From Rugalucina vietnamica (lineage: Eukaryota > Mollusca > Bivalvia > Lucinida > Lucinidae): a stretch of 64,000 nt of DNA. Under the pieces are notes generated by a model, which saw nothing but the letters and a program-made list of their open reading frames with translations, was not told the DNA's origin and did no database searches. Location of the stretch: NCBI GenBank assembly GCA_964017185.1, contig OZ024880.1, positions 43,909,071 through 43,973,070 on the forward strand. Direction: 5' to 3'. Below, piece after piece: positions 1 to 64,000 of this stretch. Numbering within the stretch: the stretch's first letter is position 1; the number at the start of each line of letters is the position of its first letter. The position numbers were made by a program, and so were the translations under genes.

Positions 1-390
1 CAGACTATATCAAACCCACACATAGAGTGTTCCGGTACTGTCACTCAATGACCTTTCGACAAATTCATACTAGTACAAATTATTACAACTATACATTCTT
101 TCCACTGGCAATGGTACAGTGGAATGCTCTCCCAGAAGCTGTTGTCAGTTTGCAGGACCTTGATTTATTCAAGGTCACAGTTAGCAAATTGCAACACTCG
201 CGGCCCTAGATCCAGGCTGATGTTTTAACCCTGATTTTAAACTCCACTTCACTATTTTAACCTATCATCTGTTATCCCCTGCACTATCTTGCTTTTATCT
301 TTCTTCTTTTCAGCTAACCCAGCTCGACCTGCCAAAAATGTCCGCGAGGGTGTATGGCAGTATATAGAGATAGAGATAGATAGATAGTGT
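1..390 (+). pseudogene. 3' end of a non-LTR retrotransposon (LINE), truncated by the window edge
   Basis: The frame from base 27 to 209 gives a 60-residue tail with YYNYTFFPLAMVQWNALPEA near residues 19-38. The pattern of FFPR-like sequence followed by WNxLP is common at the C-terminus of CR1/Jockey-type reverse transcriptase polyproteins. About 130 bases of 3' UTR follow, ending in a short GATA microsatellite (367-389), the kind of tail such LINEs carry in place of poly(A). Only the extreme C-terminus is present. The family assignment rests on this motif and the tail. Confidence 0.6.
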
Positions 391-554
391 ATCGCACAGT
401 GCATTGTAAATCACACAGAAGTAACATTTGAGCGCTTCATGTTTGATTTCATCTATCTTTATAAACTGATTCTATCGATTTCTTATCATCATTTCAATAT
501 ACAGTAGTGTGACAAATTAATATCCAGAGTGTCATGAGTGCAAAAAAGAAGTTT

Positions 555-1566
555 AGGTGGGTGAAGTTAGCCGAAGTAGCCGGACCAGCCGAAGTAGCAG
601 AAACTGCTGGCCGGAGTAGCCTGACCAGCCAGAATGACCGACCTATGGTCTGTAAAGGCACTCGAACTCCCTAAACTCGGTGGGGTAATGTGAGAAACCA
701 GCCCGAGCTGGTACCGACACATTGCAATACTATAGAGAAATTTCAATTTTCGGTCATCTTTGTACCCCTATTTCTCGAAAACCAGAGTTTTCCTGGCATA
801 GCCGCTTGTGGCCTGAAAGTACATCCCTTCTTCTATAAATCCCACTAGGTCGCTTGCTCCCTAAACTCCGGCCCATTTTTGTTCCCATTGTCTGTCTCTG
901 TTGAACTCGTCATCTTTGTGTTTGCATAATGTTTGTCTGATGGTTACCCTGTCGGGGAAGAGCTAGTCGTCTTGCTTCTCGTTTACTACTTCATATTTTC
1001 TTGTTAGTACCATCCTTTCTGAGTAAACTTCTTCCTAGTCGCTTCCTCAATTAACTGGTGTGTTCGGCAGTGCTAGACAAAATGACAAAATGAATACCTC
1101 TACCTTCTTTAGTTTTAACCTACGATCGTTTCCGATCGCGTTTCCAAAACAAAAGAAACACACAGCGATTTCATGGTGTAGCCGCCTTATGTGATGCAAA
1201 GGCACCTTGACTGCCTTCAGTTCCCTCTAGATATTGACCTCGTTAAACCTGGGGCACCTTGATAAGAACCAGTTAAAGATGGATACCTGGCATTGAATTC
1301 AGAAAATTCTTTTTACCCATTTGTTGTATTTCCACATTTAACCATATTTTTCTTGGGCTGTGTAGATAACTGGCTAGGATCAAATTTCTGTGGAGCTTAA
1401 GTTTCATGTAGGCAGTTTCACCTGGTCCTGCTCGCAACCAAAGCTGCTTCGGCTGTTTCGGCTACATATGCCAGCAGTTTCTGCTACTTCGGCTGGTCAG
1501 GCTACTCCGGCCAGCAGTTTCTGCTACTTTGGCTGGTCCGGCTACTTCGGCTAACTTCACCCACCT
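555..1566. mobile_element. 1.0-kb TIR element inserted in the LINE endonuclease
   Basis: Left end 555-630 and right end 1491-1566 are 76-bp inverted repeats with about one mismatch, starting AGGTGGGTGAAGTTAGCC. The arms hold repeated CCGAAGTAGC and CCGGACCAGCC units, with an extra partial unit at 1440-1490. Removing it rejoins the LINE frame KKKF/FWDFLD. The flanks read AAGTTT on the left and CAGTTT on the right, so the duplication is AGTTT or not cleanly resolved. No transposase ORF is visible inside. Superfamily unknown. Confidence 0.7.
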
Positions 1567-2204
1567 CAGTTTTTGGGATTTTCTGGACAATGTAAATGCT
1601 GACATTATGTGTGGCTGCGAGACTTGGCTATCATCCCCTGTGGGAGACAGAGAAGTATTACCAGCAAACAGACTATACAATATTTGTAGAAAAGACAGAC
1701 CTGATGGCTATGGAAGCTCACTCTTTTTGATAAAAAGTGACATCATCAGTGAACCTGTAGACGTTCAGACAAGTTGCGACATTATATTTCCGAAAGTCCA
1801 TGCTCAGATTCCCAGACCCTGATCATTGAATCTGCAGCATACAGACCTTTACACAATGACATAGGCTATGCCAACGAACTTGTATAGATAGTCCGGAATG
1901 TATGTCACAAATACAAGGACGCAATTGTATGGTTGGCCGGTGCATTCAACCTCCCATCACGCACAACCTCACAGAGATTCACACGAACATGGATCAACAG
2001 AGATGTGCGACATATTACACACCTAAAAAGACGCTGGTTTAGACGTGCAAAAAGATCTAACCAACCCAAAGATTGGCAAAGATACAAGGCACTGAAAAAT
2101 AAAAACACGCTCAAAAGACTCGCCGTGATACATTTGGCCACTACACGAATGCTATGTGTACGCACGGCAACCAAAACCGAAAGAGCTTTTAGAACTTCAT
2201 GTGC

Positions 2205-2395
2205 GTTTTCATATTTTAGTAAAGTTCGGGTAACTGAGTGGCCGCCAATTGGGAAATAGCTGCTCACTCGGCTTACGATATGTCTTCTTGGTGTAGGTGC
2301 CTTGGTGTCAGTTTAGTTTTTCCCCATCTCTCGGTTATTGGAGTAAGAATTTCTTTCTGATTGCACCATTTCCTGATCATTGCCTACTTGTACCT
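2205..2395 (+). repeat. Repeat H, copy 1 (partial)
   Basis: Shared by five places in the window. Landmarks are GTAACTGAGTGGCC, then GGGAAATAGCTGCTCA, then CGGCTTACGATATG, ending near CCTGATCATTGCC. This copy lies inside the decayed LINE and lacks the 5' third seen in the copies at 5650 and 6440. Confidence 0.7.
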
Positions 2396-3151
2396 TGTCA
2401 TCAAATCCAAAAAAGAAGGACAGCACATGGGTTGCCCTTTTGAAGAAAGAAGACATCACCTTTTCAGACAACCTCAACAAGGCTAACATCATAGGTGACC
2501 CAATTCTCGTCAGTTTTCACCCGCGAAAACATGCCAGAGCTACACGATCATAGACACAGTGCAAAGCCCACTGCAACGCCCAAAGATTAACCCAAGGGGA
2601 ATCCAGAAGTTGCTGAAGGACATCAAGCCACGCAAAGCAGCAGGACCGGACAACATCCCTGGAAGACTGCGAAAGAAGCTGCAGAAGAACTGTCAACTGG
2701 ACTGGCCCATCTCTTCCAGATCTAAGTGGACTATGGCAAGATTCCACTAGATTAGAAATCAGCACTTGTCGCACCAGTCTCCAAGAAGGGAAATCGTTCG
2801 ACCCCGTCTAACTACAGGCCAATCTCGTTAACATCCATTGTATGTAAAGTCATGGAACATGTCATCCATACCAGTGTCATATCTCACTTCGCGAGGAATG
2901 GCATCCTTACAGACTGCCAGCACGGATTCCCAAAGCGTAGATCATGTGAGACCAACTCATCCTCACCATCGATGACCTCGCTAATGGATTGAACAGCTTG
3001 ATACCCTCCTCCTCGACTTCTCCAAGGCCTTTGACCGCGTACCCCACCAGCATCTTTGACTTAGGATCAAGCTTTTATATTTTATTCTACACAAAATAAA
3101 CACTATTTGGTACACGGGGACATCATCAGCTGGATAGAAGACTTCCTGTTT

Positions 3152-3530
3152 TCCTATTACTGCAGCTGGTGTTGTGCCGTGTGGCGGCCCTAAAAAGTCT
3201 CCCCGTACATCATCCATAGTGCAGATTATATTTTTCTTTTGATCCTTTGAGATCAGTGAAGATATTTGGAGTATTTCAAATATACTGTACGTTAAGGATC
3301 ATCATCTTAACATAATTTTGCATATTTGGCCCCTTTGGAAAATATAAGTCTTTGACTTAGACTATACTGGTGAAAATTCTTGAAATTGCAGCAATCATGA
3401 ATGTCTGGCTTTCGCTGCCAGTTTTGTAAAGGGTCACTGATGAAGGTTCATTACCCGAAATTGTACAATATGGCCCACCTCTCTTTAAATGTGTTTACTG
3501 CTTCCAAAGGATCTAACAATTATATTTTAT
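3152..3530. mobile_element. Insert in the LINE flanked by a 9-bp direct repeat
   Basis: TTCCTGTTT occurs at 3143-3151 and again at 3531-3539, exactly where the LINE frame SWIEDFL breaks off and resumes (QNTRGGHRR, the usual residues after this motif in another frame). This looks like a target-site duplication around a 379-bp insert. I see no clear TIRs or tail, so the class is unknown. Confidence 0.45.
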
Positions 3531-3849
3531 TTCCTGTTTGCCAGAACACAAGAGGTGGTCATCGAAGGCTCCAAGTCATCACCCTCCCCAATAACATCAG
3601 GTGTTCCTCAAGGCACAGTTTTGGGTCCGCCTATATCAACGATATGCCGGTATGTATAAAATCGGAGATCAAGCTCTTCGTTGATGAAAACCTCTTAAAA
3701 AGAAGGATAATGCTGACTGCCAACAGCTTCAGGAAGATCTGGATAAGCCCCAAGAGTAGAAACAAAGGTGGCAGATGCTGACAAGTGCGAGTTTTCCACA
3801 CCACTAATAATTATATGACTGTTTCTTCGCATATTTCAACCGTTGTGTT

Positions 3850-4135
3850 TGTAAAGGTTTCCAAGGCGATACTTCTGTGGTGGTTCTAATTGTTTTATGT
3901 CTTGGTGTTTAATTTTTTGTGCTGTCGGCGCCTTATGTATGTTATCATATTTTTAGTTAAGTTTAGGTAACTGTGTAGCCACCTGTTGGGAAAATAACTG
4001 CTCATCCGGCTTACGATATGTTTTCATGGTATAAGTACCTAATTGTTAATTTAGTTTTTCCCACCTCGGTTTTTGGAGTGGGAATCTTATTCTGATTGCG
4101 CCTTTTCCTGATCGTTGCCTACCTGTACCTTTTTA
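3850..4135 (+). repeat. Repeat H, copy 2
   Basis: Near full copy, beginning with TTCCAAGGCGATAC and the stretch TTATGTCTTGGTGTTTAATT, and ending at CCTGATCGTTGCC. It follows the last recognisable LINE segment directly, so H may be a 3' UTR-like module or an independent element. Confidence 0.7.
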
Positions 4136-4139
4136 TTGT

Positions 4140-4576
4140 GAGTTTGTTTTTATGTACAAGTACTAGTATATTTACTTTTAGAGGACCCTAGAGTAGATTG
4201 CGCATACCAACTGAGCCACCCTCTATACCAACTGAGCCATCCTCTTAAAATAAAGTCACTACTTACTAACTTACTCACTTAATTACTTAGCTTAGCTTAG
4301 CTTAACTTAGCTTAGCTTGGCTTAGCCTAGCCTATAACCTATAGACTAACCTATAGCCTATAGCCCAACCTAACCTCACATAATCTAACATAACTTGACT
4401 TAATTTAACTTAACTTAATTTAACTTTGGTTTCGTTTTATTTGCTTTGCTTCTCTTAGTACCTTTTTTGTGAGTTCGTTTGTTATGTACTCGAGTACATG
4501 TATATTTACATTTAAAGGGCCTACCTAGAGTAGATTGCTTATACCAACTGAGCCACCCTCTAAAGATAAAGTCATC

Positions 4577-4641
<65 letters not shown>

Positions 4642-4763
4642 GCTTAGCTTAGCTTAGCTTAGCTTAGCTTAGCTTAGCTTGGCCTAGCCTACCCTATAAC
4701 CTATAGACTAACCTATAGCCTATAGCCCAACCTAACCTCACATAACCTAACCTAACCTAACCT

Positions 4764-4808
<45 letters not shown>
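4140..4808. repeat. Two-unit duplication ending in simple repeats and poly-T
   Basis: Two related units (about 4140-4440 and 4475-4766) each contain a TAGAGTAGATTGC segment, ACCAACTGAGCCACCCTCT, and then simple arrays of CTTA, AGCTT and CCTAA. The second unit has the longer arrays: (ACTT)n about 4574-4636, (AGCTT)n about 4637-4680, then CCTAA repeats. It ends in 42 T at 4767-4808. The reverse complement TGGCTCAGTTGG fits a tRNA A-box, but no B-box follows, so a tRNA origin is only a possibility. Confidence 0.7.
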
Positions 4809-4811
<3 letters not shown>

Positions 4812-5387
4812 TCTTTTCACTTCGCTCGCTTTACTTAAATACCTTGAAGTCCAAGGTGTTTCAGACATTGAGGACATTCATAATAATCATCTTCGTTAAT
4901 TGCCTCCCTCAATACTGGAGTATTCTCGCAATGTGGTAGAGAGTTCCCACGTGCCACGGATAAAAAAGATTTATGTACACTGGTTAAAATGGTTTAAAAC
5001 TGTTAAAAACAAGGTGTGGTGTCTAGGTAGTCCGACGACCGGCCTTTCGTTTCGCTCATTTTTCTGAAATTTCTCTTTTTTCTGTTGTAGGTGAGCTACA
5101 CTGACAAGTCGGACAAAGCTGGCGAGAATGGTACCCGGCTCGGAGGCGGTGGACGACTTATATATATAGTGTCCAGGAGGTTTGGAGGCCAGCTGGTTCT
5201 GGAAGGCTTCCATCATCTGCATGCTAAGTTTTTAACCCAATCATGGTTGATAACTGTGCTGCCTTCTTTAATTGCACGCCGGTGGGCCGGGCGTCAGACT
5301 CTATGGTGGCCCTGACATAAAGTTATTCATTTTAATTGGTTGGGGCCGGAGCTTCTTGTCTGTTGTTTGGCCCACGGGGGTTCAACT

Positions 5388-5388
<1 letters not shown>

Positions 5389-5442
<54 letters not shown>
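5389..5442. repeat. Poly-T tract, 54 bases
   Basis: Uninterrupted T run, possibly the poly(A) tail of a minus-strand retroposed sequence. The flanking bases (4809-5388 and 5443-5649) match nothing else I can see in the window. Confidence 0.8.
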
Positions 5443-5445
<3 letters not shown>

Positions 5446-5649
5446 ACGGAGTTAGTAAGTTATTGGGGGCCCAGGGATCTCCATCGTCGGGCAGCTTACT
5501 CAATCTGTGAGTCCTCGCTTTTGATTCATCATGGAGTTTATCATGATTTATTTGTTCGTCCATGATGATTCATTGACTAGTTAGAGATTCACCATGAGGA
5601 CCGACTAACTAAATGTTGTGAACCACTGCAGAAGCTGGTGGTGAGGTTA

Positions 5650-5980
5650 GGTACCTGTAAAACCGGTTTAAACCCGCCAGTAATTTTATATTACTGATCG
5701 TTCCAGGGCGACGCAGCTGTGTTGGTTCTTAATGTTTTATGTCTTGGTGTTTAATTTTTTGTGCTGTTGGCACCTTATGTATGTTATCATATTTTTAGTT
5801 AAGTTTAGGTAACTGAGTGGCCACCTATTGGGAAAATAGCTGCTCATCCGGCTTACGATATGCTTTTATGGTATAAGTACCTGATTGTTAATTTGTTTTT
5901 TCCCACCTCTGTTTTTTGAATGGAAATCTTTTTCTGATTGCGCCTTTTCCTGATCGTTGCCGCCTTCTTGTACCTTTTTC
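5650..5980 (+). repeat. Repeat H, copy 3
   Basis: Full-length form. It opens with GGTACCTGTAAAACCGGTTTA and ACTGATCGTTCC, followed by the H body, and ends near TCTTGTACCTTTTT. The opening 60 bases are shared with the copy at 6440 only. Confidence 0.7.
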
Positions 5981-5989
5981 CAGTGTTGT

Positions 5990-6395
5990 CTGGCTCACAG
6001 CAGTCTGAGACTGGTCCCAAAGGATGATGGTTCTTGGGCAGAAGCTCTGTTGGTAGGAGTTGTTTGATGTCCGGATCTGGCCGAAGCGAGAGTTGTGGCC
6101 TCTAGTCGTGCAAGGTATGTCACAGCAGGTATGTCAACTAGTCCATGTGTGATGCTGTACATCAAGGTCTCTTCGCTTCTGGTTTCCCAGTCTAGATTTG
6201 TTGGCATCTCTGTGGCGCTGCTGGTGCGGCGATAGTCATTTGGTGACAATTTTTTTCAGGAATGGTGGAATTTCTCTTCTTTGTAATATTGTCTGTGTGC
6301 CTGCTCCAGGATAGGTCACTGTATATTGTCACTCCCGAATACTTCGCCTCTGTTGTTATGGTGGATGGATGTAGTAGTCTGATAGGCAAGGCATT
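5990..6395 (-). pseudogene. LINE C-terminal fragment, minus strand
   Basis: On the minus strand, from about 6360 downwards, the translation reads TEAKYSGVTIYSDLSWSRHTDNITKK, a decayed form of the segment just after the catalytic palm in CR1/Jockey-type reverse transcriptases. A later stretch reads HGLVDIPAVTYL. In a shifted frame CPRTIILWDQS resembles the FFPRT...WNxLP tail. At least one frameshift separates these parts. A 34-base poly-T (6401-6434) abuts its upstream end. Confidence 0.6.
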
Positions 6396-6399
6396 GATT

Positions 6400-6400
<1 letters not shown>

Positions 6401-6434
<34 letters not shown>
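6401..6434. repeat. Poly-T tract, 34 bases
   Basis: Lies between the LINE fragment and repeat H copy 4. If it is a poly(A) tail on the minus strand, it would end the H sequence to its right, suggesting that H copy 4 was retroposed into the LINE fragment. Confidence 0.75.
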
Positions 6435-6435
<1 letters not shown>

Positions 6436-6439
6436 TTGT

Positions 6440-6765
6440 TGTTTTTTTTAATGTATAGAATATCCATAGGTACCTGTAAAACCGGTTTAGCCCACCAGTA
6501 ATTTTATATTACTGATCGTTCCAAGGCGATACATCTGTGGTTGTTCTTAATGTTTTATGACTTGGTGTTTAATTTTTTTATGCTGTTGGCGCCTAATGTG
6601 TGTTATCGTATTTTGGACTATTTTAGGAAACTGAGTGGCCACCTATTGGGAAAATAGCTGCTCATTCGGCTTACCTTCGTTGCCTTCTTGTACCTTTTTG
6701 GAGTGGGATTTTCTTTCTGATTGCCCGATTTCCTGATCATTGCCTACTTTTACCGTTTTAGAGGT
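6440..6765 (+). repeat. Repeat H, copy 4
   Basis: Carries the opening GGTACCTGTAAAACC and the body landmarks. The 3' part is rearranged: the CTTCTTGTACC segment comes early and the GGAGTGGGATTTTCTTTC segment follows it. Confidence 0.65.
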
Positions 6766-6769
6766 TTTA

Positions 6770-7129
6770 ATTGAATTGTCTTTAACGTGAGATTTCTAGT
6801 TTAGTCCCTTTCTGGTTGTGAATCATAACTGTATATTTGGCAATTTCAACCGATTCTAATTCAGTTTTAAGAAGTTTATAGTAAGTATTCTGACGAGATA
6901 TTCTACCTCTACTTTGCAAAGCTGACATTCTCTCCTGCAGTGGCAATTTATGTAATTTATGTGTACATAATGAAAATAAGGATATCTATCAACAGCTAGT
7001 CTATTTTGTATACAAGTCATTCAGTTAATGTGTGATAGTGAGAAAAACTAGTGTTTTTTTTTTTGTTTTTTTTTTTTTATTGCTGTTCTAAATAAAAAGT
7101 TTTTATAGAGTTGCTTGAAACCTACATCA
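6770..7129. other. Unassigned AT-rich stretch
   Basis: No coding, splice or repeat structure seen apart from an interrupted poly-T near 7055-7078. Confidence 0.5.
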
Positions 7130-7373
7130 GGGCCCAGTTGTTCAAAACTAACGACGTCGTTAGTTAACGTTTCGTTAAAATTTCAAACATGAATATTACA
7201 AATACACTGTTATTTTTTGTTGAAAAAATGTGAGAATCCTTTGCAGTGCAAAGGATTCTCACATTTTTTCAACAAAAAATAACAGTGTATTTGTTACTTT
7301 AGCTGATATTTGCTTAACAAATTTATGTCTTAACGATATCGTTAAGCTAACGATGCTTTGAACAACTGGGTCC
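7130..7373. mobile_element. MITE-D copy 1 with a perfect 45-bp hairpin
   Basis: Ends GGGCCCAGTTGTTCAAA and TTTGAACAACTGGGTCC are inverted. The core 7201-7245 and 7247-7291 is a perfect inverted repeat with a single-base spacer, containing GTGAGAATCCTTTGCA. GTTAACG/CGTTAAC motifs sit in both arms. Non-coding and non-autonomous. A second copy lies at 34503. Confidence 0.85.
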
Positions 7374-7500
7374 AGGTGATCTGTTGGTTGAGTGTGGGCC
7401 TCCAAATCAAGGTCCTGGGTTCAATCCCCATTTTAATATATTTACCCAGGAGGTGGCGACTCTGTCACAACATTAGTGAAATAATAATTGTTGAAAGATT
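7371..7500 (+). repeat. tRNA-derived SINE fragment
   Basis: A B-box-like GGTTCAATCCCC at about 7418 lies some 35 bases after an A-box-like TGTTGGTTGAGTGTG. The order and spacing fit an RNA polymerase III promoter in a SINE head. The 3' part is not recognisable. Confidence 0.45.
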
Positions 7501-8300
7501 GTAAAAGTCATATAAACAAAACTTTGTTAATTTTCTTTCGTTTTTCAAATTTGTGTTACTTTCATTGTATTATGCTCTTCTTGGGCTTTCATGTTTTCAA
7601 AAAAAAAAAACTTTGAAACTTGATGACTACATGTACTTATTCGAATTTTTGCAAATTTTATGTGTATACTTCTGTTCTTGGATTACTATTATCCCCATTG
7701 TTATTCATACTTTGATTTGATTTTATATTTGTTGTGGTCAAAGGTTGTAATATGCTGACATTGCCAATAGAATATATCATATCATATATTACTATTAGAT
7801 ATGTAATAAAACTTTCTCAAGACTGAATGAAGTTTTGAGAACAGGCCTCCAATTCAATACCGTGTTTTATCAAATCTCTACTTGCCTTTTCCGGCTGACA
7901 ATAGATTGGCTGGTTGGATGCACAGTCCAGTTTCTATTGGTCAATATGTTTCAATTAGTTGCAGCGCCTGGATGGAACGCCAAAAGACAGAAAACTTTGC
8001 CAAACTTCCCATGAAAACTTTTAACCTTACTTGAAAACAAGCTGCAGACCCCTGTTAAAGTCCCTCACATTGAGTTTGATGAGATTCAATAGTAAAGAAT
8101 ACGCTAGGATATTTGGTAAAATAACAATTTGCAATTTAATACTAATTAACAAGTAACAAGAATGTGCTTTTCACAAAAGTTTTACTAACTGAATCTGAAT
8201 AGTTTACTGGTGACACGCCAAATGACATTATTTCACCAGGGGGTTCGGTTGGGGGAGAAATTAGTCCCTTGAAAGCACGAGTGAAGCGAACTTGGACACA
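7500..8300. other. Unassigned AT-rich stretch
   Basis: No ORF above background, no splice-bounded exon and no repeat recognised. Confidence 0.5.
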
Positions 8301-8445
8301 GTCATCAGACAAGAATACAAGAATACAAGATCTTTATTACGAATTTTCGGCCCACATAGGAGCAACAAAGCCATGGTATAACATATAAAACATAATATAA
8401 GCAAGGAAAGAATTTCAAATGACAGATATTACAGAAACTAAGGAA

Positions 8446-8446
<1 letters not shown>

Positions 8447-8488
<42 letters not shown>
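8447..8488. repeat. (TG)n microsatellite
   Basis: About 21 uninterrupted TG units inside the LINE 3' UTR. Confidence 0.95.
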
Positions 8489-8490
<2 letters not shown>

Positions 8491-10138
8491 GTATGATCCA
8501 TATGAAATATGGTCCATGTGAAATACTAATAAACTTCAATTGTGTATGTATGTGAGCATCTTAGGGCTGAGCCACACAATACATGTGAAACATGATCCAA
8601 TGTGAATTTATGCATATATGACCACATGTATGGTAATAACTATATTCAGGCACTATTTTGTATAAGCGAATAACAAAGGCATTGACCGAGAGACTATCCG
8701 CACAAATTTAGAATACAGTTTGCATCTCTTACTCTTAGATCTACAACATGAACAATATAATATATAAAAATGTACGTGACAGAGCACAATCGAAAGACAG
8801 ACTGGTGCATGCCACAATTCCTTAGGTGCCCACTGAGACACACCCAAGTAGGCAATCATGGGCATACCGCTATGCATGTACAGGTACCCCTCAAGTGCAA
8901 CAACTCAAGCGCTATCAAAGTGCACACCCCACTCGTGCACCCACCAGTGCCGTCAAACCACTGGGCTATGTCATATATTACATGTATTCTTCTACACCAA
9001 AAGTAAAATATGATGAAATGTAAGTCACATATTTAAATAGAATGTGAGACGTGATATAGTTCAGCAAATTCACAATAATCATACAGCTCAAACTTAAACT
9101 ATATTCTCGGTTACTTGTCTAAATTTTCATGAACATAGCATGCGAGACAATTGACTAAATTTTGGTCTTCACAGTTTAGAAGCCATATATATTTGTTTGT
9201 ATTACTCAACCCTAAAAAGTTCTTACACAACTTGCTCGCTAAATTAATTAAAGGTTCTCTGTTGGTCTTAAATGTGGGACAGTGAAATAAAAAGTGTATC
9301 TCATCACCCAGGACGCCAAGTGAGCAGTTAGTACATAATCTATCAGCTCTATCTACACGTTTCTTAGCATATCTACCAGTTTCTATATTTAATTTATGCG
9401 ATGAAATGCGAAGCCTAGTAATATCTCTTCTCAATGGAAAATTCAAAATATTTAGATACTTTTCAAGACCAAAATTATTTTTAACTTTTGTATATAGATC
9501 AAGTTTACCAGAGGCACATGCTTGCTTTTTTGTATTCCATTCATCCAAATATTTGGCCTTTAGCGTTCTTGTCAATTTATTATGAAAAGAAGATTGTCTT
9601 AACAACATACACTCCGAAAGTGGTAGATTAAGAAGGTTTGATAGTTGGTTCACTGTATTAAACCATGAATTACCAGCTACCTCGATGTTTTTGGAACACT
9701 GGAGTGCGTTAAACAATAAGGAGTCTGGGTGAAGATGTTCTATACGATACCAGAATTTAAACATGGCCTTTATCATATCAATATAGTATGGATATCTTCC
9801 AAGCTCAGACATGACTGCGAAATTACAGCTTTTCTTATGAACACCTAATGTAAATTTGGCAAATTTCATATGCAGTTTGTCAGGTTCATTATTAAGGTAA
9901 ATTTTATCTAAAGAGAGACCGTTTCTAAATTTTGTGCTTAAAGCATTGAAGACTCCCCACATTTCACAACCATAAAGTAAAATTGGTTTCACAGTGTGAT
10001 CAAAAAGGTGCAAACTTGTTAGGACAGACGGTTGAAGATTTAGAATATTTTTACAAAGCTTATAAAAAGCTTTCAGTCCTTTTTTATAAAGTTCTGCTTT
10101 GGCGTACGAAAAGGATCCTGATGCTGAAAAATATAATC

Positions 10139-10146
10139 CTAAATAT
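10139..10146. repeat. Target-site duplication, left copy
   Basis: CTAAATAT here and at 10853-10860 flanks the hAT-type element exactly. The duplication lies within the LINE codons for YLGLYF. Confidence 0.9.
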
Positions 10147-10852
10147 TAAGGATGGGAACGAATATTCGAACATTCGAATATTCGTATTTCTAACGAATAT
10201 TCGAATGCGTTTCCGAATTCGAATATTCGTATTTTTTCATGTTCATATTTTTCATTCTTCTTTCTCTCGAGTTTTTGCCTAAAATTCGCATTCATTCTCG
10301 CGGCGCCTTTCCCTCTTTACGCAATTTTCCGTGAATGTCGGTATGTATCATCCTTGCAAATTGCCTTGCCAGTTTGACACTTTGTTGTTTTAACAATTAC
10401 TTTAATTAGTCGAAAGTCGATCATTACCTGTCTCAGACGAGTTTGTTTTTTGAAAGGTGTGAACGGTCTGCGTTTGATTTATTGTGCATGTAATTGACAC
10501 CTTAAACAAGCGATTAGTAGAAGATGCTACCCAGAACGAATTGCGACAGTGTTACAGTAAAACAGCAAACCAAGCAAACATTATTACTAATTGAAATACA
10601 GCCAATCGCGAAGCGTGGCATCATTTTCGTTCCGGTCTAGCGTTTCTTCCAATTTTCACAACCAAATTATTCATTTCATAGTTCTGAAATGCCGGCATCA
10701 ACGCCGTCACGTGCTTGGAAGTTCTTCACAGCGCTCACAACACACCTTGGGTACGTCTCTCCGAGTTGAAATCTCAATTTCTCTATCCGAATATATTCGA
10801 ATAATGTATTCGAATATTCGAATAGCATATTTGCCATTCGTTCCCATCCTTA
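10147..10852. mobile_element. Non-autonomous hAT-type element (706 bp)
   Basis: Both ends start TAAGGATGGGAACGAAT (17-bp TIR), followed by clustered TATTCGAATA units at both sides, likely transposase-binding subterminal repeats. The 8-bp duplication CTAAATAT is exact. TIR length, subterminal clusters and 8-bp duplication together fit the hAT superfamily. No transposase ORF is present. It inserted after the LINE, whose reading frame it divides. Confidence 0.9.
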
Positions 10853-12454
10853 CTAAATATCTATATGTAGAAACACATTCAACCTCTTTATTTTGAACTT
10901 TAAAATTACCCTTTATTAGTCTGCCTGCCTTATTGAATATCATTACCTTAGTTTTATTAATATTAATTGTTAAGCACCAATCATTGCAAAAATTCTCTAA
11001 TGCATCTAGTTTGGCTTGTAATCCTGTTTTAGACTCTGATAAAATTACCAAATCGTCAGCATACATAAGACAGTGTAGAGCAATATTATGCAAACTTAAT
11101 GTACCGGGTCTTGGGTTGATTCTAGATAAGATGGTAAATCATTTATAAATATTTTGAATAAATTTGGGCTCAATGGGTCACCCTGTCGTACACCAACGCC
11201 TACTTTAAAATACTCCGTTAAACCATTCGTGATTCTTACACAGAACTGATTGTTTGCATACATAGATTTGATGACATTATAAAACCTAGTTCCGACACCA
11301 TTTTGGAGTAGTTTGATTTTAATACCGGTATGAATAACCGAATCGAAGGCTTTACGAAAATCTACAAAACATGCAAATAAATTGCCATCTTTTTTGTTAC
11401 AATATTTATCAATAAGTGTTTTCAACACAAACATGTGGTCAGATGTACGTGCCTTTTTTGTGAAACCAATCTGACATTTATCAATAATGGAGTTTTCAGT
11501 CAAATATGAATCCAGTCTAGCATCTAATATAGAATTAAATAACTTACCGACTGCATTTGTAATTGAAATACCTCTATAATTTGATGGATCGTGAGTGTTA
11601 TCAGATTTGTGTAATGGTGTTATATAACCTTCGGACCAGCAAGAAGGATATTGTCCATCTGACAGGCAAGCATTAAAGATCTTTAAGAAACATGGACCCA
11701 AAGCCATTTGACTGCATTTGAGCATTTCATTACAAATACTATCAAGTCCAGCAGCTTTGTGATTTTTTAATTTTGAAATAGACTTATAAACGTCTTTTAA
11801 CTCGATCCTATTGTCAAGAGTATTATACACAGGTTGCTTTTCTAACTTCTCAAGTGATGATTCCAATTCATTTACTCTCGTCCGATGACTATCGTTTAAT
11901 TCTCCTAGGGATTTAAAATGATTTACCCAATCTTCAGGTTTAACGTTATCACTAGGGTTTTGACAATTAACATCTTTAAGCTTGTCAATCAAATTCCAAT
12001 ACTCCTTCGGGTTTTCACTATGCAAATTTTCAATCTGTTCCAATAAATGTTTTTTGTATTGCCTTTCCTTACTTCGCTTTGTCTTGTTATAAGTCCTAAA
12101 CAGTTTAAAGTATCGTCCTCTAACAATGGGATCTTTTGGAAATAAAGAATACAGTTTTCCATTAGAAATAACTCTTTTTCTCATTAACCGTAAGTCTAAA
12201 TCAAACCACTGCCTTTTCTTTTTCATTTTCAGACATTATCAGCAGAGGAGATAAGTGAATCAGGGAGGTCATTCCAAACTTTAAGATCTTAAAGAGCTCC
12301 AGCTCCTTAAGAGGATTATCTGTGGCATTGTTCTTGTTAAGTTTAACAACTTCAACTCGATACATCAGTTTAATAGGCCATGATGTCAGAATAAATTTCA
12401 AGAACTTAATTTTTTTACCAATTATTTAAAGCAAAATTTGCAACAAACTAGATT

Positions 12455-12669
12455 GAGGCCCTCCCAGGGATTTGGGGATTCAGGGAGAAGGGCTATTTAT
12501 TTTCAGGTATTTGGGGAGAAGGGTAATTTATTTTCAGGGATTTGGGGAGAAAGCATAACGTTTTGGGGTTTTAGGGAGCAGGGGGCTGAAGAAAAACATT
12601 TGAGGGAGCTGGGGAGAAAGGTCATTTTTCTTTCAGGGAGCAGGGAGCAAAGAACCGCCCCCTGGCCTC
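12455..12669. mobile_element. MITE-L: G-rich element with internal tandem units
   Basis: Ends GAGGCC and GGCCTC are inverted. TAGATT precedes and follows, a 6-bp duplication (7 if a shared C is counted). Inside, about five units of 30-40 bases repeat the theme CAGGGATTTGGGGAGAAGG. No coding potential. Confidence 0.65.
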
Positions 12670-13525
12670 TAGATTTAACTTTAAATTAAAGTGTGTTTCC
12701 TACTTGTTTTCTGTTTAGGTTGTCTAAATTGAAGACAGTGCAAATATTCATGTTTTGGCAAAAAAACAAAAAACAAAATGCAATGTCCGTAATGAAAAGT
12801 TGCTGGTTTTGTGTTTTACATCCACTCTGAATTCCTACCAGTGAAAAAATCTGCAAAACGAAAACCTGTACATGTAAGATGTGAATCAAACTAGTTAAGA
12901 AAATACCAAGACACAGTGACAGAATGATTTCTACAAGAAGTGGGCTTAAAAAGGAGGTATCTCCTTCCCTCATAGCCCAGAAACGATCGTCAGGTAAAGT
13001 CTACAGTGTAACAAAAAAAAACAAACAAACCAACAACGAAAAAACAAAAAAAAAATCTGAAACTGAGTGATATGCTTAGAAGGCAAGACATATATTCATA
13101 ACAAGACATGAATGTTTGAAAGTTGAACACTGAAAATTGACAGAAATCAGTTCTTTTCATCTCTTTATTCTGTTTTAAGATGAAGGCACTAAGTGGGACT
13201 TCTATATGTGTCACAAATTCGCAATATTGATCCTAAATTTATTTTGGGAGGATCTTTCTGTATTTTCTGGAATTTCAAATCATTTCCCTATCATGTTATA
13301 TATCTTGAGAATTTCCCTACATGGTTATATTCAGATCTCCCTACCATATATGAAGAATTTCCTTTTGTATCTAATCTTTTTCCCACTTTGAAACAAATCT
13401 ATTTGGCTTCTCAGATTTATTACGTACTTGTCACAACTACCCTTAAGACATATTTTTCTGTTCAGATGCTCACCTCATGCCCGCCTTATCTGTTTCAGTG
13501 TAGTGCTGCTTTAAGTTGCTGGAAT
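12670..13525. other. Unassigned stretch
   Basis: AT-rich, with an A-rich C-interrupted run at about 13011-13055. Short open frames here have low-complexity or random composition. Confidence 0.5.
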
Positions 13526-13529
13526 ATTT

Positions 13530-13764
13530 GAGCCACGTCATGAAAAAACTGGATTTTTGCCTAGGCGAAAACAAAGGCCCAGATCAGCTTCGCAGTAACT
13601 GCAAAGCTGATCAGCACCTTTGTTTTCGCTACACGGATAGAACATTTCCTCTACTTTCTAAATCTAAAATTTCCAGCCTCTAGCCATCTTCTGTGCCTGT
13701 ACAGCTTGATTTGTGTCAGACCTTGTTGGAAACCCTGAAGACCGGTTTTCTCGCGTCAAGGCTC
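13530..13764 (+). mobile_element. MITE-A copy (family description)
   Basis: MITE-A is the most frequent element in the window. Consensus as I read it: ends GAGCCGCGTCATGAGAAAAC and its complement ending GCGGCTC; a short arm of about 30 bases; a near-perfect central palindrome built on GCGAAAACAAAGGCGCTGATC and its complement; then a long arm of about 150 bases containing CCGAAATTTCAAGCTTCTAG and GTTTGTGTCGGACC. '+' here means short arm first. Target duplications are 4 bp and AT-rich; at this copy ATTT lies on both sides. Non-coding and non-autonomous; superfamily unresolved. Confidence 0.9.
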
Positions 13765-13891
13765 ATTTTCATCAAGTTTGAGTGTTAGATTATCAAATTA
13801 TGATAATTCTTTTAAGAGTGCCATTCTGTCAAAGTAATGAAGTTAGTTTGGTCTGCTGAATGGCATTTTGATCAATATGTAGAAGACTGTA

Positions 13892-14106
13892 CATTATGAA
13901 AACTTGCCCATACAATACTAGTATACAGAGAATTTTTTCAGCTTTCAAAATCAAAAATTTTGTTGGAAAAAGAAATGATATGTTTCATACTTTGTGGGTA
14001 CTTGCTAGAAAAATTGTATAGCCCTGTACACACCTGGTCCCCAGTTTTACTATAAAAATTTGGGTTCAAGGGGGTATACTTTTCACGGATATATTATCCT
14101 GATGAT
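13892..14106 (-). mobile_element. MITE-B copy, internally deleted
   Basis: Ends TTATGAAAACTTGCCCAT and TATTATCCTGATGA match the two MITE-B termini, but only half of the central palindrome (TTTGTGGGTACTTGC) remains. Confidence 0.7.
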
Positions 14107-14810
14107 CCGGCTCTAAAGATTTCTTTTTGTGTACGGTATCTGTTCCTACATATTCTGGTTCAACAGATTTTCAACATACCTATTGTGAAACAGTAAGTTA
14201 AATTTGAGTCTATAAAAGACTCATTGACATGAACTAATATTGTATTCAAAACTCCTTCCATTGATTTATTATACTAACCTACTGGCATCTGTAAGTGTTA
14301 AATTATAGTATGCAAGTCAAATAAATTCCCAGTTTGGCTGAAAGTGAACTGATTTTTTCCCATTTGAATGAATAAAAAAAATGGTATTTTCGCTCACCAA
14401 TTTCTATGGTACTTAAAATTTCCCAAAATGGTGAGAAGAAGCCTTGCTCATGATTTAAGCTGTTGACTACTTATGAAGTATTTTAAAAATCAAACAAATA
14501 AACAAGCAAATACATTCTTGAGCATCACAATGTTTATAATACCTCTTCAAGCCAAAAGAGCCTCAATATTTAGGAATTAAAAGGTATGTCATTGATGTTT
14601 TAGATGTCTCTACAGGAAATAGGATAAAGTTAGACTACTGTTTAACTACCACCTAACACAAACTTTCACCATTAATTCTCAGCAGTCCATTTAAATATGG
14701 ACTGAATTAAAATGAAAAGCCAGCATGCAATTCAGACTCGGAAGTCTACTGTGATACATGTATTATGCATATTCTTAAGTGCATGTCATAATGGTTTTTA
14801 AAAGCCACTT
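14107..14810. other. Unassigned AT-rich stretch
   Basis: No coding, splice or repeat structure recognised. Confidence 0.5.
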
Positions 14811-14907
14811 CCCAGCGGGCACATGACGTCATATCAACGTCGATGCGACGTCATGACGTCGCATCGACGTCGATCCGACGTCATTCTAACGTCATGTGCC
14901 TGCTGGG
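14811..14907. mobile_element. Short palindromic element rich in ACGTC
   Basis: A 97-bp near-complete palindrome from CCCAGCGGGCACATGACGTC to its complement ending GCCTGCTGGG. It carries eight ACGTC/GACGT cores, including a full TGACGTCA at 14824-14831. It resembles a minimal MITE. A flanking duplication is not evident. Confidence 0.7.
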
Positions 14908-15188
14908 TTGACTTGTAAACTAGAGTTTGAGACAGACTTTTCTAGACTTTTGGATGTGATGGTCCTGTCCCCATATGACCTTAGCTGTTGGGTGGGATGT
15001 ATGATAGATTTTGAGCAATGCTGTATGATGAAATAAATATTTTAAAAGAAATTTTGTTGGCTGGTTGTTTGTTGGTTTTACTTGGACCTCTTTGCTAATG
15101 ATCTACATGTAGTTGACGAGAAGGATGGGGAATCATGAGGTTTCTACCCGTATGAAATTTTGGGGCAAATTCCGCCTGTAAATGAGGT

Positions 15189-15423
15189 GAGCCTGTGCAT
15201 GAGAAAACCAACAATTTGCATAGGCGAAAACAAAGACGCAGATCAGCTTCGCGGTGACCGCGAAGCTGATCAGCGCCTTTGTTTTCGCTACAAGGATAGT
15301 ACACTTCCTCTTCTTCTTAAATCCGAAATTTCAAGCTTCTAGCTTTATTGTGTGACTGTGCAGCCTGGTTTGTGTCAGACCTGGTCGGAACCCCAAATTG
15401 TTGGTTTTCTCATGCACAGGCTC
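15189..15423 (+). mobile_element. MITE-A copy, 4-bp duplication AGGT
   Basis: Complete copy with a perfect central palindrome (GATCAGCTTCGCGGTGACCG and its complement). AGGT lies at 15185-15188 and 15424-15427. Confidence 0.9.
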
Positions 15424-15427
15424 AGGT

Positions 15428-15620
15428 GTAATTAGGGGGTAAAATCTGTTTTCCAGGTGAAAATGAAGCGGAAATCATAATTCCGCCCCATAAGTTGAAA
15501 AGCACTGAATTTTTTGCGGGCGAAAATTTCTTCATCCTGCCTGTAAAAATTAGGCATATTTTTTCCGCCCATAAATTATTCAAGCAAGAAATTACAACTT
15601 CCTGTTCTACAGTAGTCACA
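15428..15620. repeat. TTCCGCC-type degenerate repeat
   Basis: Contains ATTCCGCCC, TTTCCGCCC and TGCCTGTAAAAATTAGGC motifs of the same sort as 18655-18970. Confidence 0.5.
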
Positions 15621-16911
15621 CATATGCAGTTTTAAGACTGGTTGAAATTAGCTCCAATAAGAATGTTAAAAAGTGTCTTTCTGTTTTACTTGAAAAAATA
15701 ATAAGCAGCATTAATTGGAGAAAATGAATAATTCAGGTTAGTGTTATTTATGTATATTTGAATTTTAGTGCATGTCTGCTTTAGACTTGAATTTTTACAG
15801 TAGCTTATTTTAAACCTATCCCACCCACTTCCCTCTACTGCACCAGTCATTTGTAACCACTGCCCCCCCACCTACGGGGATAGCCATGGAATGGCCGGGC
15901 TAATGAGCCGGGTAATTACCTGTTGAGTGCCCCGGCAGGGCCGTGTAAGTGCTGGGATAGTGATTTGGCGCCAAAATAGCGGGGCCGTGGAATGGGCCGG
16001 AGAAATAGCAGTGTTTTACCCGTGTTTTACCGGAGCGATGGTCGTCTTTTAGCAGAGCAGTAACGACGAAATCTCCCGAGGACATTTCAAAGAAGATGGT
16101 GGCTTGGAAGCAAAACAAAAGTGAGAAGATTCTATCAATATTTTTAACAAAAATACCCATTCCCGCAGCTGCTTCTGTGTTCTCGATAACTCCAATATGG
16201 ACATATTTTTACACGTGTTTTGCGTTTCGCATGCCTAAAATTCACCACCATGGATTCTCGCGCATTACGCCATGTTTGTTTCTGGCGACGCGTCCAAAAT
16301 TTTTCATAAATTAGGTGAGAAAATTAGCTACTGCTGAGAGATCAAGGCATCGTAGCCGCTAGACATTGTTCAAAGGTCAAGCTAGTGACCGACACGTGTC
16401 ACTGACATGGGGAAGCAGTAGGCGTGAACTAATTGTGCCATTAGCCAATCAGAGCGCAGTAAGCTGACGATCAAGTTTTTGTTGATGGAGATTGACAGGT
16501 CAATTTTCACGGATCACAAATTTGTGTTAGTTCATAGGAATGATAGGAAAACATGATGTAGTTATAATATATTGTTAGCGATAAGACACTGCAGTGAAAT
16601 AAGTCTACGCAAATATGCTCGTCGTAATTTTGGTAGGAATATTCGCTACAGAGACGGAACAATTTACACAATAGAGCGATCGTTTTCTTGTGCGATTTTC
16701 CGTTTTTTGCACATGTTTCCACTACTATTTGCATAAAAATTCTCTGAATGAGAGAATGAATCACAATGTCAAATGTTTTTAAGAACTTCTGAATGAGAAC
16801 TCGGCAGAAAAGAAGAGAAAAAACACACCTTTCTACGGCCACGAAAACTAATGACATTACATCGGTCCCTTTAAAGCACAAGCATTTTTCTTTGTAATGA
16901 ATATTCAGCAG

Positions 16912-16914
<3 letters not shown>

Positions 16915-16947
<33 letters not shown>
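16915..16947. repeat. Poly-A tract, 33 bases
   Basis: Uninterrupted A run. No retroposed gene is recognised upstream of it. Confidence 0.85.
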
Positions 16948-16950
<3 letters not shown>

Positions 16951-17165
16951 ACATGAGCAAATTTTCAGTGGAATCCTAGTTGAAAAAAAGAAAGTTTTTG
17001 AAATATATTATTAAGGGTAAATCTCCAAGTTTTCATGGTCAAACTCCTAGTTTTCATTTCTGACTCCAAGTTTTCTTTTCTGACTCCAACTTTTTTCCAG
17101 TGAAGGATTCTTAGAATCCTGTTCTCAAAATCCTAGTGAGAGCTTATTCCCTCCTTGAATCGATG

Positions 17166-17911
17166 TACACTCAGTGGTCATAAATGAGTTCCCAAAGTGA
17201 AAAAATGCAAGTTTTTAAGTGAATTTGGGGGATAGAAATATGAATTTTAATTATATTGCAAAACAATTCTTGTCTTTTTATGTTATAAAGTAAAACTTCT
17301 AAAAGAAAATAATGTTTTGTTGATCATAACTTTGATCTTAAATTCTTGGCTTATTGCTAGGCAATTTAAAAACGTGACTGAAAAATGGTTCAACTAAAAT
17401 TGTTGCCATGGTAACATACATGTTAACACCTGGTTGATTTACCACTGAAAGTAAGGACTATGTATTTACCTTTGCATAAATATATGTTTGGACAAGTTTG
17501 AACACGTCAAAAAGAAACTGCAGCCTTTTAAATTTTTGTAAAGCAAAAAAGACAAAATTAATATGTGCCATTTTAAACTTCATTATTTTAAGACCTTTAG
17601 GTCACTTATAGATTAGCGCCTAATATCTTACCTTTCATCTCACCCCACTGTTACCATGGCAACCACAAACAGCAGACTGATGCTCAATTTTATGTGGTGT
17701 TGTAAAATTGCTTGGCAACAAACTCCATTTGCATCAAGAATAATATAAATATTTTAAGATTGCTTGGAAATGTTTTCCCTACATGATGTATGTAATAATT
17801 TATGATAAGAGTTCAAGTAATAGAAATTATATTATGTTGACAAAAAATGACTAAAGATCTTGCATTTTTTCATTTTGGGAACTCACTTATAAATGGCCTC
17901 TGAGTGTAATT
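17166..17911. mobile_element. Foldback element V with an 8-bp duplication and two X-box palindromes
   Basis: The arms start (A)TTACACTCAGNGG and TGAGTTCCCAAANTGAAAAA and are inverted, with weaker inverted similarity running far inward (GCTTATTGCTAGGCAATTT against GTTTGTTGCCAAGCAATTT). AATCGATG (17158-17165) and AATCAATG (17912-17919) form an 8-bp duplication with one mismatch, fitting hAT. Palindromes GTTGCCATGGTAAC (17402-17415) and GTTACCATGGCAAC (17650-17663) lie symmetrically inside. Confidence 0.7.
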
Positions 17912-18274
17912 AATCAATGCAGACAGATTACATGTATTAAGACTTCAACTGAATTTTAACAAAATGATGTACTGCACGAAGATCTGTTGCAAGGCATTGT
18001 ATTTACATAAAAGTGGTAAATGTTTTTTGATGAAATCTTTGATATCTACAATCAAAATTTTTTACCTGTCCCCGGGGGTGGGGGAAAAAGAGCAGTGTTT
18101 TTACCTCCCATATGTCCCCATAGTGCCGGGGTTATAGCAGAGCTTTATTTTGTAAAAAGTTGCTGTCCCCGCCCATCCCCGTAGGTGGGGAGGCAGTGGT
18201 TACAAATGACTTGTGCATAATGGCATGCAAAATTTAAATGCTGGCCACCAACTATAAGAATAATATTCATAAAT

Positions 18275-18507
18275 GAGCCGCCTCGTGGGAAGACCAACAA
18301 TGTGGTTTCTGAACAGGTCCGACAAAACCGACCTGTACAGTCACAGAAAAGAGCTAGAAGCTTGAAATTTTGGATTTAAGTAGAAGAGGAACTATACTAT
18401 CCGAGTAGCGAAAACAAAGGCGCTGATCAGCTTCGCGATTACCACGAAGCTGATCTGCGTCTTTGTTTTCGCATATGCAGATTGTTGGTTTTCTCATGAG
18501 GTGGCTC
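18275..18507 (-). mobile_element. MITE-A copy, duplication AAAT
   Basis: Complete, long arm first. AAAT lies at 18271-18274 and 18508-18511. The palindrome has one CGG/CGA mismatch at its centre. Confidence 0.9.
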
Positions 18508-18654
18508 AAATATTAGACTGTCATCTTTAGTTCAGATTTTTGATTACTGATATGCAAGTTACATCATGCTAACGTGTCAGTTTTTCAATGTTTATATAAT
18601 ATATTCTATGCTACAAAATAGGTGTGTTGAAACTGAAAGTCAAGGTCTTTGTGT

Positions 18655-18970
18655 ATGCAAATAATTCCGCCCGGAACCTTTTAGGATAACGCCATGAAGT
18701 TTTTCATATTTCTGCCTGCAGAATTTCTTCTCTTTTACGCCTGGCTTCTGCCCGGAAATTTTTTAGATTCCGCCTTGAAGTTTTTATTATTTCCGCCTGG
18801 AAAAGTTTTGCAGAATTCCGTCTAACTTGCATATTTCGCCCCACTTTTACGCCTGGATTCCGCCCAGAAACTAATGTATCCTTTAAGTCCTAGGGGCGTA
18901 AAATTAAAAAATTTCCGGACAAAATTAAAGAGAAATTCTGCCTCTTTTACGGGCGAAATGTTTCGTACAG
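18655..18970. repeat. Degenerate tandem repeat of TTCCGCCTGGAA-like units
   Basis: ATTCCGCCCGGAA, TTCTGCCCGGAAA, ATTCCGCCTTGAAG and TTTCCGCCTGGAAA recur every 30-45 bases, with TTTTACGCCTGG between them. No ORF. A shorter relative is at 15428-15620. Confidence 0.6.
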
Positions 18971-19038
18971 GCATGCTTGTTAAGTTTTATACAGTAGAAC
19001 ATTTCATCAAAATGCCCATTGATTGCATTGAATGAAAT

Positions 19039-19272
19039 GAGCCGCCTCATGGGAAAACCAACAATCTGCATAGGCGAAAACAAAGACGCAGATCAGCTTC
19101 ACGGTAATCGCGAAGCTGATCAGCGCCTTTGTTTTCGCTACTCTGATAATACAATTCCTCTTCTACTTAAATCCGAAATTTCAAGCTTCTAGCTCTTTTC
19201 TGTGCTTGTACAGGCCGGTTTGTGTCAGACCTGTTCGGAAACCACATTGTTGGTTTTCCCACGAGACGGCTC
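19039..19272 (+). mobile_element. MITE-A copy, duplication AAAT
   Basis: Complete. AAAT on both sides (19035-19038, 19273-19276). Confidence 0.9.
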
Positions 19273-19812
19273 AAATACTGTTGATGGAATTGATAGGCCC
19301 AGTTTTCCTGGTTGATATGAAGCAAGCATTCCTTATAAAATATTCATTAGTGTTAGACTAATTTACTCCCAATTGTTTGCATAACATTGTTTTCCTTAAA
19401 AGCGTGCTTCCCATATAAAACACATGGCTGTTGAATTTTTAATACCAATTTAATCAATGTTTAATGGCTTTGAAGTAAGCTTTGTTGCAAGAAAGTCCTA
19501 TTTTCCCGTTTTGAAAACAAAAGCACATACAGGAACATAGTTATGCTCTCATGTTTCAGGGAAAGTGTCTGTTTTCTTGTGAGTTAGAATAAACCGGAAT
19601 GTCTTAAATTTCTGCTTTAAAATGTTCAAGCCCTTGAGCTAGTAAAAATTTATGTCTATGTGGTATGTGTGAGTGAAGACACACCGGTTTCCTTGAGAGC
19701 AGGCTTATTGAGTTGCTTGCGAGAAAACCAGTGTTGGGCGTTCTGACGAGTCCGACACAAATTGGGCTGTGCAGTCACAGAAGATAGCTAGAATCTTGAA
19801 ATTTTGGATATA

Positions 19813-22428
19813 CAGTGGTGTTATGGCTAAAAACCCAGTTTTGCACAGTTCGCTCTGATCACATAAAATTTTTCGCGGCGAAACCACCGCGAAATTTCAC
19901 CGGCCAAGGGAAAATTTAAACGTTTAATCGGTTAATTTTTTCGCCGCGAAAATCCGATTTTCGCGGTGAAATTTCGCCGTGTTTCGCGGCGGAATTCGTT
20001 TTTTAACGTTTACAACAGGTAAGTTCAAGTTTCCTATTTCGCCGCGAAACACGGCGAAATACCTGTAAATGTTAACATAAAATTATTTATTTTCAATTTA
20101 ATGACCACACTATGATTCATCTGTTCGTAGTATAGATCGTGATGTACGTGCACATTAATAGTATGTACAATTATGCATGTATAGAAATGAAAAACGTGCA
20201 TAATGCAACTTTTCCATTGGTATTACATTTTTTTTCCTTGGTATTACATGGTACGATAGCGAAATCACGGAAAACGAAAATATTTATAACGTTATAAGCG
20301 AGCTCGTTGAATCTAACTTTGCTTGTTTGTTTGAATAGACGCTTTACGCCCCAATCAACAGCAATGGTCATGTTGGGACGCTGACTCCATTTTTTGGAAC
20401 GTCATGATATCCAACAAGTGTTTGAAATATAACCATGATCCCTCTAAGCCAAAACTGTTTATATGTATGGATGGTTTGACTTGAGACCATTTTTCCTAGG
20501 CAGGCACAGACCTAAGTGGTAAAACAGTAATCAGATTATCAGTCAATAGCGTATAACCTTTGCCTGGAGGCACAAACAGCCCATATGTTTCTTTCGGTTC
20601 CAATGGGCAGGGGCCATCTAACTTTGTGCCTTGTTTTGTAGCACAAACATTGTCTAAAAGGTATTGCTCAATTAACAGTTAGATTCCTTGCTTTCTAATC
20701 GCAATCATATCGATTTATACAGTGAACTTGCTTTGTAGAAGTACAACTAGCGAAGATCATCCTGAGTTCAGTTTAACAGTCAACAATGTTTGAGTCCCAT
20801 GGCGACAACACTTTCAGGGTAATACATGTTAACCGGTTTTGCTCAAGTACGAAACCAAACGAATATAGGAATCGAACACAGGACATTTTGTTTCCGGTCA
20901 ATTCATACAATCCACCACTAGGCTTCTGCGCTCAACTTTGTTCTAATTAATCTATACAGCATCGATTTATGCGGCATGCGCTCATATTACCACGGTGCGT
21001 ACTCGAGGCCGTTACTGTATATATGTTCCGAAATAAACTAAAAACTTCATATGACCCATTTCTTACACAAAATTAGTGTACAAGTATGAACTACAGTATT
21101 TTGTTTTAAACACAGTATCCTCCTTTTTCTAGTGTATTGTGCCTTGTATACAATGAGGTTTTGACATTCGACATGCATGTACGTGTTCCAAGCCATCCGT
21201 ACATGTGAATTTTAGAAGGCACACAACACGCTGTTTAACTCAAAATCGTTAGCAAAAGAACCCTGTCAATTATTGACAATTTCGACACAGTTTTGTACAT
21301 GTACGTTGCTGTGCTGCTCGTATTCGACCGAATATCGTATCGACCCGGTGAAGGTCGTATGCGACCAAATGTCGTTTCGACTAAATTGATTTCAACGAAA
21401 CGGCGTCCACTTGACGTAATCGAAAATTCACTGATGCTTTTAGCAGTGTCATTACCACAGGCGATTAAATGTCTAAAGAAGAGTTGAAGCCGATTGCTTC
21501 ATCATGTTGAATCCAAAGGACTTGTATACATCTGTGAGTTGGGATCGTGGTGGCATAGTTGTAATGCATCAGACTCCGAATCGAGAGGTCATGAGTTCGA
21601 TCCGCACTGGCGACGCCGTGTTGTGTCCTTGAGTAAGGCACATTAACTACCCACAGTACTACTTAATACCCAGGAAACGGTAGCTCCGTCCAGACATGAC
21701 TGAAAAATTGGTGACCGGGACGTTCAGCCTCAATACAAACAAACAAATCTGTGGGCAATCATCCCATGAAAATTGTTTATGCCACTATAAGCTTTTCTTC
21801 TGTTAATTAAGCTAGATAAATAGGATCTAATATTATCGGGTAAGTCTGATTAATCTGAAAAAGAAGCATAAAAACAAACACAAAGCCGATAATTATGGTC
21901 TCAGAAACTTCAAAGCAGTTAAGACACGAATAAAACAAGTAACTTAAATGATTATCATACAAAATAGAAAGGAAAACAAATATTTATACGACTTGAAAAG
22001 AAATAAATGCATACAAATTAAAATGAAATTTAAACAATTCAAACTTTTGTGACTGTCGGAACTAAAACGATAATTATACAAAATTGAAACGAAAACAAAA
22101 TATTGATATGACTTTAAATGACATAAAAACATCCAAATTAAAATTAAATTAAACAAAAAAAAAAAAACACCCTTCGTCATCTTTTTCGCCGCGAAACACC
22201 GCAAAATGCCGGTCAATTGATTTTTATGCGTAATGACAGGTATACTTTTTCGCCGTGTTCCGCCGCGAAATTTCACCGCGAAATCCCGAATTTCGCGGCG
22301 GAATTTCGCGGCGAAATTCCGCGCTGACTTTTATTTTTTACACAATTTTACTGCGAAATTTTACAATTAGCCGTTAACAAATTAGCCGTTAAAACGGCCA
22401 ATTTGGGTTTTTAGCCATAACACCACTG
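19813..22428. mobile_element. Element Q: 2.6-kb TIR element with TA duplication
   Basis: Perfect 25-bp TIRs begin CAGTGGTGTTATGGCTAAAA, and TA lies on each side (19811-19812, 22429-22430). CAGT-type ends with TA duplications fit the Tc1/mariner (IS630) group. Inside both ends are dense TTTCGCGGCGAAA-like palindromes (19870-20065 and 22185-22320), probably subterminal binding sites. No transposase frame is seen; the longest internal frame (110 codons, 21944-22276 minus) runs into these palindromes. A SINE sits at 21540-21755, and about 21930-22155 is a two-unit tandem repeat with a period near 120. Confidence 0.85.
21540..21755 (+). repeat. tRNA-derived SINE, near complete
   Basis: Head: A-box-like TGGCATAGTTGTAATG, then a B-box-like GAGTTCGATCCGC about 40 bases on. 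Body: TTGAGTAAGGCACATTAACTACC and CCAGGAAACGGTAGCTCCG. Tail: CTGAAAAATTGGTGACCGGG and a CAAACAAA run. Relatives lie at 34151 and 58247. Confidence 0.8.
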
Positions 22429-22766
22429 TAAGTAGAAGAGAAATTGTGGTATCTGTGTTTGCGAAAACAAAGGCACTGTTCAGCTGTGCTGTTCTGCTCC
22501 TTTGTTTTCGCATAGGCGAAAATTCTGTTTTCTCATGATGCGGCTCAAATAATGGAGTCCTGGTGCGGGCTGGAATTACAAAGGAAGAGGATCTGTCATC
22601 TCCCTGATTGCAATTTAAATTGTCTTTTATTGATTCTTTCAGTTGCTTTAACTAAAACATCACTATAATTTATCATTTGTTTATGTAATATGGAATCAAA
22701 TCACCTGCTTTTCTCATTTAAACAAGAGGTCATGTAAGCTGTTAAAAAGTTAATTGAAGATGCTTC

Positions 22767-23062
22767 TCATCAGGATTATGTCCGTGACATGTATAACCCC
22801 TTGAACCCCACTTTTATGTAGCACAACTGAGGTATGTAGGGGTATACGGTCACCATATACCTATTTTTCTTATTTTTGTTCCAAAACATAGATTGTGGGT
22901 ACTTGTTAGAACTGCCTTGGCAAGGCAGTTATAATGTGTACCCACAATCAATGTTTTGAGCAAACATATTAAAATTAACCAAATTTTTCCAAAGAAATTT
23001 TCAATTTTTGCTTCTGAAAAATTCTCTATATATCGCATACATGTGCAAGTTTTTGTATTAAA
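22767..23062 (+). mobile_element. MITE-B copy (family description)
   Basis: MITE-B is about 270-300 bp. One end reads TCATCAGGAAAACATGTCCG and the other, read inward, TCATTATGAAAACTTGCCCA, so the termini are diverged inverted repeats. The centre is a palindrome around TGTGGGTACTCGTTAGAACC, followed by CGCCTCGCCGAGGCG and its complement. A CCCCTTAAACCCCACTTTT segment marks one arm and TTTTTCTTATTTTTGCTC the other. Non-coding. This copy has TTGGCAAGGC at the centre. Confidence 0.85.
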
Positions 23063-24235
23063 TGTGAGCCTTTTCTTCAGGAGTCACCAATGCACCAAAG
23101 GGAAGCAAAGTTTTGATAAACACTGTACCTCCCATTGCAAAAGCCTTGGTTGACTCTTTGTTACTTCACCCGGAGAAAGTTATCCTGTCCGTAGATTAAT
23201 TAAAGGGTACTAATGAGAGTTTACCCATCTATACTGATCAAATTGTTTACTGTATGCCTTCGTATTATTTTCATACAAAGTTTGAAATGCATATGTTTAA
23301 CCAAAATGGACTCATTGTCTACGCGCCAGCGTGTAGACTACTCTAAAGTTTGAGACTGACCTACTTACATAATTAAATTACAAGACAACTCATACACCTC
23401 TCTACAACTGCAACTGCATGTTTGAGTCTAGTGGCTTGACCATTGTGTTAGTAGGATTCCGGGTCGTTTCGCCAAGGACTGTGTAAACACCCAAAAACAA
23501 CCATGCAAACCTCCCTTTGGTTGGTAACATTTGTACCAATGGTGCAGTAGGTACCAAAAATGGGGTATATTGTTAAATTCATTGAACTGGTGCATGATTG
23601 CATTCTATCTAAGCAACAAGGGAATGAAATGAAACAACGTTATTGTGACGCTATATGGTCAGGTATGAAAGCTTTGACCGCGCCCCACCTGCCATTCTAT
23701 CCAAGCCACAACGGAATGAAATGAACCGACAGTATTGTGATGGTCGATTGTCAGGTATGAATGCTTTGACAGCGCAGCGTTTTATTTCTGTTCAGTCAAA
23801 TGTACCACGATGAAATGTAGTACGGTCAGATTCTTTGACATTCTAGTTTATATATGCGAAGCGTAGACCAAGCTTTTTGTTAAAGCTTATACTTGTAATG
23901 ATATAGTTATGAAGAAAACGATCACTAGACTTGTGACAGTCTGACCATGTTTTCTTGTCAGAGTTATTTCCCTTAAAGATTTCCTCTCATTTTCAATAAT
24001 TGAGAGATAATTATTTCATTATATTTGACTTGATTAGTCCTGTCTCCAGAGTGAAATAAATGACAATTATATTTGACACTTCGTCTGATCTTCTCATGGT
24101 TGACAGAAATGATTTGCTGAAAGTTTCATGGGAGCCTCTCACTGAATTATTATGGAAGACTATAATGACTTAACTCTTGCAGTCGAAAGTTGTCTATCGT
24201 CTGGTTCATCCTAGTGCCTAGTATGAAAGTACAAT
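23063..24235. other. Unassigned stretch with a 92-bp tandem duplication
   Basis: Bases 23601-23692 and 23693-23784 are diverged direct copies (CATTCTATCTAAGCAACAAG and CATTCTATCCAAGCCACAAC, both continuing into GGAATGAAATGAA and ending GGTATGAANGCTTTGAC). No ORF spans them. The rest shows nothing recognisable. Confidence 0.65.
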
Positions 24236-24239
24236 TTGT

Positions 24240-25430
24240 ATCTGTGAAAATTCATTCTTGACTCCTTACTACATTACGCAAACACCCCCATAAAAAATAC
24301 AGAGATTTATTTTCACATGTAAAAATTGAAAATTTCAGTGGAAAATCCGTGATATTTTTCTTATTTTTGCTCAAAACATAGGTTGTGGGTACTTAGAGCA
24401 TAAAAAATACAGAGAAATCTGTGATATTCATCTTACTTTTGCTCAAAACATAGGTTGTGGGTACACCATAGGTTGTGGGTACACACAATCCATGTCTTGG
24501 AGCAAAAATAAGAAAAATAGGTATACCCCTGTAAACCCCAGTTTCACTTCACTGCGGGGCACTTCTAATGCAACACTTAGCTTTTTGGACATAACTCAAA
24601 AATTAATGAACAGTTTAAAACTTTCAACAAATTTAATTCATCTACTTACGTATGTTTACTTTCTGTAATTTTCATAAAATTGGTGGACACAAATGCAATA
24701 AATTTGATGTTTATATGATATGACTGAAGAACAAAAAGTCACAATGCAGCTGGATGAACTGATAACTAAATGCAAGTTATTCGGATATCACAGCATTGAA
24801 GTTTATCATCAGTTAATATCCTGTGTGTCCACAATGGCCATGAACGACACAGGGACCCCTCCTCCTCATGGAAAAAAAATACTTAAGTATAATCAGGTAA
24901 ATTAATTTCATAACGAATCCATGTGGGATGTTTCTCCACTCGCCCACAAGGATCTATTTCAGTTATTGCAGCTTTCTTGAAACATCTCGGCATTTCGCAC
25001 ACGCCTGATTTTAAAACACACCCCAGAGATGACCAATAACGGCATTTCTTGGACTTAAACACATACACAGGAATTTTCTATTGCTTGAAAACTTGTCGTC
25101 AAGCTTGTGGGATTGGGGATACAGGCTATGAGCTGGATATGATACTTTTCTGAGAAGACGCTGTGATACTGTTTTACAAACTGTTCAATGGCGTGGCTAT
25201 TTTGCGACTTTTCATTTATGAGTCTTGTTAGATAAACTAAACATTTTATATGTTGTGGACATTCAATTTCAATAAAATCTACAGACAACAAGCAAACATG
25301 AAAATGACAATAAATTTGGTGGTTTATTTTCTGAGTTATGATGGCACATGTAAGTGTTGCGTTAGAAGTGCCCAGCAGTACACATAAAAGTGGGGGTCAA
25401 GGGGCTATACTTTTCGTGATGAGAGATACA
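24240..25430 (-). mobile_element. MITE-B copy, internally duplicated and split by element X
   Basis: The palindrome arm CATAGGTTGTGGGTAC appears three times (about 24378, 24449, 24467) instead of once. The CCCC/GGGG arm is divided by 829 bases (24551-25379) and resumes at CATAAAAGTGGGGGTCAAGG, ending at CGTGATGAG. Confidence 0.7.
24551..25379. mobile_element. Element X: 829-bp TIR element with ORF remnants
   Basis: The arms start ACTGCNGGGCACTTCTAANG and CAACACTTA in inverted orientation (two mismatches in about 30), with weaker similarity further in. A clean duplication is not visible. On the minus strand two overlapping frames, 25055-25291 (78 codons, e.g. CLVYLTRLINEKSQNSHAIE) and 24883-25068 (61 codons, e.g. 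CRYWSSLGCVLKSGVCEMPR), have protein-like composition and could be one decayed gene. I do not recognise it. Confidence 0.55.
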
Positions 25431-25893
25431 CCAACTCAGTAGCTCAGAATACTATAAATATACATACATCTTGACAGGGTTCAGCACCTCTGTGTGAAGC
25501 AAGTTTGTAGCATATGCGCAATTGAGTGTTGGCAAATTGATGTCCACATACAGTACATTCTTTTCTGAAGATTTGCTCCTTAAATTGAATCAAGAAGACC
25601 AAAAAAAAGGATGAACACTAAGCTTTGGTAAACTGCCTCTTTGAGACTCACTCCCCCAAAACAGTTTTGGTGCTTCATGACAATCTGGAATTGTGCCTCT
25701 TTGTGTGCTTTAGATGTGCTGTAATAAATATTGAATAAAAGAGCAGAAAATAAACAAAAGTTAAAACTCATTCCAAAATAACTCTTCTTTGATTAGTTTT
25801 ATGCCTTTAATTGTAACTTCTCATGTTACTAGAATTGCTAGAAGTTGCTCTGAAACATGCAATGATGACAACCTAATTGCTGCAAGACAGGAC
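25431..25893. other. Unassigned AT-rich stretch
   Basis: No coding, splice or repeat structure recognised. Confidence 0.45.
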
Positions 25894-25897
25894 ATAT

Positions 25898-26108
25898 GAG
25901 CCATGTCATGAGAAAAAAACATGTTTGTCTTATGCAAAAACAAAGACGCAAATCAGCGGCTCTGTTTTCGCTGTACAGGTAGTACAATGTCTCTTCTTAA
26001 ATCAGAAATTTCAAACTTCTAGCCTCTTTCTGTGACTATACAGGCTGGTTTGTGTTGGATCTGGTCGGAACCCCCGAAGACCACATTAATTTTCTTGCAT
26101 GGCGGCTC
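25898..26108 (+). mobile_element. MITE-A copy, shortened palindrome, duplication ATAT
   Basis: ATAT on both sides. About 20 bases of the palindrome centre are lost, leaving AAAGACGCAAATCAGCGGCTCTG. Confidence 0.85.
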
Positions 26109-26450
26109 ATATGAAAAAGGAGAAAGAACTACCATAAAGTCCTGATTTCAGTACACCTGATATTTTTCTGTAATTACTTTGTTATTCAATTGGCAATGGA
26201 ACTGGAATTGCTTTCTAAAGTGAGGCTTTCCCCACAAGCAGTCAAAGATTGCTCACATCCCCACTAACAGTGAAGGATTGCTAATGCAGTCTCTTTTTGG
26301 AGCTGTCAGAATTTTGGTCCACATGAGTATCAGGTGAACCTTTGGTAAATATCAGTTTTGCATGTGAGCATCTTTTGAATAATGGAAATCAGATACACTG
26401 GAAATTCTAACAATCAGTAGAAACTTCAGGCTTTCATTGAAGAATCCAAT
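26109..26450. other. Unassigned stretch
   Basis: Contains a local near-repeat (CAGTCAAAGATTGCTCACAT and CAGTGAAGGATTGCTAATGC). Nothing else recognised. Confidence 0.45.
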
Positions 26451-26454
26451 AATT

Positions 26455-26648
26455 GAGCCGTTTCATGACTAACAATGCAGTTTCCGAACAGGTCTGACAC
26501 AAATCAAGCTGTACAAGCACGGTGAGAGGCTGGAAATTTGAGATTTAAAAAGATGAGGCATTGTACTATCTGTGCAGTTACTGCACAGCTGGTCTGCACC
26601 TTTGTTTTCGCATATATGCAGATTGTTGGTTTTTGGATGTTGCGCTTC
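26455..26648 (-). mobile_element. MITE-A copy, deleted, duplication AATT
   Basis: Part of the core is missing (GCGAAAACAAAGG is lost on the long-arm side). AATT at 26451-26454 and 26649-26652. Confidence 0.85.
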
Positions 26649-26652
26649 AATT

Positions 26653-27057
26653 ATGTCTTGTGTGAGCTTTTCTACTTTATCACTTGGCATAGTTACATTT
26701 TTTGCTGGTATGACATGATTCAGCCAATGACTTTGTCCATTTTGTGACCCATGTTCCCTCCCTTGTGCTTTAATTCCACTTACTTACTCACTTCTCGAAA
26801 GTGTATACAAAATGCTTTGTCAATTCCCAGTCTCGTGATCTTCTTGTCAACTGAATATTCTATCACACACCACACCTTCTCAACTTCTAATGGTAGATCT
26901 TGGTCGATGCTTAATATCTAAAGGTGCTTCAGTGACTTTAGGATAGCCAACAACACTGCGTGGACCAGAACACCCAGGCAATGTCACCACCCAGGCAGAT
27001 TTTGTTGTTTTTCTTACTACATGTATTTGTTACAAAAATTTTCTCAGTTGTCATAAC
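26653..27057. other. Unassigned stretch
   Basis: No coding, splice or repeat structure recognised. Confidence 0.45.
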
Positions 27058-27062
27058 ATCAG

Positions 27063-28400
27063 CACGGCTAACAAACCTTTAAATGCGTAACCGCCGGTTA
27101 AGAAAGAAAATCCGATTCACGCCCTTCCGGTTGCGCATATGAAGACCATGAAAAGGTAAACAAAACACACACTACTAGGATCGATTGTTGATTATATTTT
27201 TGTACAGAAATATATCGATTATCTATGAATGCTATTTTGTCACTTATTTACTATTGTAAGTCAGCACCAAAGTAGCTCGCAAAATAATTTGATGGTCTTT
27301 GAGTTATTTATTCCCTTCTTCGAACCTGGTGTTCCAACAAGGCCAAAAGTCGGCGAAATACAACTAAAAATTGGTCAATTTGCTGGTAAATATCAAATTT
27401 TAGTGATTGTTCCACAACAAATTTACAGATATGTATTAACTAAATTGCATCTGATGTCTGTGCCAGTATTTCGTTGAGTTAGTGCCCGGCATTAACAATT
27501 TGAAGGGAAGGAAAAGATGGGTACGCATTTAATCATTAAAATATGAAGGATATATTTCAAGATACGTTTGAAAACCTCAACCTGTTCAAGTTATGGTATT
27601 TATTTCCCTGTAAAGCGTTTTGAAAGACATAAAACCAAGAAAAAACAAATTAAAGTATACAGAATGCGGTAAAATCGTCTTCATGAACAGGAATATCATG
27701 CATGTGAACTATTGTATTACATGTATTTCATAGACAGTTGGTATTATTTCATATCAAACATTTTCACTGCAAATATCACAAACACACCAAATTTGAGTAA
27801 GCACCTATTAAGAAAGGACGAGAGAATGTGACAATAATCTTCAGCGTAAAACAATTAACAAAAACAAAAACTTTAATACATGTGTTCTATAATGATTATA
27901 TATATAGCTATCATTCTAATGATTAAATTCGTAACCGAAATGTTGACACAGCTTTTAACCACATATGCATAGAATGCATTGGCCAGAGGCAACGAAACTG
28001 TCACCAGATCTCACACAATGTTAAAATCATCTGCGCACTGTATTGCTTTCCGTTAATATGGACGTAATGAGCGGAAATCTAAAAATATCCCTGCGACTGA
28101 CCCACATTTTCGTCGTGTACAATGCAATCCCAACATGTGTTTTGGGGTAGGGAATAAAAATCATGATTATAAAGAAAAAATTCTGGAAATCCTTTGGGGT
28201 CCAAATATAGCAATGTCTAACTAATAAAATAGCATTGAGAGAATTATAATATTTGTCTTCGAATCGAAATATTTTACTCGGAAACACGAGCTGCTAAAGT
28301 TTGTTTACCTTTTGTTGGTCATCTGATGCGAAACCGGAAGGACATGAATCGGATTTCTTTTCTTAACCGCGGTTACGCATTTAAAGGTTTGTTAGCCGTG
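27063..28400. mobile_element. Element J: CACGG-ended TIR element with a 5-bp duplication
   Basis: The first and last about 100 bases (27063-27165 and 28298-28400) are inverted repeats starting CACGGCTAACAAACCTTTAA, with scattered substitutions and a few indels. ATCAG lies immediately on both sides (27058-27062, 28401-28405), an exact 5-bp duplication. The right copy is also the first bases of a MITE-B end, so J landed at the edge of that MITE. CAC termini plus 5-bp duplications are known for the Transib/RAG group; CMC elements also have CAC ends but usually make 2-4 bp duplications. No transposase ORF: frames of 82 and 86 codons (27229-27477, 28027-28287) lack recognisable motifs. Confidence 0.8.
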
Positions 28401-28670
28401 ATCAGGAAAACATGTCGGTGAAATGTTTACCCCTTTAAACCCCACTTTTATGTAGAAAAACTTTGGTTTGCAGGGGTATACCTAATTTTCTTATTTTGAT
28501 CCAAAACACACATTGTGGGTACTCGTTAGAACCGCCTCGCCGAGGCGGTTCTAGCATGTACCCACAATGTATGTTTTGAGTGAAAATATTTAAAAATCAA
28601 AATTTTCAATTTTTGCTTTTGAAAAACATCTGAATATATTGCATGTTTGTGTTTTCGAAATGATACAGCT
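28401..28670 (+). mobile_element. MITE-B copy at the edge of element J
   Basis: Starts ATCAGGAAAACATGTCGGTG and has an intact palindrome centre CCGCCTCGCCGAGGCGG near 28530-28546. Confidence 0.85.
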
Positions 28671-29170
28671 GACTTCTTTCCATGATTTATAAAATTCAGG
28701 AGAAATTTTGTCATCCACAAAGGGATGTAAAAGCCAGCAAAAATATGCAATATAATAACAGTAAATTGACATTGACACATGGCTTGAATGGGACAAATCA
28801 ATCTCTTGAGGTTCCATACAAAAATACATGTACTTTTGCAAGCGATATAAAGTATAATATTTTTAACTATCAACCTGTTCTTGTTGTTATGACTATAATA
28901 GAACAATTCTAATTAAAGAACATCCATCAAATGCATTTGAATAAAGAGACTACGAAAATTATACTTCGAAATTTCATTCATGTATTTCTTTCTCTGTCTA
29001 TAAGAGCTTATGAAAGCAGACCAGTTCTTAAATCCATATCTCTGTCACTCTTTAACTGGTTTTATTTCCTCCTTTGTATGCCTTTTCATGATAATAAACT
29101 CAACCGAAATCTGTGGCATCCCAAAAGAACATATCTACAGAAACTGTTCGATATCTTTTTCTGAAGGCCA
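28671..29170. other. Unassigned stretch
   Basis: AT-rich. Short frames on both strands overlap one another and look random. Confidence 0.45.
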
Positions 29171-29172
29171 AA

Positions 29173-29656
29173 GAAGAACTAGAAAGATGGACAGATTGAT
29201 GCTGTAAATAGTAATTAAGTCCCCTTGAGAGTAGTAAAACTAACATCTTAATATAGAATGGCCTGCTTTTAGACTTTTAGGCTTTTTAGCTCACCTGAGC
29301 CAAAGGCACACAGGTGAGCTTATAGGATAGGCAGGCACCCGGCGTCCGTCCGGCGTCCGTCCGTCCGTCGTCCACCATTTTCAAAGATCTTCTTCTCTGA
29401 AACCGCTAGGCCAACTTATTGACTAAAGCCAAATTTTATATGAAGCATCTATAGGAAGGGGGAACCAATCATGAACAGGAAACGTTGCGGATAAAAGAAA
29501 TCCATTGTAAATAGAAACTGTACACTCTTCAAAGAGACCTAGGTAGTTTTTTTTTTTCTGGTGGCAAGCTAGAACTAGAATGACTGACAGATTGATACTG
29601 CAAATAGTAATTAAGTCCCCTTGAGAAAAGTAAAACTAACACCTTAATATTGAATG
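29173..29656. repeat. Direct repeat of about 88 bp flanking a family F fragment
   Basis: Bases 29173-29261 and 29568-29656 share AGATTGATNCTGNAAATAGT, then AATTAAGTCCCCTTGAGA and AGTAAAACTAACA. The 300 bases between them hold the F1 fragment. Confidence 0.75.
29284..29480 (+). repeat. Family F fragment (AGCTCACCTGAGC / GTCC repeat), copy F1
   Basis: Starts TTTTTAGCTCACCTGAGCC, followed by a small hairpin with CAGGTGAGCTTATAG, then a CGTCCGTCC array (29338-29373) and TCTTCTCTGAAACCGCTAGG. It ends after AAGGGGGAACCAATC, so it is truncated relative to 46161-47710. Confidence 0.8.
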
Positions 29657-29743
29657 GTGAAATGGCTTCCTTATTTGGCCTGTATTGAAGACTAGATACA
29701 GATTGAAACTCAGTATCTGTAGTTTTATATTAAACTCCCAAAT

Positions 29744-29953
29744 GAGGTTTCGAGGTTATAAAACTTTTTTCATGCTCAACTATCAGAAGCTGAGATTACA
29801 TTTTAACATTTATGAGCAGGATAAATTACTAGTTTTAAGAGTTTGAAGCTAATTATTCCACTAATTTTGACAATTTCAACAATTCGGAGCAGTTGAAGTT
29901 TCATGCGCAGCTGAGGTGAGCTTCAATAAGTTTTATAACCACAAGACAAGGTG
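29744..29953. mobile_element. Family C element, copy 1
   Basis: The diverged TIR CGAGGTTATAAAACTTTTTTCATGCTCA is followed by ACATTTATGAGCAGGATAAATTACTAG and ends with AAGTTTTATAACC. It is the most decayed of four copies. Confidence 0.7.
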
Positions 29954-30175
29954 CAAATTCTTCAACAGCCTGCTCAGCAAGGGTCTCGAAAAAGTTTTCC
30001 TCATTTTAAGTTATCATTAATGACTGAATATTTTGCCATATTAAATTGGAACATGACCTGTAATGCACTTAAAGCTGGCTTTTTTTCGCAAGGGAAGTCA
30101 GTCATTTGTATCATGGCCCCTAAGGGGAAAATTAGCAGGCTTAAATGCCAGGATTGAACCTTCGATGATCAAATC

Positions 30176-30415
30176 CAGGTCCCGAGGTTGTAAAACTTTT
30201 TTCATGCTCAGATCAGCTGAGACTAAAATTTATCCTGCTCATAAATGTTAAAATGCCAACAATTTTAACATTTATTAGCAGGATAAATTACAGACTTTGG
30301 ACTTCTAAACCTTTAATTTCAATATATTTGGACTATTTCAGTATTTATGAGGAATTGATATTTCAAGCTCAGCTGAGCTGAGCATGAAAAATGTTTTATA
30401 ACCTCAGGACCAGGT
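30176..30415. mobile_element. Family C element, copy 2
   Basis: Ends CCAGGTCCCGAGGTTGTAAA and TTTTATAACCTCAGGACC are inverted. The centre holds the short hairpin AAAATGCCAACAATTTTAACATTT and two GAGCAGGATAAATT-type blocks. GCTCAGCTGAGCTGAGC clusters lie near the termini. Confidence 0.8.
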
Positions 30416-30611
30416 GGTGCCAAAGATGTGCTGTAGTTATAAATTCCTGCTTAAGTAGCTGGAGTGTTAGCAGGGATTTATAACCACAAATTGGATTGGA
30501 AGTGAATGGTTTAAAGACTCTAAATGTTTAAATCCCTGATATTCCGAGGCCCATAGGGGCCAGCTACTTGGGACAAGACTGGTGCATTATGACAGATTTG
30601 CAGTTACATGT

Positions 30612-30846
30612 GAGCTGCGCCATGAGAAAACCGGATTTTTGCCTATGCGAAAACAAAGGCGCAGATCAGCTTCGCAGTAACTGCGAAGCTGATCAGTGCC
30701 TTTGTTTTCACTAAACGGATAGTACAATTGATCTTCTTCTCAAATACGAAATTTCAAGCGTCTATCCATCTTCGGAAGCTACACAGACCAGTTTGTGTCA
30801 GCTCTGGTCGGAAACCCCGAAGACCGGTTTTCTCGCGACGCGGCTC
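30612..30846 (+). mobile_element. MITE-A copy, duplication ATGT
   Basis: Complete, perfect palindrome core. ATGT at 30608-30611 and 30847-30850. Confidence 0.92.
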
Positions 30847-30850
30847 ATGT

Positions 30851-31260
30851 ATAATAGGATGAATGCACTTGACATCTGATAGAGACCTTAATTAGTCATC
30901 CTATATTCAGTCTAATAGAAGTTGATGCATTTTATAGCAGGTTTAGCTGTTCAAAAGCTGCAAATCATCAACAGGCTGTGTTTGCCTGAGCTCTTCAAAA
31001 GGAATTTCAATTCCTGCAGCCATCATTTATTCATAAATCCAATAAAATTGTTTCACTTGTTCATTTACATTTGCAGAAATGCCTGTTGATTTCCTCCTCA
31101 GCTGAGTGCTATTAAAGCATGGAGTGCAATGGCTGGATTCTGATTGGTACCCACCAACTTGAGGGGTGTACAAGGAGAGATGCAATGGTCAGTTGACAGT
31201 TACTGCCAGTTTGGGTAAAGTTTGTTTCTTGTCATCAAACACAATACTGTGAATGAAGAC
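30851..31260. other. Unassigned stretch
   Basis: A possible acceptor (TTACATTTGCAG, about 31074-31079) has no matching donor within a plausible open frame. Confidence 0.4.
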
Positions 31261-31264
31261 AGTT

Positions 31265-31381
31265 GAGCCTGTGCATGAGAAAACCAACAATTTGAGTTCC
31301 GACCAGGTCTGACACAAACTGGGCTGTACATTCACAGAAAATGGATAGAGGCTTGAAATTTTGGATTTAGAAAGTAGAGGT
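31265..31381 (-). mobile_element. MITE-A fragment (long arm only)
   Basis: GAGCCTGTGCATGAGAAAACC through TTGGATTTAGAAAGTAGAGG. The palindrome and short arm are missing. Confidence 0.85.
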
Positions 31382-31506
31382 ATCTTCTGAAAAATAATTA
31401 ATTTCTTGAGACCCATAACACAGAATGTTACAACCCAGATGTTGTGAGATGTGTTGATCGTCCGTCAATCTAATTCAGTGGCGACAAAGTTTATTTGATA
31501 ACGGTA

Positions 31507-31989
31507 GTGTATAACATCAAATACAAACCAAGGTTGCGTTATAAGTTTGGCTCCGTATATTTGCTTTTGGCATGAATCTATTTTAAGCCCTCGTCACACA
31601 TAAGCAAGAATCACTCCACATAGATTTGCATTTTATTGTGAAAATGAATTTTTGTCCTCTTTCCTCAACTAACATAGCTATTGACTGGGACATAAAGCAA
31701 TACCTCAAACAAATGAAAAGTAGTTTTCGCAATTAAACACAAGTCTACGTCGAGATATTTGCTTATGTGTGACAAGGCCGTAAATGACACAATTTTAGAG
31801 CCAGCAACTGACTCAAGTACAAAATCTAGTTCAGATACTGTTTTAAAGTATTGTGGAACCAATTTTCAGTATGACAGTTTTGTTTGGCATAATTTCTTGG
31901 ACTCAGATAAAAAGAGAAAGAAGCCTTATGATTTCATTGATTTGTCTGGTGTGAGCCTGGCCTTAGGAAAACCTGCTTTGTCATAATTG
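31507..31989 (+). pseudogene. Possible coding remnant split by MITE-R
   Basis: Bases 31781-31989 translate without stops as NDTILEPATDSSTKSS, then FQYDSFVWHNFLDSDKKRKK and PYDFIDLSGVSLALGKPALS, ending in TAA. The composition is balanced and protein-like. If the MITE at 31587-31780 and one TAA copy are removed, the frame continues upstream (CVISLAPYICFWHES) to about 31507. I see no convincing splice sites. It could be a terminal exon, a retrogene piece or chance; I do not recognise the protein. Confidence 0.25.
31587..31780. mobile_element. MITE-R with TAA duplication
   Basis: Left GCCCTCGTCACACATAAGCAA and right TTGCTTATGTGTGACAAGGCCG are inverted, with TAA on each side (31584-31586, 31781-31783). 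A 3-bp TAA target and GGCC-YTGTCACAC-type ends fit PIF/Harbinger MITEs. Confidence 0.65.
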
Positions 31990-32147
31990 AGCCACGACCC
32001 AAGAAATCCTGTCCTTGGAGTTTCTGACCAGGTCTGACACAAGCTGGCCTGTACAGTCACAGAAGTAGGTTAGAAGCTTGAGATTTCAGATTTATATCTC
32101 ATTGATGAATTGTACTATCCGAGTAGCGAAAACAAAGGCGTTGATCA
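31989..32147 (-). mobile_element. MITE-A fragment
   Basis: Long arm plus the first palindrome arm (GCGAAAACAAAGGCGTTGATC), then lost. A further degraded piece with GATCAGCTTGGGCAG and TCTGATCTGTGCC is at about 32401-32558. Confidence 0.8.
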
Positions 32148-32667
32148 TCAGTTCAGTTTGTATGTTGCTATGTTGACTTTAAGACAATCACTTTGTATTA
32201 AATTTGCACAAATGATAGTATTTTAGGGGGACAGCTTGTTTCTTACCAGTGGTTTGAAAATCATGGGCAGGTTTACTTGTAAGTTGGCTCAAATAATTGT
32301 GATACCTATGCTGTATTGGTCTATATTGAATTTTGCACAAATTAGCGTTGAAGTAAGAAAAACTGTCTTCCTGATTTCTGACTATTCTAACCTTAAAACC
32401 AGCCTGCACAGTCAGACCTGTTAATTATCTTGAAATTTAAGACTCAAAGTTTGTCAAATTGTGCTTAAATCAAATAACATGCTAACAGATCAGCTTGGGC
32501 AGATGCATGTCTGATCTGTGCCTTTGTTGGTTGTATAGGCAGGAACCAATGTTTCTAAAGACGCAGATAGAACCTTAAAAACAGACCTATTGTCACTTCT
32601 ACAAATTGTTTGTACAGTGTGAAGCTGAATGTTGTTCTGCTAGTCACAAGGAAATCCAGTTAACATA

Positions 32668-32901
32668 GAGCATGTTTGTGAGAAAAGCAACAATTTGGGT
32701 TCAGACCAGGTCTAACACAAACTGACCTGTACAGTCACAGGTGCAGGATAGAAGCTTGAGATTTCGGATTTAAAAAAAAGAGGAATTGTACTATCCGTGT
32801 AGCGAAAACAAAGGCACTGATCAGCTGTGCAGTTACTGCACAGCTGATCTGCGCCTTTGTTTTTGCATAAGCAAATTGTTGGTTTTCTGATGCAGCAGCT
32901 C
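32668..32901 (-). mobile_element. MITE-A copy with the GCTGTGCAG core variant
   Basis: The palindrome core is GATCAGCTGTGCAGTTACTGC and complement rather than the CTTCGC form, marking a subfamily also seen at 33820, 44662 and 45205. Confidence 0.85.
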
Positions 32902-32904
32902 ACA

Positions 32905-33815
32905 TAAATGCTTCGTCTAATAACGTCCATTTACATTCACTTGAATGACCATTTCTGTGTTGTGTATTCATTGGAGTGGGACGTTTTTAATAGAATAATC
33001 GCCAAACAATTGACTGTTGCTTGCTCGACTGCAGCTGCAGATATTTATTAACCAATGACACTTGACGATTTTTCAAAATCGTTTTGTATTGATGCGTGGT
33101 GTTCTATGTAAAAGGATTGGATTTGCATCGGATTGACGGTCGAATTAATCAATGTCCAGCATTAAGTTAGCAAATACGAGGATGTTATTTAAGTGGTCGA
33201 TGACATTAGTGCGTGAAGTCTGGATAATGTTAATTGCTTCTTAAGAGTAGATGATCATCAAGTACTTGATATTAATGCCTGAATAATTATTACAATGGTA
33301 TTGTAATTATTGCAAATTATTTGTTTACTTGAAGGTATTGATATCATGTTGAAATAATATTTATTTAGACTTTTTGTTAAAATATTTATAGGTATATAGG
33401 TTATAATTCTGCTATTTTTGCAGGAATGTACATTGAAGAAAAAAGAACAAAGACAGAATTATATATATATAATTCTGATATGCAAATTTAAGACAACATT
33501 TTAAAAAATTAATACACTTAAAACATGAACAAACTTTAATAACAAAGAAAAAGATGCAGAAAACACCATTTTCAAATGTGATTTGTCGCTGATTTGCAAT
33601 AAAATCCAAAAACTGTATAGAGTGATATTTAATATACGCTTTTCTGTCTTTTGAAAAAAAAGTGTTTCTGATTGTTACTTCTAGGATTTTAGGGAGGAGG
33701 GATGAAGTGTTGGAATTTACAGACGATTCGTGTTGGAATAGAAAGTTTGTGTACAGACATTGATGTTGGAAATATTGTCCTGTGAGGAGTTTATCATGCA
33801 ACTTTGTAAGTACCA
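32905..33815. other. Unassigned AT-rich stretch
   Basis: The 137-codon minus-strand frame (33412-33825) is rich in F, I, K and N as expected from AT-rich DNA and starts inside a MITE-A end. I do not call a gene. Confidence 0.45.
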
Positions 33816-33819
33816 TTCT

Positions 33820-34046
33820 TCCCATGAGAAAACTGGCAATTTGGATTTCCGACTAGGTCAGACACAAACCAAGCTGTACAGCCACAGAAGCAGGCTAGAA
33901 GCTCAAAATTGTATTTAAGAAGAAGGGCGATTGTACTCTCTGTGTAGTGAAAAGGAAGACATTGATCAGCTGTGCAGTTACTGCACAGCTGATCTGCGTC
34001 TTTGTTTTCGTCGATGCATGTTGTTGGATTTCTTATGCGGCAGCTC
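33820..34046 (-). mobile_element. MITE-A copy, GCTGTGCAG subfamily, eroded ends
   Basis: CATGAGAAAACTGGC to GCAGCTC. Palindrome intact; no clear 4-bp duplication. Confidence 0.8.
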
Positions 34047-34150
34047 AAATTTTATAATTCATTTTTCTCTCAAAAAATAATTTTGATTAACCTTCACAAT
34101 CTTACAGGTTGTTCTTATAGAACAATATGCTATAACCCAAACATCAAGAT

Positions 34151-34372
34151 AGTGAGCATGGTGGCCCGGTGTTTTATGCATGTAGTTTATACGTCAGACT
34201 TTAGAGCAAGGGGTAAAGGTTTCAAGTCCCACTAGTGTCTGCTTGTGCCTTTGAGCGAGACAAATTACTTTCTCACAGTTCTGGTTTAAACCAGTGAAGC
34301 GCTTGCTCCAGCTCAACATGACTGAAAAATTGTTGACTGGGACATCAAACTACACAACAAACCAACCAACCA
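34151..34372 (+). repeat. tRNA-derived SINE, diverged copy
   Basis: B-box-like GGTTTCAAGTCCC, body TTTGAGCGAGACAAATTAC, tail CTGAAAAATTGTTGACTGGG and a run of CAAACCAACCAACC. Same family as 21540. Confidence 0.7.
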
Positions 34373-34374
34373 AC

Positions 34375-34490
34375 ATCAAGATGCCCTTTTGGCTCAGTTA
34401 AACTTCTGTTTTGTATAAAAGGGGTCATGGGTTTGATCATGGGCTATTGAGATCTTTTGGAGTTGAATTTTAACCAAGGTTCTTATCTCA
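34375..34490 (+). repeat. tRNA-like SINE head
   Basis: TTTTGGCTCAGTTAAAC (A-box-like) and GGGTTTGATCATGGG (B-box-like) follow the SINE directly. Resembles the piece at 7371. Confidence 0.35.
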
Positions 34491-34502
34491 GATAATTTAT
34501 AT

Positions 34503-34721
34503 GGGACCAATTGTTCAAAACTTAGCTAAACATCATCTTTAAAACTCAACCTCAACTCGTTAAGTAAATGCTGACTTTATGTTATTTTTATATAAAATGT
34601 GAGAATCCTTTGCATTGCAAAGGTTTATCAACAAAAAATAACAGTTTATTTGTAATATTCATGTTTGAAATTTTAACAAATCGTTAACTAACAGTGTCGT
34701 TAATTTTGAACAACTGGGCCC
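34503..34721. mobile_element. MITE-D copy 2, eroded hairpin
   Basis: Ends GGGACCAATTGTTCAAAACT and TTGAACAACTGGGCCC. The core keeps GTGAGAATCCTTTGCATTGCAAAGG but most of the right hairpin arm is deleted. Confidence 0.8.
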
Positions 34722-34804
34722 TATTTGTGTAATGTTAAGATGGAATACAATTATGCCATTGTAATAAATACAGCCGTTGTAAATGCCCATGCAAATGTTA
34801 AAGT

Positions 34805-35045
34805 ACGCAGGGATCAGGAAATGGCACAATCAGAACAAAAGTTCCACTCCAAAAACCGAGGTAAGAAAATACTTAATTGATAATCATGTACTGATAGAAA
34901 GAGGCTGAGTGAGCAGCTATTTCCCAACAGGTGGCCACTAAGTCATGCTAAATATATGAAAACATACAAATGAGGTGCACAAAACTACAACACCAAAACA
35001 TAAAACAAGTAGAATCACAACAGAAGTATTGCCTTATAAGTGCGA
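34805..35045 (-). repeat. Repeat H, copy 5 (minus strand)
   Basis: GATCAGGAAATGGCACAATCAG, GAGCAGCTATTTCCC and CACCAAAACATAAAACA are the reverse complement of H landmarks. Confidence 0.7.
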
Positions 35046-35285
35046 GTAATACATATTTATCAGCCATTGTATAAAATGGCTTGAAATACCTCAATTATCT
35101 TTTATACAATACAGTATTTGTTGACCTATGAAATATTGGAACTGTTGTCATCGGATTCCTGTAGCCAATGGTATACTTTAGTCCTGGACAAATGGTATAC
35201 TGTAAATTCGGAAATTTTTGTGAGAACTTAATTTTCTCAAACATTCGTGAATTTGATGCCTAGCGAATTCATTATTCTCGCTAAT

Positions 35286-35322
35286 CGATATATGAGTCAA
35301 TGTCAAAATTCGTCAAATTTTG
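35286..35322. repeat. Inverted repeat, left member (partner at 43318-43353)
   Basis: ATATGAGTCAATGTCAAAAT then TCGTCAAA recurs in reverse orientation 8 kb away. The pair could be the ends of one element enclosing the motif array, or two scattered copies of a small repeat. Confidence 0.5.
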
Positions 35323-35480
35323 AATGTGGGGAAAAAATAAAAAGCACCTGAAAGAAAGTTAAAATTTTTTTGTGTGAAAGTAACAAGCTAACCCTAAAGT
35401 AATCAAAACAAACTAAAGGTAATCTTAACAACCAATCAGATTGCTTAAATAGATCGTCAAAAGTCACATGACCAGGAAAA

Positions 35481-36688
35481 ATGTCCATACCGTAACAAAA
35501 TTTAAATTGTGTTTTTCTTTTGAATATGCAACAACTTTTTATTTCTGATGTATGCAATCCAATAAACAGATTGTTTCTACACATGTACTGAAGAAAAAAA
35601 ATCTACAACTGTAATGATAGTAGAAAAAACAGTGATCATACAAGCAAAAACGACTTTTTACAGATTTTAGATGTTTTCCGCTTTAAATAACATTTTTAAA
35701 AAGCATGTTGCTATACAACAACAATACTGCAGACAATTTATTCATCTTGATAATGTTGATTTTGTGGTAATGATCCACATGAAGTCTTTATAAAGAACTT
35801 ATTTTTAGAAATTTATTACCGTTACGGTACTGGACAAGATGCATGTTACGGTATGGACATTTTTGACTTTGGGCATTAATTATGTTGCTAAATGAAGACA
35901 GTGATTAAAAAAGATGTTTATTTATTTTCACCGAAAAATCCTCTTAGTGTGAATGCAAAAGAATGTAAACATAGAAAAGCAACTAATAAAATGTTACACA
36001 GTATATTCTTTTCTTATGTTGTTACGGTATGGACATTCTCTGTTACGGTATGGACATGATCTTATATTGATAAAATTGTTACGGTAAGGACATTTTTAGA
36101 ATAAATATCAATGCTTGCCTTTTTGATAGCACTACAGGCAAGAATGATTGAATGATATAACAAGTATTTAATCTTTTGGTATCTTCTATGGTGATTTAAG
36201 TCTAATAAGTTTTGTTGGTTTTCTGGTACAGTTAAACATTCTGAGATATCGTTACGGTATGGACCAGCATGTTACGGTATGGACATAACACATTTTGTAG
36301 GAAATAATTGCTCTCAATCATAATCCTGATAGCTTTCTTTTTCAATAAAATAATATATTTTACATGACATACAATTGTATTGCTTCTAGTTTCGATTTCC
36401 AAATGATTTTCCAGAAAAGGCATGGTATTTCACCAAAATGTCTTTACCGTAACGGAATAATTCCTATGAACGTATTTGTCTAAAAATTTCATTTATAAAA
36501 TTGGGTTTTAATAATCCTATTACTCTAATTGAAACAAGTTACAGTTTCTCATAGCAAATATATCTACATAAATAACACACAGGTTAATTTATTTTGCTGT
36601 TTATCAGTTGATGTCCATACCGTAACAATACGAGTCCTTACCATAACATTTTATTTTGTTATGGTAAGGACTGTTACGGTAAGGACAT
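35481..36688. repeat. Dispersed array of the 16-bp motif GTTACGGTATGGACAT
   Basis: Direct copies: 35845-35860, 36021-36036, 36042-36057, 36271-36286; variant GTTACGGTAAGGACAT at 36078-36093 and 36673-36688; partial or altered copies at 35821-35835, 36251-36264 and 36658-36671. Reverse copies: 35481-35496, 36438-36453 (one base changed), 36611-36626, 36634-36647. Spacing is irregular, from 6 to over 300 bases, and orientation is mixed, so this is not a tandem satellite. One further copy (41022-41037) and a weak one (40827) lie beyond the LINE at 36717-40706. The arrangement is like clustered protein-binding sites, e.g. subterminal repeats of a large DNA transposon; the binding protein is unknown. 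Confidence 0.85.
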
Positions 36689-36705
36689 ATTTTAAGTAAT
36701 TTCTA

Positions 36706-36716
36706 TCTTAAATAAT
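36706..36716. repeat. Target-site duplication of the LINE, left copy
   Basis: TCTTAAATAAT here and at 40707-40717 brackets the 3990-bp LINE. Confidence 0.8.
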
Positions 36717-39700
36717 GATAGTTCGTCTCTCACTAATGAGAAAGACCATCATTATTTCTTGAATTGTGCTGATGTGTGTTGGTGAGTTCTTTGATGGCTG
36801 ACTAGGCCAATTCTGGCTCTAAACTGTCGATTGCAAGTAGAGCAAGTCAATGTCATAGAGTCTGCTGGTGGCACATTTGTTTTGGCTTTGCGCTCTCTTT
36901 GCTTTCTTTCAGCTTCAAAGATTCTCTTCTTTTCATAGAGAGCTGCTCCTTTGTTGATGAGACCTCGCCACTTTGATCGCTCCTGTGCAGTCTGTTCCCA
37001 GGACCCCATTGGTATTTCGAAATCCTTCAGAGAGGCTTTGAGGGTGTCTTTGTAGCGTTTCTTCTGGCCACCTTGAGAGCGCTTTCCCTCCTGTAGCTCT
37101 CCATAGAAAACTTTCTTTGGAAGTCGCGCATCAGGCATTCTTATAACATGGCCAGTCCATCTTAGCTGTGCTAGCTTTAAGACTGTATGCATGCTTTGCA
37201 TCCCTGCTTTCCTCAGGACCTCTGTGTCTGGAATCTTGTCCTGCCACTTGATTTTTAACAACTTTCTCAAACAGCTTAAGTGGAAATGGTTAAGTCTCTT
37301 TGCATGGCGTTGGTATACTGTCCAGGTCTCACATGCGTACAAGAGGGTTGGCAGTACCACAGCCTTGTAGACTTTCAGCTTGGTGTCAAGCTTGATTCCA
37401 TTTCGCTCCCAGACATTTGCACGGAGTCTTCCGAATGCCACACTAGCTTTTGCAATTCTGGCAGTGATCTCATCATCAATATGCACTGCTCTGGAGAGAG
37501 TGCTTCCCAGGTAGGTGAACTTGTCAACAACTTTCAGTTTTTGCCCATTCACAGTGATGGTTGGTTCATTATATGGTTTTCCGGGGGCTGGTTGGTGTAC
37601 AACCTCTGTCTTTTTTGTGCTGATTGTGAGATCATAGTTATCACATGACTGTGAGACTTGATCCATGGCTCTTTGCATTTTTGCCTCTGTGTTGGCATTC
37701 TTATCCATATCATCTGCATAGAGGAGATCATCTAGCACATCAGTCTGGACCTTAGTTTTGGCTTGCAACCTTCTGAGGTTGAATATGTTGCCATCAAAAC
37801 GGTACCTAATTGGAAAACCAGTGTCACTGTCCTGAAAAGCATCCATAAGCATGGCAGAAAACATCATGCTGAACAGTGTTGGTGCCAGAACACAGCCTTG
37901 TTTGACCCCATTTGTTACTTCAAATGGTTCAGAGAACTCTCCATCATTTTGCACACGTGCCTGCATGCCATCATGAAACTGCCGCACCATAGCTATGAAT
38001 CTGGGTGGACAGCCAAACTTGGCCATGATTTTCCAGAGTCCATCACGACTAACAGTGTCAAAAGCTTTGGTGAGGTCAACAAACGTCATGTATAGATCTA
38101 CATTCTGTTCTTGGCATTTCTCCTGAAGCTGTCTTGCTGTGAAGATCATGTCTATTGTCCCTCTGTCTTTTCTGAATCCACATTGACTTTCTGGGATAAG
38201 TCCCGTCTGATCAAGATGAGCATTCAGACGATTTAACAGAATTTTTGCAAGTATCTTCCCAGCAATTGATAGGAGGGAGATGCCTCTGTGATTGTCACAG
38301 ACTTGAGGATTTCCTTTCCGCTTGTATAGGTGGATTATGGATGCATCCTTAAATTCTTGTGGGATAGCCTCCTTCCTCCACATACAGTGAAACAACTCTG
38401 TCAGTTTCTCTGCCATGGGTAGCCCCCCAGCCTTGTAAACTTCGGCAGGAATTGCATCTGCACCTGGGGCTTTGCCAGATGATAGTTGTTGAACTGCTTT
38501 TCTTGTTTCCGTAACGGTAGGAAATTCATCTAACAGAACATTGCACTCTATCTGTGGAAGTCTGTCGATTGCATCCTGATTGATGCTTGATGGTCGATTA
38601 AGCACACTATTGAAGTGTTCTGCCCACCTTTCCAAGATAGCTTCTTTATCTGTGAGAAGAGTGTTTCCATCTGCACTGAGCAATGTGGTGGCTCCAGAAC
38701 TCTTTGGACCATAAATGGTTTTCAGTGCATCATGAAATTTCTTCATGTCCTTTCTATCCGCAAAAGACTGAATTTCTTCTGTTTTCTTCCTCAGCCAGGA
38801 ATCTTGCATGTCCCTAAGCTTGGTCTGGACTGTCTTACAAATGTTGCTGTAGGCTGCTTTCTTTGATACTGAGCTAGTATCATCTTGATGTGCCTTGAGC
38901 AAACGGTGCTTTTCTTCAAGAAGCCTCTGAATTTCATCATCATTCTCATCAAACCAGTCTTGATGTTTGCGAGATGGATGGCCTAAGGTGCTTGCAGCTG
39001 AAGAAAGAACTGTTTTATGGAAAACTGTCCAGTTTTCTTCGGGGTCCTCTGAACTGAGATTCATTGCATCCAGTTGGTTGCAAATGTCTGTTAAGAAATC
39101 TTGTCTCATGCTGTCTTTATTCAGCTTTGAGACATCCAGTCTCTTAGGAGCTTTCTTGCCTTGAGGTCGCCTCGCAGGCTGTATTCTTAGGTTGAGTTTG
39201 CTGACAACCAGTCTATGATCTGTCCAGCAGTCTGCACCACACATAGTCTTTGTCACTTTAACATCCTGCCTGTCTGTTCTCCGCACTATGACATAGTCTA
39301 TGAGATGCCAGTGTTTGGAACGGGGATGCATCCAGGATGTTTTGTTCCTATTAGGTAGACGGAAGACTGTGTTGGTGATTAGAAGATCATGTTCAGCACA
39401 CTTCCTGAGAAGCAAGAGACCATTGCTGTTGCACTTTCCAACCCCTTCTGGACCTATAACTCCTTCCCAGGTCTGGTGGTCTGTACCCACTCTGGCATTA
39501 AAGTCGCCAAGAAGGATAAGCTTGTCTGTGCAGGGTGTTGCAGAAATAACATTGTCTAGGTCATCATAGAACTTGTCCTTGACCTCATCTGGATTGGTCA
39601 TTGTGGGTGCATAAGCACTGACAATAGTTGCATGTTTATTGCCTGACAGAGGAAGTCTCAATGTCATTAGACGGTCATTAATGCCTTTTGGCAATCCTGA

Positions 39701-40706
39701 CAGCTTACCAACAAGTTCTGTTTTGATGGCAAAGCCAACTCCTGCTTCACGCCTTTCTTCACTTTTGCGTCCACTCCAGAAGAAGGTGTATCCAGCACCA
39801 ACTTCTTTGATCTCCCCAACATCTGCGAACCGAGTCTCACTCAATGCAGCTATCTGTATATCATACCTCCCAAGTTCTCTGCCCACAAGGGCCGTTCTAC
39901 GCTGTGGTCTATCTGACCCAGCACTATCCATTAAAGTGCGCACATTCCATGCGCCAATCCGTAAGGGGATTACTCTAGCTTTTTTCTTTGTATTTCGACC
40001 GCTTAAGGGGATCCCCGCTGATCGCGGTTAACCAGCCAGGGGGTTTGAAGCAGGCAATTGTTTAGGGCACCTTTTCTAGCCCCTTCCCCATGCTACGGGG
40101 GTGAGCAGTGCGGTCCTAAATAGGTCTGCTCAGTCACTCAGCCGCCTGCCGAATTCTGCTTACTGCTTCTCCTCACAGAAAGCGACCATTAGAACCGAGC
40201 CGCCTGTGTGCAGGTCTGCAACTACAGCTCCCAGTGTGTCCTACACCTGCTGCTTCGCCACTCGCCCATCGCCACAGGACTTTGTAGGTATGTGGGTGCA
40301 AGTGTGATGAAATTGTTGTGTATGCAAGTGCTTGTGTGTTGAGAAATAAGATGACATGCGCTATGAAATTGGATTATAGTGAGGAAGAGGTGCGCAACGT
40401 CAACCTCACTCTCTAGTCCTCGCCCAGCTGCGCCCAGAGGCAAGACACAGGTCAAGACGTCTGGAGTTGGGTTTGGATGCAGTGGATGACCGTAACATCT
40501 TTAGTGCCTTGTCACGCTCTGCATGTTCCACAACATGTTGCTGTATCGCTTTCTGAACCGTTGAATCAGATGATTTCTTCCGCTCCATCTACCGAAACAG
40601 TCTTTGCATATCTGGACTAGGCATATCCAGACACACAGGTTTGATTTTGGAGTTTCCTTCTCCTAGATGAATTGCTGGCCACAGCTGAAGAGCTCCATCT
40701 ACCCTT
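36717..40706 (-). mobile_element. Near-complete non-LTR retrotransposon, 3990 bp
   Basis: Bounded by an 11-bp duplication (36706-36716, 40707-40717). Order on the minus strand: about 680 bases of 5' leader (40706-40028), the polyprotein ORF, then a short 3' UTR of about 35 bases ending near ACTATCATT. The leader contains a conserved-looking block (40090-40030, GGGGAAGGGGCTAGAAAAGG on the minus strand). It sits inside the GTTACGGTATGGACAT array and is therefore younger than that array. The intact ORF and near-intact duplication indicate a recent insertion. Confidence 0.85.
36752..39943 (-). CDS. LINE polyprotein: AP endonuclease, reverse transcriptase, C2H2 zinc finger
   Basis: 1063 uninterrupted codons. 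Residues 30-250 form an APE-type endonuclease that nicks target DNA: LSETR (E36), SAYAP, GDFNARVG (146-153), LIDYVIV, TDHR (241-244). Residues about 480-815 are the reverse transcriptase: GKAPGADAIPAEV, DNHRGISLLSIAGKILAK, QCGFRKDRGTIDMIF, FVDLTKAFDT, GVKQGCVLAPTLF, YADD (742-745) with both catalytic aspartates, and FTYLGSTLS. The C-terminus has a C2H2 finger (C1034, C1037, H1050, H1054), probably for nucleic-acid binding. The start given is a GTG; the open frame runs upstream to a stop at about 40028 (IPLRIGAWNVRTL precedes) with no ATG, so the true start is uncertain. All catalytic residues I can check are present, so it may be active. Clade (RTE-like or relatives) not settled. Confidence 0.93.
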   Translation of the reverse strand: MRTLMDSAGSDRPQRRTALVGRELGRYDIQIAALSETRFADVGEIKEVGAGYTFFWSGRKSEERREAGVGFAIKTELVGKLSGLPKGINDRLMTLRLPLSGNKHATIVSAYAPTMTNPDEVKDKFYDDLDNVISATPCTDKLILLGDFNARVGTDHQTWEGVIGPEGVGKCNSNGLLLLRKCAEHDLLITNTVFRLPNRNKTSWMHPRSKHWHLIDYVIVRRTDRQDVKVTKTMCGADCWTDHRLVVSKLNLRIQPARRPQGKKAPKRLDVSKLNKDSMRQDFLTDICNQLDAMNLSSEDPEENWTVFHKTVLSSAASTLGHPSRKHQDWFDENDDEIQRLLEEKHRLLKAHQDDTSSVSKKAAYSNICKTVQTKLRDMQDSWLRKKTEEIQSFADRKDMKKFHDALKTIYGPKSSGATTLLSADGNTLLTDKEAILERWAEHFNSVLNRPSSINQDAIDRLPQIECNVLLDEFPTVTETRKAVQQLSSGKAPGADAIPAEVYKAGGLPMAEKLTELFHCMWRKEAIPQEFKDASIIHLYKRKGNPQVCDNHRGISLLSIAGKILAKILLNRLNAHLDQTGLIPESQCGFRKDRGTIDMIFTARQLQEKCQEQNVDLYMTFVDLTKAFDTVSRDGLWKIMAKFGCPPRFIAMVRQFHDGMQARVQNDGEFSEPFEVTNGVKQGCVLAPTLFSMMFSAMLMDAFQDSDTGFPIRYRFDGNIFNLRRLQAKTKVQTDVLDDLLYADDMDKNANTEAKMQRAMDQVSQSCDNYDLTISTKKTEVVHQPAPGKPYNEPTITVNGQKLKVVDKFTYLGSTLSRAVHIDDEITARIAKASVAFGRLRANVWERNGIKLDTKLKVYKAVVLPTLLYACETWTVYQRHAKRLNHFHLSCLRKLLKIKWQDKIPDTEVLRKAGMQSMHTVLKLAQLRWTGHVIRMPDARLPKKVFYGELQEGKRSQGGQKKRYKDTLKASLKDFEIPMGSWEQTAQERSKWRGLINKGAALYEKKRIFEAERKQRERKAKTNVPPADSMTLTCSTCNRQFRARIGLVSHQRTHQHTSAQFKK

Positions 40707-40717
40707 TCTTAAATAAT

Positions 40718-42212
40718 AGTAATGCATTAAAACATGGTAGCAAAAGTGGTTTGCTATTGAGAAATGTAATTGGATCAATATGTCAGAATCAGACCTTTTT
40801 CAAAGTATTCACTGTGCTTATATCTCGTTACGGTCAGTGGACACACAAAAAATATACTCTTCTGGGCTTACTCACTGAAACAGTATTTTCCTTGAGCAGT
40901 TCAGTAGCAGCATTTCCAAACACATGCAATGCTTGTAAATAGAAAGTGCCCAGTGAGCATGACAGATAATCAGATTTGCCAACATACGGGATCCTATATT
41001 ATTTTGTCGATTTATCACTGCGTTACGGTAAGGACATAAATCCAGGGACGGATTTATTATTGCCAAAAAATATGAAAAATAAAATGAAATATCCCATTTT
41101 GAAACCTCTTATATTTACCTTAATAGTGTTCTTTTTGATACAACCAGTCAAAACTACCCAAATATTTACAGCAACTTGCAAAAGTTGTGCTGAATCTTCA
41201 ATTTTTTTCGAGGGACAGGCAAAAATGATGAAAAATGAGGTTTTAAATCTGCAAAAAAGGTATTTCTACACCAATCAAATACTGTTTTATCATTTACTAT
41301 TATCAAGCATGATCAGTAGTATCATATGAAACAAGAAAATTATAGCATGTTCTTAGTAACATGCTATATGGAGGGGTTCATAGAAATTTGGAAGTTTAAA
41401 ATAATATGAGATTGTGATAGAAGTCTACACTGACAAGAAGAATGATTCCTTTAGTAACGTATAGTGCATTTTCATACCAAATAAAACAGATACTGTGTTA
41501 AACCGTGAATTGCTTCATCACCACGTCTGAAAAATAAATTGTTGACTTGACCTTTCATTAAAACTTAAAAGAAACAAACAAACATATGTAAAATTCCATC
41601 AGCAAAGAAAGTTTTATTCTTGCTGTCTGAGTGACCCAAAGTTGTATAGCGTGCTTGTGCCTAACCTGAATAGATTCTCTGAGTCTCCAAACAACGATTT
41701 AAAATACATGATGAAAGTTTGATTTTGCTAGGGCCAATCAGAATAATACTAAATATCACATAATCAAGCAATAATGGAAGGACAGTGTGAATCCAGTATG
41801 GTTCGAATTTTATAAACCTGTGCTATAAATACAATTTAAATTTAAGGTTGTGTGACATAAGCCAAAATCTGCTAGCATGTGACCCAAATGGTATAATCTT
41901 AAAAGTGAGGTTAAACCGAAACGCTAAAATCTTCATCCATAAGGCTTGGTTAGGGGTAGTGTGATCTGATCCAGACTTTGCCTTAGCTGTTTGTTTTGTA
42001 AATAACACTGACAAAATATCTCGGGCATTCACCTAGATATACTCTATTTTCCGTGACAAAAATGTGAAACAATACATGTCTGTAGACATGTTACATTTCA
42101 AGATGACGTTTTCTGTAAACATACTTTCAAAACTTAAAAAAGTCACATAGTTGAAACAGCAAATAAATGAATCAAAAGTTTCCGAATTCCCCAGAATTTT
42201 TCCTAAAATCTG
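40718..42212. other. Stretch right of the LINE with two motif copies
   Basis: Holds GTTACGGTAAGGACAT (41022-41037) and a weak GTTACGG at 40827. The 117-codon frame at 40976-41329 begins in the motif region and shows only hydrophobic AT-rich residues. Nothing else recognised. Confidence 0.5.
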
Positions 42213-42216
42213 ATAT

Positions 42217-42449
42217 GAGCCTGTGCGTGAGAAAACCAACACTTTGGGTTCCAACCAGGTCCGACACAAATCGGGCTGTACAGTCACAGAAGATGGATAG
42301 AGGCTGGAAATTTCGGATTAAGAAAGCAGATGAATTGTACTATCCGTGTAGCGAAAACAATGGCGCTGATCAGCTTCACAGTTACTGCGAAGCTGATCTG
42401 CGCCTTTGTTTCGCCTATGCAGATTGTTGGTTTTCCCATGCCGTGGCTC
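42217..42449 (-). mobile_element. MITE-A copy, duplication ATAT
   Basis: ATAT at 42213-42216 and 42450-42453. Complete; core CTTCACAGTTACTGCGAAG. Confidence 0.9.
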
Positions 42450-43201
42450 ATATATCTTTTGTGAACTTTTGCACTACAGCAATTTAGATATTTTTTCACC
42501 ACTTTAAATTACAAACGGTTGCATTTTAAGAGTTCGATAAATATCAATACATTTATTTTTGTGTGGCGTCGTGTGATGTAGCATAAATCCGTACTGTAAG
42601 AAATCCGGTTTAGGTGCGGTTTTCTTGCGTTCTAAGTAAATCACAATATATATTGTTGTGTACATAAAATTCTTCACATGCTACTATGTGGTGACCCATG
42701 ATTAGCTTTGTAGCTTTGATATTATCAATGTCCGGAACGGACAGTATCGGTTCGTCTCGGACAGTTTGGTCGAATCCGGTAATTCGTGATACCGCATGTC
42801 AATCATCTATGTACAGCGGACGTGAAAGAGAACATTGTATTGGAAACAACATAATTTCATATGGATCGTTTCCCGATAAAACCCGATAAATAGGTCAACG
42901 AGAGAGCTCGTCCAAATCTTATAATTTAAAAACATTTGAAACTAAGCAACCCTAGTTAATATCATTAAACAATACATCTCAAGTTTAATTTTATTATAAG
43001 CATCGTATGTACTGATCATGTTAGCGTGAAGAAAATAGATTTATTTATCGAAGTGAAAGTGACAAAAAATGGCCGACAAAACAAACACTAGCCTAGTCTA
43101 GCCTCGAAGTGTGAGGCCCAAGAAAGGGAATTCAATATCGTGTATAGAAACAGAAATGAAAATGCACCTTCATAAACCCCTAAGGAGCCTTCTTACGTCA
43201 A
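42450..43201. other. Unique stretch upstream of a possible first exon
   Basis: No repeats recognised. More GC-balanced than its surroundings near 42720-42800 (TCCGGAACGGACAGTATCGG). It could be a promoter and 5' UTR, but no TATA/Inr pair is convincing. Confidence 0.3.
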
Positions 43202-43285
43202 ATGATTGACAGAATACTGAAAACATATGGAGAGGTCAATTCTACGGCTAATGGCTACCCTCCAGAAAACTCAAATCAAGATCTG
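43202..43285 (+). CDS. Possible first coding exon (28 codons)
   Basis: ATG at 43202, an in-frame stop 21 bases upstream, then MIDRILKTYGEVNSTANGYP PENSNQDL, ending in phase 0 at a strong donor, CTG|GTAAGT (43286-43291). The other two frames are closed. I do not recognise the peptide. It lies just left of the inverted repeat at 43318-43353, so it could belong to a mobile element instead. No second exon in compatible phase was identified. Confidence 0.25.
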
Positions 43286-43317
43286 GTAAGTGGTTTTCAT
43301 AAAATATTGAGAAGACA

Positions 43318-43353
43318 AGAATTTTGACGAATTTTGACATTGACTCATATACC
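43318..43353. repeat. Inverted repeat, right member (partner at 35286-35322)
   Basis: GACGAATTTTGACATTGACT followed by CATATA, the reverse complement of the left member. Confidence 0.5.
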
Positions 43354-43439
43354 ATAATGACTACATGAGCACACATTGGCTTATTCAAGACTTAACAAAT
43401 ATTTCTGAAGTAGGAAATTAATCAAAATTTGCAAAATCA

Positions 43440-43712
43440 TCAGGAAAACATGTCCGTGAAATGTATATCCCCTTCAACCCCACTTTTGTAGTAAAACTGG
43501 GGGATACAGGGGTACACATATTTTTCTTATTTTTGCTCTAAAACATAAATTGTGGCTTCTCGTTAGTACCGCCTCGCCGAGGCAGTTCTAACTTGTATCC
43601 ACAATCTATGTTTTGAGCAAAAATAAGAAAAATATCAAATTTTTTCTACTGAAAATTTTCATTTTTTCCAACACTAAGAAATATCTGTATATCGCATGGG
43701 TTTTTCATAATG
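43440..43712 (+). mobile_element. MITE-B copy
   Basis: TCATCAGGAAAACATGTCCG to TTTTTCATAATGA. Palindrome centre CCGCCTCGCCGAGGC. Confidence 0.85.
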
Positions 43713-43805
43713 AAAAGTGAGTTTACTGTAGTTCCTTTAGGACTTTGCTGCAACTTGGGCTACTCTACGGAGGCAGTATAATTGAATTGGAATGAGCATG
43801 GCATA

Positions 43806-44092
43806 TCATTATGAAAACTTGCCCATGCAATACACGTACATGTATATGCTTTAAAAATTGAAAATTTTTAGCAGAAAAATGCTAAAAATTTTGATATTTT
43901 ATTTTTGCTCAAGACATAGATTGTTGGTACACGTTAGAACTGCCTCGGCCAAAGCAGTTCTAACGAGTACCCAAAATCTATGTTTTGGAGCAAAAATAAA
44001 AAAAAATAGGTATACCCCTGCATACCCCAATTTTGCTGTATAAAAGTGGGGTTTAAGGGGGTATACATTATACGCACATGTTTTCCTGATGC
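43806..44092 (-). mobile_element. MITE-B copy in opposite orientation
   Basis: TCATTATGAAAACTTGCCCA to ACATGTTTTCCTGATG. It shows both termini clearly and lies about 95 bases after the previous copy. Confidence 0.85.
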
Positions 44093-44629
44093 ATAAAACC
44101 ATCCATTAACCTTATTATTATTGATAAAATTTTAATGGCATAAACTATTCAACTTGATATATTTAGTAGGTAAATGTCTGATTGAAATCCCCAGAACTAA
44201 TTTCCAGGAAAATCTCTCCTATTAGTTAGGCGCTGATGTATGAAACCACTTCTTTCCCAGTAAGCTGGCACCCTAGAAACACCTTCTAATGAGGTAGTTT
44301 AATGGATTTTACATTATGAGAGCAAATGATCTAATAATCATAGAAGAATCCATAACCACAGACAATTTCTGTGTTTTCTTTGGAAATATATCAAGAGGTG
44401 ATTTGTTTAGACATGGTGCGGAGATGTAACAAGTGGATCCTCACCTTGCTATCAAAAATTACTAAAAGATGACAGAAAGATGCACTTAAATTTGTGTAAG
44501 TTTTCCGAATGACTTGTCCAACGAATAACTGAGGAAAAATTAACAAATTCACAAAAACAGAACAAATTTCACATGTTCATAATACTTTCATGTTAATACT
44601 ATGACAGTTCCATTTTCTTTGCATTGTTC
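44093..44629. other. Unassigned stretch
   Basis: No coding, splice or repeat structure recognised. Confidence 0.45.
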
Positions 44630-45030
44630 TATTTCCTTCAATTACAAGTTTGTCATAACTAGCGTGACGCGAGAAAATTGGTTTTGGGGGTTTCCGACTT
44701 GGTCTGACACAAATTGGCCTGTGCAGCTACAGAAGATGGCTAGAATTTTCAACTTTCGGATTTAGGAAGAAGAGGAATTGTGCTATCTGTGTAGCGAAAA
44801 CAAAAGGCGCTGATCAGCTGTGCAGTTACTGCACAGCTGATCTGCGCCTTTGTTTTTCGCATAGGCAAGAATTCGGTTTACTCACTATCTTATTGCCTGA
44901 TTTGTTTGTTGTATTTTTCTGTGATTTCTATCAGGTACAAGATGATCTAAAGATAGATTCTGTATTGTTACAATTAAAGCACCTGTCAAAATATTAGACT
45001 CAGACAGAAGCAGCAGCCATGATTGATGGG
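44630..45030 (+). repeat. Dispersed repeat carrying a MITE-A insertion
   Basis: Bases 44630-44661 and 44884-45030 together match, in reverse, the uninterrupted copy at 54770-54945 (landmarks TTGCCTGATTTGTTTGTTG, AAAGCACCTGTCAAAATATT, AGAAGCAGCAGCCATGATT). Confidence 0.85.
44662..44883 (-). mobile_element. MITE-A copy with duplication ACTA and a known empty site
   Basis: GCTGTGCAG subfamily. ACTA at 44658-44661 and 44884-44887. The related copy at 54770-54945 has a single ATTG at this spot, so it shows the site before insertion. Confidence 0.92.
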
Positions 45031-45204
45031 TAAGGGAACTATTGCAGCCATGGAGAATCTAAATCTGAAGATGCAGTAAAACACAAATGCTCTTGTTAAA
45101 GATGCTGGTTCTTCTATTCTCAAATGTTGTATTTTGGCCCTCAGGTGAGCAATGTTGCCCTTTCGGCTACTTGTTTTATATGTCTTCGCACTTGAAACAA
45201 ATAT

Positions 45205-45435
45205 GAGCTACCACAAAAGAAAACAATTTACTTATGTGAATACAAAGGCACAGATCAGCTGTGCGGTAACTGCACAGCTGATCAGCCCCTTTATTTTCGC
45301 TACATGGATAGTACAATTCCTCTTCTTCTTAAATCCAAAATCTCAAGCTTCTAGCCTACTTCTGTGACTGTACATGCTGGTTTGTGTTGGACCTGGTTGA
45401 AAACCCAAATTGTTAGTTTTCTTATGCGAAAGCTC
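45205..45435 (+). mobile_element. MITE-A copy, GCTGTGCAG subfamily
   Basis: GAGCTACCACAAAAGAAAAC to GCGAAAGCTC. Core GATCAGCTGTGCGGTAACTGC. No duplication visible. Confidence 0.82.
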
Positions 45436-45632
45436 AGTCATTATTTTTGAGTATTTTTGTTTGCTGTACTTGGGCAAGTAAACTCAATGTACTCTCAATC
45501 CTCCCTCTAGCATTGGATATTCTGGAAATGGTAATAGAATTGCTTGTCTGTTCAGAAGATTTCCAATGAAATATAGATAAATCACAGGCTCATTGTTGCT
45601 GCTTAAAGTCTTTGTTGTGTATTATTTCACAT

Positions 45633-46070
45633 TGGTTATCCAGAGACAATCAACTTAACTGAGAACAACAAACACAGACGAAATCAGTAAGTGACAAATA
45701 TTAGGGAGCAAAAATATTCATTCTGGTCCATGGCAAGTTGTTCCCACAGAAGTGTTTGCATAATATGAGCCCCTATGAGCCACGATGCCAGAAAACCAGT
45801 CTTCGGAGTTTCCGACAAGGTCTGACACAAACCGAGCTGTACAGCCACAGGAGCAGGCAAGAAGCTTGAAGTTTCCGATTTTAGAAGAAGAGAAATTGTA
45901 CTATCCGTGTAGCAAAAACAAGGGTGCTGATCAGCTTTGCTGCGAAGCTGATCTGTGCCTTTGTTTTCGCATAGGCAAAATCTGGTTTTCTCAAGATGCG
46001 GCTCAACAGGCTTATAATGATTTCATCTGTCTTAGTTGTTCTTCAATAGTGTTGGTTATCTCTGGATAAC
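45633..46070. mobile_element. Family I element, split by MITE-A
   Basis: Ends GGTTATCCAGAGACAATC and GTTGGTTATCTCTGGATAAC are inverted. The middle carries GGCAAGTTGTTCCCACAGAAG and GATTTCATCTGTCTTAG. The MITE-A copy at 45777-46004 interrupts it. Confidence 0.75.
45777..46004 (-). mobile_element. MITE-A copy inside family I element
   Basis: GAGCCACGATGCCAGAAAAC to GATGCGGCTC. The palindrome centre is shortened (GATCAGCTTTGCTGCGAAGC). Confidence 0.85.
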
Positions 46071-46160
46071 TAGTGCGCATTATATAATAGTGCTTACAGG
46101 AAGAAATTTCTGTTCCATTGTGCCTGTGCAAGCATGACCTGAGAAACCTATGTCTGCACA

Positions 46161-46462
46161 TTTTTAGCTCACCTGAGCCGTCAGGCTCACAAGGTGAGCT
46201 TATAGTATACCCATGCTCCGTCGTCCGTCCGTCCGTCCGTTGTCCGTCCGTCGTCCGTCCGTCGTCCGTCGTCCGTCCGTCCGTCGTCCACCATTTTCAA
46301 AGATCTTCTCCTCTGAAACCGCTTGGCCAATCAAAGCCAAATTTTACATGAAGCATCTATGGGAAGGGGGAACCAATGTGTATATAAATAATCCAGGTCA
46401 CATGACCAAGATGGCCGCCATGCCCATATATGGTAAAAACCCTTCAAAAATCTTCTTCTCCG

Positions 46463-46495
<33 letters not shown>

Positions 46496-47710
46496 TGAAG
46501 CATTAATGGCTCAAGCACTACAATGTGTATATAAATCATGACCCTATGATGACCTTGACCTATTTTACGGCAAGGTCAACATAGGTCGCGAATGCATTTG
46601 AAAGGGAAAAATTGTTAAATTGTCATTTAAAGGAATAATCTTGCAGAAAATGAGCAGTAGGACTGAATATTAATGATTCTGAAAAAAATTGGGCACCAGG
46701 GGCTCATCCGCCCCCACCCCGGGGCAATATACATGTATATCTCCATAATATTCAAACATCTTCTCCTCTGAAACCGCTTGGCCAATCAAAGCGAAATTTT
46801 ATGTGAAGCATCAATAGGAAGGGGTAACAAATATGTATATAAAAAATCCAGGTCACATGACCAAGATGGCCGCCATGCCCATATATGGTAAAAACCAAAA
46901 ATCTTCTTCTCCAGAACCGGTTGACCGATTTCAACGAAACTTGGCACGAAGCATCGATGGCTCAAGCACTACAATGTGTATATAAATCATGACCCTGTGA
47001 TGACCTTGACCTATTTTACGGGAAGGTCAACATAGGTCACCAATGCATTTGAATGGGGAAAACTTTTAAAATGTCATTTAAAGTGAAAGTCTTGCAGGAA
47101 ATGGGCAATAGGACTGTATATTAATGATTCTGAAAAAAATTGGACCCCAGGGGCTCATGTGCCCCCACCCCGGGGCAATATACATGTATATTTCCATAAT
47201 ATTCAAACGTCTTCTCCTCTGAAACCGCTTGGCCAAACAAAGCCAAATTTTAAGTGAAGCATCTATAGAATGGGGGAATCAATGTGTATATAAATAATCT
47301 AGGTCACATGACCAAGATGGCCGCCATGCCCATATATGGTAAAAACCCATCAAAAATCATCTTCTCTGAAACCAATAGACTGATTTCAAGGAAACTTGGC
47401 GTGAGGCATCGATACTCCAATGTATATATAAATCATGACCCTGTGATGACCTTGACCAAGTTTATGGCAAGGTCAACATGGGTTGCCTGTGCATCTAAAT
47501 TGGGAAAACTGTTAAAATGTCATTTGAAGGAAAAAGCCAACAGGAAATTGGCAAATGGACAGAATATTGAAGATTCTGAAAAAAGAAAATGGCCCAAGGG
47601 CTTATCTGCCCCTGCACTGGAGTTAAATACCATAATATTCAAACATGTTTATTGTTTGATCATGCAGCTGATCTCAGGTGAGCGTTTACAGGACCATTGG
47701 TCCTCTGGTT
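46161..47710 (+). mobile_element. Family F element with three tandem units (F2)
   Basis: Left end TTTTTAGCTCACCTGAGCCG with a short hairpin, then a GTCC array (46217-46289). Three tandem units start at TCTTCTCCTCTGAAACCGC (46305, 46760, 47211; periods about 455 and 451). Each unit holds CACATGACCAAGATGGCCGC, TTCAACNAAACTTGGC and ATGACCTTGACCTATTTTAC; units 1 and 2 end in GCCCCCACCCCGGGGCAATA. The right end is CTCAGGTGAGCGTTTACAGG. Terminal CTCACCTGAG/CTCAGGTGAG are inverted. No long ORF. Confidence 0.85.
46217..46289. repeat. (GTCC)n microsatellite
   Basis: GTCC/GTCGTCC units inside the family F left end. Confidence 0.9.
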
Positions 47711-47759
47711 GTATTTTCACTCCTTTGTGATTGGTGATTTTAATGCCTATCGAAATACA

Positions 47760-47980
47760 CCGGTTATCCAGATACAACCAACATGGCTGAGAACAATCAA
47801 TGCAGATGAAATCAATATGCGACAATAGTTAATAAAATACCTGTCTGGGAACAACTTTTTATGGATCCCAATGAGCTGTGGAAAGTTGTTCCCACACAGG
47901 CATTTGCTTACGACAGTCTTGTAATAAAATTCATCTGCATTGGTTGTTTTCAGTTGCGTTAATTGTCTCTGGATAACCGG
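47760..47980. mobile_element. Family I element, intact
   Basis: CCGGTTATCCAGATACAACC and GTCTCTGGATAACCGG ends are inverted, with TGGGAACAACTT and AAGTTGTTCCCACACAGG forming an inner hairpin. About 221 bp, non-coding. Confidence 0.8.
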
Positions 47981-48071
47981 AATGTTAAAGATAGAATCAA
48001 CATTAACTTTATTTAAACTGGCTTCACTTTAACTTTATTTAAACTGGCTTCACTTCAATTCCCTATCTCAC

Positions 48072-50215
48072 TGCAATGCGACTACTGGTGACTAATTTGC
48101 AAAAAAAGATTAACGATCTACATAACTTTCACGATGCAGTCTCATTGAATGGACATCTATGCATCAATTTCGCAAATAAACTGCCTAATTTTGCAAATAT
48201 ATCTCACAACTGTGGCCCGATAGTAGCGAGACACTCGTGCGACTGTCGCGAGACATTGTGAGAGTGTCTCAAGACGTTCTCACGAATGTAGCTTTGTTTC
48301 TTTTTCACATGTACGACAGGAACAGGACATTCGTGAGAGTGTTTCACGACATTCATACGAATGTTGCTTAGTTTTATTCTCTCGCCAGATAGTCGCAAGT
48401 TGTATGCATATTTTCACAAGACTTTTGCGCGAGTGTTGTACGACATGTATACCAGTGTTACGAAATTGTCACATTTTAAATTTGCCAAAATTTTGTGGCG
48501 ACAGATTCACGACAAAATCAATTAACATAAAATTTTTAAACATGTTTAAAACCTTCGCGACACATGAAAATTCTTGCGGCACTCACACTAACACGGTGGG
48601 TAGCCTTAACGGAATCTACGGGATCAAATCGCCTTTTCCGGCGCCTACGGGATCAGCAACGGAGTCTACGGGAATTTTATTGATTTTTACAAAAGGTTGC
48701 TTTCTTTCCGAGGTAGTTTAACACAAAAATAATCAGGAAAGACATAGAGTAAGTTTTGCACGGGACTTTTAAAAAATCACACAAAATTTTGATCAACATT
48801 GTGATTTAGTGCAGTATGATGCGTTTGCGTGCGTGACAATTTATTTGCTGCGATTGTGGTGTAAAATGAGGGACCGCCCCTAAAATGCATTATGCTGAGC
48901 TTCTATAATCCGGCTTCCTAGTAAGTTCGCCTTTATTTTGAACAGAATGATTCCTAATTCAATTTCTTTATGTATTGACACAATAGTTTGTGGTCAAAAT
49001 AAAAGAATTTGCCCAAACATCTAATCAAAGAAGGACCGGCACCTAGGGGAATCTGGCACCACAGCCTAGGGGATTTTTCCATTATAAGTATATGGAGATT
49101 TGTTTTCAAATGCTAAAGGGCAGCTAACTCCAAACTCCGTTTTCTGCTCTTCTCAAGGGTGGTTTTCCCCTTTTTTGGGTGCGTGTCTTAGTTTACTGTA
49201 GCTATGTCGGTTTGATAGTTAGTATGGGAGAACAAATGAGCGTTGTTGGATCATGATGTTCAGGTGTTCAAGTTTTTTCCTCTTTGGGGCGAAAAGCCAA
49301 AGCATTTTTTTTTCTTTTTTGGGGGGGACCCGGAATGTATAGGACTATATTGTAACTGGAATAGTGGTCTATGGGTACCATAACCGCAAGGATAGCAATC
49401 CTATTATAAATACATTGATAAATACCTTTTTATCGGGAATTGTGGGATTTGCAGGGGTATACTTTTTGCTGAAAAGATCCACATAATGTATATTGTACAG
49501 AAATACAAAAAAATAAGATTGTTTTGTCGCCGTATACCAATGCAAGGTTATAATTGTAATTTTCATTTTGTACACAATTCCCTGAGGATCCGGTGCCAAA
49601 TGATCCCGTTATGGCCGGTGCCTAAAAACGCATGTTTCTTCTGGATCCCGTAGGATCCGTTCCACCACGAAGCCTTTTGAACGATCACTTATTTGTGCTA
49701 TATGCGTCAGATAAAGGACAAGAATGTAGTATTTACCTTTATTTAAGGGGAGTATAAAACAACAGTCTACGTTCTGATCGATTTTCCCGTCTTCGATTGG
49801 TAAAAGCAATAAAATTGAATCTTTAAAGGCCCTTTCTATTAGCCTTTAGAAATGCAGGGTGGAGAAAAGTACCGTTTTTGAACAGGTTCAGTGTCTCGAA
49901 CTGCAGTTTTCTGTACAAAAGTAGTATGCCTGATATGTTCCGGGTCCCGTGAAATAGAATATACAATAATGTTACTTTTTTTTCTAAAAAAAATCTTCCG
50001 CTGAAGTAGTGTTCATTGCCAACTTCATCAAAAGAATTCCCGTAGACTCCGTTGCTGATCCCGTAGGCGCCGGAAAAAGCGATATGATCCCGTAGATTCC
50101 GTTAAGGCTACCCACCGTGACTAATGTTGCTTGAAAGTTCCGTGACTAAATTCACAAAACAGTCGCAAGGAATTCACATGCCATTGAGATACGAGATACT
50201 ATAACTTTACAGGAA
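48072..50215. mobile_element. Family N foldback element split by element M
   Basis: Left end TATCTCACTGCAATGCGACT, interior CGCGAGAC, CTCACGAATGT and TTTTTAAACATGTTTAAAACC. After element M it continues with GTGACTAATGTTGC and ends CATGCCATTGAGATAC. A partial relative is at 52090-52400. Confidence 0.7.
48592..50119. mobile_element. Element M: CACGGTG-ended TIR element with a 5-bp duplication
   Basis: TIRs 48592-48676 and 50035-50119 are 85 bp with two mismatches, starting CACGGTGGGTAGCCTTAACG. Three ACGGGATCA/ACGGGAA blocks, each preceded by TCT or CCT, lie within each TIR. ACTAA at 48587-48591 and 50120-50124 is an exact 5-bp duplication. Terminal CACGGTG resembles the CACRGTG heptamer of RAG recombination signals and Transib TIRs, whose transposases make 5-bp duplications. 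Internal ACGGGATC-related segments recur at 49560-49650. No transposase ORF (longest frame 76 codons, 49369-49599 minus), so non-autonomous. It interrupts the family N element, whose other copy confirms the join. Confidence 0.85.
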
Positions 50216-50685
50216 TATGGAAGGTCAACACATATTACAGTGTGTACTTAAAAAAAACAAACAAAAAAAAAAACAAAAAAAAAACATCAGTTCTTAGTTC
50301 TTCAGTAAAAGAAAATGGTCTAGAAAAGTAAGTCAATCTTAGACGAAGTAAAATCATCAGAGTACAAAACTGCCCAGCATACTTAGAAATAAGAAAAAAG
50401 ACACATGTCTCCAGGCTGTCTGTGAATAAGCTTGATTATAGAAGCAATATAGCCTATTACGGCATGAACTGTCTGGCCGTGTTTGTTACATTGTAAATTC
50501 TCCTGCTAAAGTGAAAATGATAGGACTAATTACTTGATGATTAAACCAAACCAATGTTCCAATTTGTACAATTTATATCTGACAGTCCAAGAGTTTACTC
50601 AGAAATTCATATTTTGCTATTAAATATTGAATGAGAAGTTCTTTAGAAAGGTCGTTTACGTGACATGTATGACAATCAAAATGAA
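50216..50685. other. Unassigned stretch with an A-rich run
   Basis: An A-rich run with C interruptions at 50248-50284. Nothing else recognised. Confidence 0.45.
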
Positions 50686-50686
50686 T

Positions 50687-50933
50687 GAGTCGCATCATGA
50701 GAAAACCAACAATTTGCATATGCAAAAACAAAGATGCAGATCAGCTTCACAGTAAATGCGAAGCTTATCAGCGCTTTTGTTTTCATCACATGGATAGTAC
50801 AATTCAACTACTTTCTAAATAAAGCCAAAATTTCGAGCCTCTATTCAATTTCTGTGCTTGTATGGCTGGGTTTGTGTCGGACCTGTTGAATCTGTTCAGA
50901 AACCGCATCGCTGGGTTCCTCAATGTGTGGCTC
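50687..50933 (+). mobile_element. MITE-A copy
   Basis: GAGTCGCATCATGAGAAAAC to GTGTGGCTC. Flanks GAAT and AAAT are a possible 4-bp duplication with one change. A short GACCTGTTGAATCTGTTCAG duplication lies in the long arm. Confidence 0.85.
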
Positions 50934-51104
50934 AAATATTTGTACATTTCATGTTTAATTAAAATCCTTCAAGTCTAATTCCATCACGAAGACACTACAA
51001 AATGATGACATGCAATACTTACTGTGAACTGTTAATTCAGTAAAATTGCTTTTTTTCTTGTAACTCTGTCTAGAAAACACAGAAAATGATGATGTGTAAC
51101 ATTT

Positions 51105-51337
51105 GAGCTGTCACGTGAGAAAACCAACAATGTGGTTTCCGAATAGGTCCTATACAGTCAGACAAGCAGGCTAGAAGCTTGATGAAATTTTCGGATTTAA
51201 GAAGAAAAGACATTGTACTATCTAATATGTCTGTGTAGTGAAAACAAAGGCGCTGATCAGCTTCACGGTTACTGCAAAGCTGATCTGCGTCTTTGTTTTC
51301 GCATATGCAGATTGTTGGTTTTTTCATGAGGCGGCTC
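51105..51337 (-). mobile_element. MITE-A copy, duplication ATTT
   Basis: ATTT at 51101-51104 and 51338-51341. Confidence 0.9.
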
Positions 51338-51445
51338 ATTTATTGTAAACTGTTATTTCTGTAAAACTGCTTATCATTGTTTTCTTAAATTCTTTTACTA
51401 AACAATTGTCATGATGTTCATTCTTTTAAAACAAAAACATAAAAT

Positions 51446-51604
51446 GAGCCGCGTCACGAGAAAACCAGATTTTTGCCTATGCAAAATCAAAGGCGCAGAT
51501 CAGCTGTGCAGTAACAGCGCCTTTGTTTTTGCTATACAGATAGTACAATTCCTCTTCTTCCTAAATCTGAAATTCCATGCATCTAGTCATCTTCTGTAAC
51601 TATA
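51446..51604 (+). mobile_element. MITE-A copy, truncated at the K2 junction
   Basis: Short arm and half palindrome (GATCAGCTGTGCAGTAAC). The long arm stops near TCTTCTGTAACTATATAGAC where family K sequence begins. Confidence 0.85.
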
Positions 51605-51606
51605 TA

Positions 51607-51855
51607 GACTGCAAGGGTGGGGGATAGCCGGGCTAAAGTGTGGGGCAATTACTTTTCAAGTGCAGGGGAAATGATGGGGTTTTGACATTAGGATCCTTAC
51701 CCCAGGGAGATTTTCTATTACGAAGGGCGAGGCAAAGAGCAGTTTGGACCTCCAGTTTGCCCCCTGGGGTGGGGCTTATAGCAGGGCACTGAAAGCTGAA
51801 AGTCATATTCCCCACCCTTCCCCCGTAGGTTGGGGAGCAGTGGTTACAAATGACT
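51607..51855. mobile_element. Element K2, short relative of K1
   Basis: GGTGGGGGATAGCCGGGCTA to CCCCCGTAGGTTGGGGAGCA and GTGGTTACAAATGACT. The left terminal AGTCATTTGTAACC is missing. Confidence 0.7.
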
Positions 51856-52080
51856 GGTTCGTAACTTGCTCACAAAGATTTATTGGTTTACAGTATATTC
51901 CAACATTTATAGATCAGTCCACAGCCTCTGAACAAAAGAGACAGCTGGATAAATGAGCTAAGTAATTCACTAATTAACTGCCATCTATCAAAGTCTTCGT
52001 ACCAATTCCCAAGTCTGTACTGCAAGACCTCAATAAGATACAAACCATTGGCACTCCTGTATCCATCGCCTACTGCCTAC
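51856..52080. other. Unassigned stretch
   Basis: Nothing recognised. Confidence 0.4.
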
Positions 52081-52089
52081 TCCATTTCA

Positions 52090-52400
52090 GCAAATGGAAT
52101 CTTACATTCGTACAAGTGTTGCGAAAATTTCGCATTATAAATTTGCCGGAATTTCACAGCGACAGGTTCACTGCACTCTCACGAACGTGTTCTCACTAAC
52201 AAACGGTCTTGTGAAATATTTTGGCGAAAAAATTTGCATAAAATTTTTAAACATGTTTAAAACCTTCTCGACCAGTTCGCGACTAGTTTGCGACACATGA
52301 AAATTCTCACGACACTCGCACGAATGTTGTGCGAAAGTCTGGGACTGACTTTGCAAAACAGTCGCGAGAAATTCGCATGCCAGTGAGATACCAGCTTAAC
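52090..52400. mobile_element. Family N element, partial copy
   Basis: Shares TTTTTAAACATGTTTAAAACC, GCGACACATGAAAATTCT and the end TTCGCATGCCAGTGAGATAC with 48072-50215, and shows the site without element M (CACTCGCACGAATGTTG). Confidence 0.75.
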
Positions 52401-52688
52401 TTATACCATGGGGAGCTAAAAGTGTTTTGCTAAAAAAATAATCTGTTTTTCAAAAGTTTGGAACTGATGGTAATTACGCCCTACTTATTATCATGTAAGT
52501 GAGTGAAAGAGGGGAAACCTGTAGGCAGTGATTTATCTATATTTCATTGGAAATCTTCTCAGCAGACAGTCAATTCTATTATCATTTCCAAAATATCCGT
52601 TGCCAGAGGAAGGATTAAACAGTACACTAGGTTTCTTTCTCAAGATATGAGCGAGTACAAAGAAGTGGAACCGTCCATGTAAATATGT
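52401..52688. other. Unassigned stretch
   Basis: Nothing recognised. Confidence 0.4.
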
Positions 52689-52689
52689 T

Positions 52690-52891
52690 TGAGCTGCAAC
52701 ACCCGCTTATTGTGCACAGGTCCGACATAAACCAGCCTGTACAGTCATAGGGGAAGGCTAAAAGCTTGCAATTTTGGATTTTAGTGGAAGAATAGTACTA
52801 TCCTGTAGCGAAAAAGTTGCAGTTACTGCACAGTTTTTTATCTGTGTCTTGGTTTTCGCATATGCAGATTGTTGTTTTCTGATGCTACCAG
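52690..52891 (-). mobile_element. MITE-A copy, degraded
   Basis: Core reduced to AGTTGCAGTTACTGCACAG. Adjoins the next copy with eight bases between. Confidence 0.75.
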
Positions 52892-52898
52892 CACATTT

Positions 52899-53132
52899 GA
52901 GCCGCCTCGTGGGAAAACCAACAATGTGGTTTCCGAACAGGTCCGACACAAATCAGGCTGTACAGTCACAAAAGTAGGCTAGAAGCTTGAAATTTCGGAT
53001 TTGAGTAGAAGAGGAATTGTACTATCTGAGTAGCGAAAACAAAGGCGCTGATCAGCTTCGCGGTTACCGCGAAGCTGATCTGCGTCTTTGTTTTCGCCTA
53101 TGCAGATTGTTGGTTTTCCCATGGGGCGGCTC
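52899..53132 (-). mobile_element. MITE-A copy, perfect core
   Basis: Core GATCAGCTTCGCGGTTACCG and complement. Flanks ATTT and ATTC differ by one base. Confidence 0.9.
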
Positions 53133-54285
53133 ATTCGTAGCTATAGTCTCAGTTTGCTGTATATGCAATCCAGGCCATGAACATTCTCAGACATAGGTTG
53201 ATGATGTTAAAAATTTCCTGTCTTGTCACTTTTGTCACAGGGGACAGATTTTTCTATCATTGCCAGATTTTTCAATGCTTAAGTCTTTAAGAAACTAGGC
53301 ATTACATTGACTAAAAGTATTCAGGAATCTGTCATGCGGTTACAGTTTTCTTAAATCCTGACCACGTTTTCCAATATATCTAAGTTGGTAAGAGAAATCA
53401 TTTATATTGATTCATTTTATTACATTAAACTGTAGCGAATTACACAATTTATATTGCAAATTTTACTTTTGGGATCTGCTTCATTCTAGAATTAACACGA
53501 AGATGTAATTTTAAATCATGAATAAAACAAGATTTGCGCGGTTATATCATTCAATACACTATTTATGCCAGATCATATTAAAACAATTCATGCCGCAATC
53601 CCCCATGGGCTGTCAATCTTATTCGGTCGCTCTAGAAGTTGTTGGCCATATTTCAGAGACGCATTCGTTACAAGAGACAAGGCTTATTAGCCTCTAGAGT
53701 GTCTATTGGAAATAATTTTATCCAGCGAATTAAGTTCTCGGACCGCCATGAAAAGAAAATTGAATGGTTTACAAAGACAGCTAGACGATGAGGTTGAAAA
53801 TGTATTAATCATAGAGATTTTGCTTGCGGTCTAATGGAATGAGGAAGAAAATTTTGCGGTCTATTTTACTGGAGAAATTCTGCTTCCTAACGCAGGGAAT
53901 AAACCACAGGTTGACTTGGGAGAAATAGTCTCTCTCAATGAACAAACTTCTCCATATTTTCAGCTGAAAGAGAAGTAAAAATGTATAGAATATATAGGCA
54001 AATCTGAAATTTTTACGTCCAAACTCTTTCAAAATTTTCTTGGGGAGAGAAGAAACTTCTCCCTAATTTTTTTTAGGTAGCTTTAATCCTGCTATTAAAC
54101 TTTTGCATTGTGTATTTTAGGGGATAGGCTCAAATCAGACAGTCAAGCAAATTGTAAATAAAAATTGAAAGAGAAATCCTTGAAGAGCAGTGAACATATT
54201 CATAAGCCTCGTCAGTGAGTGACCCTTCAGATTTGACAACATGGAGTCGAAAGAGAGTTACTGTAACATTGGATAGAGGCTCAAA
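53133..54285. other. Unassigned AT-rich stretch
   Basis: No repeat with a partner in the window and no splice-bounded frame. The 75-codon minus frame at 53805-54032 has random-looking composition. Confidence 0.5.
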
Positions 54286-54535
54286 ACTGGCCCCGAGGTT
54301 ATAAAACTTTTTTCAAGCTCAGCTCAGCTGAGCATGAAATTTCAACTGCTGATAAATGCTGAAATAGTCAAAAATTGTGGAAAATTCAGGTTCAAAACTC
54401 AAAAACTAGAAATTTATCCTGCTTATAAATGTTAAAATGCTAACAATTGTTGGCATTTTAACATTTATGAGCAGGATAAATTTTAGTCTCAGCTGAGCTG
54501 AGAATGAAAAAAGTTTTATAACCTCGGGGCCAGGT
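54286..54535. mobile_element. Family C element, copy 3
   Basis: CTGGCCCCGAGGTTATAAAA and TTTTATAACCTCGGGGCCAG ends. Central hairpin AAAATGCTAACAATTGTTGGCATTTT. Confidence 0.85.
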
Positions 54536-54769
54536 TTGTTGAACATTGAAAGTTGGGATCCTATCAGTTAAGATAAGGGACCTTGGTTGAAAGTCTCATC
54601 AGATAACTGGAGAAGCGTGTGACCCCTAGTGTGCAAGGCAAGTGCTATAGCCACTGCACGAGAAAGGCTTATGCGGGGACAAGTGGGGACACCTTGAGCT
54701 TGCTATTAGGCTATGTCACTTTTTGATTATGGCACTCCCATAGTTTTCTAATAGATCTTCTCCATATTT

Positions 54770-54945
54770 CCCATTAATCATGGCTGCTGCTTCTGTCTGA
54801 GTCTAATATTTTGACAGGTGCTTTAATTGTAACAATACAGAATCTATCTTTAGATCACCTTGTACCTGATAGAAATCACAGAAAAATACAACAAACAAAT
54901 CAGGCAATAAGACAATTATGACAAACTAGTAATTGAAGAAAAATG
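54770..54945 (-). repeat. Uninterrupted copy of the dispersed repeat at 44630-45030
   Basis: Reverse-complement match over about 175 bases with no MITE at the equivalent position (near 54924). Confidence 0.85.
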
Positions 54946-55237
54946 AATGAGTCTAGAAGACCCAAACATGTGATGTGTTTGAAAGTGGTACCAGGGATAT
55001 TTTTCTTTCATTTCCTAGAAGTTTTTTGATAAATGTATAGAACATTTATGTAGCTTCTTGGTTCATTTTATGTGAGATTTTGAACTTCTTTGAAAAAGTG
55101 GTTGCTTTTAGTCAAATTTTAGATTGTTTTGCCATTCATTTCCTAGAGTCTCCCTGATGATATAGGAATACCTCTGATTGCAAACATTGAAGACAGTTTT
55201 CTTTAGACAACACTTGATCAAAGCGCCATGTCTAAAC
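54946..55237. other. Unassigned stretch
   Basis: Nothing recognised. Confidence 0.4.
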
Positions 55238-55241
55238 AAAT

Positions 55242-55476
55242 GAGCCGTGCCTTGAGAAAACGGGTTTTCGGGGTTTCAGACCTGGTCTGACACAAACCGG
55301 TCTGTGCAGCTACAGAAGCAGGCTTGAAGCTTGAAATTTTGGATTTAAGTAGAGGAGGAATTGTACTATCCGAGTAGCGAAAACAAAGGCGTTGATCAGC
55401 TTCGCGGTTACCGCGAAGCTGGTCTGCGCCTTTGTTTTCGCATAGGCAATAATCCCGTTTTCTTACGATGCGGCTC
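55242..55476 (-). mobile_element. MITE-A copy, duplication AAAT
   Basis: AAAT at 55238-55241 and 55477-55480. Perfect core palindrome. Confidence 0.92.
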
Positions 55477-55630
55477 AAATTGTCCTTTGATATATTTCCA
55501 AGTAAAACAATATTTGTCTGTTATGGATTCTTCAATGATTTTTAAATGGTTTAATTGTTCTGGCAATGTAGAATCTTTTCTAGGACTCATCAAGGGTCTG
55601 GGTAAACTGTCAGCTGCATGGTCTGGCTCC

Positions 55631-55935
55631 CAGAATTGTTACATTACGAAAGCATGTCTATGCAATTGACAGCAATTTTTTTTGCTCAAAAATGAAAATC
55701 TTCTGTTGAATTTTTAAAAATGTTTTTCTTATACACGTGTATTTGCTCGAAACATTGATTGTGGGTACATATTAGAATGCCTCATCATGTTAGAACAACC
55801 TCATTAAGGCGGTTCCAACGAATGCCCACAATCTATGATTTGGATTAAAAGTAAGAAAATGTATACCCCCTGTACACTCCAGTTTTGCTGTACAAACAAA
55901 GGGTTTAAATTGGTATTTATTTCAAGGACATGTTA
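55631..55935 (-). mobile_element. MITE-B copy
   Basis: ATTACGAAAGCATGTCTATG to GGACATGTTATCCTGA. The centre is diverged (CCTCATTAAGGCGGTTCC). Confidence 0.75.
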
Positions 55936-56312
55936 TCCTGAAGTAAAAGAATGATTCTAGCATTTATGACAGCATGGAAGAATAAGTAGAATTTGTTTTG
56001 AATAAGTGGGTTGTTTCACAGTTTGAGTGATTCACATTGGCTGAAACTCAATTCGAATGAGCCTTGATCAAAAACACTAAAAGTCTTGTTAGCTACATTG
56101 TAACAATTTTTAAAAGAACACTAACTTAATGCTTAATCATTCATGTGGTGTTACTGAGAACACTGAACTTCTATTTGTCACAAGAAGCAATCAGTAGCAT
56201 GACTTTTGTTTTTTGTATGATCACAAGATTCACATTTTTTCAAGGTCATTGCAAGGCATGGTGACATTATAGGAATAAAGCGTGACTTAACAGAAGTTTG
56301 ATAGTTGTTCAC

Positions 56313-56720
56313 GCTGGTATTTTATAGACAACCAACACAACTGAAAACAATGAATGCAGATAAAGTCAATATAAGTGACAATAGGGAGCAAAGGATCTAT
56401 CCGAGAACAACTTGAGAGAGTGAAGACCTGTCTGAGAACAACTTGCCTTGGATCACTCTGTTCCCTCATTAGTTGTTCCCATACAGGTATTTATATCCAA
56501 TGGCATTACACCTCAACCTCTTTACAACATGCTTCGTTATAACACGGTTTTTGGTATAACACTGAGAAATGCTCATTTCAGACTTGTTTTGCTGTATATC
56601 TATACATTTTACCCTCGTTATAACACGGATAGGACAGCTAGGATGGAAATTGGCTTGGACCCAAACAATAGTGTTATAAAGAGGTTATGGTGTATAATGT
56701 TGATTTCATCTGCATTTGCA
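56313..56720. mobile_element. Family I element, split by element U
   Basis: CTGGTATTTTATAGACAACC start, TGTCTGAGAACAACTTG and AGTTGTTCCCATACAGG inside, TTGATTTCATCTGCATT at the right. A MITE-B copy abuts the right end. Confidence 0.65.
56504..56699. mobile_element. Element U: 196-bp MITE
   Basis: CATTACACCTCAACCTCTTTA and TAAAGAGGTTATGGTGTATAATG are inverted with small indels. Two GTTATAACACGG motifs lie inside. Confidence 0.6.
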
Positions 56721-56725
56721 TTAGG

Positions 56726-57600
56726 ATAACATGTCCATGTAATATATACCCCCTTAAACCCCACTTCTATATTGCAAAACTGGGGATTATACCTATTTTT
56801 CTTATTTTTTTGCTCCAAAAAATAGATTGTGGGTACTCATTAGAACCTACTAGTTAGAACCGCCTCGCCGAGGCTTTTCTAACGTGTAGCCACAATCTGT
56901 ACTGAGTTCCACAACCAACGCAACTTGTCAGTTGAGCTTAAATATCTTTTTGTGGTTTCATGTGCTTCATCTGAAACTTTCTTATTGTCGTGACACATTT
57001 TATTCAATAAGGCTAGGTCTGTAACACGAAATAAAGCATATGGTAGGCATCTCTACTGATGGCGATGATGTGACCATGTGAAATTGATGAATGCTTAAAA
57101 CATGCAATGTTTGGCTAACCGAAATCAATAGCGATTTCTGGCGTTAAGCCGTAAGTTTTCAAATTACAATTGGCATACTCATCTGGCAATCTTCCAAGGT
57201 TGAAACTGTATACATGTACGTCTTTTCAAAAAAATATTGAGCCCGCATTCGCGAGGCACAGAAAATGCACTTTTGTACCCCGAGGCAAGTTCCTGCGCAT
57301 GCGCACTAAGTTCGTGGATTTGATAAGACAGAAACATTTTTGGATAATTTTGATGCTAATTGGGCACAAGTTTTCACATGATTGACCAATTTAAAAGATT
57401 AGCACACTGGTCAGTAGAAACGTATACGCTTCCTCAGAAATGATGGGAGATAATAATAAAGTTGCATTTGCAGTGGAACTCAGTACCGTATATGTTTTGA
57501 TCAAAAATAAGAAAAAAAAAAAAAAACAAAAAAAACATTTTTTTTACTGAAAAATTTCATTTTTATAGCTTCAAAATTTTCTGTATACATGTACCATAGA
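56726..57600 (+). mobile_element. MITE-B copy split by element W
   Basis: TTAGGATAACATGTCCATG to AGCCACAATCTG on the left. It resumes at ATATGTTTTGATCAAAAATAAG after 57485. Confidence 0.8.
56902..57483. mobile_element. Element W: 582-bp TIR element with TA duplication
   Basis: Ends CTGAGTTCCAC and GTGGAACTCAG, with TA on both sides (56900-56901, 57484-57485). A 71-codon frame (57170-57385) has no recognisable domain. Confidence 0.6.
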
Positions 57601-57949
57601 GACTCACGCCAAGAGTTTGCAAAAGAGGGCGGGATTTTCCCTATACTTCATGTTGTATTTTTACTATATCTTAGTAGCTGATAAGCCGTAAGTCCTGTAG
57701 GTATGTATATTTCATTGACATGGTTTCGTTAGTGAAAGAAATTTTGAAGGAAAAGAAGAAATTCCTGATAAGAAATTCCTGATAATCATATTAAATGTTT
57801 TTTTCCATAAATATATCTTAATTGGAATTTTGATATTTAGATTAGTTTTTTGTAAGAATTGTAAATAAGTTTCTGGTTAACTGTATGCTGAAAGCTTAAT
57901 TTTTTGTCTTCATAATTACATTCTTTGTAGGTGGGAGCAGGTTCAATTT
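57601..57949. other. Unassigned stretch
   Basis: Nothing recognised beyond a short GATAAGAAATTCCTGATAA doubling near 57765. Confidence 0.4.
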
Positions 57950-58135
57950 GAGCCATGTCACGACAATACCTGTATTCAGATCTTCCGACCAGGTGTGACA
58001 CAAACCAGTCACAGAAGGCGACTAGAAGCTTGATTTTCAGGATTTTATAGAGGAGGCGAATTTGTACTATAAAGGAAGCAAAACCAACATTGTGGTAACT
58101 GCACAGCTGAGTAATGTCTATTTTTGCATACGTTT
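57950..58135 (-). mobile_element. MITE-A copy, degraded
   Basis: GAGCCATGTCACGACAATACC start, long arm recognisable (CAGGTGTGACACAAACC); the core is mostly lost. Confidence 0.7.
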
Positions 58136-58246
58136 TTTACATGTTTTCAAATGACACTGCGTATTTGAAAAAATGAAATTTTGTTTAAGCCCCTGATAAT
58201 AATTTGCTATCTCATTTAGCATTAGAACATTTTGAGGCACATTTTC

Positions 58247-58522
58247 TTGCCCCCAAGGTTCAGATAGGTAAGTCAAATGTTGTGATAGAGAAATTGGAAT
58301 ACCAAGCAAAAGGCCTTGTGTTCAAATCCTAGACGACTGGTTAAGTACCCATTGAGTAGTGGCTGTATCTAAAAAGTCTTTGGAAACGAACATTGAACTT
58401 TAAGTCATCCAAACAACTTAATTCTCCTCAATTATTATAGGTTAAGTACCCTACAAGTAATATTACCTCCAACAGATGACTGAAAATTTGTTGACAGGTA
58501 CATTAAGCCTCCACCCCAACAA
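58247..58522 (+). repeat. tRNA-derived SINE, degraded
   Basis: B-box-like GTGTTCAAATCCTAG, body GGTTAAGTACCCTACAAG, tail ACTGAAAATTTGTTGACAGG. The body appears partly duplicated (GGTTAAGTACCC at 58339 and 58440). Confidence 0.55.
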
Positions 58523-58826
58523 ATCATTCACATGTACCATGAACAGACCCATTAAGCTGTGTTTGTACCATGTTTGAGTTGTATTAGAGAAGGCCTGCGA
58601 CCAGTCTTCAAAACATGCTCATTTCTTTTACGAGATTTTGTCTTGAAAATATTTTTATGTACATTATTTTTCTGGTCCACTGATTAAAGAAGAGCAGTTG
58701 TCATTAATTGCAGTAAGTTATGAAAGAATGTGCATTTAGTTATGGTAATCTACTGTGTAAGACATGCCCGGAATAGTGTGTTTTGATAAATGATGGACAG
58801 AACATTGCCTTGACTGTGGATGTTAA

Positions 58827-58882
58827 ACAAACAAACAAACAAACATACAAAAACAAACAAACAAACAAACAGTAAAACAAAC
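58827..58882. repeat. (AAAC)n microsatellite
   Basis: Slightly interrupted AAAC/CAAA run just upstream of the exon candidate; it could affect acceptor recognition. Confidence 0.9.
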
Positions 58883-58913
58883 ATACAGTTTATGTCTTTA
58901 TATATATTTTCAG

Positions 58914-58979
58914 GTTCATCTGTGTTATTGTTGTTGGTGCCCCTCGTCTTTATAGTTGAACTCGTCAGAAACATTCCCG
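58914..58979 (+). CDS. Probable internal coding exon encoding a membrane segment (66 bp)
   Basis: Acceptor ATATATATTTTCAG|GTTCATC at 58913/58914 and donor CCCG|GTAAGT at 58979/58980 are both near consensus. Two frames contain stops; only the frame with two bases completing an earlier codon is open: SSVLLLLVPLVFIVELVRNI P, then one base over. Both flanking introns are therefore phase 1 and the exon is 3n in length. The 14-residue LLLLVPLVFIVELV core is strongly hydrophobic with E and R at its end, consistent with a transmembrane helix. Gene unknown. No neighbouring exon was identified within this window. Confidence 0.45.
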
Positions 58980-59355
58980 GTAAGTCTTCTTAGCATACTG
59001 TATCTTTTTTTTATTTCATTAATATCAAATAATGCCTCTTGAACAAACTGCAATTTTACTAAAATTGCAACTTTTAGATTTTAAGCTGACCTATGCAGAA
59101 CCCCTGCATAGATTAGCTTGCCGTATTCATGCCCTAGTATTCATGCCCAGGTGGCATGTGGCAGTTTTCACTTCTCCAGTTTCTGCCACCATGTATGAGC
59201 ACATAGTAGCCTAAACATCCATACCTTCTAAAATGTGTAAATAATTTAAGTTAATAATGATTAAACTGTGTTTTTGATGGTATATCCCAGAAACATTGTG
59301 TTTCTTGATGTTATATCTATCCAGATTCATTGCATTGTATTGTGCTGCATCTATA
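58980..59355. other. Presumed intron sequence
   Basis: Begins with the GTAAGT donor. No further exon or repeat recognised. Confidence 0.35.
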
Positions 59356-59359
59356 TATT

Positions 59360-59597
59360 GAGCCGTGACGCGAGAAAACCGGTCTTCAGGATTTCCAACC
59401 CGGTGTGACACAAATAGGCCTGCAGTACAGTCACAAAAGCAGGCTAGAAGCTTGAAATTTCGGATTTAAGAAGAAGAGAAATTGTACTATCCGTGTAGCG
59501 AAAACAAAGGCGCTGATCAGCTTCGCAGTCTCTGTGAAGCTGATCTGCACCTTTGTTTTCGCATAGGCAAAAATCTAGTTTTCTCATGACGCGGCTC
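59360..59597 (-). mobile_element. MITE-A copy, duplication TATT
   Basis: TATT at 59356-59359 and 59598-59601. The core has a CAGTCTCTGTG centre. Confidence 0.92.
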
Positions 59598-59971
59598 TAT
59601 TATTAATAAGACAGTGAAACTGTGTAATACAAGAATCAGACTTTTTAATTTAATATTTGATGATCTGAGCAGGAGAACAGGAAAATGTCTTAAGCCATGA
59701 AATTGTTCGACCAACACAAACAATTCTGTCAAGCTCTTGATCAGCTTGGCAATTTTAATTTTATATTACGTTAGTCACCTCTGGGACAATAGACTGCTGA
59801 GGATGAATTGGCATTGGTTGTAATAGTGATATTTGGCAGTTTGGGTTTTCACAAGCCAGCAAGACAAGGGTTTTCCATCACATTAATGAGTAAACAAGTT
59901 ACACTCACATTTCACTGGGCAGACATTGTTCGGGAATATTTCTGTGACTGATATGTCTAGACACATATATG

Positions 59972-60207
59972 CGCCATGACACACAAAAAAGGTGTTCGGG
60001 ATTTTCGACCAGGTCGGACACAAACCGGCCTGTAGGATCACGAAAGCATGCTAGAACCTAGAAATTTCGGCTGTAGGAAGAAGAGGAATTGCACTATTCG
60101 AGTAGCGAAAACAAAGCTGCAGATCAGCTTCGCAGTTACTGCGAAACTGATCTGCGTCTTTGGTTTTGCATATGTAGATTGTTGGTTTTCTCATACTGCG
60201 GCTTATA
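59972..60207 (-). mobile_element. MITE-A copy in duplication unit 1
   Basis: GCGCCATGACACACAAAAAA to ACTGCGGCTT. Core AGCTTCGCAGTTACTGCGAA. Confidence 0.85.
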
Positions 60208-60433
60208 TTTTGTTGTTAACATCAGAGACCACAGAAATGCAGGCACATGTGGGGGCATGAAAAGTTTTAGGCATTGGGTGTAATAGTGATATCTTACTTG
60301 GCAGTTTTGGTTTTCACAAGCCTGCAAGACAAGGGATTTCTCTCACATTAATGAGTAAACAAGTTAAACTCACATTTCACTGAGCAGACATTGTTTGGGA
60401 ATATTTTGGTGTCTGATATGTCTGGATATATAT

Positions 60434-60655
60434 GCGACGCAACGCAAAAAAAATCCGGGTCTTCGTAGTTTCTGACCAGGTCTGACACAAACTGGCCTGT
60501 ACAGTCACAGAAAAAGGCTAGAAGGTTGAAATTTTGGATTTAAGAAGAAGAGGGATTGTTCTATCCATATAGAGAAAAGAAAGGCACAGATCAGTAACTG
60601 CACAGCTGATTTGCACCTTTGTTTTTGCATAGGCAAAGAATCGTTTTTCTCATTG
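60434..60655 (-). mobile_element. MITE-A copy in duplication unit 2
   Basis: GCGACGCAACGCAAAAAAAA start. One palindrome arm is partly lost (CAGATCAGTAACTGCACAGC). The right end is eroded. Confidence 0.8.
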
Positions 60656-60660
60656 TTGAT

Positions 60661-61046
60661 TGTGGTGATTGTGCAAATTGGTCTTTTTCTAATCTGACGG
60701 CCCATTAATGTCAGCAGTTTCTTGGTAAATTCAATATGTTGACAGAAATAATAGCTTACTTTTACCATATTTAGCTGTTTAAATGTTGTGGGTGGACTTA
60801 AAACATGTAATTATTACCGTTCATAGAGAGTTATAAAATCCAGGAAAAATGTAGTTCCAATATTGCTGGTGATTTATTGCTTCTTGCATTAACTGAAGCA
60901 ACGAATTAAGCATAATAGGAGCAATAGTTTATCATGGATATGCTGCCAATTATATGATTGCTTATGACCATTTGGGGACTTTGTGTTACTAGCCAAGACA
61001 TGGAAGAGAGCTCCATAGATTGCATGCATCGTGGTGGCTGAAATTT
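60661..61046. other. Unassigned stretch
   Basis: Nothing recognised. Confidence 0.4.
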
Positions 61047-61270
61047 GAGCCGCCACATGGGAAAATAACAATCTGCATAGGCGAAAACAAAGGCGCAGAT
61101 CAGCTTTGCAGTAACTGCGAAGCTGATCAGCACCTTTGTTTTCGCTACTCGTGTTCCTCTTCTACTTAAATCCGAAATTTCAAGTTTCTAGCTCTTTTCT
61201 CTGACTGTACAAGTCGGTTTGTGTTGGACCTGATGGGAAACCTTATTGTTGGTTTTCCCAAGAGGCGGCT
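61047..61270 (+). mobile_element. MITE-A copy
   Basis: GAGCCGCCACATGGGAAAAT to AAGAGGCGGCT. The core is intact; the last two terminal bases are changed. Confidence 0.87.
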
Positions 61271-61570
61271 TTCATTTCATTCTTAGTTTCAGCAAGAGCT
61301 CCTTTTGTATAATGATAATGTTACAAGTGTACACAAAATTTGCAGTGTTCATCAGGTTCATGCCATCATATTGAGCAGGCTCATTCACTTCTAGGCCAAA
61401 ATGCCTTTGCACTGTCCATCCATCATAGACATTAGGTATCTTTATGCATATCCTGACTTTTATGATTTGTATATGACAGTTTCAGAATTTGATGATGAAT
61501 AAAGTGCTGTGATTTAGAGTGAGAATGGGCCTCAAGGGAGTGGGATTCTCTACTTTCTGCTTATTACAAG
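61271..61570. other. Unassigned stretch
   Basis: Nothing recognised. Confidence 0.4.
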
Positions 61571-61575
61571 ATAGG

Positions 61576-61780
61576 TTAGCTGCTTTGTGGGAAAATCTGA
61601 CATTTGCATGCAAAAGCAAAGGCACTGATCAGCTGCATTATAAGTGAGCAGCTGATCAGTGCCTTTGCTTTTGTATCATTGATAATATAACCTTTCAGTC
61701 AAAAATTTCAAGCCTTTCACATCTTTTGTGCTTATTGTGTGTGTAAGTTGGGAACATAGATTCTCTTGCGATAAGGCTCA
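61576..61780 (+). mobile_element. Diverged MITE-A relative
   Basis: Core GCAAAGGCACTGATCAGCTG and complement with a TTATAAG centre. The ends are only loosely like the consensus (TTAGCTGCTTTGTGGGAAAA ... GCGATAAGGCTC). Possibly an older subfamily. Confidence 0.7.
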
Positions 61781-62330
61781 GATGGCTTCTCAGAGGCAGT
61801 TAAAAAATGTCACAGTATCAGCCTTCTGTTATTAGCGGACCCAGCCTATAAAACCCCGGTATATTAGTGATGCAACCAAATTTCTTACAGCACAGATTGA
61901 TCCAACATCACATGACATTTGACAAAATGGAGAGCAGAACCCAATTGATCAGGCTTCCAAAATAGAGAGCTGTGATGGGAAGCATTGGTTGGGCAACAAT
62001 TCACAGTGAATCATTAATGATTAGGCCTAAACTTACAGCGAGGCAATGAATTCTTGGCTGTAGGTTGTTTCCCAAGTGATCAGGCTCCCACATCACTGCA
62101 TTCCGTTTTGTCAGGTGTTATGTGATGTTGCACCAATATGCGCTGTAGGACATTTGCTGCATCACAGATATGCGATAAGGTGTGCAATAAAAATGTGCTA
62201 CAGAACAATGTTACACTGTGTTCAATATTAAGGTTGAACTGAAGTGGAACTATGACAGCAATCAAAATGAAAATAAAAATACAAATAAACGTTTAAAAAC
62301 ACCCATCAATTTCTCAAAATCATTAAACTG
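61781..62330. other. Unassigned stretch
   Basis: A degenerate local near-repeat around 61880-62180 (GATTGATCCAACATCACATG, GATGTTGCACC, GATCAGGCTTCC / GATCAGGCTCCC) suggests an eroded element. No ORF. Confidence 0.4.
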
Positions 62331-62334
62331 TCTT

Positions 62335-62502
62335 TGCACTATCTGGGAAGCGAAAACAAAGGCGCTGATCAGCTGTGCAATTCCTCTTCTTCCTAAATCC
62401 TAAATTTCAAGCTTCTAGCCATCTTCTGTGACTACAGGCTGATTTGTGTCAGACCTAGCCGGAAACACAGTTTGTTGGTTTTCTCATTCAATTAAGGCTC
62501 AT
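62335..62502 (+). mobile_element. MITE-A derivative with one palindrome arm lost
   Basis: ACTATCTGGGAAGCGAAAAC followed by AAAGGCGCTGATCAGCTGTG, then directly GCAATTCCTCTTCTTCC and the long arm. The join looks like hairpin deletion or inversion. Confidence 0.75.
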
Positions 62503-62689
62503 TTTGTCTTGCGGAATCAATTGAATATTCCCCAGAATCTGTAACTATTGCCCAAACTGGATTTCCAATGACATCATGATGGTCATAAAGGCTTCTTGTT
62601 CCACTTAATAACAGGTTTTTCATTACGTCCCTGGCAGTAACTCCTGAAGACTTTATGGGTTTTCCTCAGAGACTGTTGTAACTAGATTA

Positions 62690-62924
62690 GAGCCGCATCG
62701 TGAGAAAACGGGATTATTGCCTATGCGAAAACAAAGGCGCAGATCAGCTTCGCAGTAACTGCGAAGCTGATCAGCGCCTTTGTTTTCGCTACTCAGATAG
62801 TACAATTCCTCTTCTATTTAAATCCGAAATTTCAAGCTTCTACCTCTTTTCTATGCTTGTACAGGCCGGTTTGTGTCGGACCTGGTCGGAAACCCCGAAG
62901 ACCGGTTTTCTCGTGTCGCGGCAC
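62690..62924 (+). mobile_element. MITE-A copy, duplication ATTA
   Basis: ATTA at 62686-62689 and 62925-62928. Perfect core palindrome; among the least diverged copies. Confidence 0.92.
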
Positions 62925-63003
62925 ATTATACATTGGATTGGGCCACACAATGTTTCTGTCACAGACATTAGACTGTCAGATTACAGTAACAAGCACTGAA
63001 AGG

Positions 63004-63254
63004 ACCTGGTCCCGAGGTTATAAAACTTTTTTCATGCTCAACTCGGCTGAGACGAAAATTTATCCTGCTCATTAATGTTAAAATGCCAACAGTCGTTGGC
63101 ATTTTAACATTTATGTGCAGGATAAACTACTAGTTTATGAGATATGAACCTGAATTTTCCACTAATTTTGACTATTTCAACATTTATGAGCAGTTGAAAT
63201 TTCATGCTCAGCTGAGCTGAGCTTGAAAAAAGTTTTATAACCTCGGGACCTGGT
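63004..63254. mobile_element. Family C element, copy 4 (best preserved)
   Basis: ACCTGGTCCCGAGGTTATAA and its complement at the right end (TTATAACCTCGGGACC). Inner hairpin TTAAAATGCCAACAGTCGTT/AACATTT; GCTCAGCTGAGCTGAGC near the right terminus. No clear target duplication in any of the four copies. Confidence 0.87.
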
Positions 63255-63503
63255 GCAAAGAGACAGTTTTTAATGAATTTGAGAAATTGCCGGGTGTTTT
63301 GGAGTTTTAACTTAACTTTTGCTCATTTTCATGAAAATTCAGAGTTTTCACAAATAAAGACTCAATATATGCTTAAGTTTGTACTGATTGCATGAGATCT
63401 GGCCCGGGAATTGATGAACTCGCTAATAATTCGGAAATAGAAAAATCAAAGGATAAAAAGTCATATGAAAATTTTGAAACTTACAGAGTATTCTGATGGA
63501 ATC
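63255..63503. other. Unassigned stretch
   Basis: Nothing recognised. Confidence 0.4.
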
Positions 63504-63507
63504 ATAT

Positions 63508-63746
63508 GACTGTATCATAAGAAAACCAACTTATTGCATATTTGAAAACAAATATGCAGATCAGCTTTGCGGTTATTAACACCGCGCGGTTAATCATCAA
63601 CTTTGTTTTCGCTGCAAGGACAGTACAATTCCTCTACTTTCTAAATCCAAAATTTAGAGCCTCCAGCCATCATCAGTAGCTGCACAGACTGGTTTGAGTC
63701 GCACCTGGTCGGAAACCACAATGTTGGTTTTCTCGTGTTGCGGCTC
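63508..63746 (+). mobile_element. MITE-A copy, duplication ATAT
   Basis: ATAT at 63504-63507 and 63747-63750. The palindrome core is disrupted (CACCGCGCGGTT centre). Confidence 0.88.
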
Positions 63747-63750
63747 ATAT

Positions 63751-64000
63751 GACAGTGTCTGAACTGATTATTCTTTCCTTGAGATAGCCTATCACCGTGT
63801 GAAATTACCCAAAAATTGAAGATGTTATGACAAACCAGCTAAAAGGCAAATCTTCGATGACTTGATTATACTAAATATCCATTTCCATGTAATTATGGGA
63901 TGGAGATACTACTCCAAGACAGGACCTCATTATGTGGCTGTCGATAGTAGCAGTTCTGGCAAAATCGACAAAAAATATTACAAGTCCGAGAAGACTATCC
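63751..64000. other. Unassigned end of window
   Basis: Nothing recognised. Confidence 0.4.

Follow-up and report, generated by a model that had tools for sequence, protein, structure and literature searches.

Element M, a short DNA transposon in the genome of Rugalucina vietnamica, raises the question of which kind of enzyme moved it. It lies in the window, the whole 64-kb stretch of DNA that was analysed (C12:43909071-43973070 of a 1.09-Gb genome in 47 contigs), and was first noticed for its CAC-initial inverted ends and its 5-bp target-site duplication. Transposons with such ends and 5-bp duplications gave rise to the immune recombinase RAG. The original prediction was that M is a non-autonomous element mobilised by a Transib/RAG-like enzyme encoded elsewhere.

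Boundaries and insertion site of element M

The terminal inverted repeats (TIRs) had been described as 85 bp long with two mismatches, which is borne out, and the arms in fact extend to 93 nt each with 96% complementarity. M starts with CACGGTGGG, its termini read CACGGTG...CACCGTG, and reading of the flanks verified that an exact ACTAA directly adjoins both ends. The heptamer CACGGTG is one base apart from CACAGTG, the heptamer of the RAG recombination signal sequence. M was also said to sit inside a copy of a host repeat, family N, of which a relative within the window displays the unoccupied sequence. This too holds: the flanks of M, fused across a single ACTAA, align to 52209-52405 with a score of 173 against 32 for the reversed-sequence control, and an independent repeat finder pairs 48554-48591 with 52287-52324 and 50139-50195 with 52338-52394. 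The features that define the insertion are as follows.

48587..48591, unstranded: ACTAA target-site duplication, left copy
48592..50119, unstranded: element M, a 1528-bp non-autonomous DNA transposon (recognised by its TIRs, its duplicated target, the relative with an empty site and copies across the genome)
48592..48684, plus strand: left TIR of M, beginning CACGGTGGGTAGCC, first 85 bp nearly perfect
50027..50119, minus strand: right TIR of M, ending CCCACCGTG
50120..50124, unstranded: ACTAA target-site duplication, right copy
52209..52405, unstranded: relative of the host repeat (family N) without M, representing the unoccupied site (alignment score 173 vs 32 reversed; repeat finder)

Elsewhere in the window, on the minus strand at 36752-40027, an open frame of 1091 aa with endonuclease and reverse-transcriptase-like parts, identified by eye, apparently belongs to an intact LINE. 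The size of the genome, its retroelements and its RAG1L-RAG2L genes point to an animal; a search with PF14830 (mollusc haemocyanin) gave no hit, and since no control responded either, it carries no information on the phylum.

A dispersed, non-coding family

Searching the host genome with the 93-bp TIR gave at least 41 matches among those listed (259 candidates, 40 scored). The terminal 21 bp of M match the genome 238 times (123 + 115) at up to two mismatches, against 0 + 1 in the control, and a 30-bp pattern from the inner TIR matches 64 + 61 times at up to one mismatch, against 0 + 0. Because these numbers far exceed the controls, the family is not a product of chance, and the 238 end matches, at two ends per copy, place M as a dispersed family on the order of 100 copies, more diverged ones being uncounted. 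Sequence was taken for 30 loci from the TIR search, including the M of the window, for 14 ten-kb stretches, nine of which cover copies already among the 30 loci, and for one 6.2-kb stretch; together these yielded 37 elements, a part of the family.

A consensus built from 21 copies is 1540 bp long, and the copies lie 2-6% away from it. Stop-free stretches in it run to at most 92 aa, a length reached in 37% of shuffles; M thus carries no sign of a gene and is non-coding, in agreement with its description as non-autonomous. TIR positions 1-21 show 0 changes in 441 relative to the consensus and the matching right-end positions 3 in 441, while divergence is 0.9% at TIR positions 22-85, 1.3% in their right-end counterpart and 3-4% over most of the interior. 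Part of this TIR conservation reflects ascertainment, since the copies were found through TIR similarity.

The repeated ACGGGATCA blocks noted in the TIR are real, and their core unit is CTACGGGA. Exact copies of this unit occur seven times in the 64-kb window, where 0.40 are expected, and all lie within M, three per TIR and one in the interior. Near-copies CTAGGGGA, oriented as in the left TIR, stand at consensus positions 452 and 475, where the surrounding block (451-500) diverges less than most of the interior, by 1.5%. The units and near-copies may serve as transposase-binding sites.

48616..48673, plus strand: three CTACGGGA units of the left TIR (48616, 48645, 48666), putative transposase-binding units
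49646..49653, minus strand: interior CTACGGGA unit, oriented as the right TIR
50038..50095, minus strand: three CTACGGGA units of the right TIR (50038, 50059, 50088)

Target-site duplications

Duplication length had been set beforehand as a check that could count against the prediction. Four of the 37 elements were excluded from the tally, namely L006 and L007, which are near-duplicates of each other with the second end absent within the stretch covered, and L008 and L018, whose second end lies beyond the locus; 33 elements with both ends located remained. A length of 5 bp predominates: the duplication is exact in 25/33 copies, two more (L021 and L042) match at 4/5 bases, and six do not have it, with 4 bp in L005, 6 bp in L028, 3 bp only in L032, none in L031 and one degraded end each in L036 and L038. 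When left flanks were paired with the right flanks of other copies, an exact 5-bp match was found in 11/1056 pairings. The exact duplication of L002 lies within an AAT repeat, where the match also holds over 8 bp, and that of L039a is AAAAA. At L040:2851-7467 two M copies stand 21 bp apart, and the pair appears to have moved together as one composite unit, because neither copy has a duplication of its own and the outer ends are both flanked by TTATA; it was entered once, via its outer ends, and entering it as two elements gives 24/34 exact. CACGGTG is present at both ends in 29 of the 31 copies that have two complete ends, the exceptions being the right heptamers of L017 (one substituted base) and L039a (two).

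The 25 exact duplications are 81% A/T, compared with 55% in their flanks. The base preceding the duplication is C in 17/25 (p 1e-7) and the base following it is G in 11/25 (p 0.003); the two combined, a motif noticed post hoc after the data were seen, reach 28/50 with p 5.5e-9, and the next best combination of flank position and base has p 0.011. M insertion sites thus have a common symmetric motif, C[A/T-rich 5-mer]G. In Drosophila, Tables 3 and 4 of PMC3276498 record a 5-bp duplication in 532/533 insertions of the Transib element hopper and 7/7 of transib2, and Table 4 gives the target motif of both as CCANTGG, that is, C[CANTG]G, which has the outer frame C[5]G in common with M sites. Passages of PMC8289069 describe the duplications of ProtoRAG, Transib and RAG as GC-biased, whereas the centre of M targets is A/T-rich; this bias is a tendency and not strictly defining.

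Search for a transposase with M ends

Profile searches of the host genome with RAG1 recovered three pieces at two loci, C9:34097107-34099008 and C11:21950802-21958850, referred to below as the RAG1L-RAG2L (RAGL) loci. The C9 RAG1L protein, used in turn as a genome query, gave no further core match, 48/51 rows lying within the first 209 residues, for the most part in the RING region. The Hztransib core reached only the two RAGL loci (E 3e-4, 0.02) and one noise row at E 4.6. A second Transib bait, which matched Hztransib (6pqn, E 1.4e-130), likewise reached only these loci (E 1.2e-6, 8e-6). Across the genome, a 46-aa Hztransib motif found only the C11 RAGL locus (E 0.076) and PF25538, used as a Transib proxy, only that on C9 (E 0.13); a contig scan with a bacterial Transib bait produced 139 pattern matches, none of which was confirmed. 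Since both Transib baits reached just the RAGL loci, the assembly shows no Transib transposase of ordinary similarity that these baits, run without a positive-control genome, could detect; a very diverged one may be present.

An autonomous partner was sought in the 14 ten-kb stretches, which surround additional or long copies, and in the 6.2-kb stretch. Uninterrupted copies in these 15 stretches are L039a, the first of L040, and L042; the remaining ones are interrupted by inserts or have no second end. Comparison of 15 inserts found mutual similarity limited to one 45-bp match. Stop-free frames of at least 100 aa were surveyed inside the M boundaries in 14 of the 15 stretches, an arbitrary stretch being used for L034 and L035, which have no second end. 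The 38 such frames in interrupted copies contain no recognisable transposase: 36 are without any match at E<=0.01, one scores above the Pfam cut-off as a reverse transcriptase (L038), and one matches DHHC below the threshold. Nor was a transposase recognised, by eye, in ten slices of 150 bp taken from long or unpaired copies; three match the M interior well, one matches repeats elsewhere (with a weak 26-bp match to M) and six match neither. The prediction of a Transib/RAG enzyme encoded elsewhere is partly supported: the ends and the 5-bp stagger agree with it, and no such enzyme with M ends was found by the genome searches or in the copies covered, a part of the family; the expected autonomous copy with a Transib/RAG1-type core did not emerge, as two Transib queries, the RAG1L query and the RAG1 profile led only to RAG1L-RAG2L loci with unlike ends.

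Three M copies contain other TIR elements nested within them, at L036:1408-2452, L037:6818-7579 and L041:6119-7640. Those in L037 and L041 have inverted ends of about 50 bp, and the one in L036 ends in CACTGAAAC/CTCAGTG. A divergent copy at L039:1816-3077, considered as a new family, was rejected as such and is an older M.

Two RAG1L-RAG2L loci in the same genome

The interval C9:34092192-34104836 (L055, L045, L054) is apparently a complete RAG1L-RAG2L transposon. It is bounded by CACATACAAA ends at these two positions, each adjoined by ATTTT, and between them a RAG2L-like and a RAG1L frame converge. The open RAG1L frame is 782 aa long with exon-like frames upstream, and its protein is nearest, among solved structures, to amphioxus ProtoRAG RAG1L (6b40, E 1.4e-194; Pfam RAG1, 1.6e-81). 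The RAG2L-like frame of 501 aa matches kelch repeats and, below the threshold, PHD. On C11 (C11:21950802-21958850 and flanks; L056, L047, L046, L057) a second pair lies between candidate CACTAACAAC ends adjoined by CCGTG and is interrupted by a stop in the RAG1L part and a break in the RAG2L-like frame; its RAG1L is 53-55% identical to that of C9. An equally good end pair with a common 5-mer arose in 1/200 shuffles for C9 and 4/200 for C11, and a rival left end on C11, CACTTGCAAACT, equals the best one in consensus fit, with no matching 5-mer, so the C11 boundary is less certain than that on C9.

Passages of PMC7204232 give the protostome RAGL end consensus as CACTWMCAAACKTYKBB with duplications of 5 bp. 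At either locus the candidate ends fit this consensus at 13/17 and 15/17 positions, against 7/17 for M, which does not have the AAA at positions 8-10 and has only CAC in common with the candidate ends. The RAG1L/RAG2L gene pair is absent from M, and blastn of M against the C9 region and the C11 pieces taken, between which part of that locus is missing, gave no match at E<=0.01. As far as these comparisons reach, the RAGL elements do not look like the obvious source of M.

Discussion

The copies analysed here establish M as a real, dispersed family that is Transib/RAG-like in its ends, its stagger and its symmetric target. Like Transib (Hztransib; hopper/transib2), it has CAC-initial symmetric TIRs with a heptamer resembling the RSS, 5-bp duplications and a C...G frame around the 5-mer; it differs in having no transposase, with none detected in the genome, and in its A/T-rich duplications and its 85-bp TIR with iterated CTACGGGA. 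From the CAC ends, the 5-bp stagger and the symmetric C...G target we infer the class of the enzyme, and M resembles Transib in its behaviour, with no enzyme bearing M ends found; the A/T-rich duplications, at odds with the reported GC bias, count against a plain Transib label. M is a non-autonomous cut-and-paste family, probably moved by a DDE enzyme of the RAG1/Transib type that is now lost, unassembled or too diverged to detect. Such a transposase, supplied in trans, would most likely bind the TIRs of 85 bp, with the iterated CTACGGGA units as possible contact points, cut beside the CAC heptamer and join the ends to the target at a 5-bp stagger, with C[A/T-rich 5-mer]G preferred. Should M be Transib-like, traces of the family ancestral to RAG can persist as about 100 copies without coding capacity, even though the only genes of this kind still detectable in the genome are RAG1L-RAG2L. 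The 25 insertions with exact duplications are a natural sample of target sites (C[W5]G) for comparison with RAG and Transib integration. Section 11 of a survey of mollusc genomes (PMC10294476) reports a single Transib element, found via its transposase, and the titles and abstract openings listed in the literature searches named no non-autonomous Transib family in a mollusc, although one may exist.

That the genome's own RAG1L-RAG2L transposase mobilised M, so that M would be a non-autonomous RAGL element of high copy number and atypical TIRs, is quite unlikely. The two RAGL loci are the only RAG1/Transib-family genes detected, and the frames on C9 are open. Like M, RAGL/ProtoRAG elements begin with CAC and duplicate 5 bp of target, the candidate ends at both loci come with 5-bp matches, and section 6 of PMC7204232 reports non-autonomous RAGL elements in P. 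imbricata. Against this stand the poor fit of M to the CACTWMCAAAC consensus and the failure of M to match the RAGL sequences taken. We accordingly attach only a small probability to the proposition that an invertebrate RAG1L-RAG2L enzyme acts or acted on M ends lacking the A-rich block, in A/T-rich targets; were it true, the M copies would provide a set of substrates, amplified in nature, from which to read the end and target rules of a RAG-like enzyme. The presence of M and RAGL elements in one genome makes cross-recognition directly testable.

It is likewise improbable that M is a member of some other DDE superfamily, perhaps one not yet described, whose duplications are 5 bp long as well, a reading favoured by the want of a transposase with M ends and by duplications unlike reported RAG/Transib targets. 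Passages of PMC2836005 supply a precedent for 5-bp duplications in another superfamily, TDD-4/TDD-5, and give Ginger termini as TGTNR and metazoan Ginger2 duplications as 4 bp, unlike the CACGG ends and 5-bp duplications of M. The CMC group (CACTA/Mirage/Chapaev) resembles M in its CAC-initial ends and has transposase genes in this genome, where its profile gave 16 hits on C3, C4, C5, C9, C11, C15 and C16. CMC duplications are 2-4 bp long, against 5 bp in M. An autonomous copy encoding an unrelated transposase such as CMC had been named as what would tell against the prediction; compared with 104 listed M places, a list that is incomplete for contigs C8-C17, 0/16 hits come closer than 560 kb to any listed M end, the nearest being 564 kb away and one hit's contig having no listed end. 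Among the CMC hits themselves, eight of CACTA type have an identical score and six rows carry a 901-aa frame, and these equal scores and the repeated frame suggest that CMC elements have been recently active in the genome.
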